From: a virus
Virus record (IMG/VR): IMGVR_UViG_3300029981_000029
Coordinates: 1-37,817 of that record
Direction: 5' to 3' (one strand)
Length of the DNA stretch: 37,817 bases
Shown here: positions 1 through 37,817 of the stretch, piece after piece
Layout of the letters: each line of letters begins with the position of its first letter
How positions within the stretch are numbered: the first letter of the stretch is position 1
Notes under the pieces: model-generated
Database searches by the model: none
Told to the model about the DNA's origin: nothing
The model's input: only the letters and a program-made list of their open reading frames with translations
Made by a program: the position numbers and the translations under genes

Positions 1-255
1 TTGGAGAAAATAGCTTCGAAGAGCCGCTCTTTTGAAGGGGGCAGTTCGAACCATGTAAGAAAGCAACGGGCGCAATTTTCTTTGCAGTCCTTTATACACG
101 GGGACTTCGCGCGTTTTGAGGCTTTTTTTTAGCACTTCGAATGATGATGGATGGTTGAATCGGGTTATAATTTTGATTGAATTTTAGGGCTTGTAATTAA
201 GTCTGGTTAAGCTCTGTTTAAGTTATTGATATAATACCTACTACGAAAAATTAAG
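1..255. other. Left-end region, no gene; probable transposase end sites
   Basis: I see no convincing coding sequence here. The stretch holds three TTCGAA hexamers (15-20, 46-51, 136-141) and a looser TATACACGGGGACTTCG at about 94-110. These resemble the ACACGATTCG(AA) repeats at the right edge of the window. In Mu-family elements the transposase binds several ordered sites within about 200 bp of each end, so this looks like the left end or its inner part. The exact terminus and target duplication cannot be read because too little flank is present. The assignment to transposase sites is inference. Confidence 0.4.
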
Positions 256-293
256 AAAGCACTGTATTGATTAAAACAATACGGTGCTTTTTA
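256..293 (+). terminator. Strong intrinsic terminator hairpin
   Basis: A 14-bp stem with one G-T wobble pairs 256-269 with 277-290 around a 7-nt loop. The right arm runs into a T tract at 288-292 and the left arm begins with an A tract, so it could work on either strand. It lies between the left end and the first phage gene and would insulate phage genes from host read-through. Confidence 0.75.
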
Positions 294-362
294 TACCAAA
301 AATTTACAAAAACGGCCAATAGGTTACAATGAAATGGACAAAATAGAAGACAATTTTTCTTC

Positions 363-393
363 TTGGTTTGCCCAACTGTTGACGTTATATTTG
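363..393 (+). promoter_or_regulatory. Predicted Bacteroidota promoter for the 413 gene
   Basis: TATATTTG at 386-393 matches the Bacteroidota -7 consensus TAnnTTTG. A TTGG at 363-366 lies 19 bp upstream, a usual position for the -33 TTTG element. The predicted start of transcription near 400 leaves a short leader before the ATG at 413. This is motif-based only. Confidence 0.5.
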
Positions 394-412
394 CAGTAAA
401 CCGAAATGACGC

Positions 413-622
413 ATGCGCAACCTTGAACTGATAAAAAAAAGAGATCGGCGTATGGTTGAAATGTTTCATCAACTATATGACGTGAAACGGAAACGCATGG
501 ATGATGTATTGACAGAATTGTCGGAAGATCATTTTTACCTGGACAAACAATACATCTACAACAAAATTTTTTACGACAAAGAAAATTTAGATTATTACAA
601 TGAAATGATGAAAGAAAATTGA
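413..622 (+). CDS. Small basic/acidic protein, possible HTH-type phage regulator
   Basis: This is a 69-residue protein whose sequence alternates basic and acidic residues and which has no signal peptide or membrane segment. The N-terminal half (residues 1-40) is strongly helical and charged. The C-terminal part, with FYLDKQYIYNKIF around residues 42-54, could be the recognition-helix region of a small helix-turn-helix; short proteins of this look occur in Bacteroidota Mu-like elements. It has its own -7 motif 20 bp upstream and ends just before the next promoter (620-630). Its position at the left end could fit a Mor/C-type late activator, but no diagnostic motif is visible, so the function is unassigned. 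Confidence 0.6.
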   Translation: MRNLELIKKRDRRMVEMFHQLYDVKRKRMDDVLTELSEDHFYLDKQYIYNKIFYDKENLDYYNEMMKEN

Positions 623-660
623 TATATTTGCCCTGTACGTTATTCATATCACAGGGGCGA
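620..660 (+). promoter_or_regulatory. Promoter plus palindromic operator, copy 1
   Basis: TATATTTG at 623-630 is a -7 element. The TTTGCCCTGT that starts inside it (627-636) is the left arm of an inverted repeat whose right arm is ACAGGGGCGAA (651-661), with a 14-bp centre. A matching arrangement, also with TTTGCCC and GGGGCAAA arms and a GTTAyTCATAT centre, occurs on the minus strand at 27250-27291 upstream of the Rha gene. Because the left arm overlaps the -7 box, a DNA operator bound by a shared regulator is more likely than an RNA hairpin. This is inference from two copies. Confidence 0.55.
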
Positions 661-685
661 AGTCCCAATTCTTACATTTTATACA

Positions 686-805
686 GGCAAAATACAGCCA
701 ATGGAGGGCCAGAAGGTAACAACTGGCGACTTACTAAGCCCCGCTTATGAGTGACGTACACCTCCATTGGCCTTGTTATTTTTATAAACCTTTAATTCTT
801 AAAAC
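686..805 (+). ncRNA. Structured 5' leader RNA, copy 1 (three-way junction)
   Basis: The stretch folds into a three-way junction. P1 is an 11-bp perfect stem (697-707 with 761-771). P2 is GCCAG/CTGGC (708-712 with 723-727). P3 is about 10 bp (729-733 plus 735-739 with 743-752, C734 bulged) closed by a CCC loop. A second copy on the minus strand at 27108-27227 keeps every stem while its bases change in compensating pairs: two pairs in P2 and one in P3. Both copies are followed by a nearly identical AT-rich 34-nt spacer and then an ATG. I do not recognise a known riboswitch family. It may be a cis-acting riboswitch-like leader, a protein-binding leader or a processed small RNA. Confidence 0.8.
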
Positions 806-1162
806 ATGTACGTCGAAAAGAATGAACAAAACAAAGAGACTGAGAGCATCAGGCTACAACGGTCGAAAGAACACAGTAAAGCCTTAAAAGAATTCTTTGA
901 TCAATGGCTACGAAGCGGTGACCTAAAGAAAGTTGCTGAAAAGCTTGGTAAAAGCTATGTGGTAGTACGACAAACAAGATTAAAGCCTGGGAGTAGCCGT
1001 AAAATAAGTGAAGCTATTTATGCCGTATGTTTATCGAATAAGATTTTACTTGAATCCATGAACATGAATGTTGACCTTGCTACCATTGACATGATCATGC
1101 AGATAGATGACCATGATGTACGCTTAGGATTGTGGAACAAACTAACTGGGAGGGCATTATAA
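806..1162 (+). CDS. Putative helix-turn-helix regulator under the structured leader
   Basis: A 118-residue cytoplasmic protein. Residues 1-25 are polar and charged. Residues about 38-65 (DLKKVAEKLGKSYVVVRQTRL) look like a helix-turn-helix of the kind that reads 'advance through the helix, turn at Gly, recognition helix'. The C-terminal third contains acidic and hydrophobic helices. The ATG at 806 lies 34 nt after the P1 stem of the structured leader, exactly as in the second leader-controlled gene (Rha). The stop codon overlaps the next ATG (TAATG), so the next gene is translationally coupled. A regulatory role in the lysis-lysogeny or late switch is plausible; family not recognised. Confidence 0.65.
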   Translation: MYVEKNEQNKETESIRLQRSKEHSKALKEFFDQWLRSGDLKKVAEKLGKSYVVVRQTRLKPGSSRKISEAIYAVCLSNKILLESMNMNVDLATIDMIMQIDDHDVRLGLWNKLTGRAL

Positions 1163-1380
1163 TGAGCGAATGTAAAAACGCTGAAGCAGTACATAATCTG
1201 CTACGCTTAGCCGATCCTGCCGATTTTCAAGAATGTTTAACCGATATGTGGGAAACATGGATTGGATCAGAGTTGACCGATAACGCCGATCATACGATAC
1301 GCTCCGAAATGTTAATGACCTACAAAGCCCTAAGCGAAATGCTTCGCACAATCAGCCGCGAAGATTCAAAAAGCTGTTAA
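1162..1380 (+). CDS. Small hypothetical protein coupled to the HTH gene
   Basis: A 72-residue protein read from the ATG at 1162 that overlaps the stop of the preceding gene; an in-frame ATG at 1132 would lie inside that gene and is less likely. It is acidic, rich in Leu, Glu and Asp, with no membrane segment or signal peptide, and probably all-helical. It ends 7 bp before a strong bidirectional terminator, so the 806-1380 pair is a closed transcription unit. Coupled translation suggests it acts with the upstream regulator, but nothing in the sequence fixes the function. Confidence 0.6.
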   Translation: MSECKNAEAVHNLLRLADPADFQECLTDMWETWIGSELTDNADHTIRSEMLMTYKALSEMLRTISREDSKSC

Positions 1381-1386
1381 CACGAA

Positions 1387-1412
1387 AAGCCCGGTAACCC
1401 CGGGCTTTTTTT
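1387..1412. terminator. Bidirectional intrinsic terminator
   Basis: AAGCCCGG (1387-1394) pairs with CCGGGCTT (1400-1407) around TAACC, followed by T residues to 1412 and preceded by an A tract. It lies between two converging genes (ends at 1380 and 1411) and should stop both transcripts. It overlaps the final codon of the minus-strand gene. Confidence 0.85.
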
Positions 1413-1950
1413 ATGGCAAAACAAACAGCGGATCGTTATCTATTACTGCCTGTTCAGCTTCTCCCCTTATAATTGAAATCTCATTTACTTCTGTTGCGTC
1501 AAATTCTTTTTGAGCGCTGGCATCGACGGTATTAAAGCTGAAAGATATTCGGTATAGGTTACCGGCACCGCCTGAATCTTCGCGGCGCATATCGACACGG
1601 CGCATAGTTTGAAAGTTGGTACCGCTTACTCCATGAAATGTGGTGTGCAACTTTGTGAGTAACCGCAAAAAGTCGATTGCACTGGATTGGTTATACGCGC
1701 CCTGGTAAGTATCGCTGAAGTTTTCAAAGAACAGGTAGAAATCGACTTGCATATCACACTGCTGAATGAGTAAACTAAGATCATCGCAGTTGTTTGTATT
1801 GATGCCAATGAATACTGCCGGTGTTGGGAACGGTAATTCTTCGGTAAGGTATGATACTTGTTCGTGCCAAAGATCGACCCATTTTACTTCAGGTATTTTG
1901 CTTTCTATACGTTGGGCTAATTCGTTGTATAAGTCTGTCCATGCTTCCAT
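1411..1950 (-). CDS. Tail terminator / minor tail protein-like (Mu gp37 position)
   Basis: A 179-residue protein at the end of the leftward head operon. It starts with an amphipathic helix (MEAWTDLYNELAQRIES), then alternates beta-rich segments including a run of Phe/Tyr (VDFYLFFENFSDTY). The composition and place, directly after the gpG-like morphogenesis protein, match neck and tail-terminator proteins of Mu and P2-type phages, which join the head to the contractile tail. A TTTAAA-N5-TTTAAA motif lies 11 bp upstream of the start. Assignment is by position and general fold impression, not by a catalytic motif. Confidence 0.5.
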   Translation of the reverse strand: MEAWTDLYNELAQRIESKIPEVKWVDLWHEQVSYLTEELPFPTPAVFIGINTNNCDDLSLLIQQCDMQVDFYLFFENFSDTYQGAYNQSSAIDFLRLLTKLHTTFHGVSGTNFQTMRRVDMRREDSGGAGNLYRISFSFNTVDASAQKEFDATEVNEISIIRGEAEQAVIDNDPLFVLP

Positions 1951-1972
1951 AATTGTAGTATTTAAATGGTGT

Positions 1973-2587
1973 TTAAATGGATGGTGTTGTAATGGTTACT
2001 GTTGGATTATTGAACTGTGGTTCGACTTGGGTTTTAACCGCTTGGGCAAACTTACTATCGAATATATTCATCATTGTTTTACTGTTACCCATGAACTGGC
2101 GTTTGGGTATTTTTATTTTAGCGCCCACAGGTATGAGGGCCATACGCTTGCAAAACATTGCTTTTACTCCGATTGCCTTATTTGATTTATTGAGCGATGT
2201 AGCTCCTTGTTTATTGGTAGTTACTTTGCCAGACAACTCATAGAACTTTGCCCAAAAGAATTTTTTCATTTTCAAGGTGACTATTATTGTGCCTCCGGAG
2301 TTGTGAATTTCGGCATAATCAGAATCAGCAATAACTACGACTTTGGTCATTGTCGCCGATAGTTTTTTTATTGACCTCATTAAATTGCCACTTCGGTACA
2401 TGGTATGTTTACCAGCTAACGGATTATTTGTTTGCTGCCACTTTTGGAAAGAAGCATCAGTAAACCCGCCATTGACAAAGCTATCCTTAAAAAAAATTAC
2501 CGATTCGGTAGCAGCAATGCGTGCGGCATTTTGCCTGAGTTCGTTGGCTATCTGCCTGAAATTTGGAACATTGTTTTTGTTATCCAT
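1973..2587 (-). CDS. Phage virion morphogenesis protein (Mu gpG-like)
   Basis: A 204-residue basic protein. Residues 43-72, FTDASFQKWQ followed by the LAGKHTMYRSGNLMRSI segment, carry the signature of the Mu gpG / P2 gpS / HK97 gp10 family (W..L..TG.L..SI). Later residues YAEIHNSGGTI match the family motif Y..iH..G, and the C-terminus has PKRQFMG, the usual 'P.R.F.G' block. These proteins act at the head-tail junction. It lies in the leftward operon between the portal fusion and the tail-terminator-like gene with a 22-bp gap to the latter. Confidence 0.8.
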   Translation of the reverse strand: MDNKNNVPNFRQIANELRQNAARIAATESVIFFKDSFVNGGFTDASFQKWQQTNNPLAGKHTMYRSGNLMRSIKKLSATMTKVVVIADSDYAEIHNSGGTIIVTLKMKKFFWAKFYELSGKVTTNKQGATSLNKSNKAIGVKAMFCKRMALIPVGAKIKIPKRQFMGNSKTMMNIFDSKFAQAVKTQVEPQFNNPTVTITTPSI

Positions 2588-2672
2588 TATTTTTGTATAT
2601 TTGCAGAACTGAGCGAACGTTGTTCAATCAGTGATCGAAGGCAAACATTTCCGGTGTTTGCCTTTTGTATTT

Positions 2673-5207
2673 CTACTCTGTTTTAAAGTACTCCATAAAC
2701 TTACTGCTGTTGATCTGCTGGCGGGTGACCTTTATAACCTTGTCATTGTGAATTATTATCACCTGTTTGATCCTCTTATTAATACGGCTTTTGTCGGATA
2801 AATCGCCCCTGAGTTTACGCGCTACGAGTGGCAGGTAATTAGCTTCCGGAGCCTTGGAAAGATCGATGATTACCGATGAGCATTGCTGTTTGTTGGCAGA
2901 ATATACGGCGTTTTTAAGAAAACTAAGTGTTGATAAAGACTTTGAGGAGTCTAAAGACTTTAAATCAGCCATATTGTTTGGTTTACCGATGCCTATTTCT
3001 GGATTTTTAACGTGCAAAGTATCGCTATTATTGATGTGTGGACGGACATAAACGTCCTGTTCGAGGGCTTTAGCAACTTTTTCAGCGGCAATTACAGAGG
3101 CTTTTACGTCGGATAAATCGGCAAAATCGTTGACAAAAACGGTGTTTTCGCCTGATTTTATGGCGCGATTGTAGGGCATAAAGGCTTTCATTTGCTCTGT
3201 ATTGTCACGAATGATGCCTTTGTTCTTATCGGTTACGGCTTTGAAATAGCTTTGTTCCTGTGTAAATACTTCGCCTGATTTGTATGGATTATTTGGGTAT
3301 TTAATACCCTGAAGTTTCCGGCCTGATGTTGGTTCATCGGTTGTTTGTTCGAGCCAACAACGGCAACCATGGTCGAAAGGCGGCAATGAGATCCATTCTT
3401 TGACTGGCTTAACTATTCCATCGTTTACAGCATGACTATCACGAACCTCACTATCTTCCATTGTGCGACATTTCAGGTTTGGATAAATATCGACATCATT
3501 GAGATAAGTGGCATAGTCCTGGGCGGCGCTTACGGAACTGCTACAGTAACGTAGTTCTGTGGTGAGCCATGTTTCGTTGTGCTTAATAACTATGCTTTTT
3601 GCCTGAGCGATAAATGACTCTTTTGACATTCCGGCACGTGCATCGATAGCAGCTATTTCGTTCATGAGTGCGTGAGACTTTGCACCTGCGAACTTTAAAA
3701 AGTTTTCCCGGAAGCTTCGAGTGAGTGTTGAGTCGTAATACCCTTCACCCCATGCTTGTCCAGCTTCTTTATTGAATGCCGCATAGTTTTTAAGTACTAA
3801 GTCCTTATCCAGATCGGTAGGTTTAACCTCTCCGGAATAAATCTGATTGGCCAGCCGTTCTATTGCTGCATCCCATGTGGCTGCGTAAATGACGAATGCC
3901 GGTTTGAGTTGTGCGTAAGGCGCGAGTCGTGTTACGGTTGCGTCAGGCTTTTTTTTTTGACCGCCTGTATTTTCAGGAGGCAAAGCACTGGTACTTTTTG
4001 TCCCGATGATTGGTAAGCCTGTGCGCGTTTTAACTTCCTCGATGTCGAAATCAAAAGTAGTTGAAAGCTTCTGTACAGCATCAATGTAACCGGTGATGTC
4101 AAGCGTTTCCTGATTATCCCAAACAAGCGAGTGAGTAGCAAAGTCAGCATAAACACTGCTGATTTTTGCAAGCCTTGTTTTGATCTGCGTATTGAACAGG
4201 TATTTGTAGAACAGTTTATCCTGTTCGTAACGATCTTGTGTTAACCGTTCCTGTACTTCAGCAGCGCCTACGAAAGCCTTTTCGTCAGTTGTGCCTGATC
4301 CACCCAGGACGCGCTTACTAATCTCTTTGTTGCAAACATCGTTGATGAGTGATTTAAACGACTGGTAAGCATCGGAATTGTAGTTGTTTGGAATTGTAAT
4401 TGTTTCCTTACCCTGAAGTACTGCAAAATGATTCATCCGGAAGTTCTCAAGCATTTCAAACAACTCATCACGGCGACCGGTATCCATGCGTTCAGTAATG
4501 GCAAATACCGGAGGCACGCCAAACTTATCGATGTAACTCATCCAACTACCTAAGCCTAGCTTTTTGGCCAGAACGATCATGGCCAATTGGTTCAACATGC
4601 CTAAGTCCCAGTCGTCGCCCACCTGAAGGTAATAATCTTTGAAAAATCCATCGATATAACTGTCGCCATTGTCATCGTATTCCTCGTTGATGATGATCCC
4701 TTTTTGTGCAATGAAATTGCTTTGAGGAATTTCTTTGGCCCTTACCAATTCGCCATTTTCGTCCGTATCGAACATTTCAATCAACGTTGGTCCCTGAAAC
4801 TTTGAAAATAAACTCAGGCGCATTACATCATCGTGCCATGGACGTTCGAGCAATGCTTTAAGCTCCAGATTTTCTTCAAGTTTTTCGTTCACTATCTTAA
4901 ATGATGAACGCTGAACGCGAAGGATACGGGTATCAATAACACTGGCCAAATGATTGTCGAGCAATAAAGACTTATTGAAACGCATTAACATACCACGGCG
5001 CGGATTATATGGATCGGTAGCGGCCATGACCCCACGTTTCCAGTTGTTTATTTCCTGGGCATCATATAAGGTTGGCTGGCGTTTGTAGTTTGCTTTTTTC
5101 CCGTCTGACCGGTTATAGTATTCGGCAAACAAACTATTGTTTTTAACCCGGCTAAGAATTGCCTTTTCGAAGGCATTGCCTATGCGTTCTTTTAAATTTT
5201 GAGCCAT
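2673..5207 (-). CDS. Portal (DUF935/Mu gp29-like) - MuF-like - toxin-like nuclease fusion
   Basis: An 844-residue three-part protein. Residues about 20-430 match the Mu gp29/DUF935 portal family, including PYNPRRGML and SYIDKFGVPPVFA. Residues about 440-640 match the Mu gp30/SPP1 gp7 minor head protein family, with the late motif RDSH...DG, SLPPFDHGCRCW near residues 590-615. In Mu these are two proteins. The last about 150 residues resemble toxin tails of the CdiA-C tRNase / PBECR type: VKNPEIGIG, MADLKS near residue 749, VIIDLSKA, and a terminal KRIKQVIIIHNDKVI strand. Such a domain would be carried in the virion and could be injected with DNA. Portal and MuF calls are firm; the toxin call is inference from motif layout. 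Confidence 0.85.
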   Translation of the reverse strand: MAQNLKERIGNAFEKAILSRVKNNSLFAEYYNRSDGKKANYKRQPTLYDAQEINNWKRGVMAATDPYNPRRGMLMRFNKSLLLDNHLASVIDTRILRVQRSSFKIVNEKLEENLELKALLERPWHDDVMRLSLFSKFQGPTLIEMFDTDENGELVRAKEIPQSNFIAQKGIIINEEYDDNGDSYIDGFFKDYYLQVGDDWDLGMLNQLAMIVLAKKLGLGSWMSYIDKFGVPPVFAITERMDTGRRDELFEMLENFRMNHFAVLQGKETITIPNNYNSDAYQSFKSLINDVCNKEISKRVLGGSGTTDEKAFVGAAEVQERLTQDRYEQDKLFYKYLFNTQIKTRLAKISSVYADFATHSLVWDNQETLDITGYIDAVQKLSTTFDFDIEEVKTRTGLPIIGTKSTSALPPENTGGQKKKPDATVTRLAPYAQLKPAFVIYAATWDAAIERLANQIYSGEVKPTDLDKDLVLKNYAAFNKEAGQAWGEGYYDSTLTRSFRENFLKFAGAKSHALMNEIAAIDARAGMSKESFIAQAKSIVIKHNETWLTTELRYCSSSVSAAQDYATYLNDVDIYPNLKCRTMEDSEVRDSHAVNDGIVKPVKEWISLPPFDHGCRCWLEQTTDEPTSGRKLQGIKYPNNPYKSGEVFTQEQSYFKAVTDKNKGIIRDNTEQMKAFMPYNRAIKSGENTVFVNDFADLSDVKASVIAAEKVAKALEQDVYVRPHINNSDTLHVKNPEIGIGKPNNMADLKSLDSSKSLSTLSFLKNAVYSANKQQCSSVIIDLSKAPEANYLPLVARKLRGDLSDKSRINKRIKQVIIIHNDKVIKVTRQQINSSKFMEYFKTE

Positions 5208-5218
5208 TTAAATAGTGT

Positions 5219-5656
5219 TTAAATGAAAAAGTCTTTGTTGGTATTGTTGCCCCAAACGGGACTAGCTGTTGTGCCTTCGGTTGTTGTGAGCTTTGGGCAA
5301 TTAACAAGCGCCATTGCGCCGCTCTGGATGCGTTCAAGAAACTTGATTGCCTCTTTATAAAGCTCGACGTAATCATCAGGAACCTTACGGGCGGCATTGC
5401 GTTTGACACTGCGATAAACTACAATGCTGGCAATGATTTGTACCAATACACCGTTGCGGATAGGCGTTGCTGCAAATATTTCAGCATGTTTATACAGCCC
5501 GGATATATATGAGATCACGAGGTCGATCGCTTTTTCTTCGATGTCATCTATGATCGTGTTATCTTCCAATGTTGATTCGGTAACCAATGCTACACTTTCG
5601 TTCATTAGCCGCTCCTGGATAATGGAGATCAGGTCATCTTTATTTATGTACTTCAT
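5219..5656 (-). CDS. Mu gp36-like head-tail connector protein (DUF1320)
   Basis: A 145-residue protein beginning MKYINKDDLISII, typical of the DUF1320/gp36 family, followed by an acidic helix, EEKAIDLVISYISGLY, and a second helical block containing RNGVLVQIIASIVVYRSV. In Mu-like phages this protein is encoded near the portal and capsid genes and probably forms part of the connector. It starts 1 bp after the stop of the large terminase gene and ends 11 bp before the portal fusion, with a TTTAAA-N5-TTTAAA motif across that junction. Confidence 0.75.
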   Translation of the reverse strand: MKYINKDDLISIIQERLMNESVALVTESTLEDNTIIDDIEEKAIDLVISYISGLYKHAEIFAATPIRNGVLVQIIASIVVYRSVKRNAARKVPDDYVELYKEAIKFLERIQSGAMALVNCPKLTTTEGTTASPVWGNNTNKDFFI

Positions 5657-5657
5657 G

Positions 5658-7205
5658 TTATGGCAAATTGAATATGCGTTTCATAATACCTGTTTTATAA
5701 GTCTTTTCACCTTTTTTGCGGCGTGATTCGCCCGGTGTGCAATAGAGTTCAAGCTTTTCTATAGCCTGGTGATCAGCGTCCGGAGCGTCATCGTGTTCAC
5801 CGCTTCCTTCCTCTACAGCTACCAGTTGCATGATTCCTACCTGAGTGTCTGAATTACTTTTCAAATCTTCGTTGTAGTAAATCCGGCCATTTTGATAGTA
5901 AGGCTTGAGGAACTTGATGATGCGCTGTACCTTATTGGTGGTTGGTGTATCGACTTTGATCAAATTTAGCTCGACTTCGTTTTCGTCTTCAGCTTCCTCG
6001 ATTGAACGCTGAACCTCACCATTCCAGAACTGGCTTTCGTATTGCCCAAGGTTATTGGCCTCTTTAGGAAGGCTTAATTTATACTGACATTGCCAGTTTA
6101 CTGCCAGACGCATTTTAGACTGGCGAACATAGCAGGCAATCAGCCAGAAGTTCCGGCCATGCAAACCCCACACACGGACGGCATTGTAGTCGGAATTTTC
6201 ATTATCAGTATAAGCGATATCCCAGTGACTGATGATCATTTTGAATTCTTCCAAAGGCGGTAATTTGCCCCACTGTATTTCGTCTTCCGTAAAGTTTGCA
6301 CCCTCCAGTTTTACTTCGTGTAAATACTCAGCATAGGCACCGCTTATAGTCATATCAATTTCCTGCTGTTTGTAGTATTCAGCAGAATAATAGTTCCAAG
6401 CCGGTTCATAAGTGGCTTTATTGTAAGCTTTGATCTGGTGTACCTTCCATGTTGGATGAAGCTCCTGAAGGATGGTTTGCGTCATTACCCTGGCAAACTT
6501 GTTATTTGCGTACAGCAAGCGACGGTATGGGCCAGTCATGGTTGGAATAATATCGCGTTCTATCTGGACGGCTTGCTTACGCATCCGCTTCGGATTGCTT
6601 ATCGTGTCGGGCGTTTCTAAATCATCGATCACCCATAATGTAGGACGGCGTTGTTTTACACGAACCCCACGCACTTTCTTTTTGATACCAAAAGCCATTC
6701 CTATAAACTTCTGATCAACGGTTTTGAAGTTGCCAATTTCCCAGTCACCAACACATTTTTGTTCTCCGAAATCGTGAATTAGTAGCGGGTTTCCTTCCAA
6801 TTCGGCCTGAATATCGGCTAAAAGTTCCTGAGCGCGTTCCTTAGAATCAGACATTAGACACATAAATACCTCTTCACCGCGCATCCAGAGGTGCAAGGGA
6901 ATTATAATATCGCACCAAACCGATTTAGCTAAACCACGTCCCCACTCAGCAAATCCTTTAAACAATGGATTTTCGACAACCATGTCGTCAAATTCAATAT
7001 GAAAGTCGGCACACTTTGCAGTTGCATAATGAGGCAGATAGGTTTCTACCATGTATTCAACATCCTCTTTCGCCCGTTTGATACGCTTCTTTTGATCCTC
7101 TTTGGTTTCAAAAGGATTAACATCGTTTGACTTGCGAACGATATCGAGCTTTTTGAGGTATTCCTCAGCCTTAATTTTACCAGCTTTTTGACGGGATGTA
7201 GCCAT
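5658..7205 (-). CDS. Terminase large subunit (Mu gp28-like)
   Basis: A 515-residue packaging ATPase-nuclease. A deviant Walker A (GRGLAKS, residues 89-95) and Walker B (LWVIDDLE, Asp194-Asp195) mark the motor domain. The nuclease half has SHWDIAYT with Asp329 as a likely metal ligand, then a second acidic cluster EHDDAPDADHQAIE near the C-terminus. It cleaves concatemer or integrated DNA and pumps it through the portal; in Mu-like phages packaging starts from integrated copies. Its start overlaps the stop of the small-subunit gene (TAATG), so the two are co-translated. Confidence 0.9.
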   Translation of the reverse strand: MATSRQKAGKIKAEEYLKKLDIVRKSNDVNPFETKEDQKKRIKRAKEDVEYMVETYLPHYATAKCADFHIEFDDMVVENPLFKGFAEWGRGLAKSVWCDIIIPLHLWMRGEEVFMCLMSDSKERAQELLADIQAELEGNPLLIHDFGEQKCVGDWEIGNFKTVDQKFIGMAFGIKKKVRGVRVKQRRPTLWVIDDLETPDTISNPKRMRKQAVQIERDIIPTMTGPYRRLLYANNKFARVMTQTILQELHPTWKVHQIKAYNKATYEPAWNYYSAEYYKQQEIDMTISGAYAEYLHEVKLEGANFTEDEIQWGKLPPLEEFKMIISHWDIAYTDNENSDYNAVRVWGLHGRNFWLIACYVRQSKMRLAVNWQCQYKLSLPKEANNLGQYESQFWNGEVQRSIEEAEDENEVELNLIKVDTPTTNKVQRIIKFLKPYYQNGRIYYNEDLKSNSDTQVGIMQLVAVEEGSGEHDDAPDADHQAIEKLELYCTPGESRRKKGEKTYKTGIMKRIFNLP

Positions 7206-7747
7206 TAGCCTAATTCGTTGGTTTTACGTCGCACAATGTTTGATTGAAATTCGATTGTCTTTTCCCAAAGGGCTTCATCAAATTGACGCATGGCGTTGAA
7301 AATTTCATCCATTACATCGATGAAAACACCCAGGGTGTAGTTGGTTTTATCCATCGTGATGAGCGTTTTATTCATTTTGCTCATTTCGTCGGACAATCGG
7401 GATGCTTCGCTACGCAATCGTATTTCTTCTTTTAGATCACCGCCTTTTTGAGCATTTAGAATTGAATCTTCGATTTGCAGTCGCTGTTCGCTCATTACCC
7501 GAATGAGTTTGCGGATGTTATCGGTATCGGTGCTGGCGCACTGCATACGCGCTTTGCGAAGATCGAGCCAGCGGCCTTCGGTACCATTGTTTGCCCAGGC
7601 GCTTACCGTTGCCGGTGTGACTTTTAGCATTTCGGCAACCTGGTTCTGATCGTACCCCTGCACTACAACATACTCGTAGGCTGCACGCCGTAATTTTTCG
7701 TAGTCTTTTCGGGATAGCTGTAGTTTGCGCTTGTTGTTGTGTGCCAT
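7205..7747 (-). CDS. Terminase small subunit-like DNA-binding protein
   Basis: A 180-residue protein with an N-terminal helix-turn-helix (residues about 30-55: GYDQNQVAEMLKVTPATVSAW) followed by a Trp-rich turn and a long charged coiled-coil region (residues 75-150). This layout is typical of small terminase subunits, which recognise phage DNA and oligomerise through the helical part. It heads the leftward packaging operon and faces the protease gene across a 217-bp divergent region. Confidence 0.8.
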   Translation of the reverse strand: MAHNNKRKLQLSRKDYEKLRRAAYEYVVVQGYDQNQVAEMLKVTPATVSAWANNGTEGRWLDLRKARMQCASTDTDNIRKLIRVMSEQRLQIEDSILNAQKGGDLKEEIRLRSEASRLSDEMSKMNKTLITMDKTNYTLGVFIDVMDEIFNAMRQFDEALWEKTIEFQSNIVRRKTNELG

Positions 7748-7964
7748 AGTCTGCTGTTATTTTCAGCAAAGTTGCTTTAATCATTTATGGCTTGAAAAAA
7801 GTCTTTTTATCTACACTAAAAATTTCATGTTAAACACACGTATAATTTCTTAACTGCCAGTTATTTTCTCAGCATGAAAAGCTGATTTTTCTTTCTCTAA
7901 AAAAGCCTGAACCTTTGCTCATCAAACGTGTCGATTTTGACATCACACTTAATGAAAAAGACCA
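7748..7964. promoter_or_regulatory. Divergent late control region
   Basis: This 217-bp AT-rich gap separates the leftward packaging operon from the rightward capsid/tail operon, so promoters for both must lie here or upstream. I find no good TAnnTTTG on either strand, which would fit late promoters that need a phage activator, as in Mu (C protein). A short inverted match CAGCATGAAAAGCTG occurs near 7871-7885. No gene is seen. Confidence 0.5.
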
Positions 7965-9080
7965 ATGAGCAAAAGTTTGCAAGTAAAAGTTTTCGCTGAA
8001 GGAACCCAGGGACGGGTTGACATTATCGGACAAATTTCGGAATGGGGCCGCAATAACGCGGTTGACTTCCGTGCGAAATGCCAGGAGTTAAAAGATTCGG
8101 GTATTTCGACTTGTCACGTCTATTTAATGACTGTAGGTGGCGACTGTTTCCAGGCAAATGAAATCGTAAACATTTTGATTGACGTATTCGGTAGCTATAC
8201 CGGAGAAGGTGGAGCAATTGTAGCCAGTGCCGGAACATACATTGGCGTGAACGCAAAAAGCTTCATGATGGCTAAGAATGGTCAATACATGATCCACAAA
8301 CCAAGCGGTTGGATTGACGGTAACGAAACGGCGGTAGAAAACTACCTTAAGTTACTGCAAAACATGACCGTAACGTACTACGATGCTTATAAGGCCGTGT
8401 TGAAGAAACCCGAAAAAGAATTTAAGGCAAAATGGGAAGCCGGTGACATTTGGTTGACCGCCCAGGAGGCCAAAGATTGGGGGTTTGTGACTGACATTAA
8501 GGAGCCGGTTAAAATTGACCAGGAAACGGCTAGCGCTATTCAAAAAAGTGGATCGCCGATAGCAATAGCAACGACCGATATTATTGTTGAACCAAATTTA
8601 AATACTCAAATGGATGTAAGAATTATGGCTATTAGTCTCGGTATGGATGCGAATTCGACCGAAGCACAGGTTAATGCCCAGATTGCTGCGAATGCAACAA
8701 AGGCAAAAGACTACGATACCCTGAAGGCCGATAACGACCGAAAGAATCAGGAAGAAAAAGCGGCAAATATCAAGGCTGAACTTGATGCTGCTGAAAAGGA
8801 TAAACGCATTAAAGCGGACTCACGCCCTGCATGGCAGGCACAATTTGAAAAAGACTTTGAAGGAACAAAGGCTTTGTTGAGCGGACTGCAAGCTGTGGTT
8901 AAACCATTGTCATCAGGAATTAAAACCAGTGTTGATGGTAAGGGCGCTACTTACGAGGGTAAAACCTTTGAACAGCTTCAGGATGAAAATCCGGAGGCAC
9001 TTGCTGAACTGGAAGATAATAACCCGGAGGCTTACACGGCGTTGTTTGCTGACTGGAAGAAACGTAACAAAATTAAATAG
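7965..9080 (+). CDS. Prohead protease with C-terminal scaffold (ClpP-fold, Mu gpI/Z-like)
   Basis: A 371-residue protein. Residues 1-185 have the ClpP/S49-like fold used by head maturation proteases: VYLMTVGGDC, then GGAIVASAGT with Ser88 as likely nucleophile, and YMIHKPSG with His111. Residues 216-371 are polar, Ala/Lys/Glu-rich and helical, the usual look of a scaffold. In Mu the protease and scaffold share a reading frame with an internal start; here ATG at 8610 (Met216) could serve the same role. The protease removes scaffold during capsid maturation. The major capsid gene follows after 11 bp. Confidence 0.85.
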   Translation: MSKSLQVKVFAEGTQGRVDIIGQISEWGRNNAVDFRAKCQELKDSGISTCHVYLMTVGGDCFQANEIVNILIDVFGSYTGEGGAIVASAGTYIGVNAKSFMMAKNGQYMIHKPSGWIDGNETAVENYLKLLQNMTVTYYDAYKAVLKKPEKEFKAKWEAGDIWLTAQEAKDWGFVTDIKEPVKIDQETASAIQKSGSPIAIATTDIIVEPNLNTQMDVRIMAISLGMDANSTEAQVNAQIAANATKAKDYDTLKADNDRKNQEEKAANIKAELDAAEKDKRIKADSRPAWQAQFEKDFEGTKALLSGLQAVVKPLSSGIKTSVDGKGATYEGKTFEQLQDENPEALAELEDNNPEAYTALFADWKKRNKIK

Positions 9081-9091
9081 GAGGACTGAAT
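9081..9091 (+). promoter_or_regulatory. Strong Shine-Dalgarno before the capsid gene
   Basis: AGGAGG lies 9 bp before the capsid ATG at 9092. Most other starts in the window lack any purine-rich ribosome binding site and instead have AT-rich leaders, the norm in Bacteroidota. The exception falls on the most abundant virion protein, so it may raise its translation. Confidence 0.6.
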
Positions 9092-10021
9092 ATGCCAGCG
9101 TTAGTTGATGGTAATTATTTGAACCAATTTGTAGCTCCCCAGCTTTTGATGGAGTTGAAAAATTTTAAGGATGACTTTTTGAGCCAATTGCAAGGCGCGC
9201 CAATACAAGCCGTTACTGCTGATGGTATCCGCTTTAACAAGCTGATAAATAACGTAGGATTTTTGGTGGATAATACTGCTGAACTTACTCCAAAATCGAT
9301 GGCAGGTAAGAAAACCTTCGTGGAATGGGAAAAGTACGATACTGAACCGACTTCGGTTACTGACGCTGAAATTCGTTATTTGAATTTTGACAAACGGTCA
9401 GTTGTGAGAGTAAAACATATGGAAGCTTTAAAAATGGGTATCCGCGATCATGTACTCTGGAAACTTGCACCTGCCAACGCTTCGAGCGCAGATATGCCGG
9501 TAATGAGGACTACCGGCGCTACTGACGGAACCGGACGTTTGAGAATGCAATTTTCGGACGTGGTTAAGTATCTTGAGTTGATCAAGAAGCTGAACCTTCC
9601 GGATATGACTGCCCTGAACATGATACTGGCACCTGAGCATGAAACAGATTTGATTTTGGATCGTGACTCGGCCAAATACTTCGCTGATAAAAACATCTTT
9701 TTTGATGCTACGACCGGCAAAGTAAAATCAATCATGGGTTTCAATTTCTGGGGCAATAATGCTGTTTTGGCTTACAGTTCAGCAGGCGCTAAACTGGCTA
9801 AAGGAGCGGCTTTAGGATCTACCGACCGTGTAGCCTCGATGTTTTTCTACGCAAAAAATACGGTTTACCACATCGAAGCTGTGAAGATTCTTTACAGCCC
9901 TGAAACTCAGGATACAAAATCGGCTGATCCAACTTCAATATTCAGATTACAGACTTACGGGTTGATTGACCGGATTGAAGAATACGGCATGGGCGCGATT
10001 GTAAGCGGTATTGCTGAATAG
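9092..10021 (+). CDS. Major capsid protein (HK97 fold, Mu gpT-like)
   Basis: A 309-residue protein placed directly after the protease/scaffold gene. It has an N-terminal helical arm, a central mixed alpha/beta body and a C-terminal stretch (DRIEEYGMGAIV) that recalls the P-domain end of HK97-fold capsids. No signal peptide or membrane segment is present. Its size and position match major capsid proteins of Mu-like phages of Bacteroidota. It has the only strong Shine-Dalgarno in the window and is followed by a 13-bp hairpin that may set the capsid-to-tail transcript ratio. Confidence 0.85.
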   Translation: MPALVDGNYLNQFVAPQLLMELKNFKDDFLSQLQGAPIQAVTADGIRFNKLINNVGFLVDNTAELTPKSMAGKKTFVEWEKYDTEPTSVTDAEIRYLNFDKRSVVRVKHMEALKMGIRDHVLWKLAPANASSADMPVMRTTGATDGTGRLRMQFSDVVKYLELIKKLNLPDMTALNMILAPEHETDLILDRDSAKYFADKNIFFDATTGKVKSIMGFNFWGNNAVLAYSSAGAKLAKGAALGSTDRVASMFFYAKNTVYHIEAVKILYSPETQDTKSADPTSIFRLQTYGLIDRIEEYGMGAIVSGIAE

Positions 10022-10035
10022 TTATTTAACCTACA

Positions 10036-10079
10036 ACTCTTCCAAAGTCTTTATAATACTTGTAAAACTTTGGAAGAGT
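10036..10079 (+). terminator. Long hairpin after the capsid gene (attenuator candidate)
   Basis: ACTCTTCCAAAGT (10036-10048) and ACTTTGGAAGAGT (10067-10079) form a perfect 13-bp stem with an 18-nt loop. There is an A-run, not a T-run, downstream on the plus strand, so it is more likely a partial terminator or RNA-stability element than a full intrinsic terminator. It sits in the 73-bp gap between capsid and the next gene. Confidence 0.6.
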
Positions 10080-10094
10080 GTAAAAAAATCGACG

Positions 10095-10466
10095 ATGAAG
10101 ACACTTAATAAGGAAGAATTGAAGGCTGTAGCTTCCGATATTTTTGGACGCTACCCTAAAGCTGAAAAGGTTGCTGTTACAAGCGATGGAATGGCATTTA
10201 TTACCGATGAAGGTGAGAATGCTGTTAAGAATCACTCGAAGCGTAATACTTCGGGTAAAGAACTGGCAATTGCCCGTTTTACGCGTGATGAAATAGAGTC
10301 AGCAAGTAAAGATAAATCGATAAAAGAACTGATCGCAGAAATTGAATCGGCTACCGATGTAATGGTTGTTGATGCTTTATTGAACGCTGAAAATGCAGGC
10401 AAAAAGCGCAAATCGGTTATTGATGCTGCTGATAAGAAGTTGAAAGAACTCAAAACTGAAGCGTAA
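10095..10466 (+). CDS. Small lysine-rich head protein, hypothetical
   Basis: A 123-residue protein read from ATG 10095; an in-frame ATG at 10011 lies inside the capsid gene and the hairpin and is rejected. The sequence starts MKTLNKEELKAVASDIF and contains VTSDGMAFITDEGENA, then a charged helical C-terminus rich in Lys, Asp and Glu. Its place between capsid and sheath matches small head-completion or decoration proteins of Mu-like phages, but no motif decides. Its stop overlaps the start of the sheath gene (TAATG). Confidence 0.65.
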   Translation: MKTLNKEELKAVASDIFGRYPKAEKVAVTSDGMAFITDEGENAVKNHSKRNTSGKELAIARFTRDEIESASKDKSIKELIAEIESATDVMVVDALLNAENAGKKRKSVIDAADKKLKELKTEA

Positions 10467-11689
10467 TGAGTTTCCAGGGAACAAAAGTAAATAAAATGAA
10501 CGGCGGACTTGGACGTACATCCGGGACTGACCGTGTTATTTGCCTGATTGCCGGGATGACTCAGGTGGGTGACCTTGCTTACAATACAGCCAAAGAATTG
10601 CTGGATATCAATGCAGTGGAGAAACTTGGAATTACAGCCTCTACCGATGATACCAACAGCGAATTGCTGTATTATCACCTATCGGAAATGTTCAGGCTGG
10701 CCCCGGAATTCACTTTCTGGTTGATTCCGGTGGATAAGACCAAGACTGTAGCGGCCCTGGTTGCCGATGCTGATCTGAAAGCTGCTATTCGCGGCATTAA
10801 AGGCATCAATGTATTAGGCATTTCGGGACTGGCTACACCAGTTGCATCGGCTTTGGTTGATGCTGTGGCCTTGCAAAGCCTGGTAACATCGTTCATGGCC
10901 GAATACCTGTACATCGACGGTATTATCGTTGAAGGTGTAGGCGCTGCTGTAGCTATTGAGGTTTCGGATTATCCTGACTTACGCACTGTTACAGCCCCAA
11001 ACATTGGCTATGTGGTTGGACAAGATCCTTCCGTGGCTGAATTGAATGCTGGATACGTAAAACGCGCCGCTATTGGTACTGCTTTAGGCTCGATTGCCGT
11101 GCGTAAAATTCATGAAGATATCGGCTCTGTCGATATTGAAGAAAAACCACGCACGCGCAGAGGTGAAGAAAACTACTCGCTGACTGATGAAGCATTGGGA
11201 CGCTGGCTTTCGGCTGCATTAAGCGACGGTACCGGCTTTGAAACCTTAACCGAAGCTGAACAAAAGTCACTGACCGCTAAAGGCTGGATGTATGTCGGAT
11301 CGTTTGCCAATTATCCGGGCTTTTACTGGAATGGTTGCCCAACGGCTGTGAGTAAAAACAGCGACTATGCTTATTTCAATTTTAACTGCATCTGGAACAA
11401 AGCAGCTCGGATTATCCGGAATACGCTGATACCACGCATACGCTCGAAAGTACCTACCGATCCGGCAACCGGCTACCTTAAAAGTACCTGGATTGCAGGT
11501 TGTGAGAGTTCGGTTAACGCCGCTCTGAACGCAATGGTTTCGGCTGGCAATATTGAAGGTAAGGACGTGTACATTAACCCGGCTCAGGCCATTAGCGAAG
11601 AAACGCCGCTTGAAGTTAAATGCAAGTTGGTTGTTGGACGAATTGTGCATGAATTCAGCGTTGACTTAGGTTTAATAAATAATCTGTAA
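10466..11689 (+). CDS. Tail sheath protein (DUF2586-like)
   Basis: A 407-residue protein with the composition and order of contractile-tail sheaths: an N-terminal region with GTDRVICLIAGMTQVG, a central variable part, and a C-terminal domain with NTLIPRIRSKVPTDPATGYL and DVYINPAQAISEETPLEVKCKLV. These features fit the DUF2586 sheath-like family of Bacteroidota phages. It is followed after 4 bp by the tube gene, the standard sheath-tube order. The protein surrounds the tube and contracts at infection. Confidence 0.8.
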   Translation: MSFQGTKVNKMNGGLGRTSGTDRVICLIAGMTQVGDLAYNTAKELLDINAVEKLGITASTDDTNSELLYYHLSEMFRLAPEFTFWLIPVDKTKTVAALVADADLKAAIRGIKGINVLGISGLATPVASALVDAVALQSLVTSFMAEYLYIDGIIVEGVGAAVAIEVSDYPDLRTVTAPNIGYVVGQDPSVAELNAGYVKRAAIGTALGSIAVRKIHEDIGSVDIEEKPRTRRGEENYSLTDEALGRWLSAALSDGTGFETLTEAEQKSLTAKGWMYVGSFANYPGFYWNGCPTAVSKNSDYAYFNFNCIWNKAARIIRNTLIPRIRSKVPTDPATGYLKSTWIAGCESSVNAALNAMVSAGNIEGKDVYINPAQAISEETPLEVKCKLVVGRIVHEFSVDLGLINNL

Positions 11690-11693
11690 CGAC

Positions 11694-12128
11694 ATGGCAA
11701 CAGCAAGTAGTTTAATTAACAAGTTTGGTAAGATGGCAGGATGGAATTCTGTCACCTTAAACATGCTGGGTCGCGATGTTGAAGCTATCACGGCCATTGC
11801 TTACGATGATTCGGTTGAGAAGGAAAACGTGTATGGAGCCGGAAAGTTCCCGGTTGGACGTGGTGAAGGAAACTACGCGGCAAAGGCTTCGATCACCATA
11901 TTGAAGGAGGAGGTAAACGCGCTTCAGAATTCGTTGCCTCCAACGATGGGTCTTGACTCAATTGCTCCTTTTCCGATCGTGGTTGAATATGAATACAATG
12001 GCTTTAAGAAAAAAGACATTATTCACAATTGCGAATTCAAAGGCAATGGCGTTGATGTGAAGCAAAATGACAAATCGATCGCAACCAAATTTGATTTGGT
12101 GGTGAGCCATATTTGGTGGAACGTGTAG
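11694..12128 (+). CDS. Tail tube protein
   Basis: A 144-residue protein, the usual size of Mu/P2 tube proteins. It is beta-rich with a helix NALQNSLPPTMGLDS in the middle and closing strands DLVVSHIWW. It lies directly behind the sheath gene and ahead of the chaperone and tape-measure genes. Tube proteins stack as hexamers around the tape measure to form the inner channel. The call rests on size, position and predicted secondary structure. Confidence 0.75.
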   Translation: MATASSLINKFGKMAGWNSVTLNMLGRDVEAITAIAYDDSVEKENVYGAGKFPVGRGEGNYAAKASITILKEEVNALQNSLPPTMGLDSIAPFPIVVEYEYNGFKKKDIIHNCEFKGNGVDVKQNDKSIATKFDLVVSHIWWNV

Positions 12129-12221
12129 CCATTTACGATTTAATTATTTACGATTTACTATTCAAAACCAGAATATGCTCCGGAGAGGATTCATGCTGAT
12201 GTATATGGAGCCTCCTCCGAC

Positions 12222-12264
12222 AAAGGCCGCCAAAAGCCATGTACGCATGTACATGGCGGCCTTT
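12222..12264 (+). terminator. Hairpin between tube and chaperone genes
   Basis: AAAGGCC (12222-12228) can pair with GGCCTTT (12258-12264) enclosing a second, 9-bp stem GCCATGTAC/GTACATGGC (12236-12244, 12249-12257). An alternative pairs 11 bp of the outer arms. There is no T tract, so partial termination or processing is more likely than full termination. It lies in the 185-bp spacer upstream of the chaperone start at 12314. Confidence 0.5.
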
Positions 12265-12313
12265 ATTCCAAAGTTCAAAGTTTCAATTTTTCAATAATCT
12301 AAAAATTACAATT

Positions 12314-12982
12314 ATGAAATTTTCTTTTCGTGTTTTGATGGGATGCTTAATCCTATTGTGTGTGAGTATTATTTCGGCAACTGTACAGGCCGATCCGGTG
12401 GCAGCCGGTGCGTTTTTGAAAGATAACGCCGTTTACCTGATGGCCGGGCCAGCCATCGTTAGTGCAAGCATTACACCTGAATTGATCAATGATCTGAAGG
12501 TGAAGTATGGCCGAATAAAGCTGATTACCGTGGTGGTGGAATCGCCGGTTTATGACATTGATGACATGGCGTTCAGTGATCGGGTTCTGTTTAAACAGCT
12601 TGGAATTGACTTTGCGACAATAGTTAACAATGAACTAAGCCTTGAAGATCGGTTAAAACCACTGAATGAACTGACCCTATTGCGTGATGACAAAGAGAAA
12701 GGCGCTATTGCTGCTGAACTATTTAGTAAATATTCGGGAAAAGTGATAGAGGAAGGTGAACAATACCAGTTCCTTATTAAGCGTCCGGATCGTGGGTTAA
12801 TTAAGATGTTGCTTCCATTGGCTGAAGCTAAAAAGATTGATGAATTTGCAGAAAAGGCCGCTAAGAACCTGATTGTTGGCGGTGATATGGAAGCGTTGGA
12901 GGATGGTATTGTTTACATGGGTGTTGTTTCGCAACTGCGCCAGATGATTTCTCCGGCGCAAAGTTTTTTATCAAAAGCGTAG
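12314..12982 (+). CDS. Tail assembly chaperone, zero-frame product (lambda G / P2 E analogue)
   Basis: A 222-residue protein lying between tube and tape-measure genes. The central part (IKLITVVVESPVYDID, then GEQYQFLIKRPDRGLIKMLLPLAEAKKIDEFA) is soluble, charged and fits tail chaperones. Near its end the mRNA has the slippery heptamer T TTT TTA at 12964-12970 in the correct phase, after which the -1 frame stays open to 13206. The chosen start at 12314 gives an N-terminal stretch MKFSFRVLMGCLILLCVSII that looks like a signal peptide, odd for a cytoplasmic chaperone; a start upstream at 12239 would run through a hairpin. A later internal start may be the real one. Confidence 0.75.
   Translation: MKFSFRVLMGCLILLCVSIISATVQADPVAAGAFLKDNAVYLMAGPAIVSASITPELINDLKVKYGRIKLITVVVESPVYDIDDMAFSDRVLFKQLGIDFATIVNNELSLEDRLKPLNELTLLRDDKEKGAIAAELFSKYSGKVIEEGEQYQFLIKRPDRGLIKMLLPLAEAKKIDEFAEKAAKNLIVGGDMEALEDGIVYMGVVSQLRQMISPAQSFLSKA
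12964..12970 (+). promoter_or_regulatory. Programmed -1 ribosomal frameshift site (T TTT TTA)
   Basis: The heptamer lies so that zero-frame codons are TTT (12965-12967) and TTA (12968-12970), the exact X XXY YYZ arrangement. After a -1 slip decoding continues ATC AAA AGC in the other frame. Conserved frameshifting at this place, between tube and tape-measure genes, is established for many long-tailed phages. No convincing downstream pseudoknot was resolved by eye. Confidence 0.8.
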
Positions 12983-13206
12983 AGCGCAATAGAATCGGTG
13001 AAAACGACTTTATCCAGGAGGCGGATGCTATAATCAGAAAAGAATATGGCATTGATCCAGACTCGCTGGATGATAAAAAGTGGTGTAAGCTCTACGCAGA
13101 ATACCTGCACATCAACAAACTCAATCATTTAAACATTAAAACGGCTTTTATAGCTGCCATTTCGGAGGTTTTAAGCAATGTCAACAACAACTCAATGGAT
13201 ACTTGA
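12970..13206 (+). CDS. Frameshift extension of the tail chaperone (GT / E' analogue)
   Basis: Read in the -1 frame from 12970, about 78 codons run open to TGA at 13204-13206, giving a charged Lys/Glu/Asp-rich segment with KEYGIDPDSLDDKKWCKLYAEYLH in its middle. It has no good start codon of its own, overlaps the tape-measure start at 13178, and its content is protein-like. Together with the zero-frame part it makes a fusion of about 297 residues. In lambda the equivalent GT domain recruits the tape measure. Confidence 0.75.
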   Translation: MKSVERNRIGENDFIQEADAIIRKEYGIDPDSLDDKKWCKLYAEYLHINKLNHLNIKTAFIAAISEVLSNVNNNSMDT

Positions 13207-15226
13207 ACTTGTAGATAAGATTACGGGACCTATGAAGGACGTAATCAGCTCGAGCGAAAAGGCTGCAAAAGGGGTTGATGCCATTGGCGATAAAGCTGAA
13301 GAAAGCGGTAAGAAGCTAAAAGGAATGTCGGCAATTGATCTGTTCGCGATCAACGATGCCGTTCAGAATATTGCGAATGAATTTGACAAACTCAATGCTC
13401 CAGGCGCAACATTTAATGCGCAGCTAAAAGATTTAGAAGCCTTGACCGGGGTTTCCGGTGACGCGCTTGATGAGCTTGGAGATAAAGGCCGTGCCACCGC
13501 CAAAATTTTTGGCGGTGATGCCTCGGCCATGCTTGAGAGTTACAAAGGTGTTCTTTCGCGTTTTGGACCTGATATCGCAAAAAATCAGGATGCACTTGAT
13601 TTGATGGGTCGCGACATTGCCACTCTCAGCAAGGGAATGAAAAACGATGCGGTTGGTGCGATGGATGCGCTAACCACGTCGATGCTTCAGTTTGGGGTTG
13701 ACCTGAGTGATCCGATGAAAGCAGCCCAGGAAATGACAACCATGATGAACGTTATGGCTGCCGGTGCATACGAAGGCGCTGCCGAAATTAGTCCCATTTC
13801 GGAAGCTTTAAAAGTGGCTGGCGTTCAGGCATTGAGTAGCAAAGTGAGCTTTATTGAAGTAAATGCAGCTATACAGGCTATGGCACAGGGTGGTAAATAT
13901 GGCGCTGAAGCCGGTACCGCGTTGCGCAATGTGCTGGGTAAAATGGCCGGTATTGATGTAGTACCTAAAGAAGCGGCTGAAAAGCTGAAGGCATTGGGCG
14001 TTAACTACGACATTGTTTCGGACAAAACATTGCCATTTACCACACGTTTGCGTGAGCTGAAGAAAGCCCAGGGTGATTCGACCATCATGGCGCAAATTTT
14101 TGGTGTTGAGAATTCGGCAGCCGCTGAAATATTGCTTCGGTCGGCTGATTACCAGGATACGCTTCAGCGTAAAATTACAGGAACTAATAAAGCAACAGAA
14201 CAGGCAGCCATTGTGATGGATAGTTATAACGAGAAAATGAATCGTTGGAAAGCCTGGTTTAATGATATTAAGATCGGCATGTTTGGTTTCACCTCTTCAA
14301 TTACCCCATTTGTTGACGGACTGGCAGGAACGGTAATGGTATTTGCGAACTTTTCAAACGCCAGGACTGGCGTTGTTCTGCTGTTTGATACCCTTAAAAC
14401 CATGCCGGTGATTGGTAAAATTTTCACTACGGGAAGTATGTTGATTTCTGGTGGATTTGGAATGATTGGTACGGCAGCAAAGGCAATGAGTATGACTGTT
14501 TACAGCATTCCTTTCTTTGGCTGGATTATGGCCGCTATAGCCGGATTGGTTGCTTTAGGCACCTATTTTTACAATACTTCAGCAACCTTCAGGGGCTTTT
14601 TGTGGGGCTTGTGGGATGCCGTAAAAACTGTTTTTGGTGGTGTATGGAAGTTTATAAAGGAGATAGGTGAAGGTATTTTAATCATATTGAGAGGTGTTTT
14701 TGATCCACTCAGTTGGTTTGACTCTAACTATTCTTTTTCAGCCGGGTTTAAAAAAATAGGAGAAGCGGCGACCAACTATGGTAGGGAAATTGGTGAAGCA
14801 TTTGGGAAAGGCAGACAAGAAGGAATGGAGGACTTTTATAATGCACACCCAGATAAACGACCGAAAACAGAGACTGATTTTGGAGTGCCTTATGCCAACA
14901 GTGGTAATCAAGGTGTATTTGTTTTTAAGGCAGCTACCTTTCAAATGTTTCCTGATGATAATAGCACCAAGATTCCGTTACGGCCAAACCCTTCGCCAAA
15001 AATCAAGCCGGGAGACCTTGATCCGAAAAAGACAGGCACACCAGCCGCTGAACTGAATGGTTCAGGATCATCCTCCGGAATAAAGAATATCAACCAGCGG
15101 ATAGACATTAAGCAATATTTTAACATTAGCAGTGACTCTAACAAGGCAGATTTTGAGGCCATTGCTGAAAAAGTTGTAAGAGTTATTAACGATAAACTGA
15201 GCGACGGAATGGTCGCAATGTCATGA
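13178..15226 (+). CDS. Tail tape measure protein
   Basis: A 682-residue protein. Residues 1-100 are helical and coiled-coil-like; residues 70-330 match the phage tape-measure core (ALTTSMLQFGVDLSDPMKA, FIEVNAAIQAMAQGGKYGAEAGTALRNVL); residues about 385-490 are strongly hydrophobic with Gly-rich segments (GMIGTAAKAM, FFGWIMAAIAGLVALGTY) that suit membrane insertion at DNA ejection; the tail end is Pro/Asn-rich. By the general rule of about 0.15 nm per residue, a tail of about 100 nm is expected. The start overlaps the frameshift product. Confidence 0.9.
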   Translation: MSTTTQWILELVDKITGPMKDVISSSEKAAKGVDAIGDKAEESGKKLKGMSAIDLFAINDAVQNIANEFDKLNAPGATFNAQLKDLEALTGVSGDALDELGDKGRATAKIFGGDASAMLESYKGVLSRFGPDIAKNQDALDLMGRDIATLSKGMKNDAVGAMDALTTSMLQFGVDLSDPMKAAQEMTTMMNVMAAGAYEGAAEISPISEALKVAGVQALSSKVSFIEVNAAIQAMAQGGKYGAEAGTALRNVLGKMAGIDVVPKEAAEKLKALGVNYDIVSDKTLPFTTRLRELKKAQGDSTIMAQIFGVENSAAAEILLRSADYQDTLQRKITGTNKATEQAAIVMDSYNEKMNRWKAWFNDIKIGMFGFTSSITPFVDGLAGTVMVFANFSNARTGVVLLFDTLKTMPVIGKIFTTGSMLISGGFGMIGTAAKAMSMTVYSIPFFGWIMAAIAGLVALGTYFYNTSATFRGFLWGLWDAVKTVFGGVWKFIKEIGEGILIILRGVFDPLSWFDSNYSFSAGFKKIGEAATNYGREIGEAFGKGRQEGMEDFYNAHPDKRPKTETDFGVPYANSGNQGVFVFKAATFQMFPDDNSTKIPLRPNPSPKIKPGDLDPKKTGTPAAELNGSGSSSGIKNINQRIDIKQYFNISSDSNKADFEAIAEKVVRVINDKLSDGMVAMS

Positions 15227-15227
15227 G

Positions 15228-15266
15228 AAGCCCCACCCAAACCCTCCCCGAAGGAGAGGGCTTAAA
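15228..15266 (+). repeat. GC-rich palindromic REP-like repeat, copy 1 (diverged)
   Basis: AAGCCC...CCAAACCCTCCCC then a GGAGAGGGCTTAA arm forms an imperfect hairpin of the same design as the copies at 19756, 19841 and 26028. It lies in the spacer between the tape-measure gene and the next gene. Such elements are widespread in Bacteroidota spacers and are usually linked to host REP/RAYT systems. Confidence 0.65.
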
Positions 15267-15316
15267 AAGCTTTGAATGAGATATTGAAAATTAAGGATTA
15301 AAGATTAAGGATTATT

Positions 15317-16042
15317 ATGACGGAATATACACCAAGCATATTAGATCAACGGCCACCAATCGACACTGGCTATGTAAGTAGGCTGCTGAGCGATGTGTTT
15401 GGCGTTGAATCGCCGGTTTATATGCCGTGGTTCCTGGAACGGACTTATAAAGCCCCTCCCTATACCGATGTGAAGGAAGGAACGTCGCCAAATGGATTGG
15501 CACAGGCTTTTAGTGGTGTGGAAGTTTTGAACCGGGATGTTGACTATGATAACGCCCCGGTACGGTTTGGCCAAAAAACATTCGGCACTTTTATATTAAA
15601 AGGCGCAGCTTATAAAGTATGGGATTACCGTGGAACCCTACAGGATGTTGAAATGAGAGAATTGTTAATGCCATTGGCTACGTTGGTCGAATTTTCGCGC
15701 CCTAAAGTGGTTACCAAAACGCCCACAACCGGAGGTATTGGTTCGGTTAAAGAGATTTATGGCATGGATGACTGGAGTATTTCGATTTCCGGGATAATCC
15801 TCCCGGATAACTTGAATCCGTTTACGCAACAAACGGTTTGGGAGCAAATGGAAGCCATACAATTGTTTCACGAAATTGCCGGGAGCATTGAAGTTGTAGG
15901 CCAGTTGTTTGAACAGCGCCATATATCAAGAATAGTTACCGAAAGCCTGAAGTTTTCGCCTGTTCAGGGTAAACCAAATATGATGCAATACAGCATTGAG
16001 GCTGTGAGTGATGGTGATTTTTTATTAACTGAAACGGCATGA
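15317..16042 (+). CDS. Tail/baseplate protein (DUF6046-like position)
   Basis: A 241-residue protein following the tape measure and overlapping the start of the hub gene by 4 bp. It is a mixed alpha/beta protein with conserved-looking segments VVTKTPTTGGIGSVKEIYGMDDWSI and GKPNMMQYSIEAVSDGDF. The pattern of a central 'G.VKE' block and a C-terminal 'D' strand resembles the DUF6046 family of Bacteroidota Mu-like phages, placed where Mu encodes gpN/gpP. Probable baseplate or tail-tip role; the assignment is by order and family impression. Confidence 0.6.
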   Translation: MTEYTPSILDQRPPIDTGYVSRLLSDVFGVESPVYMPWFLERTYKAPPYTDVKEGTSPNGLAQAFSGVEVLNRDVDYDNAPVRFGQKTFGTFILKGAAYKVWDYRGTLQDVEMRELLMPLATLVEFSRPKVVTKTPTTGGIGSVKEIYGMDDWSISISGIILPDNLNPFTQQTVWEQMEAIQLFHEIAGSIEVVGQLFEQRHISRIVTESLKFSPVQGKPNMMQYSIEAVSDGDFLLTETA

Positions 16043-16995
16043 GTACTTACGCTTTATATGGTGAAATTAGATTCCCGGCGAATGAAGGCCGCCAGGGGTT
16101 CCTGATCCGTAGGTTTAGCGAATGCAAGATTGAAAGCAGCTGGAGAAGTTTGACAGATACCGCTGAAATAACCATACCGCGTAATGTAAAAGACTTTGAC
16201 CGGATGAAAGTAAGTGAATGGTTCCGGGAAGGAGATCCGGTTGAAATATGGTTAGGCTACGATGGTAATTTGTCGCTCGAGTTCCAGGGATACATTAAAA
16301 AGGCTCCAACCGGGATTCCTTTGGTAATTACCTGCGAGGACGAAATGTACAAACTGAAGCGATTGACTTTAAGCATAAGCAAACAGAATTGTACCCTGAA
16401 ACAATTGTTAAACGAGATTGCTCCAGGATATACTATTGTTTGCGATGATTTGAGGATTGGCAATGTACGGTTTTCGAAAATGACGGCTGGGGAGATAATG
16501 GATGTACTACAAAAGCAAGGTATTTATTGCTGGTTTGAAGGCAAAGAGTTACACGCTTTCGGCACGAGTAAAAGCGATGTGGAGCCTATTAAAATACTGA
16601 TTGAACGCACGGCAGCCGAAAGCCTGAAACAACGTGAGATTGAAAAGACATTGGTGATAATGACTTTGATCAGGAAGAAAGGAACAAAGCGCCATGTAGA
16701 GGTTGGCGACAATCCGGGAGGGCGACGAATTGTACGGGAAATAGCAGGCATTGACATGAGTGAGGAAGAAATGAGGAAAGAAGCGCAGCGCCTGTATGAT
16801 TTATCGAAACAACCAGGGCTGGACGGTGATTTGACTCTCTTTGGAATTCCCCGCGTGCAGCATGGTTACCGAGTTGATTTGAAAAGTGAACTATACCCTG
16901 AAAGAAAAGGGGTTTACTACATCGATGCGGTAACGAAAACTTTTGCTCCACAAGGATACAGACAGGTTTGCAAACTAGGATTGAAAGCATTATGA
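16039..16995 (+). CDS. Baseplate hub protein (late control gpD / Mu gpP-like)
   Basis: A 318-residue beta-rich protein. It contains ESSWRSLTDTAEITIPRN, followed by LEFQGYIKKAPTGIPLVITCEDEMYKLKR and then the segment GEIMDVLQKQGIYCWFEGKELHAFG, the usual build of gp27/gpD hub proteins that sit at the tip of the tail tube. The preceding gene overlaps by 4 bp and the spike gene follows with an ATGA overlap, giving a compact hub-spike pair. A trimer of this protein would carry the spike. Confidence 0.8.
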   Translation: MSTYALYGEIRFPANEGRQGFLIRRFSECKIESSWRSLTDTAEITIPRNVKDFDRMKVSEWFREGDPVEIWLGYDGNLSLEFQGYIKKAPTGIPLVITCEDEMYKLKRLTLSISKQNCTLKQLLNEIAPGYTIVCDDLRIGNVRFSKMTAGEIMDVLQKQGIYCWFEGKELHAFGTSKSDVEPIKILIERTAAESLKQREIEKTLVIMTLIRKKGTKRHVEVGDNPGGRRIVREIAGIDMSEEEMRKEAQRLYDLSKQPGLDGDLTLFGIPRVQHGYRVDLKSELYPERKGVYYIDAVTKTFAPQGYRQVCKLGLKAL

Positions 16996-17471
16996 CACTT
17001 AAAAACGAATTGGACCGGTTTAGCCAGCTGTTTAAAGGCCATTTAAACGGAAGCATGAAAGCCACTTTGCGTTGGGTTTCGGCGACTGAAGTTGACTGGG
17101 ATGCGCAAACAATGACGGCGGTGGATGGTGATGGATTGGAGTTCTTTGATGTTTTGCTGGGAGTTGGCACAACGGCGGTTAAGCCTGTAGTTGGCACTGA
17201 TTGCCTGATTGCCATTGTGGAAGGTGACGAAGCTACGGCCTTTTTGCTGTTTGCCGATGAAGCTGAAGAAATTTACCTAAATGCAGGTGAAACTAAGTTG
17301 GCTGTGAAAGAAGATGGTTGCGTGATTGAGCGCGGATCTGAGAATTTAGTAACAGCATTGTCGGATTTGATTTCTGAAATTCAAAAAATAGTTGTGGTTC
17401 AGGGAACGTCGCCAAATGTACCGGCACTTGAAGCCATTAAAACGAGGATGAAGCAAATATTAAAGGATTGA
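16992..17471 (+). CDS. Baseplate spike protein (gpV / Mu gp45-like)
   Basis: A 159-residue protein read from the ATG at 16992, which overlaps the hub stop (ATGA). The middle resembles the OB-fold part of phage spikes (ATEVDWDAQTMTAVDGDGLEF, then VGTDCLIAIVEGDEATAFLL); the C-terminal helix is amphipathic. Spike proteins pierce the outer membrane. A TTTAAA-N5-TTTAAA motif (17031-17047) lies inside the coding sequence. Confidence 0.7.
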   Translation: MTLKNELDRFSQLFKGHLNGSMKATLRWVSATEVDWDAQTMTAVDGDGLEFFDVLLGVGTTAVKPVVGTDCLIAIVEGDEATAFLLFADEAEEIYLNAGETKLAVKEDGCVIERGSENLVTALSDLISEIQKIVVVQGTSPNVPALEAIKTRMKQILKD

Positions 17472-17518
17472 GATCCCGAAACAAGTTCGGGATGACGGTA
17501 AATAGTAAATATTTAGTG
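17472..17518 (+). repeat. Short palindromic Bacteroidota repeat and TTTACTA-like spacer
   Basis: ATCCCGAA at 17473-17480 faces TTCGGGAT at 17486-17493, an 8-bp inverted repeat typical of intergenic palindromes. It is followed by AATAGTAAAT, the same AT-rich heptad-like motif found at about 12131, 21776 and 28528. The next gene should start at 17519, after this spacer. Confidence 0.55.
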
Positions 17519-17830
17519 ATGATAGGAATATTGACTGATAATGATTTTGGATTGCTGGTGAACGTAAGGCGTTCCGGGAACGGCTTGATAACCGGTGGAC
17601 TGGTGATTGGCGATACTACCGATCAGTGTGCAGCCATAGCGCTGAAAATGCAGCAGGGCGAATTGAAAGAAGATCCTCTGATTGGTGCCGGGCTCACCAG
17701 GTTTATGCGCGGCAAATTTAGTCAGAGCGAAATTGATCAGCGGATCAGGCAGCATTTAACCAGGGCAGGAATCAATTACCAGAATTATAAACAACGGATA
17801 TCATTAACTATAAATACAACAGAACAATGA
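17519..17830 (+). CDS. Baseplate wedge protein (GPW/gp25-like, Mu gp46)
   Basis: A 103-residue protein starting at 17519; an in-frame ATG at 17468 would run through a repeat. MIGILTDNDFGLLV and GLVIGDTTDQCAAIALKMQQGELKEDPLIGAGLTRF match the gp25/GPW pattern in which an Asp-rich N-terminus is followed by 'GD...Q....L....GE.K..P..G'. The protein forms part of the wedge that holds the sheath. The stop overlaps the start of the endolysin gene. Confidence 0.75.
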   Translation: MIGILTDNDFGLLVNVRRSGNGLITGGLVIGDTTDQCAAIALKMQQGELKEDPLIGAGLTRFMRGKFSQSEIDQRIRQHLTRAGINYQNYKQRISLTINTTEQ

Positions 17831-18357
17831 ACCTAACTATTTTACAACTCAAGGCAATCTGTCCTACGCAATCGACCATGAAGCTTCAGGCTTTTATTGA
17901 TCCGTTAAACAAGTATTTACCGCTATACGGTATTACAACGCCGTTGCGGCTTCAGCATTTTATATCGCAGGGTGCACATGAGACCGGATCGTTTCAGTTT
18001 TTAACTGAATTAGCATCAGGCGCGGCTTATGAAGGTAGAAAAGACCTGGGCAATATTATCCAGGGCGACGGTGTGAAATTTAAAGGTCGTGGCATTTTTC
18101 AAACAACCGGCAGGGTGAATTACCGTGCAGTATCGATTCATCTTTTTGGTGATGAACGGTTATTGACTGATCCTTCGGTTCTGGCTATTCCTGACTATGC
18201 AGTGCGATCAGCAGCATTTTACTGGCAAAGCAAAAACATCAACCAACTGGCTGATGTGGATGATGTGATTGGGGTTACCCGAAAGATCAACGGCGGCACA
18301 AATGGCCTCGCTGATCGACAGAAATACCTGGCAGTGGCTAAACAAGTAATAAAATAG
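17827..18357 (+). CDS. Endolysin, glycoside hydrolase family 19
   Basis: A 176-residue lysozyme-like chitinase-fold protein. The family motif HETGSFQFLTE contains two Glu (52 and 61), the expected catalytic pair; further signatures are YEGRKDLGN, FKGRGIFQTTGRVNYR and FYWQSKNINQLADVDD...TRKINGG. It has no signal peptide, so release needs a holin. It degrades peptidoglycan at the end of the lytic cycle. It sits inside the tail operon, between the gp25-like gene and two membrane genes that complete a lysis cassette. Confidence 0.9.
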   Translation: MNLTILQLKAICPTQSTMKLQAFIDPLNKYLPLYGITTPLRLQHFISQGAHETGSFQFLTELASGAAYEGRKDLGNIIQGDGVKFKGRGIFQTTGRVNYRAVSIHLFGDERLLTDPSVLAIPDYAVRSAAFYWQSKNINQLADVDDVIGVTRKINGGTNGLADRQKYLAVAKQVIK

Positions 18358-18359
18358 TC

Positions 18360-18770
18360 ATGGATTTATTTAGCACACTATCAATCGCAATGAACGCCCT
18401 GCTGGGCGGTGGTATGCTTTTCCAGTTTTTTACAGTGAAAGCACTGAAGAATAAAGCAAATGCTGAAGCTGAAGGCGCAAAGGCTAGTGCGGAATCGACT
18501 GAATTGGACAATGTTGATAAAGCGATAAAAATTTGGCGCGAAATGGCGGTTCAGTTGAAAGAGGAACTCCAGCAATCGGGCTGCAAGTATTCTGAAATTG
18601 CTCAACGATACACAGAAGTTGCTAAACAGGTTGATGAACTGCGAAAAGAGGTGAATAAATTGACATGTGCCAGCAATAAAATATTGAAGATGCTTGACAA
18701 GATCACTCATGATAATTTGGAAAAAATTGTTGAACAAATTAAAGATGAAATAAATGGAAAAGTTGCTTAG
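18360..18770 (+). CDS. Membrane-anchored coiled-coil protein (holin or i-spanin-like)
   Basis: A 136-residue protein. A single hydrophobic segment lies at residues 5-28 (LSIAMNALLGGGMLFQFFTV); the rest is a long charged coiled coil (residues 30-135, rich in Lys/Glu/Ala). It follows the endolysin by 2 bp and overlaps the lipoprotein gene by 17 bp. A single-pass anchor with a periplasmic or cytoplasmic coiled coil fits an i-spanin or an unusual holin; no second membrane segment is seen. Part of the lysis cassette by context. Confidence 0.7.
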   Translation: MDLFSTLSIAMNALLGGGMLFQFFTVKALKNKANAEAEGAKASAESTELDNVDKAIKIWREMAVQLKEELQQSGCKYSEIAQRYTEVAKQVDELRKEVNKLTCASNKILKMLDKITHDNLEKIVEQIKDEINGKVA

Positions 18771-19335
18771 AATTTTAGTGATTGCCCTGGTAATACTTAC
18801 CGGCTGCAAAACGACCAAGAAAATGACTGACACTTCGTTAAAACAGTCGAATAATACCGAATTAAACCAGAAGCTTAAAGAACTCGGTAATACCAATATT
18901 CAAAACGATTATGCTTCTGATCTGGAGACTACAAAAATAGAAATTGAGTATTATCCGCCTGATGAAATACCGATGACAGGAGATCGAACACCGCAGGCAA
19001 ACGATACTAAAACACCGGAGGTAAACGATGCTAAAAACGTTCCACAAGCTCAATCGGGTGATAAGAAAGGAGCTATTAAATCAATTACTACCACTTCAAC
19101 AAAAAAACGAGAGGTTGATAAAGGCAAAACTAACTCAAGCAACGAAAAGCAACTTGATACGAATGCCAGGACAAACAATAATACCAGCATTGAAAACAAA
19201 TCGACAGAAAAATCGAAACCGGCAACGCCGTGGAATCTTATTATTGGGATTGCACTATTGGTTGTGGCTGGTGTTGTGTATTGGCTGAACAAAAAAAAGG
19301 TAATTGAAATACCGTTTTTGAGCAAAAGTAATTGA
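18754..19335 (+). CDS. Probable unimolecular spanin (lipoprotein with C-terminal TM)
   Basis: A 193-residue protein. A lipoprotein signal ends at LTGC with Cys18. A long Ser/Thr/Asn/Lys-rich linker (residues 25-155, low complexity) follows, then a single transmembrane segment near the C-terminus (about residues 160-178, in WNLIIGIALLVVAGVVYW) and a short basic tail. An N-terminal lipid anchor plus a C-terminal inner-membrane anchor is the defining layout of u-spanins, which disrupt the outer membrane. It lies 400 bp after the endolysin and overlaps the membrane coiled-coil gene. Confidence 0.75.
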   Translation: MEKLLRILVIALVILTGCKTTKKMTDTSLKQSNNTELNQKLKELGNTNIQNDYASDLETTKIEIEYYPPDEIPMTGDRTPQANDTKTPEVNDAKNVPQAQSGDKKGAIKSITTTSTKKREVDKGKTNSSNEKQLDTNARTNNNTSIENKSTEKSKPATPWNLIIGIALLVVAGVVYWLNKKKVIEIPFLSKSN

Positions 19336-19408
19336 ATTGATACAGCGGCTTATTTGGCCGCTACGAATAACAAAGGTATAATTAGCCGCCTTTGGGGATT
19401 GGTTGTAA

Positions 19409-19425
19409 TTTAAACGGTATTTAAA
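19409..19425. promoter_or_regulatory. TTTAAA-N5-TTTAAA phased motif
   Basis: TTTAAA at 19409-19414 and again at 19420-19425, 11 bp apart, in the spacer between the spanin and LysM genes. Both halves are followed by CGG, giving a direct repeat of ATTTAAACGG-type 11-mers. Five further exact copies occur elsewhere in the window. Confidence 0.6.
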
Positions 19426-19446
19426 CGGCAAAAACGGGATAATTCG

Positions 19447-19752
19447 ATGAATGGGTATGTCAGGGTTTCATTTAATCAATCGTTGTTTGACATTTCTATC
19501 CAGGAATGTGGCAGTATAGAGGCTGTTTTTGACCTTGCTGATTTGAATGGCTTGGAAATTACTGCGACGCTGGAGCCTGGACAATTGCTGAAAATACCGG
19601 CGGTTAAAAATATGCCAGTTGTTGATTTTTATAAAACACGTGGTTTAATGCCTGCCACCGGCATTTTTGCTGGAGATGGTGGCGGTGGCGGTAAATTTAC
19701 TGATGACGGGATTGACTACATGGCAGTGGAGGTTGATAATATTGTGACTTAA
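19447..19752 (+). CDS. Tail protein with LysM-like domain (gpX-like)
   Basis: A 101-residue protein. FDISIQECGSIEAVFDLADLNGL and ATLEPGQLLKIP (residues about 14-52) match the LysM fold with the usual 'D.....GS......N.L.....L..GQ.L.IP'. Short LysM proteins of this size in contractile phages (P2 gpX family) bind peptidoglycan or act as tail assembly factors. The C-terminal half carries a Gly-rich segment (AGDGGGGGKF). It is placed between the lysis cassette and the baseplate J-like gene. Confidence 0.7.
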   Translation: MNGYVRVSFNQSLFDISIQECGSIEAVFDLADLNGLEITATLEPGQLLKIPAVKNMPVVDFYKTRGLMPATGIFAGDGGGGGKFTDDGIDYMAVEVDNIVT

Positions 19753-19755
19753 CGA

Positions 19756-19881
19756 TAAGCCCCCTCCAAACCTCCCCCACAAGGGGAGGCTTAAAGAATG
19801 AAGAAATGAGAGTAATAATTTATTGACAACGGTGCCGCTTTTTAAGCCCTCCATTTCGGGGAGGGTTTGGGAGGGGCTTTA
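19756..19881 (+). repeat. Inverted pair of REP-like repeats (REPIN-like)
   Basis: Two GC-rich palindromic repeats face each other: copy 2 at 19756-19795 in the forward direction and copy 3 at 19841-19881 in the reverse direction, separated by about 45 bp. Each has the AAGCCC..CCAAAC..CCCC and GGGG..GGGCTT arms. Copy 2 and the copy at 26028 share about 41 identical bases. The inverted-pair layout is that of REPINs mobilised by RAYT transposases of the host. They lie between the LysM and baseplate genes. Confidence 0.7.
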
Positions 19882-19891
19882 TAAGAACATT

Positions 19892-20725
19892 ATGCGGACA
19901 TTGGATCAAATTAACCAGGGAATTAAAGCGGACTTTGTGGCGAATGAGGTTCTTCAGGAGGCTTACGGGCTTGATGAAACGAAGTTGTTTGATGATCAGT
20001 TTAGCAAGGTTTCGCTTGAGTCGATCATCATTTATATTGTTGCGACGGCCATCTGGTTGCTGGAGGTAATAGTATCGCAAAAAGAGACTGAACTTGAAAG
20101 CCAGATTGCTTCTGAATATCCATACTCAATTTCCTGGTATTATAACAAGGCTCTTAGTTTTCAGCTGGGTGACTGGCTGGCTTTTGATACTAATTATAAA
20201 TTCAGCTACCCAGTGATTGATGAAGCAAAGCGGATTGTAAAGTTTGTGGCCATCCGTCAGCGCGAGGTGGAAGGTGTAACCACACTCCAGGTATTTTCGA
20301 CAAAGGCGGCTAAAGAGGCGCTTATAGAAGATGAAATGGCGGCATTTACGGCCTATATGCAGCAGATTGGGGCGGCTGGGACTCACTTTGAATTTATATC
20401 TCTTCCTCCGGATAATATATCGCTTGAGCTGGTATGTGTATATAACCCGCAATTGCTGACTTTACAGGGTGATAGGCTTGGTAGTAGTGGTAAGCCTGTT
20501 AATGAGGCTATCGAGGCATTTCTGGATGGCATTAAGTATGGCGGATCGTTTAGCCGGACTAAACTGATAGATGCCATACAGATGGCCAGTGGAGTTATTG
20601 ATATAGAATTGGGTAATGTTTTACTGAATGGAGTGCTGAACGCGACAAGAAGTTTTGAGTCGCCCTCGGGATTTTTTAAGAGTTTGGCAATAACTGTAAC
20701 CTACACACCTGGTTATGATATTTGA
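19892..20725 (+). CDS. Baseplate assembly protein J-like
   Basis: A 277-residue protein read from 19892; the frame is open 69 bp upstream but that part lies in a palindromic repeat. MRTLDQINQGIKADFVAN is followed by a segment with SLESIIIYIVATAIWLLEVI and by KFVAIRQREVEGVTTLQVFSTKAAKEAL, then EAIEAFLDGIKYGGSFSRTKLIDAIQMASGVIDIEL near the end. The last block matches the baseplate J family ('I..........G..v....v...i....GV.d..'). The position after gp25- and LysM-like genes agrees. Confidence 0.75.
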   Translation: MRTLDQINQGIKADFVANEVLQEAYGLDETKLFDDQFSKVSLESIIIYIVATAIWLLEVIVSQKETELESQIASEYPYSISWYYNKALSFQLGDWLAFDTNYKFSYPVIDEAKRIVKFVAIRQREVEGVTTLQVFSTKAAKEALIEDEMAAFTAYMQQIGAAGTHFEFISLPPDNISLELVCVYNPQLLTLQGDRLGSSGKPVNEAIEAFLDGIKYGGSFSRTKLIDAIQMASGVIDIELGNVLLNGVLNATRSFESPSGFFKSLAITVTYTPGYDI

Positions 20726-21452
20726 TTACGAAAAATTGGTTCAATTGATGTTACCTACCTTTTTGAGGCGGGCAGTACTTATTGAGCTTTTGAAAATGCT
20801 GGTTAAGCCATTGGCTACGATGCACACGGCTTTTTTAGCCTGGTATGAAAATGCAAGGTATAAGGCAAATGCGAACGCTTCGGTGATATCGCTTGTGCAT
20901 CATATCAGCCGTGAATTTGGCACTGTTGCCACTATTGGGGAACTGGACGGAAAACCGACAGATTTTTTAGTTTCGGTGCAGGGATTGGTTGATGAAGCGC
21001 GTATCAGGAAACTTATAGATAGCTATAAGTTGGCCGGTAAATCGTATGTTTTTGAGAGTTCGGAGATTGAATTTGCCTGCGAGTTTGCTAATTGGACGTG
21101 CGAGAATTATGATGAAGCGACTACGGTTGAGTTTGTTGACTACGTGTGCGAGATTGATAGAGTTGTGACAATAGGTTTTTCCTACGATTTAGAGGGATCG
21201 AACTTTGGACTGGTTGCAACTGCATCGAGGCCTGTACACTCGACACTGAACATTACCGGAATGATTTACGGTATCGCGCCAGGCGGCTCGCATTTTGAAG
21301 CGGGATCATTTTATTTGTCAATTGAAGCCGGGAACCAACGTGGAGAAACTGGTGTAGGGATATATACACAGACTGGCGCATCGTACTACCTTGATTATTT
21401 GGTGGTCGATCCGGTGACCGATGAATTTTACGATTATGGAATAATTAACTGA
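20715..21452 (+). CDS. Tail protein I-like baseplate/fibre attachment protein
   Basis: A 245-residue protein overlapping the J-like stop. Residues 1-110 carry helices typical of the region between baseplate and fibre (PTFLRRAVLIELLKML, then YKANANASVISLVHHISREFG), residues 110-245 are beta-rich, ending in YYLDYLVVDPVTDEFYDYG. The gpI/gp48 genes of Mu and P2 follow J and connect to tail fibres. Two closely spaced Cys (about residues 118 and 124, in FACEFANWTC) are unusual for a virion protein of this class. Assignment is by position. Confidence 0.6.
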   Translation: MIFDYEKLVQLMLPTFLRRAVLIELLKMLVKPLATMHTAFLAWYENARYKANANASVISLVHHISREFGTVATIGELDGKPTDFLVSVQGLVDEARIRKLIDSYKLAGKSYVFESSEIEFACEFANWTCENYDEATTVEFVDYVCEIDRVVTIGFSYDLEGSNFGLVATASRPVHSTLNITGMIYGIAPGGSHFEAGSFYLSIEAGNQRGETGVGIYTQTGASYYLDYLVVDPVTDEFYDYGIIN

Positions 21453-21459
21453 TATTGAT

Positions 21460-21762
21460 ATGGCTAATACGGGATTTGAGCGCAGCTTGACGCTGATTGT
21501 GAAGAAAACAGTTAATGGTGAGCCGGCAACCGGCTACCCTAAGACCTACAACGGAAGAAATGAGTTTGCTAACAACGGAACTACCTATCCGGCTATAACA
21601 TTGGGACAGTTAGCTAATTTGCAGCAATCGGCGTTTAATATACGGCTAGGCAGTTTTAAAAATTATGTGGAAGGGCTTGAGTTTGGGCTTGATATTGATG
21701 CGGTGACGGTGGCTGGAAAGGAAGCGTATCGGGAAAATTTGGTAGCATGCCCTATTGTTTGA
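21460..21762 (+). CDS. Small tail-associated protein, hypothetical
   Basis: A 100-residue protein with a beta-rich composition: FERSLTLIVKKTVNGEPATGYP, then YPAITLGQLANLQQSAF. It begins 7 bp after the I-like gene and precedes the fibre gene. It may be a fibre adaptor or chaperone, but I recognise no family. Confidence 0.65.
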   Translation: MANTGFERSLTLIVKKTVNGEPATGYPKTYNGRNEFANNGTTYPAITLGQLANLQQSAFNIRLGSFKNYVEGLEFGLDIDAVTVAGKEAYRENLVACPIV

Positions 21763-21775
21763 TTGACAATTTGAC

Positions 21776-21850
21776 AATTTACTATTTACGATTTGATGCT
21801 TCGATTGTGGAGACCGGAAATAGTAAATAGTAAATGAATAAATAGTAAAT
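21776..21850 (+). repeat. AT-rich heptad repeat spacer (TTTACNA type)
   Basis: Tandem-like copies of TTTACTA/TTTACGA on one strand and AATAGTAAAT on the other fill this spacer before the tail fibre start. Related stretches occur at 12131-12163, 17505-17516 and 28528-28558. Their repeat unit is close to 7 bp. Function unknown; such spacers are common in Bacteroidota. Confidence 0.5.
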
Positions 21851-21859
21851 ATAAAAAAG

Positions 21860-23608
21860 ATGGCAAAGGTAAGTTTAGCACAGATTAAGAACTGGTTTAG
21901 AACTCGTTTAAAACCAACCCAGGCGCAGTATTGGGATACGTGGGATAGTTTTTGGCATAAGGATGAGGTGTTGCCACAGGTACAGAGCGACTGGAACCAG
22001 GCAACTGATACTGCAAAGGATTTCATTAAGAATAAGCCTACGATACCGGCTGCACAGGTACAAAGCGATTGGAACCAGGCAACTGATACTGCAAAGGATT
22101 TCATTAAGAATAAGCCTACGATACCGGCTGCACAGGTACAGAGCGACTGGAACCAGGCAACCAACACTGAAAAGGACTTTATTAAGAATAAGCCCACAAT
22201 ACCGGCTGCACAGGTACAAAGTGACTGGAACCAGGAAACTGATACCGCAAAGGATTTTATAAAGAATAAACCTACCATACCCGCTGCACAGGTGCAAAGT
22301 GATTGGAATCAGGCAACTGATACTGCAAAGGATTTCATTAAGAATAAGCCTACGATACCGGCTGCACAGGTACAAAGCGATTGGAACCAAGCAACTGCCA
22401 CTGAAAAGGATTTTATTAAGAACAAACCTTCGGTAGTTTCGCCAGGCAACTTTACTGACACGGATCATGTTGAATGGGATATCAGCAATACTCCAGAGAC
22501 GGGTGCTGTGATAAAAGCCAATAGCATTGGTTTTACCGGCACTTTTATCGATTTAGAAGGTAATACGGTGAATGTTGTGAAAGGGTTAATTAAGTCGAAA
22601 ATAGAACCGGTTAAAGGATTAAAACTAACCTGGAATGATATTGCCAATGTGCCGGTATTGGACGTTAATTCAGTTTCTGATTGGAATACGTTTTTTGATC
22701 TTCCAGAATATATTACCCCATTTAGTTCGGTTGTAGTTACCGACAATACTGTAACTTTAATTGGTGGTGAAGGTGAAATCTCCCTGAAAGAGGCTTTATT
22801 TCAGAATAATGCTAACCTTCTATCTATTGAAGATACGATAGGCTGTATTGTAGGAGTATTAGATGACTGCTTTTGGCATTGTACATCATTGACCTCGGTC
22901 ATATTACCGATGTTACAATTATGCGGATTTGGATCATTTCGTCAATCGGCAATAATTTCAGTGTCTTTCCCTAATTTAACTTCAGCGGGCGCTAGTTGTT
23001 TTTATGGTTGTGCTGATTTATTATCAGTTTCATTACCATTACTTGAGACTTCTGAAAATGAACTATTTTCAGCTTGCACGTCATTAACTGCTATTTCATT
23101 ACCAGCTTTAACAGTTGCTGGTAATAATAGTTTTGCTCATTGTGAAGCCTTAACTTCGATTTCATTACCTACTCTTAATTCTGCCGGACAAGCTTGTTTT
23201 GGCTATTGTAATGCCTTAACTTCGATTTCATTACCTGCTCTTAATTCTGCCGGACAAGCTTGTTTTACCGAATGTACTTCGTTGGTATCAATATCATTAC
23301 CTGCATTGGTAAATGCAGACATGCAGCTTTTTGATACATGTACTTCACTAACAACTGTTTCGTTGCCTTCACTCACTGATGTAGGTAGTGAATTATTATC
23401 TTCATGCACTTCAGTAACATCAGTTTCAATCCCTTCGTGCATTAATTTAGGTGGCACGCCTGGAAATGATTACACCTTTTTTAATATCACCGGAAAAACA
23501 ATTTCATTAACAATTCCAGCCACCTTGATGACCTGCAATAGTGGTACCCCTGATGGTGATATTGCCCAATTGCAAGCGAATAATACAGTAACAATTATAA
23601 CAACATAA
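21860..23608 (+). CDS. Tail fibre with tandem repeats and BspA-type leucine-rich repeats
   Basis: A 582-residue protein. Residues about 40-195 consist of six 26-residue repeats of VQSDWNQATDTAKDFIKNKP type, a motif common in phage and bacterial tail fibres. Residues about 195-330 form a linker with beta strands. Residues about 330-560 are BspA-type leucine-rich repeats of 22-23 residues (LTSISLPALNSAGQACF, CTSLTSV). BspA LRRs bind host surface molecules in many Bacteroidota and their hosts, so the C-terminus is the likely receptor-binding part. The N-terminus (AKVSLAQIKNWF) probably attaches to the baseplate. Confidence 0.85.
   Translation: MAKVSLAQIKNWFRTRLKPTQAQYWDTWDSFWHKDEVLPQVQSDWNQATDTAKDFIKNKPTIPAAQVQSDWNQATDTAKDFIKNKPTIPAAQVQSDWNQATNTEKDFIKNKPTIPAAQVQSDWNQETDTAKDFIKNKPTIPAAQVQSDWNQATDTAKDFIKNKPTIPAAQVQSDWNQATATEKDFIKNKPSVVSPGNFTDTDHVEWDISNTPETGAVIKANSIGFTGTFIDLEGNTVNVVKGLIKSKIEPVKGLKLTWNDIANVPVLDVNSVSDWNTFFDLPEYITPFSSVVVTDNTVTLIGGEGEISLKEALFQNNANLLSIEDTIGCIVGVLDDCFWHCTSLTSVILPMLQLCGFGSFRQSAIISVSFPNLTSAGASCFYGCADLLSVSLPLLETSENELFSACTSLTAISLPALTVAGNNSFAHCEALTSISLPTLNSAGQACFGYCNALTSISLPALNSAGQACFTECTSLVSISLPALVNADMQLFDTCTSLTTVSLPSLTDVGSELLSSCTSVTSVSIPSCINLGGTPGNDYTFFNITGKTISLTIPATLMTCNSGTPDGDIAQLQANNTVTIITT
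21977..22444 (+). repeat. Six tandem 78-bp repeats within the tail fibre gene
   Basis: Units begin at 21977, 22055, 22133, 22211, 22289 and 22367. Copies at 22055, 22289 and 21977 are almost identical at the DNA level, and the copies at 22133, 22211 and 22367 are more diverged. High DNA identity implies recent expansion by slippage or unequal exchange. Length change here would adjust fibre shaft length in phase, since 78 is a multiple of 3. Confidence 0.9.
23147..23278 (+). repeat. Near-identical 66-bp tandem LRR duplication
   Basis: A 66-bp unit at 23147-23212 and 23213-23278 is identical over most of its first 54 bases, then diverges at the end. Each copy encodes one 22-residue LRR. Neighbouring LRRs are much less similar, so this is the most recent duplication within the receptor-binding part. 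Confidence 0.8.
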
Positions 23609-23619
23609 AATAATAAGCG

Positions 23620-23907
23620 ATGAGCCTAAAAGTATTTAAAACAACGGATTTTACCCTGGTGGGTGAAAAGTATGTAAGCCCGGGAGTACAGATTGAAGGA
23701 ACGGCAGCAGCCGTGCAAATTAAGACAGCAGTTGCGGCTACTATAACAGTAGAGCGTGCCGTGAATGCAAAGGATTTTAGCCCGGTACCGAACTTTGAGC
23801 TGGCCGTAAATGGCTTGGATGAATTTAATGTGACAAATGCCTTGAAAGGGCAATGGATACGGGTAGTGAGTACGGATGAGCCGGTAAGTTGTAATGTTTT
23901 AACGTAA
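23620..23907 (+). CDS. Small beta-rich tail-associated protein
   Basis: A 95-residue protein beginning 11 bp after the fibre gene. Beta strands and few charged residues (FTLVGEKYVSPGVQIEG, AATITVERAVNAKDF) suggest a small sandwich fold. It could be a fibre-tip cap or adaptor. Family not recognised. Confidence 0.65.
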   Translation: MSLKVFKTTDFTLVGEKYVSPGVQIEGTAAAVQIKTAVAATITVERAVNAKDFSPVPNFELAVNGLDEFNVTNALKGQWIRVVSTDEPVSCNVLT

Positions 23908-23911
23908 GGTT

Positions 23912-25420
23912 ATGGATTGCAATTTGAATGAGAGAGCGGCAAAACTGGGGGGTGTGGATGTTGCTGAGGTTGATTTTGGAACGCCGTTGAACCTAAACCA
24001 CGATCCGACCAATATTTCATTATCTGCCTCTGCTATTGCTGAAAATAATGAAATTGGAGCTACTATAGGTGAACTTACAACTACTGATCAGGATTTGAGC
24101 GATACCTTTACTTACACTCTTATTTCAGGTGATGGATCAACCGATAATGATTCATTTGTGATTGAAGGATCGAATTTAAAGGCTGGTATTTCCTTTGACT
24201 TTGAAACTAAATCAAGTTATTCGGTAAGGGTAAGGTCAACAGATCAGGGCGGTAAATACTTTGAAAAGGCTTTTGAAATTACCGTGATTGATGTTTTAGA
24301 AATTCCTACTAACTTTATTTCAGCGTTTACCGTTGATACAATTTTAGGGCAGCTCAATTGGACTGATACCAATGCCGGCGCGGCGCAATACGAGGTATAT
24401 TCAGCTACAAATGGAGCTGCTGAAGTATTACTCGGGACTACCATCGCAGGGGCAATCTCATACCAGGACTTAACTTGCAAACAGAACGCTTCAGTAGTAT
24501 ATCGAATCCGGGCAAAAAAAGGATCAGAAATTACTGATTTTGTGGCTGCCACTGCTTTGAAAACCCCACTCTGTTGGAAAACGAATCAATCGACATTAAC
24601 GCCGGTTGTTTTCGGTCAGTTAAATATTGCCCCTGGAAAATCGGTCACGGCACACTGGGGCGACGGTACAAGCCAGGCATATTCTGGTAATAATGCTACT
24701 ATTACAAAAAACTATTCAATACCAGGTCAGTATAATATTTGGTTAACTGGTGACACGAATTCTATAACTTACTTTGCCATTCCTTTGCAATATAAAAACT
24801 ACGGCAATATCGGAAATTGGATTTTGCCTTCAGCTTTGACATATTTCAGCTTTACTTCATCGAATGTTTCAGGTGATATTTCTGGCTGGGTACTTCCTGC
24901 AACGCTTACAGATTTTTATATAAATTCAACCGCTGTTTCAGGTGATATTTCTGGCTGGATACTGCCACCTGTTTTAAATTTCTTATATGTACATACGACT
25001 AATGTTTCGGGTGATATTTCCGGCTGGGTTATACCGTCAACTGCAACCTATATTTACTGTCAGGCAACATATCTAACGGGGTCACTGCCACAAATAAGCG
25101 CCTCCACAAATTCGTTAAAATATCAAGTCTTCGGTTGTAGAATGTCTGATTCAAATACAACTGTGTTTAGAAAAGCGATGACGGCATTTAATGTCGGTTC
25201 TCAGAATGTAATATTCCCAACCGCAAATATTGACAAGCTACTTAAAGCAGCTGCAGACTGGTATCAAACCAATGCACCTACTGCAAATTGTACTTTTACA
25301 CTTTCAGGAGCAAATATGGGTATTCCTACGGGGGGGGCATCTAACGCAGATTTAGTTCGTTTGGTAGGATATTATACTACAGCATCCAAGACGGCAACAG
25401 TATTAATTAGAACATCTTAA
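23912..25420 (+). CDS. Adhesin-like tail protein with cadherin- and Fn3/PKD-like domains
   Basis: A 502-residue protein. Residues about 30-125 form a cadherin-like domain (ENNEIGATIGELTTTDQD, FTYTLISGDGSTDNDSFVI, FDFETKSSYSVRVRSTDQGG), residues about 130-215 look Fn3-like, then comes a PKD-like part with HWGDGTSQAYSGN. Four repeats of the type VSGDISGW.LP form a short LRR-like region (about residues 305-390). The C-terminus is helical with a Thr/Ala-rich end. It probably forms part of the adsorption apparatus. Cys-containing and asparagine-rich segments match neither neighbour. Cadherin domains bind calcium; attachment may be calcium-dependent. Confidence 0.75.
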   Translation: MDCNLNERAAKLGGVDVAEVDFGTPLNLNHDPTNISLSASAIAENNEIGATIGELTTTDQDLSDTFTYTLISGDGSTDNDSFVIEGSNLKAGISFDFETKSSYSVRVRSTDQGGKYFEKAFEITVIDVLEIPTNFISAFTVDTILGQLNWTDTNAGAAQYEVYSATNGAAEVLLGTTIAGAISYQDLTCKQNASVVYRIRAKKGSEITDFVAATALKTPLCWKTNQSTLTPVVFGQLNIAPGKSVTAHWGDGTSQAYSGNNATITKNYSIPGQYNIWLTGDTNSITYFAIPLQYKNYGNIGNWILPSALTYFSFTSSNVSGDISGWVLPATLTDFYINSTAVSGDISGWILPPVLNFLYVHTTNVSGDISGWVIPSTATYIYCQATYLTGSLPQISASTNSLKYQVFGCRMSDSNTTVFRKAMTAFNVGSQNVIFPTANIDKLLKAAADWYQTNAPTANCTFTLSGANMGIPTGGASNADLVRLVGYYTTASKTATVLIRTS

Positions 25421-25430
25421 AATTAAAGTT

Positions 25431-25634
25431 ATGACAATAATATCAGCACCTTGTTTTTTATTCGTTTACGACCCGTTTTCTAAGTTTCAACAATCGGAGA
25501 TTATGGAGGTAGCAGTAGGAACAACCATTGTAAGTAATTACAATGATGTTGGTCTCACGTTGTTTGTTGGCGCAACGATGGCTGAATGTGAGGCTAAAAT
25601 CATCGAATTACAATTAACACCTGTTACGCAATGA
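25431..25634 (+). CDS. Small hypothetical protein in the tail operon
   Basis: A 67-residue protein with a hydrophobic start (MTIISAPCFLFVYDPF) and a VGTTIVSNYNDVGLTLFVGATMAECEAKI core. It ends with a TGA overlapping the next ATG. It shares a layout with the following protein (VGTTIVSNYNDVG versus KGTSIVTNHEDVTG), so the two small proteins may be related by duplication. Confidence 0.65.
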   Translation: MTIISAPCFLFVYDPFSKFQQSEIMEVAVGTTIVSNYNDVGLTLFVGATMAECEAKIIELQLTPVTQ

Positions 25635-25798
25635 GAGTAATAGACGGAAACGACAATTATCTACTCTACCTTGATCAATTTGGAGACGTGATAGACGGGG
25701 TATTCATAGAAAAAGGAACTTCGATAGTTACCAATCACGAGGATGTGACCGGCGAAACGATTGAGGTATTGAATGCTGATGAAATAAGTGAATTTTAA
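25631..25798 (+). CDS. 55-residue tail-operon protein, related to its neighbour
   Basis: ATG 25631 overlaps the TGA of the previous gene and the frame is open to TAA 25796-25798. The protein reads MRVIDGNDNYLLYLDQFGDV, then IEKGTSIVTNHEDVTGETIEVLNADE. Its middle lines up with VGTTIVSNYNDVGLTLFV of the previous protein, so both may be small related tail proteins. It is the last gene of the plus-strand operon. Confidence 0.6.
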   Translation: MRVIDGNDNYLLYLDQFGDVIDGVFIEKGTSIVTNHEDVTGETIEVLNADEISEF

Positions 25799-25810
25799 GT
25801 AAGTGGATTA

Positions 25811-25835
25811 CCGGAGGGCTTATTAAAGCCCCCGG
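25811..25835 (+). terminator. Hairpin at the end of the tail operon
   Basis: CCGG-A-GGGCTT pairs with AAGCCC-CCGG around a 4-nt loop (one bulged A), giving about 10 bp. It lies 12 bp after the last gene. There is no T tract, so it may need the following hairpins to stop transcription. Confidence 0.55.
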
Positions 25836-25850
25836 CTGTTAGTAGAATTT

Positions 25851-25943
25851 CTCACATACATACTAACAAACATGCGGATTAGCGCACAACCGGAGGCCAA
25901 TGGGTTTCGGTTGCGTTAATCCGCATTTTTGTATGTATGTGAG
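25851..25943. ncRNA. 93-nt near-continuous palindromic hairpin
   Basis: Arms CTCACATACATAC (25851-25863) and GTATGTATGTGAG (25931-25943) pair perfectly over 13 bp; inside them ATGCGGATTA (25872-25881) pairs with TAATCCGCAT (25917-25926) over 10 bp, then a third part pairs AACCG with CGGTT, leaving a 15-nt loop with GAGGCCAATGGG. A T run of 5 follows the second arm at 25926-25930. It lies between converging operons. It could be a strong bidirectional terminator, a small RNA, or the footprint of a mobile element. No ORF explains it. Confidence 0.6.
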
Positions 25944-25994
25944 GCCACAAAAATACACATTTTTTAATTTATATATGAGAAAGTTTAAGCAGTC

Positions 25995-26014
25995 GCCCCT
26001 GCCGTTTCAGGGGC
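25995..26014 (+). terminator. Small GC-rich hairpin
   Basis: GCCCCTG (25995-26001) pairs with CAGGGGC (26008-26014) around CCGTTT. A short A-run follows. It adds to the cluster of structures at the operon convergence. Confidence 0.5.
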
Positions 26015-26027
26015 AAAAGAGGAATTG

Positions 26028-26066
26028 AAGCCCCCTCCAAACCTCCCCCACAAGGGGAGGCTTAAA
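26028..26066 (+). repeat. REP-like repeat, copy 4
   Basis: It matches copy 2 (19756-19795) over about 41 bases including the AAGCCCCC and GGGGAGGCTTAAA arms. Identity at that level across 6 kb suggests recent arrival or gene conversion. Confidence 0.7.
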
Positions 26067-26068
26067 GA

Positions 26069-26093
26069 AAAAGCCCCGCATTGCAGGGCTTTT
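26069..26093 (-). terminator. Intrinsic terminator for the minus operon
   Basis: AAAAGCCC (26069-26076) and GGGCTTTT (26086-26093) form a stem; reading the minus strand, the RNA ends with a T run of 5. It lies just after the stop of the gene at 26098 and should end the Rha transcript. Confidence 0.75.
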
Positions 26094-26097
26094 CTGG

Positions 26098-26325
26098 TTA
26101 AATATCCTCCAGGTATTTCACCCGGTATTTTTTTAGACGTTCTATCAACCAGCGGTCGCGGTTTTCGCCTTCTATTAATGGGTAGTTGCAGGTATTTGCA
26201 TACTCGTAGCAGATACGTATCAGGTCGGATAACTGTTTGTTGGTTGGTTCGTCAACAACAGGCTCGTGGATAATTACTGCTTCACCATTATTCTGGTTAG
26301 GCAACTTGAAACCAATTTGATTCAT
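26098..26325 (-). CDS. Small protein coupled to the Rha gene
   Basis: A 75-residue protein. Its ATG at 26325 overlaps the Rha stop (TAATG). The sequence is hydrophilic with a helical second half (LSDLIRICYEYANTCNYP, WLIERLKKYRVKYLEDI). No known family is recognised. It is the last gene of the Rha transcript, so it may modulate Rha or act with it. Confidence 0.65.
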   Translation of the reverse strand: MNQIGFKLPNQNNGEAVIIHEPVVDEPTNKQLSDLIRICYEYANTCNYPLIEGENRDRWLIERLKKYRVKYLEDI

Positions 26326-27107
26326 TATGACAAAGCCCTCCTTAGCTCAAGTTTAATGTTGTGATCGTCGCGCAGGGTACGGCTACCGCTAACGATTAGC
26401 CTGATGCCGTTTTTGGTGGTGAACCATGCCGGGTGTGTGTTGCCAAATATCCAGATTTTAAAGGCTGTTGGGCGTTGCTTGTTTAACTTGCCTGCTATTT
26501 GGTAAGCGCTGGTATTGGCCTGTATGGCATGGCAGAAATCGTTGATTGAGTAATAAACCACTTCGTCGACCACAATGCGGCGGATGTTGAAATGATTGAC
26601 CTTGACAAAGTCGTACTCCTGAAGGCGCACGTCGATGTAGTCGGGTTTGCCTTCGGGCTGGGTGATTTTGATGGGTCCGGCAGCCGGCAGCGCCTGGTTC
26701 TCGAGGCGGGTGAGGCGCTCGCTGATGACATTGGTGATGCCGGTAAATGTTTCGGTAAGCCTGATCATGGCGGTGGTAAGTTGGTCGAGCTGGCTGGCGT
26801 TGTGCGTTTCGAGCTGTTCCCAACGGATAACGAGTTTGGCACGCGCCTCGTCGTTGAACTTGGTTGATACATAAAGACACTCTGTTTTTGTTAAATCAAT
26901 TTGAGGAAGTTTGCGCCCACTTCCATCGGTGTACTCACTGAGCGCAAATTTGCGCCCAGTGTAATTTTCCCAGGCTGTTTCCATCGTTCTGATGGCTCTC
27001 ATTACATCTTTGTGATTCTTGCCGGTAATTTCGGCAATTTCCCGGCTACTCATAGTTTCGCCGTGGTTTGGCAATAAGTTGCCAGCTTCATTCTTCTTGA
27101 CAGTCAT
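26325..27107 (-). CDS. Rha family phage regulatory protein
   Basis: A 260-residue protein. Residues 1-100 carry the Rha domain: GETMSSREIAEITGKNHKDVMRAIR, ... GRKFALSEYTDGSGRKLPQIDLTKTE, then LVIRWEQLE. Rha proteins are phage-encoded regulators, known from phi80 and HK620-type phages, that affect growth in IHF-related host backgrounds; the biochemical role is unknown. Residues 160-260 form a second domain with DYIDVRLQEYDFVKV and a KQRPTAFKIWIFGNTHPAWF stretch. The chosen start at 27107 is 34 nt from the structured leader; an upstream ATG at 27146 lies within the leader and is rejected. Confidence 0.85.
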   Translation of the reverse strand: MTVKKNEAGNLLPNHGETMSSREIAEITGKNHKDVMRAIRTMETAWENYTGRKFALSEYTDGSGRKLPQIDLTKTECLYVSTKFNDEARAKLVIRWEQLETHNASQLDQLTTAMIRLTETFTGITNVISERLTRLENQALPAAGPIKITQPEGKPDYIDVRLQEYDFVKVNHFNIRRIVVDEVVYYSINDFCHAIQANTSAYQIAGKLNKQRPTAFKIWIFGNTHPAWFTTKNGIRLIVSGSRTLRDDHNIKLELRRALS

Positions 27108-27227
27108 GTTTAAAGAATTAAACGGTTTATAAAATAACAAGGCCAATGGAGGTGACTGTCACTCACAAGCGGGGCTTGGTAAGTCGCCGACCTTACGGTA
27201 TCGGCCCTCCATTGGCTGTATTTTGCC
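27108..27227 (-). ncRNA. Structured 5' leader RNA, copy 2 (three-way junction)
   Basis: This is the reverse-strand twin of 686-805. P1 is CCAATGGAGG-type (27206-27216 with 27142-27152), P2 is GCCGA/TCGGC (27201-27205 with 27186-27190), P3 is ACTTA-C-CAAGC/GCTTGTGAGT with CCC loop (27161-27184). Compared with copy 1, P2 differs by two complementary pair swaps and P3 by one T-A to C-G change, while unpaired segments GGCG and GTGAC are kept. The Rha start codon follows after 34 nt. Confidence 0.8.
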
Positions 27228-27249
27228 TTTAAAAATAAGATTTACGGGA

Positions 27250-27291
27250 CTTTTGCCCCCGTTATATGAGTAACAGTCGAGGGCAAATGTA
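27250..27291 (-). promoter_or_regulatory. Promoter plus palindromic operator, copy 2
   Basis: On the minus strand TACATTTG (27291-27284) is a -7 box, and TTTGCCCTCG with CGGGGGCAAA forms an inverted repeat whose 10-bp arms differ by one wobble position. The layout matches copy 1 at 620-660. It is expected to drive the leader and the Rha transcript. Confidence 0.55.
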
Positions 27292-27319
27292 ATAAAGAAT
27301 TTAGATTTGTGTCACTTTT

Positions 27320-27535
27320 TTAGAAATTTTCATTGATGGTAGAAATATTTTTTCGAATGTTATCAATGTAAAAATCGTTATCCGTGAGCTTGTTGATGTA
27401 ATCGTTTGCTGTTTGCTCGAATTCTTGTTTTGTTGATTCAATCAATTTTTTGTTTGATAGCTTCATTAGCCGATTTATATACTTATCGTACACTTTATTG
27501 TATTCGATGTATAAGTCTAATAAATCCGTTTTCAT
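27320..27535 (-). CDS. Small helical hypothetical protein
   Basis: A 71-residue acidic/basic helical protein (LLDLYIEYNKVYDKYINRLM, then LTDNDFYIDNIRKNIST) with no membrane segment. It ends 27 bp upstream of the Rha promoter region and begins 2 bp after the FxLYD gene, so the two share one transcript. Unknown function. Confidence 0.6.
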   Translation of the reverse strand: MKTDLLDLYIEYNKVYDKYINRLMKLSNKKLIESTKQEFEQTANDYINKLTDNDFYIDNIRKNISTINENF

Positions 27536-27536
27536 A

Positions 27537-27962
27537 TTATTGCCACATCACGTTATTGATTTCGACGCGATATTTTTTAGCAGCATCAAGGTTATCGGTA
27601 GTTATAATTTGAACTGTTTTTGTTTCTCCTGGGCCAAAATCGCTTAGATTTCCAAGGCCAGAGGCAATGACAGCCCCGTTTGCATCAAGATAGTAAGATT
27701 TGAAATCGGCATAAGCGGCGGTTTTGTTTGAGTTGTTTCTCACTTCGATATAAACCGATGACATGAATTGATCGGCTTTGTCGTTAGTACTCAAAATTTC
27801 AATTTTGGGCTTTGATGTAGCTACTGGAGCCGCATTTTCTGTTGTTTCTGCACCATTAATTGATTTTGTTGTTGATTGCTTGTCATCGAACAACGAACCC
27901 AGGAAACCAAGAAATAAAATAACCAAAAACACAATTCCGATGATTTTAAAGAATTTTTTCAT
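27537..27962 (-). CDS. Membrane-anchored FxLYD-domain protein (possible moron)
   Basis: A 141-residue protein. Residues 5-25 (KIIGIVFLVILFLGFLGSLF) form an N-terminal membrane anchor; residues 50-141 form a beta-sandwich with VYIEVRNNSNKTAAYADFKSYYLDANGAVI and LSDFGPGETKTVQIIT, the FxLYD pattern. Such domains face the periplasm. It has its own predicted promoter (27989-27996) in a 53-bp gap and a lower GC content than the flanking genes, as expected for a moron expressed from the prophage. Possible roles include host-envelope modification or superinfection exclusion; none is shown. Confidence 0.65.
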   Translation of the reverse strand: MKKFFKIIGIVFLVILFLGFLGSLFDDKQSTTKSINGAETTENAAPVATSKPKIEILSTNDKADQFMSSVYIEVRNNSNKTAAYADFKSYYLDANGAVIASGLGNLSDFGPGETKTVQIITTDNLDAAKKYRVEINNVMWQ

Positions 27963-27988
27963 ATCAATTAGTTTAAAAAGTTTATGGT

Positions 27989-27996
27989 CAAATATA
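27989..27996 (-). promoter_or_regulatory. Predicted promoter of the FxLYD unit
   Basis: TATATTTG on the minus strand (27996-27989) matches the -7 consensus and lies 26 bp before the start codon at 27962. Confidence 0.45.
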
Positions 27997-28015
27997 AGCC
28001 ATCTGATTGATATAA

Positions 28016-28519
28016 TCAGTTTTTATGTGCCAAATCTCGTTCTTTCGTGGCGCGGATCTTCTCGTTATCGCAGATGGCCGAAAGCTGGTTAAATAGTTTC
28101 TTCAAGTCGGCAACGGTACTGAAGGCATATAAACCTTTTTGGTTTACGAAGCCTTTTTGGAGCTGGGCGGGTGACGTGATCCACTGGTATTGTTTCTTGG
28201 CCAGTTCGTGGTTAATTGTACTCCAGTCTTTAGGTGTGGCAGTAATACCGCGCTGGCTGAGTACCAACAGGCAGCGATTGCGCCAGGTCTTTATTTTTCT
28301 ATCGTCATCGACATTTGGTCCCGGACGTTTTTTATTATACATGCGGTGTTTAACGTCGTTGATAAGTTCGTCTAATTGCCATTCTTCGGTGAGTTCGGTA
28401 GTACTGTTGACATCGAACCGGGAGCTTACGATCACGTCTTTATATTGTGCCTCACCGGCTGCGATTAACAACTGGTGGTAGTACTGGCGCTTCGTTTTTA
28501 GGGTTTGCTCGTTGGTCAT
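28016..28519 (-). CDS. GemA/gp16-like phage regulatory protein (DUF1018-like)
   Basis: A 167-residue protein. The N-terminal part LKTKRQYYHQLLIAAGEAQYKD, then the VSSRFDVNSTTELTEEWQLDELIND segment, matches the architecture of Mu gp16/GemA-like proteins: a helical start, a 'FGV.S.TELT..QL..LI' middle and a positively charged C-terminus ending in a conserved-looking ADLKKLFNQLSAI. In Mu GemA modulates host gene expression and DNA gyrase. The protein sits in the middle/early accessory block as in other Mu-like phages. Confidence 0.7.
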   Translation of the reverse strand: MTNEQTLKTKRQYYHQLLIAAGEAQYKDVIVSSRFDVNSTTELTEEWQLDELINDVKHRMYNKKRPGPNVDDDRKIKTWRNRCLLVLSQRGITATPKDWSTINHELAKKQYQWITSPAQLQKGFVNQKGLYAFSTVADLKKLFNQLSAICDNEKIRATKERDLAHKN

Positions 28520-28540
28520 GATGGTTGATTTACAATTTTG

Positions 28541-28765
28541 TTATTTACGATTTACTATTAAAGTGGCGACATGTTCTAAATGCTGATCGCATGGGAGTTC
28601 GCCGTATTTAACTGTTACAAATCCTTTTTCAGGATGTATTTCAAAAATATCGCCTTCAGAACCAGTATGGCGGTTCTTAACTTTGTCGCCTACTTTGAAT
28701 TTTTGATTGTGCATGGCTTTACATTCGTCCCAGGAGTCGAAGGGATGACAACTACAGCCATACAA
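28541..28765 (-). CDS. Small KOW/SH3-like protein
   Basis: A 74-residue protein. KFKVGDKVKNRHTGSEGDIFEI (residues about 22-43) matches the small SH3/KOW-like fold often found in phage accessory proteins: 'F.vGD.V.....G..G.I..I'. The first 18 residues (MYGCSCHPFDSWDECKA) may be a short metal-binding or alternative-start extension; a second Met at 28714 is an alternative start. Unknown role. Confidence 0.65.
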   Translation of the reverse strand: MYGCSCHPFDSWDECKAMHNQKFKVGDKVKNRHTGSEGDIFEIHPEKGFVTVKYGELPCDQHLEHVATLIVNRK

Positions 28766-28795
28766 TCCGGTTATAAGTACTTTGTTTTGTGCTTT

Positions 28796-28951
28796 TTAGA
28801 GCTGTTTGCTTTGTTCGTTAAGGATTGAATAGATGATGGTTTGCTTTGGCCATAGGTGGGCAATTAAGCCGAATGTTTTGGCCAGTTTGATCAGCTCGGG
28901 AACTTCCATTTTCTGTAGTTCAATGATGTCGTAGGTTTTATTTGCTTCCAT
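28796..28951 (-). CDS. Small Rho_N/SAP-like protein
   Basis: A 51-residue protein read from ATG 28951; an upstream in-frame start overlaps the lipoprotein gene. DIIELQKMEVPELIKLAKTFGL resembles the Rho termination factor N-terminal (SAP-like) fold: 'L..M.v.eL..iAk.lgi'. Such small proteins bind nucleic acid and are common in phage accessory regions. Confidence 0.65.
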   Translation of the reverse strand: MEANKTYDIIELQKMEVPELIKLAKTFGLIAHLWPKQTIIYSILNEQSKQL

Positions 28952-28952
28952 T

Positions 28953-29171
28953 TTAGTAGATGTAAATGTTAAGGATTGGGATGCGGGTTTTGCGGTGTGG
29001 ACGGTTGTTCCAGTTGCGGTACATGCGCCCGGGATCATGACAGGCGGGGCGGCTATGCTCGTACTGTTGCTCTTGCTGGGCGACACGTACCAAATGGCGT
29101 TGTGATTCGCATGAGGATAGCAGTGTTGCCAGGATAAAGGCGAGGATGAGAGCTTTTATTGTGTTTTTCAT
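28953..29171 (-). CDS. Small lipoprotein
   Basis: A 72-residue protein. MKNTIKALILAFILATLLSSC is a clear lipoprotein signal with Cys21 as lipidation site; the rest is polar with HDPGR and a Tyr-rich end. It may be an outer-membrane exclusion protein or a Cor/o-spanin-like protein; it is distant from the main lysis genes. Its stop precedes the next start by 1 bp. Confidence 0.65.
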   Translation of the reverse strand: MKNTIKALILAFILATLLSSCESQRHLVRVAQQEQQYEHSRPACHDPGRMYRNWNNRPHRKTRIPILNIYIY

Positions 29172-29213
29172 TTTGATAGGAATTAGGGACGGCCACAGAG
29201 GGCCGCCCGTACA

Positions 29214-29420
29214 TTATCGGGCGGTGAATAAATCTGTTTGTTTGGCATCGGCCTTTGATTTTACCCGGTTTTGTGGGTCGGTGATGTAGGGTTCAAGGAG
29301 TGCATCGAATTCTTTTTCGGCAACTTTGGCGGCACGTAGGGTGAGGTGATCGCGTTCGCCTTTGAAGTACCGTTTCTGAAGGTCGCGCATTTTGATTGCT
29401 TTTTGAATGAGTTCGTTCAT
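29214..29420 (-). CDS. Small charged hypothetical protein
   Basis: A 68-residue helical protein (MNELIQKAIKMRDLQKRYFK, then ERDHLTLRAAKVAEKEFDALL) with a basic centre and acidic end. No membrane segment. Part of the minus accessory operon. Confidence 0.6.
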   Translation of the reverse strand: MNELIQKAIKMRDLQKRYFKGERDHLTLRAAKVAEKEFDALLEPYITDPQNRVKSKADAKQTDLFTAR

Positions 29421-29432
29421 GATTGTATGATT

Positions 29433-29711
29433 TTAAAAAAGTGATAATTGACATTGATTTGTGTTTAAAATCTGGATTTTATCATCGGTCCAAACACTGG
29501 TTCCGTCATCACGATAGCCACTTAGATAAGCCGAATCCCGACTACCATCCTGATCTTGGCAAACGATGTGATTGTGAGCCTCTGAAGGGGTGTTTATGCC
29601 ATTTATTTGATCCGTATATCTTGTACACGTACAACCCTTTCGTATTACCATTATCTTATAAATTCGATCGCTGTAATTGGTTTTTATAACCATTCCTTCG
29701 GCTAGTATCAT
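29433..29711 (-). CDS. Hypothetical protein with CxC motif
   Basis: A 92-residue protein. Residues 24-37 (IRKGCTCTRYTD) carry a Cys pair; the rest is polar and beta-rich with a C-terminal VWTDDKIQILN. The start is 18 bp downstream of the first tRNA-like element (29729-29875). A small phage-specific protein; family unknown. Confidence 0.55.
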   Translation of the reverse strand: MILAEGMVIKTNYSDRIYKIMVIRKGCTCTRYTDQINGINTPSEAHNHIVCQDQDGSRDSAYLSGYRDDGTSVWTDDKIQILNTNQCQLSLF

Positions 29712-29728
29712 GGTTTGATTTTAAAGTT

Positions 29729-29875
29729 GTCCCTGCCCAGGAATCGAACCTGGGCTGTGAACCGTTCAGGTTACCGCGACTCGCTCACGGCGGGCTCCAA
29801 TTCTCTTACAGCCGAATTGGTAGCGTCCTGGTTTCCTCTGCCAGCAGCGCCCGGATCACAGGCCGGTTCCTTTAT
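29729..29875 (-). ncRNA. tRNA-like element 1 (T-arm plus long hairpins, no functional anticodon seen)
   Basis: On the minus strand GCCCAGG-TTCGATT-CCTGGGC (29755-29735) is a textbook T-arm: 7 bp around a TTCGATT loop. AACC/GGTT pairs in an upstream loop (29760-29780). No complementary 5' acceptor half is present, so this is not an intact tRNA. The downstream sequence GGGACAACTTT precedes the start of the next gene. It is one of three T-arm-like sequences with the same loop in the early region. Confidence 0.6.
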
Positions 29876-29878
29876 ATT

Positions 29879-30289
29879 TTACTGCCCGAAGTCGAGCGAT
29901 TCTTTTTGAATGAAGGTTATCTCTTTGTTGTTGGCTATTATGTGCTTTTTAAAGGCTGCAAATGATGTCCAATCCATGTAATATGATTTGAACTTTCCGT
30001 CATAATTGTAGCGTTTGTAGGCTGCTTTGCCCAGGTGTTTTTTAGCGTTAGCCCTTTCTTTTGCTTTATAAATAAATGACTCCTTGCAACGATAAAAACG
30101 GCGACCTTCCTCACATTCGCCATTCATCCACGCGCCTTTCAAATATCCATTGACCCAGACAACGTGCATGATTTTTAGCTTGTGAATTACGGCTTGCAGT
30201 GAAACTTCGTAGCCATCGCAATTCAGCTTTATCAGGCCATAAGGGTCTGACCATTTTTCTTTGATTATGTCCCAATCTTGTTTTGTCAT
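29879..30289 (-). CDS. Hypothetical protein, basic Tyr/Lys-rich
   Basis: A 136-residue protein with VSLQAVIHKLKIMHVVWVNGYLKG, then ERANAKKHLGKAAYKRYNYDGKFKSYYMDWTSF. The basic, aromatic-rich C-terminal part could bind nucleic acid. It ends 4 bp before the first tRNA-like element. Family unknown. Confidence 0.65.
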   Translation of the reverse strand: MTKQDWDIIKEKWSDPYGLIKLNCDGYEVSLQAVIHKLKIMHVVWVNGYLKGAWMNGECEEGRRFYRCKESFIYKAKERANAKKHLGKAAYKRYNYDGKFKSYYMDWTSFAAFKKHIIANNKEITFIQKESLDFGQ

Positions 30290-30307
30290 TTGTGGGTTTT
30301 AAAGGGT

Positions 30308-30526
30308 TTAATTTGCGCTGGGAGTTGGGAAATCTTTGTGTTGTTTCCAGCGCGTCAGGGTTTCCTGTAGTGCTTTATCCATATCCTCACGCCTGGCGTT
30401 TGAGATGTAGTTTGCTGCGCGTGGTGAGTCGCCAAAGTCGAATACCAGGAGAGCAAAAGCTTTGCCTTTCAATAGGGCGGTAAGTATGTCGCCCATCATT
30501 TGCATTTTTTGTTTGTCGATGATCAT
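30308..30526 (-). CDS. Small hypothetical protein
   Basis: A 72-residue helical protein: MIIDKQKMQMMGDILTALLKGKAFALLVFDFGD, then ISNARREDMDKALQETLTRW. It resembles small uncharacterised Bacteroidota phage proteins of the 'AALLVF.FG......NYISNA.RedM...L' type. It is placed between two other small genes. Function unknown. Confidence 0.65.
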   Translation of the reverse strand: MIIDKQKMQMMGDILTALLKGKAFALLVFDFGDSPRAANYISNARREDMDKALQETLTRWKQHKDFPTPSAN

Positions 30527-30571
30527 GATAAGTGGGTTTAAAGGGTAGCCACAAAGGGCTACCCGTACTGG

Positions 30572-30805
30572 TTAGTTTTCTACTTTAGTGAAATCGAGGT
30601 AATACTCTTTACCAACTTCAAAGAAGTTAGAAGCCGGAGTTTCGTAGCTGATGTTTAGAAAAGCTCCACCACAAGGAGTGACATTCGCAAATGATTTGTT
30701 TTCTTCGCTTCCGTCAGTTACAACTGCGAAATCCACTAACTTCTGTTGCAAGTCAGGTTGATCCCCAACATCAGTACATTGAAATTTTGCTCTTACTTTT
30801 TCCAT
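30572..30805 (-). CDS. Small hypothetical protein after tRNA-like element 2
   Basis: A 77-residue protein read from ATG 30805 (MEKVRAKFQCTDVGDQPD); the upstream in-frame ATG lies within the tRNA-like element and is rejected. It is beta-rich, with FANVTPCGGAFLNISYETPAS and a terminal YYLDFTKVEN. The composition resembles small phage proteins that regulate DNA maintenance or host stress, but no family fits clearly. Confidence 0.65.
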   Translation of the reverse strand: MEKVRAKFQCTDVGDQPDLQQKLVDFAVVTDGSEENKSFANVTPCGGAFLNISYETPASNFFEVGKEYYLDFTKVEN

Positions 30806-30840
30806 TTTATTGTTTTTAAAATTCTGGCATTGTTGCCATT

Positions 30841-30932
30841 GAGCCGGGTAGGAGAATCGAACTCCTGTTTGCAAGCCAACTCCGGGAAAACACTCCGGCG
30901 GCCTACCGCTCTACCAACTGAGCTAATCCGGC
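30841..30932 (-). ncRNA. tRNA-like element 2 (almost full cloverleaf, anticodon arm replaced)
   Basis: Read on the minus strand, GCCGGAT (30932-30926) and ACCCGGC (30849-30843) form an acceptor-like stem with one mismatch; GCTCAGTTGGTAGAGC is a canonical D-arm; AGGAG-TTCGATT-CTCCT is a canonical T-arm. Between them lies a 41-nt insert rich in CCGG with a duplicated ACTCCGG, instead of a 17-nt anticodon arm. It is 92 nt long and cannot decode as drawn. It lies upstream of the gene at 30805 and may be a processing or leader element. Confidence 0.6.
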
Positions 30933-30934
30933 AT

Positions 30935-30970
30935 TTAAGCCCCGGTCAATCAATCAACTCCGGGGCTTAA
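30935..30970. terminator. Perfect 11-bp inverted repeat next to tRNA-like element 2
   Basis: TTAAGCCCCGG (30935-30945) and CCGGGGCTTAA (30960-30970) form a perfect 11-bp stem with a 14-nt loop. No T tract follows on either strand. It directly abuts the 5' side of the tRNA-like element, so it could be a transcription or processing boundary. Confidence 0.55.
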
Positions 30971-31017
30971 CTCATTTACTCGTACACGACAAACCCCGTG
31001 AAATGGGTTGTTTTGTG

Positions 31018-31215
31018 TTACTCATCCGATGAACTTGAAGTCATCGGATGAGTGGTGTCTTCAGCGTTCAGGCGGTTGGCTTCGGTTTTGGCCTCGTCGA
31101 GCGTGCTGTGTTCGCTGACCTTTGTTCCGGAGGCACCGTTTCTGTAATACTCCCAGCGGCGCACTACCCAAAGGTGACCACTAGGAGAATAGGTGTATTT
31201 CAGCCTGTAGCCCAT
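31018..31215 (-). CDS. Small hypothetical protein, coupled to Gam
   Basis: A 65-residue protein beginning with MGYRLKYTYSPSGHLWVVRRWEYYRNG, whose ATG overlaps the Gam stop (TAATG). A 12-bp perfect inverted repeat (31021-31032 with 31041-31052) spans its last codons. Function unknown; co-translation with Gam suggests an early DNA-related role. Confidence 0.65.
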   Translation of the reverse strand: MGYRLKYTYSPSGHLWVVRRWEYYRNGASGTKVSEHSTLDEAKTEANRLNAEDTTHPMTSSSSDE

Positions 31216-31733
31216 TATTCGCCTTCTTTTTTAGGTTCCACGAAAAATGTTTCTTCCTGGATCACTGCAATACCTACTTTTGGCAGGTATTGTGCAACTT
31301 CCTCCATGTCGCGATCGGCCAGCAATTTGTCTTTTGCAGGTTCTTCAGAAACGCGGACATAAGCCGGAAGTAATTCCTTGAGCATGTTGGTAACTGCGCC
31401 CCAGGTAAAGCCCTTCAGGAGCTTTAATTTGGGTGTGCCGGTGCGAAATCCGAAGGTTCCGTGAACGGTGTCCATTGATTTCTTTTTGCTAAAGAGATCT
31501 TCCTTGTTGGCCAGCGCGAATGCCTGGATAATGTCGAAGGCTTTGACTTTACGCTCAGTCAATTCGGTGATCGGATCGGTGTACTTTTTGCGGATGTTGG
31601 TAATTTCGACATCCATTGTGGCGTTAATCTTCTGGAGCTTCGCGTCGCAGGTTGCAAATTCAGTGAATGCGGTTTCCATTTCTTCGGAACTGATGCCACT
31701 AGGAACTACTTTTTTTTCTCGTGTTTTTGCCAT
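31215..31733 (-). CDS. gam: Host-nuclease inhibitor Gam-like (Mu Gam)
   Basis: A 172-residue protein with a coiled-coil first half (DAKLQKINATMDVEITNIRKKYTDPITELTERK) and a C-terminal half carrying GTFGFRTGTPKLKLLKGFTWG and LADRDMEEVAQYLPKVGIAVIQEETFFVEP. This is the Mu Gam/Ku-like layout: dimer coiled coil plus the 'R.g.....k.....t.......G......e.F.vep' end. Gam binds and protects linear DNA ends from exonucleases during transposition. It lies in the early replication operon beside MuB and MuA. The gam symbol is used for family, not sequence identity. Confidence 0.9.
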   Translation of the reverse strand: MAKTREKKVVPSGISSEEMETAFTEFATCDAKLQKINATMDVEITNIRKKYTDPITELTERKVKAFDIIQAFALANKEDLFSKKKSMDTVHGTFGFRTGTPKLKLLKGFTWGAVTNMLKELLPAYVRVSEEPAKDKLLADRDMEEVAQYLPKVGIAVIQEETFFVEPKKEGE

Positions 31734-31753
31734 GATGTTTAAAAAATTAAGTG

Positions 31754-31770
31754 TTTAAATGCTATTTAAA
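31754..31770. promoter_or_regulatory. TTTAAA-N5-TTTAAA phased motif
   Basis: TTTAAA at 31754-31759 and 31765-31770, with a third TTTAAA at 31738-31743. The same triple spacing (16 then 11 bp) occurs at 5191, 5207 and 5218. It lies at the gam/zinc-finger gene junction. Confidence 0.55.
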
Positions 31771-31974
31771 TTGAAGATGCTTTGCGGTAATGGTGATCAC
31801 TGTTTGTTTTTCGATTGTTACCAAACCGGAGCCTTGGCAGGTTTCACAGGTTTCGGTTGTGTCGTTGGCATAATGGCCGTGGCCCTGGTGTTCGCCTTTG
31901 ATTACGATGCTACCTTCGCCGTTACAATCGGAGCAAACGGCTGTGGTAGTGGTTGAATAGGATTTCTTTTTCAT
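31762..31974 (-). CDS. Small DnaJ-type zinc-finger protein
   Basis: A 70-residue protein with two CxxCxGxG motifs: CSDCNGEG (residues 14-21) and CETCQGSG (about residues 43-50). Each would hold half of a zinc site as in DnaJ central domains. The spacing and size fit small phage zinc-finger accessory proteins that bind RNA or DNA. Its start overlaps the MuB stop, and gam follows downstream. Function in replication is inferred from context only. Confidence 0.7.
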   Translation of the reverse strand: MKKKSYSTTTTAVCSDCNGEGSIVIKGEHQGHGHYANDTTETCETCQGSGLVTIEKQTVITITAKHLQFK

Positions 31975-32909
31975 AGTTGTATGTTGTTAAAGTCGATGGT
32001 TGGTAGTTCGGCCATGCGAATTGTATCGATACAATCGCGGATACCACGGAAGGTGCGTTTTGCGAGCCAGGAGTGTGATAGGAATTGCTTTTCGCGGCCC
32101 ATTACAATGTCGAGATCTTCTTTAGCGGTGATGCCATTGGCCTCGAATATGGCCAATGCTTCAGCTTCGGTTGGTTGGTCGAGTATTTCGGGCAAAAGGA
32201 AAAGCCGGTCGCGGGTTTCGCTGAACAGGTGCCGGTTGCGTAATGATCCGTTATTGAGGTTATTGATGAAGTAAGGTGTACCGGTGATTACGATGCCGCA
32301 AATGTCTTTTAATGCGGTGATTACATCCTTCAGGATAACTACATGATGATCTTTCAGGCTGCTGGCTTCGTCGATGCCTAACAGGAAGTCGCCGCGTTTC
32401 ATGGCAGATTCGCGCAGGTGACGAATTTGATCGGAGATTGTTCCGGGACGGTAAGAATCGAGCGCCCACAGCAATCCAACGATGAGTTGTTTTTGTGTTT
32501 TTGTTTCCGAAGCATCGAAAATGATTACTTTGAACCTCCTGTTTTTCTCGTTGTGTTCCTTGTATTTTTGGAGTGAAAACGTTTTCCCATAGCCGCCTTC
32601 ACCAATGATAGGCATCGCTTTCTTCAGCGCGTAAGCACGTTCGCAGGTGTTCCATACCTTTTTCAGGTTTTCAGTAATTACACCACGGTAGCCTTCAGAC
32701 TTTTCGATCAGTCTTTCAATAGCTTCCCAGGTATCGTTACCAACCATTCCGGGCTGATCCCAATTGTTACGAATGTGGCTGAACTTTGAGCCGTTTGAGA
32801 ACCCCAGACGCGTTGTTGCAAAGATGTTGGCTGAAAGGCCGGAAGCTTCCTGCATGGCTACAATGCGGTCGCGTAGTTGCTTTTTTTGTTCGATTGAGTA
32901 ATCTTTCAT
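31971..32909 (-). CDS. Transposition ATPase (MuB-like AAA+)
   Basis: A 312-residue AAA+ protein. Walker A is GEGGYGKT (residues 103-110) and Walker B is DFLLGIDE with Asp180-Glu181. A helical N-terminal part (residues 1-85) resembles the DNA-binding domain of MuB family members. MuB chooses target DNA and activates MuA. It starts 20 bp after the MuA stop, so transposase and ATPase are made together. Confidence 0.9.
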   Translation of the reverse strand: MKDYSIEQKKQLRDRIVAMQEASGLSANIFATTRLGFSNGSKFSHIRNNWDQPGMVGNDTWEAIERLIEKSEGYRGVITENLKKVWNTCERAYALKKAMPIIGEGGYGKTFSLQKYKEHNEKNRRFKVIIFDASETKTQKQLIVGLLWALDSYRPGTISDQIRHLRESAMKRGDFLLGIDEASSLKDHHVVILKDVITALKDICGIVITGTPYFINNLNNGSLRNRHLFSETRDRLFLLPEILDQPTEAEALAIFEANGITAKEDLDIVMGREKQFLSHSWLAKRTFRGIRDCIDTIRMAELPTIDFNNIQL

Positions 32910-32928
32910 AGAATTGATTGTTAAGTGT

Positions 32929-35019
32929 TTATTGCCCTATTTTTAGGATTCTTTTTTGTCTGTCAGTAAGGCCATCGCTTATGCCGTTTGCCACATCTTC
33001 AGCAACCGATTCACGGGCGTTGGTGATGATCTTCGAGCTATCCCACCAGCCTAATCCATCGGTGCCGGTGGCTTTCAGATCGCCCAGGATAGCCATTTGT
33101 TTTTCAAGCTCTTTGAGTGAGTATTGCTGGCCCCATATTTCCTGTTTTTCCTTGAACATGATGCGTTTGGCGTTCGATCCGGGGTTATCCTTCATATCGG
33201 CCACACACGAGGCATATTTCTCTTTGTTGTAGGCGAAGTCGATAAACACGCCGTTGCTGTAGAGTGCAATCAGTTCGGGGTTGTCGCGGTCGATCCGGAC
33301 GGTGAACTTCCGGCCAAAGTTTTCGTTACTGAAAATGAAGTCGCCAACAGTATCCGGATCGGGAACTATGAAGTGATGATCTTTGCCTTTGATTTCGATC
33401 ACAATGCCGTTTGCCTCGTAAGTGTATGGCAAACGTTGCTCAACCATAAACAGGCTTATGCGGTCGAAATAGTTTACCTTTTGCCGTTTTTCGTGCTGAA
33501 CTGTTGTGTATTTATCTATTTTGCTTGTACCAACGAAACGCCCGTAATTGTCGCGTTTTTCGCCGCGATTGTTCCAGCTCCTGATTGCTGATTCGAAGTC
33601 GTTCAATACCATTTCCTGTGTTGGTAATAGTTCAGGATTTTTATTGAGCTTAGCCAGGAGTTCAGGATTAGCTTTTGAATTCAAGCTTTTAGTGGTGATA
33701 TTACCGCCTTTAAAATGCTCGAAATAGCGCAGTACCCGCTGTTGGAAGTGACCAATGATTCCTTCAACATATTTCGACCGGCCTTTGTACGGTTCGCACG
33801 GGAAATGCACCCGGCTCATGTTGCTCATCAGGTTGCGGACTGCTACCGAAATGTTGGCAGAACTGTTGTCGTACTGCATTTGGTAAGGCTTGTAACCGTA
33901 AATAGTGACCGCATTGCGTAAGGCAGCATCGACCATTCCGGAGGTTTCGGCAAAGGCTATGGAGTAACCGATAACGGCTCCTGAATTGGCATCGGTAACG
34001 AAATAGGCATACAGGTCGCTCTTTACGATCCATTTCACCTCTTTTTCGCCATTCTTTTTGATCGTGATTACTTCTTCGCGGTAATAAAGCTGCATGGTAG
34101 TACCGTCGAGGCTCCAAAGTGCATCGGGAAACGAAGGTTTATCGCGGTTGATGAGCGGTTGTATTTCGTTGTCAGCGGCCAGCTTACCATGACGGGCATA
34201 GAACCATACTTTCTTTATTTTCGGGGTATTTAAGTAATGTTTAACCGTTGTGGTGGTGATCTCCTGTTTACCATTAGCGACCGCCCAGTTGTTGTACATT
34301 AGAGAAACGTCTTCCCAGGAATATTTAACCTGCGCTGAAGCCAACTCAAGTAATTTGGCGTGTGCAAGGGTATCGGCCCTTTCGCGGTTCACGTTTCCAA
34401 CACCGGCATGAATGAGCGCTTTGATACCCTGTTCGCGGTACTCGACTGCATTTTTATAGAGTGTCCGCTCGTTTGTGATCAATCCTTTTCTGAATTTCAC
34501 CAGTGCCGGATTGCTTGTTTGCTCGTTTAAACACCGTTTAAATGCCTGTGACCTAAAGTCAACAATGCTGTTAAAACCGGCTTTTCTAGCGCGTTTTACA
34601 TCTATTTCGTTAATCAAGCGAAGCCATGCAGCTGCTCGTGCTATCTGGTGAATTTCTGAAGGGGTGAACATTTTTGTTTCGGCCAGGTATATGATTTCGG
34701 CAGGATCGGACGTTACCATCGAGGTAATTTGATCGGTCAGGTTTTCGAATATGGCCCTGGCTTGTTTTCCATCCTGCTTTTTGAGCCAGATTTCAGGCTC
34801 CATGCCCTGACAGAATACGTCTTTAATCGTTTCCTGGTATTTGGGATTCAGCGAGTGGTAATGGAGATGTACGTTGCGGCCTTCTTTGTGATGCTCCCAG
34901 CAATATACCTGACCGTTGCGTTGACCGCTAAGAGCGCGATTGACGTATGCGGGTGAAACTCCGCATTGGGCCAATTCGGCACGGTTAACGCATAAAATGT
35001 TATTGTGATAGTAAGGCAT
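32929..35019 (-). CDS. Transposase (MuA-like, DD35E)
   Basis: A 696-residue transposase. Residues 1-60 resemble a winged/HTH recognition region (VSPAYVNRALSGQRNGQVYCW). The catalytic triad is Asp305 (WSLDGT), Asp384 (MQYDNSS) and Glu419 (KYVEGIIGHF), a DD35E spacing between the last two, typical of the MuA/TnsB/retroviral-integrase superfamily. It follows a beta-rich C-terminal segment (NYGRFVGTSKIDKYTTVQ). It integrates the phage and drives replicative transposition. One TTTAAA-N5-TTTAAA motif lies inside the gene at 34526-34542. Confidence 0.9.
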   Translation of the reverse strand: MPYYHNNILCVNRAELAQCGVSPAYVNRALSGQRNGQVYCWEHHKEGRNVHLHYHSLNPKYQETIKDVFCQGMEPEIWLKKQDGKQARAIFENLTDQITSMVTSDPAEIIYLAETKMFTPSEIHQIARAAAWLRLINEIDVKRARKAGFNSIVDFRSQAFKRCLNEQTSNPALVKFRKGLITNERTLYKNAVEYREQGIKALIHAGVGNVNRERADTLAHAKLLELASAQVKYSWEDVSLMYNNWAVANGKQEITTTTVKHYLNTPKIKKVWFYARHGKLAADNEIQPLINRDKPSFPDALWSLDGTTMQLYYREEVITIKKNGEKEVKWIVKSDLYAYFVTDANSGAVIGYSIAFAETSGMVDAALRNAVTIYGYKPYQMQYDNSSANISVAVRNLMSNMSRVHFPCEPYKGRSKYVEGIIGHFQQRVLRYFEHFKGGNITTKSLNSKANPELLAKLNKNPELLPTQEMVLNDFESAIRSWNNRGEKRDNYGRFVGTSKIDKYTTVQHEKRQKVNYFDRISLFMVEQRLPYTYEANGIVIEIKGKDHHFIVPDPDTVGDFIFSNENFGRKFTVRIDRDNPELIALYSNGVFIDFAYNKEKYASCVADMKDNPGSNAKRIMFKEKQEIWGQQYSLKELEKQMAILGDLKATGTDGLGWWDSSKIITNARESVAEDVANGISDGLTDRQKRILKIGQ

Positions 35020-35035
35020 ATCGACGTTTAAAAGT

Positions 35036-35073
35036 TGTTCCTATGGGCAGAATCGAACTGCCCCGTGAACCGT
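35036..35073 (-). ncRNA. tRNA-like element 3 (T-arm only)
   Basis: On the minus strand GGGCAG-TTCGATT-CTGCCC (35064-35046) forms a 6-bp T-arm with the same loop as the other two elements. CCTAAACGGTTCAC upstream matches CCTGAACGGTTCAC of element 1. The 3' flank AGGAACAACTTTTAAA also resembles element 1 and leads into the MuA start at 35019. The 5' side overlaps the end of the preceding gene. Confidence 0.5.
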
Positions 35074-35301
35074 TTAGGATAGGGCTGCTTTAAATTCGGC
35101 TAACATGATGCGATTGTCTTCATCGTAGCGTTCGAAGATGGCAAACAGGTCATCTTCCATATCTTCCGCGATCGCATATAGAAACTCGTCGGGAAAAGTG
35201 ATTTCTTCATAGTCAAAACCTTTCTGATAAATACTGATTTGGCCATGCTCACGAACTGCTTTGTGAGTTACGTTTTGCTGTATGATTATGGGTGTTGTCA
35301 T
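35074..35301 (-). CDS. Small acidic hypothetical protein
   Basis: A 75-residue acidic protein read from the ATG at 35301: MTTPIIIQQNVTHKAVREHG then TFPDEFLYAIAEDMEDDLFAIFERYDED. It is co-located with the early operon between the MuA gene and the ambiguous 35304-35831 region. Function unknown. Confidence 0.6.
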   Translation of the reverse strand: MTTPIIIQQNVTHKAVREHGQISIYQKGFDYEEITFPDEFLYAIAEDMEDDLFAIFERYDEDNRIMLAEFKAALS

Positions 35302-35303
35302 AA

Positions 35304-35831
35304 TTAAAAACTTATTAGCTTTGTTTGGATATCTGGAAAACATCCAGTCAGTATATTAACTAACCCACACAGACATGAGCCTTGGAAATTATCTTGCAAA
35401 ATCAAATGGATCCTATGAAGAGATACGCTGGGATTTTGATCACGAACAGTTACAACAACTCTATAATCGCGTATTAGAGTTAGGATACAAGCAATACTTC
35501 GCTTTTGTGCGTCAACATCAGGAAGAGATCCTGAAATACATTTCGCTATCTCCATCTCAACGCAAGCAAAAGAAGTGGATGAATCGCCAGGACATTCTTT
35601 TAATTCGTTTGGCAGCATTGCAAATATCCGCTGCAACTGTCCGATTGCTTGGTGATATTCAAGAAATAGAGTTGCTGGTTGATGGAGGTTCGTACCGGCA
35701 GTTTCATTCGGTTGTTGCAAATGGAATTGCTCCATTGCTATTTCATCCAACACTGACATTGTTTCCTTTTGAGGGCTTTGAAAATCCTTTTTATTCGAAG
35801 TAGTTTTTATACGTTCAGTTAAAATATCCAT
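35304..35831 (-). CDS. Hypothetical early-operon protein (competes with 35375-35803 plus)
   Basis: A 175-residue reading frame that tiles the early operon with 2-bp gaps on both sides, and whose codons begin with purines in about 58 percent of sampled positions. A plus-strand frame overlaps it completely. The N-terminal half (ERIKTTSNKKDF, MSVLDEIAMEQF) is protein-like; the last third with CLCGLVNILTGC is less so. I cannot decide between the two strands by eye. No family recognised. Confidence 0.5.
   Translation of the reverse strand: MDILTERIKTTSNKKDFQSPQKETMSVLDEIAMEQFHLQQPNETAGTNLHQPATLFLEYHQAIGQLQRIFAMLPNELKECPGDSSTSFACVEMEIAKCISGSLPDVDAQKRSIACILTLIRDYRVVVTVRDQNPSVSLHRIHLILQDNFQGSCLCGLVNILTGCFPDIQTKLISF
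35375..35803 (+). CDS. Alternative antisense gene in the early operon
   Basis: A 142-residue frame on the plus strand with a charged, protein-like N-terminus (YEEIRWDFDHEQLQQLYNRVLELGYK, SPSQRKQKKWMNRQDILLIRLAALQ). It has a promoter candidate: TAGCTTTG at 35316-35323 and TTG at 35295-35297. The C-terminal part (TLTLFPFEGFENPF) looks less coding. If real it would be expressed convergent to the early operon, perhaps in lysogeny. It competes with the minus-strand frame at 35304-35831. Confidence 0.4.
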   Translation: MSLGNYLAKSNGSYEEIRWDFDHEQLQQLYNRVLELGYKQYFAFVRQHQEEILKYISLSPSQRKQKKWMNRQDILLIRLAALQISAATVRLLGDIQEIELLVDGGSYRQFHSVVANGIAPLLFHPTLTLFPFEGFENPFYSK

Positions 35832-35833
35832 GA

Positions 35834-36427
35834 TTAAAAATTTAGGGATTGTTGTTGGTTGTTTTGCTTGAGTACCTGGATGCGGTTGGCTGAGTTGTAA
35901 CGGCCATGTACCTGCGCGTATCCTTGTTTTAACTCTACGATCACGTCAACTTCATGCTTCCATTTGGAGATATCGACACCCATTTGCATTACCAAGTGCC
36001 AGGATAATTTGCGCTTTTTGTATTTGTGCCGCATGGCTTCGAACTCGTTGTAACTCATTTGAACATGCTGCACTGAGTCGATAATGACAAACCTGAAATG
36101 ACCGGTACGGATAGTTGCGTCGATCTGAGCGTGATCTTTGATGTGCACAAACCGCACATTGTTTGACTCTACACCGCAATAAGCAATGCGATTCTGGAGG
36201 GTTTTGGAGTTGAGACGTTCCTCAGCGCTGACATATAGTACGCGGCCAAACTGCGATATATATTGAGCAAATCGGGCTGCATAAGTTGACTTACCGCTTT
36301 TGGCTTCTCCACGGATGAGGGTTGAGAACCTGATGTCAGGTTCACCAAGGATTTTATTCCAGTCGCCTGTAAAGGGATAAACCTCTACTGTGCGTTCGGT
36401 GATTTCGCGAGGTGATAGGGTTCTCAT
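35834..36427 (-). CDS. RecA-fold ATPase (RadA/Sak4-like)
   Basis: A 197-residue ATPase with Walker A GEAKSGKST (residues 40-48) and Walker B FVIIDSVQ (Asp117). The YVSAEERLNSKTLQNRI segment resembles the RadA/Sms/Sak4 family, in which a RecA core is used for phage recombination. The start overlaps the small membrane gene (ATGA). Mu itself lacks a recombinase of this type; here it sits at the start of the early operon, before MuA. Confidence 0.75.
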   Translation of the reverse strand: MRTLSPREITERTVEVYPFTGDWNKILGEPDIRFSTLIRGEAKSGKSTYAARFAQYISQFGRVLYVSAEERLNSKTLQNRIAYCGVESNNVRFVHIKDHAQIDATIRTGHFRFVIIDSVQHVQMSYNEFEAMRHKYKKRKLSWHLVMQMGVDISKWKHEVDVIVELKQGYAQVHGRYNSANRIQVLKQNNQQQSLNF

Positions 36428-36585
36428 AGCTCGATGGTTTTAGCATCGTCCAACGATAGATAAGCCATTGTTGCGGCAATAGCGCAAATAAACAGTTGGT
36501 GGGTGTGGCCCAATAGAACGCCGATAAAACAGCCGATAGCTAGGATGATCCAGATGGATGCAAGGATGTAACTGAAGGTTTTCAT
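36424..36585 (-). CDS. Small two-span membrane protein
   Basis: A 53-residue protein read from ATG 36585 to TGA 36424-36426, overlapping the next gene's start. MKTFSYILASIWIILAIGCF and IGVLLGHTHQLFICAIAATMAYL are two hydrophobic segments separated by a short His-containing turn. It may be a small exclusion or holin-like early protein. It lies between the Ner-like regulator and the RecA-like gene. Confidence 0.6.
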   Translation of the reverse strand: MKTFSYILASIWIILAIGCFIGVLLGHTHQLFICAIAATMAYLSLDDAKTIEL

Positions 36586-36595
36586 AGGATATGAT

Positions 36596-36781
36596 TTAAT
36601 TATTGGTTGATGCTAGTTTTTCAAGGTCTTCTTTGATTTTAAGACCAATTCCTGAATTTCGTTTTGGTTCGCGTTCTGATCGGGCAATCTTACCGACGTA
36701 TCTGGCAGTAACACCGTACTTTTCAGCTATCTGCTGATAGACGGTTTTAATTTTTTTTGACGTGTTGGATGTTGTTGTCAT
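36596..36781 (-). CDS. Ner/Cro-like DNA-binding protein
   Basis: A 61-residue basic protein. TVYQQIAEKYGVTARYVGKIARSERE (residues 14-39) is a helix-turn-helix. It is the first gene leftwards of the repressor and head of the early operon, the same position as ner in Mu. Ner in Mu blocks both early and repressor promoters; a similar role is expected. Confidence 0.8.
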   Translation of the reverse strand: MTTTSNTSKKIKTVYQQIAEKYGVTARYVGKIARSEREPKRNSGIGLKIKEDLEKLASTNN

Positions 36782-36791
36782 TTTTTTGCCT

Positions 36792-36890
36792 TAGTTTTGT
36801 GTACAAATATGACACAAATATACGCAATTGTGAATTACATCAAAGCGCAATCGTGAATATTTTCAAAATAAATTCACAAGTGAGTATTAA
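36792..36890. promoter_or_regulatory. Early/repressor switch region with overlapping promoters
   Basis: On the minus strand TTTG (36844-36841) and TATATTTG (36822-36815) form a well-spaced -33/-7 pair for the early operon. On the plus strand TAGTTTTG (36792-36799) is a -7 candidate for the repressor. Between them lie near-repeats GCAATTGTGAAT (36824-36835) and GCAATCGTGAAT (36847-36858) plus an inverted ATTCACAAGT (36872-36881), which look like operators. A start at GTG 36880 would fall in this region. Confidence 0.65.
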
Positions 36891-37617
36891 CGAACGAATC
36901 CAGCGTTTAATAGATGATTTTGAAAACGGTAGTCAAAAGGCCTTTTCAAATAAATTAGGAATTGCAGCCAGCTCACTTAATGGAATTGTGGGAGTTAGGC
37001 AAAGCGATCCATCATCGAAAATACTCAATAGAATACTCGATATATACGCAAATGTGAATGCAGAATGGTTGTTGATGGGAAGGGAGCCGATGATCAAGAA
37101 GGGTAATAGCGCAGTTTATGCCGGAAATGAAAGTTTAGACACAATAGAGGATGATGGGATTAGAATATTTCCTTTAAAAACGGATCATAAGCGAGCGATT
37201 CAGCGCATACCATTGTACGATTTCGAGGCTGTAGCTGGGTTGGTGCCATTGTATAAAGACTCATCGAAGCAAGTGCCTGTTGATTATATACAGATACCCA
37301 ATTTACCTAAATGTGATGGGGCTATTTATGTGGTAGGAGATAGCATGTACCCGCTGCTGAAAAGTGGTGATATTGTTCTTTATAAATGGGTTCGCGATGT
37401 GACCAATGGAATATTTTGGGGTGAGATGTACCTTGTTTCTGTTGATTTTGACGGGGAGGAGTATGTAACAGTGAAATACATACAGAAGAGCGATAATGAA
37501 GGATTTATAAGGCTGGTAAGCTATAACCAACACCACTCAGATAAGGATGTTCCTATCAATACGATTAGAGCGTTGGCCTTTGTGAAAGCGAGCATCCGCA
37601 TTAACTCAATGAAGTGA
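36853..37617 (+). CDS. Phage repressor, LexA/CI-like with S24 protease domain
   Basis: A 254-residue protein starting with GTG at 36853 (a GTG at 36880 is an alternative). Residues 10-50 are an HTH (FENGSQKAFSNKLGIAASSLNGIVG). Residues 120-250 are an S24 peptidase domain: AVAG (Ala128-Gly129) is a likely self-cleavage site, GDSM gives Ser164 and TVKYI gives Lys208. It should be inactivated by RecA-stimulated cleavage, so this prophage may respond to DNA damage, unlike Mu. It lies at the right end on the plus strand, divergent from the early operon. Confidence 0.9.
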   Translation: MNIFKINSQVSINERIQRLIDDFENGSQKAFSNKLGIAASSLNGIVGVRQSDPSSKILNRILDIYANVNAEWLLMGREPMIKKGNSAVYAGNESLDTIEDDGIRIFPLKTDHKRAIQRIPLYDFEAVAGLVPLYKDSSKQVPVDYIQIPNLPKCDGAIYVVGDSMYPLLKSGDIVLYKWVRDVTNGIFWGEMYLVSVDFDGEEYVTVKYIQKSDNEGFIRLVSYNQHHSDKDVPINTIRALAFVKASIRINSMK

Positions 37618-37817
37618 CCGGGAAGCCCTGTTAAAAATACCAGAACGTATTGAGCGTCCTATTTTTGCGAAAAAAGGGACATACTCCACCAAATTAGCAC
37701 CGAAAATATAGAAATTGATATGAATTGTGGAAATTCCATTTTTCGCAAATTTACACGATTCGATTGATATAATTTACACGATTCGAAACGCCAATTACAT
37801 TGCTGACATTTTATTTC
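37618..37817. other. Right-end region with transposase-site-like repeats
   Basis: There is no gene in the last 200 bp. AATTTACACGATTCGA occurs at 37748-37763 and 37771-37786, exactly 23 bp apart. Inverted TTTGCGAAAAA-type motifs lie at 37663-37674 and 37738-37750. TGACA appears at 37804-37808, so a terminus near there (Mu-type ...CA) is possible but not provable. The arrangement resembles ordered MuA binding sites. Confidence 0.45.

Follow-up and report, generated by a model that had tools for sequence, protein, structure and literature searches.

Two probable C4-type antisense RNAs, each complementary to its own start codon region, in a Mu-like phage

Introduction

C4 antisense control of antirepressors has been worked out in phages P1 and P7. 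The elements of P1 lie in the order a1/b1, C4, a2/b2, icd, ant, and the P1 antirepressor Ant1 carries an ANT domain. C4 folds into a three-way junction of stems P1, P2 and P3 with a UUCG P2 loop; one antisense segment, a′ (CTGTCAA), lies in J3/1, the unpaired stretch that links P3 to the 3′ arm of stem P1, and a second, b′, lies in the P3 loop, while the targets a2 and b2 are found upstream of the icd start codon. The RNA is processed by RNase P, acts in trans and represses Ant synthesis (PMC5320573, PMC8546580), its processed form being ~77 nt long (PMC5320573). C4-like Group 1 small RNAs of Acinetobacter baumannii are likewise expressed and apparently processed (PMC5320573). Rfam places the P1/P7 C4 antisense RNA (RF01695) in clan CL00128 together with c4-2 (RF02944), a family with Bacteroidota hosts. 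Here, we compare with these systems two leaders of a single phage, found in a window of 37,817 nucleotides (the whole stretch of DNA analysed, virus record IMGVR_UViG_3300029981_000029).

Layout of the two leaders

Two leaders stand where an earlier note, made from the sequence, had placed them, each with an 11-bp P1 that ends 34 nt before an ATG (at 806, and at 27107 on the minus strand; table 1). Their P2 stems, GCCAG/CTGGC versus GCCGA/TCGGC, differ by two true compensatory swaps and their P3 stems by one T-A to C-G change. Both leaders fold more stably than their dinucleotide shuffles, with a z of −2.97 for copy 1 and −4.30 for copy 2. A structured leader does occupy 686–805, but the homologous unit is longer: it opens with the promoter box, at about 623 in copy 1 and 27291 in copy 2, and closes ~8 nt inside the coding sequence.

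The unpaired segments had been described as kept between the copies, which does not hold for J3/1, a 7-nt segment that had been overlooked: it reads GACGTAC in copy 1 and GACAGTC in copy 2, a difference mirrored both in the start codon region and in a 5′ copy. Besides being complementary to the start codon region, J3/1 is complementary to this 5′ copy, 3–5 nt past the TAnnTTTG box, where the pairing is extended via the P3 3′ strand to 15 bp in copy 1 and 14 bp in copy 2, two of them G-U in each case. Such a triplet together with a promoter box is observed twice in the window and never in 100 dinucleotide shuffles; the triplet without the box has a chance mean of 1.35 per shuffled window. Since bare triplets arise by chance, it is their conservation at other loci that carries the argument.

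Table 1. Features of the two leaders and their downstream genes in the window.
Copy	Feature	Positions	Strand	Basis or remark
1	Promoter −7 box TATATTTG, Bacteroidota TAnnTTTG	623..630	+	Sequence; consensus PMC7366714
1	5′ target copy, a1-like, TGTACGTTATTCATA	634..648	+	
1	Three-way junction RNA	697..771	+	Folding, model R1
1	Stems P1; P2; P3	697-707/761-771; 708-712/723-727; 729-752	+	
1	Putative antisense segment GACGTAC, a′-like, in J3/1	753..759	+	Exact complement of 808-814
1	Start-codon target, a2-like, ATGTACGTC	806..814	+	GTACGTC within it matches J3/1
1	Gene predicted to be regulated: 118-aa small protein, weak HTH similarity	806..1162	+	
2	Promoter −7 box TACATTTG	27284..27291	-	Sequence
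2	5′ target copy GACTGTTACTCATA	27265..27278	-	
2	Three-way junction RNA	27142..27216	-	Folding, model R1
2	Stems P1; P2; P3	27206-27216/27142-27152; 27201-27205/27186-27190; 27161-27184	-	
2	Putative antisense segment GACAGTC in J3/1	27154..27160	-	Complements the start codon region exactly
2	Start-codon target ATGACTGTC	27099..27107	-	GACTGTC within it matches J3/1
2	Gene predicted to be regulated: Rha family (antirepressor-type), 260 aa	26325..27107	-	

The P3 loop is CCC in both window copies, and neither holds a second antisense segment of the b′ kind there. Another candidate second site, pairing of the P2 loop with the spacer after P1, was considered by eye in copy 1 and rejected, no cognate excess being found. 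The short genes upstream of the two copies were likewise considered as paralogues, a relationship that BLASTP leaves unsupported (E 0.85).

Two further hairpins may be recorded. The promoter sequence TTTGCCC is often complementary to GGGC(A)AA slightly downstream (window 627–660 and 27250–27287; loci L019, L060, L067 and L070), and the hairpin so formed could hold the 5′ target copy in its loop, like a1 in P1 c4-a1b1; by the promoter reading, however, this stem would be mostly untranscribed. An extra AT-rich hairpin, TCTTGGGCAAAA...TTTTGACAAGATAAA, is conserved between the 5′ copy and P1 in L013, L019, L060, L062, L066 and L070; the window copies have a shorter form of it or none.

Relationship to c4-2 and the C4 clan

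The junction was at first taken to belong to no named family, yet it is that of the C4 clan, shared with P1 C4, and relatives of the window copies match c4-2. The window copies themselves match no Rfam C4-clan model at the gathering score (41 bits for c4-2) or at E<10. Three diverged loci match c4-2 over the full model at 26.9–32.2 bits, below the cut-off (L004, E 0.00095; L013, E 0.00018; L026, 32.2 bits), and the elements of L195 and L196 exceed it. A covariance model built from L004, L013 and L026 alone (R1), though it excludes the window, recovers copy 1 (689–780, 36.3 bits, E 3e-7) and copy 2 (27133–27224, 33.0 bits, E 2.7e-6), and a window-type model (R2) recovers c4-2 loci in return, most at E 1e-9 to 1e-3. 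Judged by sequence and fold, the window copies appear to belong to the C4 clan through these intermediates. Neither R1 nor R2 finds P1 C4. The tie to C4 proper is therefore made through the Rfam clan and through architecture, in which a long P1, P2 and P3 hairpins and an unpaired J3/1 with an a′-like word are all found, the word being complementary both to an upstream copy (a1) and to a site near the translation start (a2).

With c4-2, the window type shares the three-way junction, the Bacteroidota hosts, a GNRA-like P2 loop, a UAUGGNGG/ACACCUA core (in the near relatives), a promoter-proximal target copy and a target at the ATG. Two members above the cut-off, L195 and L196, also carry the antisense segment in J3/1, whereas most c4-2 loci examined have it in the P3 loop and stand before a ~77-aa gene; the window copies differ further in their fully paired P1 and 3-nt P3 loop. 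In most c4-2 loci examined, the P3-loop word matches a promoter-proximal copy plus a copy abutting the ATG, and canonical c4-2 loci follow the window pattern in this respect, with cognate pairing of 7.0 versus 4.2 bp.

Among the Bacteroidota genomes L029–L057, a single one may hold as many as six canonical c4-2 RNAs. Most of those read precede the ~77-aa family MSTNTLSKE...FYWLNELAEILNPYL, and the ATG of the promoter-proximal target copy itself often opens a mini-ORF. In these genomes c4-2 looks like a stand-alone module and not a phage element alone.

P1/P7 C4 with c4-a1b1 (RF03163) shows the same succession of target copy, antisense RNA, target copy and antirepressor as well as the same junction topology, and its a′ occupies the place of the window antisense word. 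The window copies differ in having one antisense segment and not two, in a target on the start codon rather than upstream of it, in lacking the UUCG P2 loop, and in forming two non-crossing copies within one phage, diverged beyond Rfam's reach. The word may thus lie in J3/1 or in the P3 loop: P1 uses both sites, most c4-2 loci examined use the latter and the window type uses the former. The A. baumannii Group 1 RNAs resemble the window in that many C4 folds with differing a′ words share one genome, but they are proteobacterial RNAs and of the full C4 type, having both a′ and b′ loops (PMC5320573).

Covariation and cognate pairing in related elements

Relatives gathered by Rha and transposase searches are diverged phages with the same layout. 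A pattern scan combined with the covariance model yielded 11 window-type elements, to which L195 and L196 were added from a later genome search, giving 13 loci; L058, a partial model match in G292, was set aside. Pattern scans with the window core had a sole match, L003, a near copy of copy 1, and blastn against phage records gave none. Loose complementarity descriptors without promoter or stem produced many chance matches and were discarded as evidence.

The earlier note had argued for selection at the RNA level from base-pair covariation between the two copies and had set a covariance-model search as a check. A search of this kind, with R1 built from related loci, and the pattern scan did find further elements with covarying stems, and in the 11 related elements 17 of 26 pairs are changed on both sides, bearing the argument out. 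In the junction alignment 95.3% of cells pair, a proportion that falls to 36–47% when pair partners are slid by 1–3 columns; the covariation score for the 11 sequences is 0.598 versus 0.201 shuffled, in an alignment fitted to the model, which favours covariation somewhat.

The antisense words differ between most loci, and the promoter-proximal copy, J3/1 and the start-codon copy nevertheless agree with one another in all 11 elements, as they do in L195 and L196. Each of the 11 also has a TAnnTTTG box 3–5 nt before the 5′ copy. Pairing of the 5′ copy spans 14–17 bp across elements; start pairing is merely 6–7 bp in L019, L059 and L066. Over the 13 loci, cognate pairing averages −19.2 kcal/mol for the 5′ copy (non-cognate, −5.2) and −10.8 kcal/mol for the start (non-cognate, −3.8), with no permutation among 100,000 as good as the cognate pairing, values that are favoured by the choice of the best-pairing segments for comparison. 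Given the promoter box and the fixed position, this choice is unlikely to be the whole of the cognate effect.

Proposed mechanism and alternatives

The structure, covariation, triple complementarity, promoter box and family links, as read from sequence, make it highly probable that each copy is a C4-type antisense RNA that blocks translation of antirepressor-type genes and so keeps lysogeny. A TAnnTTTG promoter would give one transcript on which the 5′ target copy comes first, then the junction RNA and, beyond an AT-rich spacer, the regulator gene. J3/1, the equivalent of a′ in P1 C4, would pair with the last base of the start codon, G, together with the 6 nt that follow it. Such pairing would prevent initiation of translation on other transcripts, in trans, and perhaps also in cis. 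Bacteroidota mRNAs are without classical Shine-Dalgarno sites (PMC7366714), which would make start-codon blocking the natural equivalent. The 5′ copy, with its stronger pairing to J3/1 and the 3′ strand of P3, would open that hairpin and tie up J3/1. Its role is probably to sequester the antisense segment as long as a transcript is unprocessed, or to serve as a decoy. We infer that the RNA is expressed, is processed to a free form and represses in trans; with the regulated genes taken as antirepressor-type, it would silence the prophage and make the lysogen immune to related phages that enter it.

Pairing of each J3/1 with the start of the other copy is weak (−4.0 and −3.5 kcal/mol versus −11.7 and −12.7 for the cognate starts), and independent silencing of the two genes is therefore expected; each word probably silences its own downstream gene only, and the two would form separate silencing channels within one phage. 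The suggestion that two small RNAs act on phage regulators survives as a prediction, but that of their co-regulating both genes does not, the antisense words being different. More tentatively, and with considerable doubt, the Bacteroidota branch of C4 may be a start-codon blocker with a 5′ self-inhibitor, active only after processing or displacement, two separately addressed RNAs controlling lysogeny in this phage.

The alternative that survives best, though we think it unlikely, is a purely cis-acting RNA switch in which J3/1 is contested between the 5′ end of the transcript and its start codon, without a separate antisense RNA. All parts would lie on a single transcript, and the 14–17 bp of 5′ pairing would open P3, whose hairpin is worth merely −5.7/−7.6 kcal/mol. 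Against this, the related P1 C4 works in trans after processing (PMC5320573, PMC8546580), and a cis switch needs no distinct words in the two copies, though drift could produce them. Considerably less probable is a protein-binding leader, whose junction would be bound by the downstream regulator or a phage protein that autoregulates translation: the fold is conserved, with a GNRA-like P2 loop in most members, and the downstream genes are regulators, yet their protein families differ while the RNA is common to them, and why the hypervariable segment tracks its target is left unexplained.

Very improbable, too, are repeated DNA operators, with a repressor bound to copies of the short word at promoter, middle and start codon. 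Each leader does hold three such copies, one inverted; the words, however, vary between loci amid conserved surroundings, the stems covary, the 5′ pairing includes G-U pairs and the words keep a constant place relative to J3/1 and the ATG. A metabolite riboswitch, which the earlier note had entertained and for which a structured leader ahead of a start codon might speak, can be dismissed almost entirely, as the hypervariable J segment tracks its target and forms no conserved unpaired pocket, the downstream genes are phage regulators and non-metabolic, and the window copies match no Rfam riboswitch at gathering or permissive thresholds. In three copies, position 7 of the 5′ pairing is a U-G wobble, which had suggested a self-splicing, group-I-like reading; this too was rejected, because L013 is without the wobble and no intron family is matched.

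On the C4-type antisense reading, control of this kind would extend to Mu-like and other Bacteroidota phages, in which the start codon itself would be what the word is directed against. The word is free to vary and its target follows, so that targets should be readable straight from sequence; members of c4-2 would each gain a predicted target, a prediction that may already be known to the original c4-2 authors, and two words within one phage make immunity groups testable.

Downstream genes and phage context

The gene after copy 2 matches Rha (PF09669, E 1.8e-18; PHROG anti-repressor Ant, E 8.2e-18) and that after copy 1 has a weak HTH match (DUF2089 HTH, E 0.0099, below the cut-off). Rha, Bro-N or ANT domains are encoded in the first or second downstream gene of 6 of the 11 elements, and several further loci have small downstream genes without assigned function. 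By eye, the C-terminal region of the L019 Bro-N protein appears common with the window Rha protein, the N-terminal domains being different.

Domain and PHROG searches identify genes for a portal, a transposase and a MuB-like protein in the window, marking the phage as Mu-like, and relatives of its transposase lie mostly in Bacteroidales genomes. The RNA models match nothing in a related phage record, L011, whose transposase is 82% identical to that of the window; this suggests that the element is a module that can be swapped, although the L011 record may be incomplete. The window also holds a tRNA-Arg (CCG) gene within the phage early region (30841–30932, minus strand). Genes downstream of those for the tail (21860–25420, plus strand) encode BspA-type leucine-rich repeats and cadherin/PKD-like domains.
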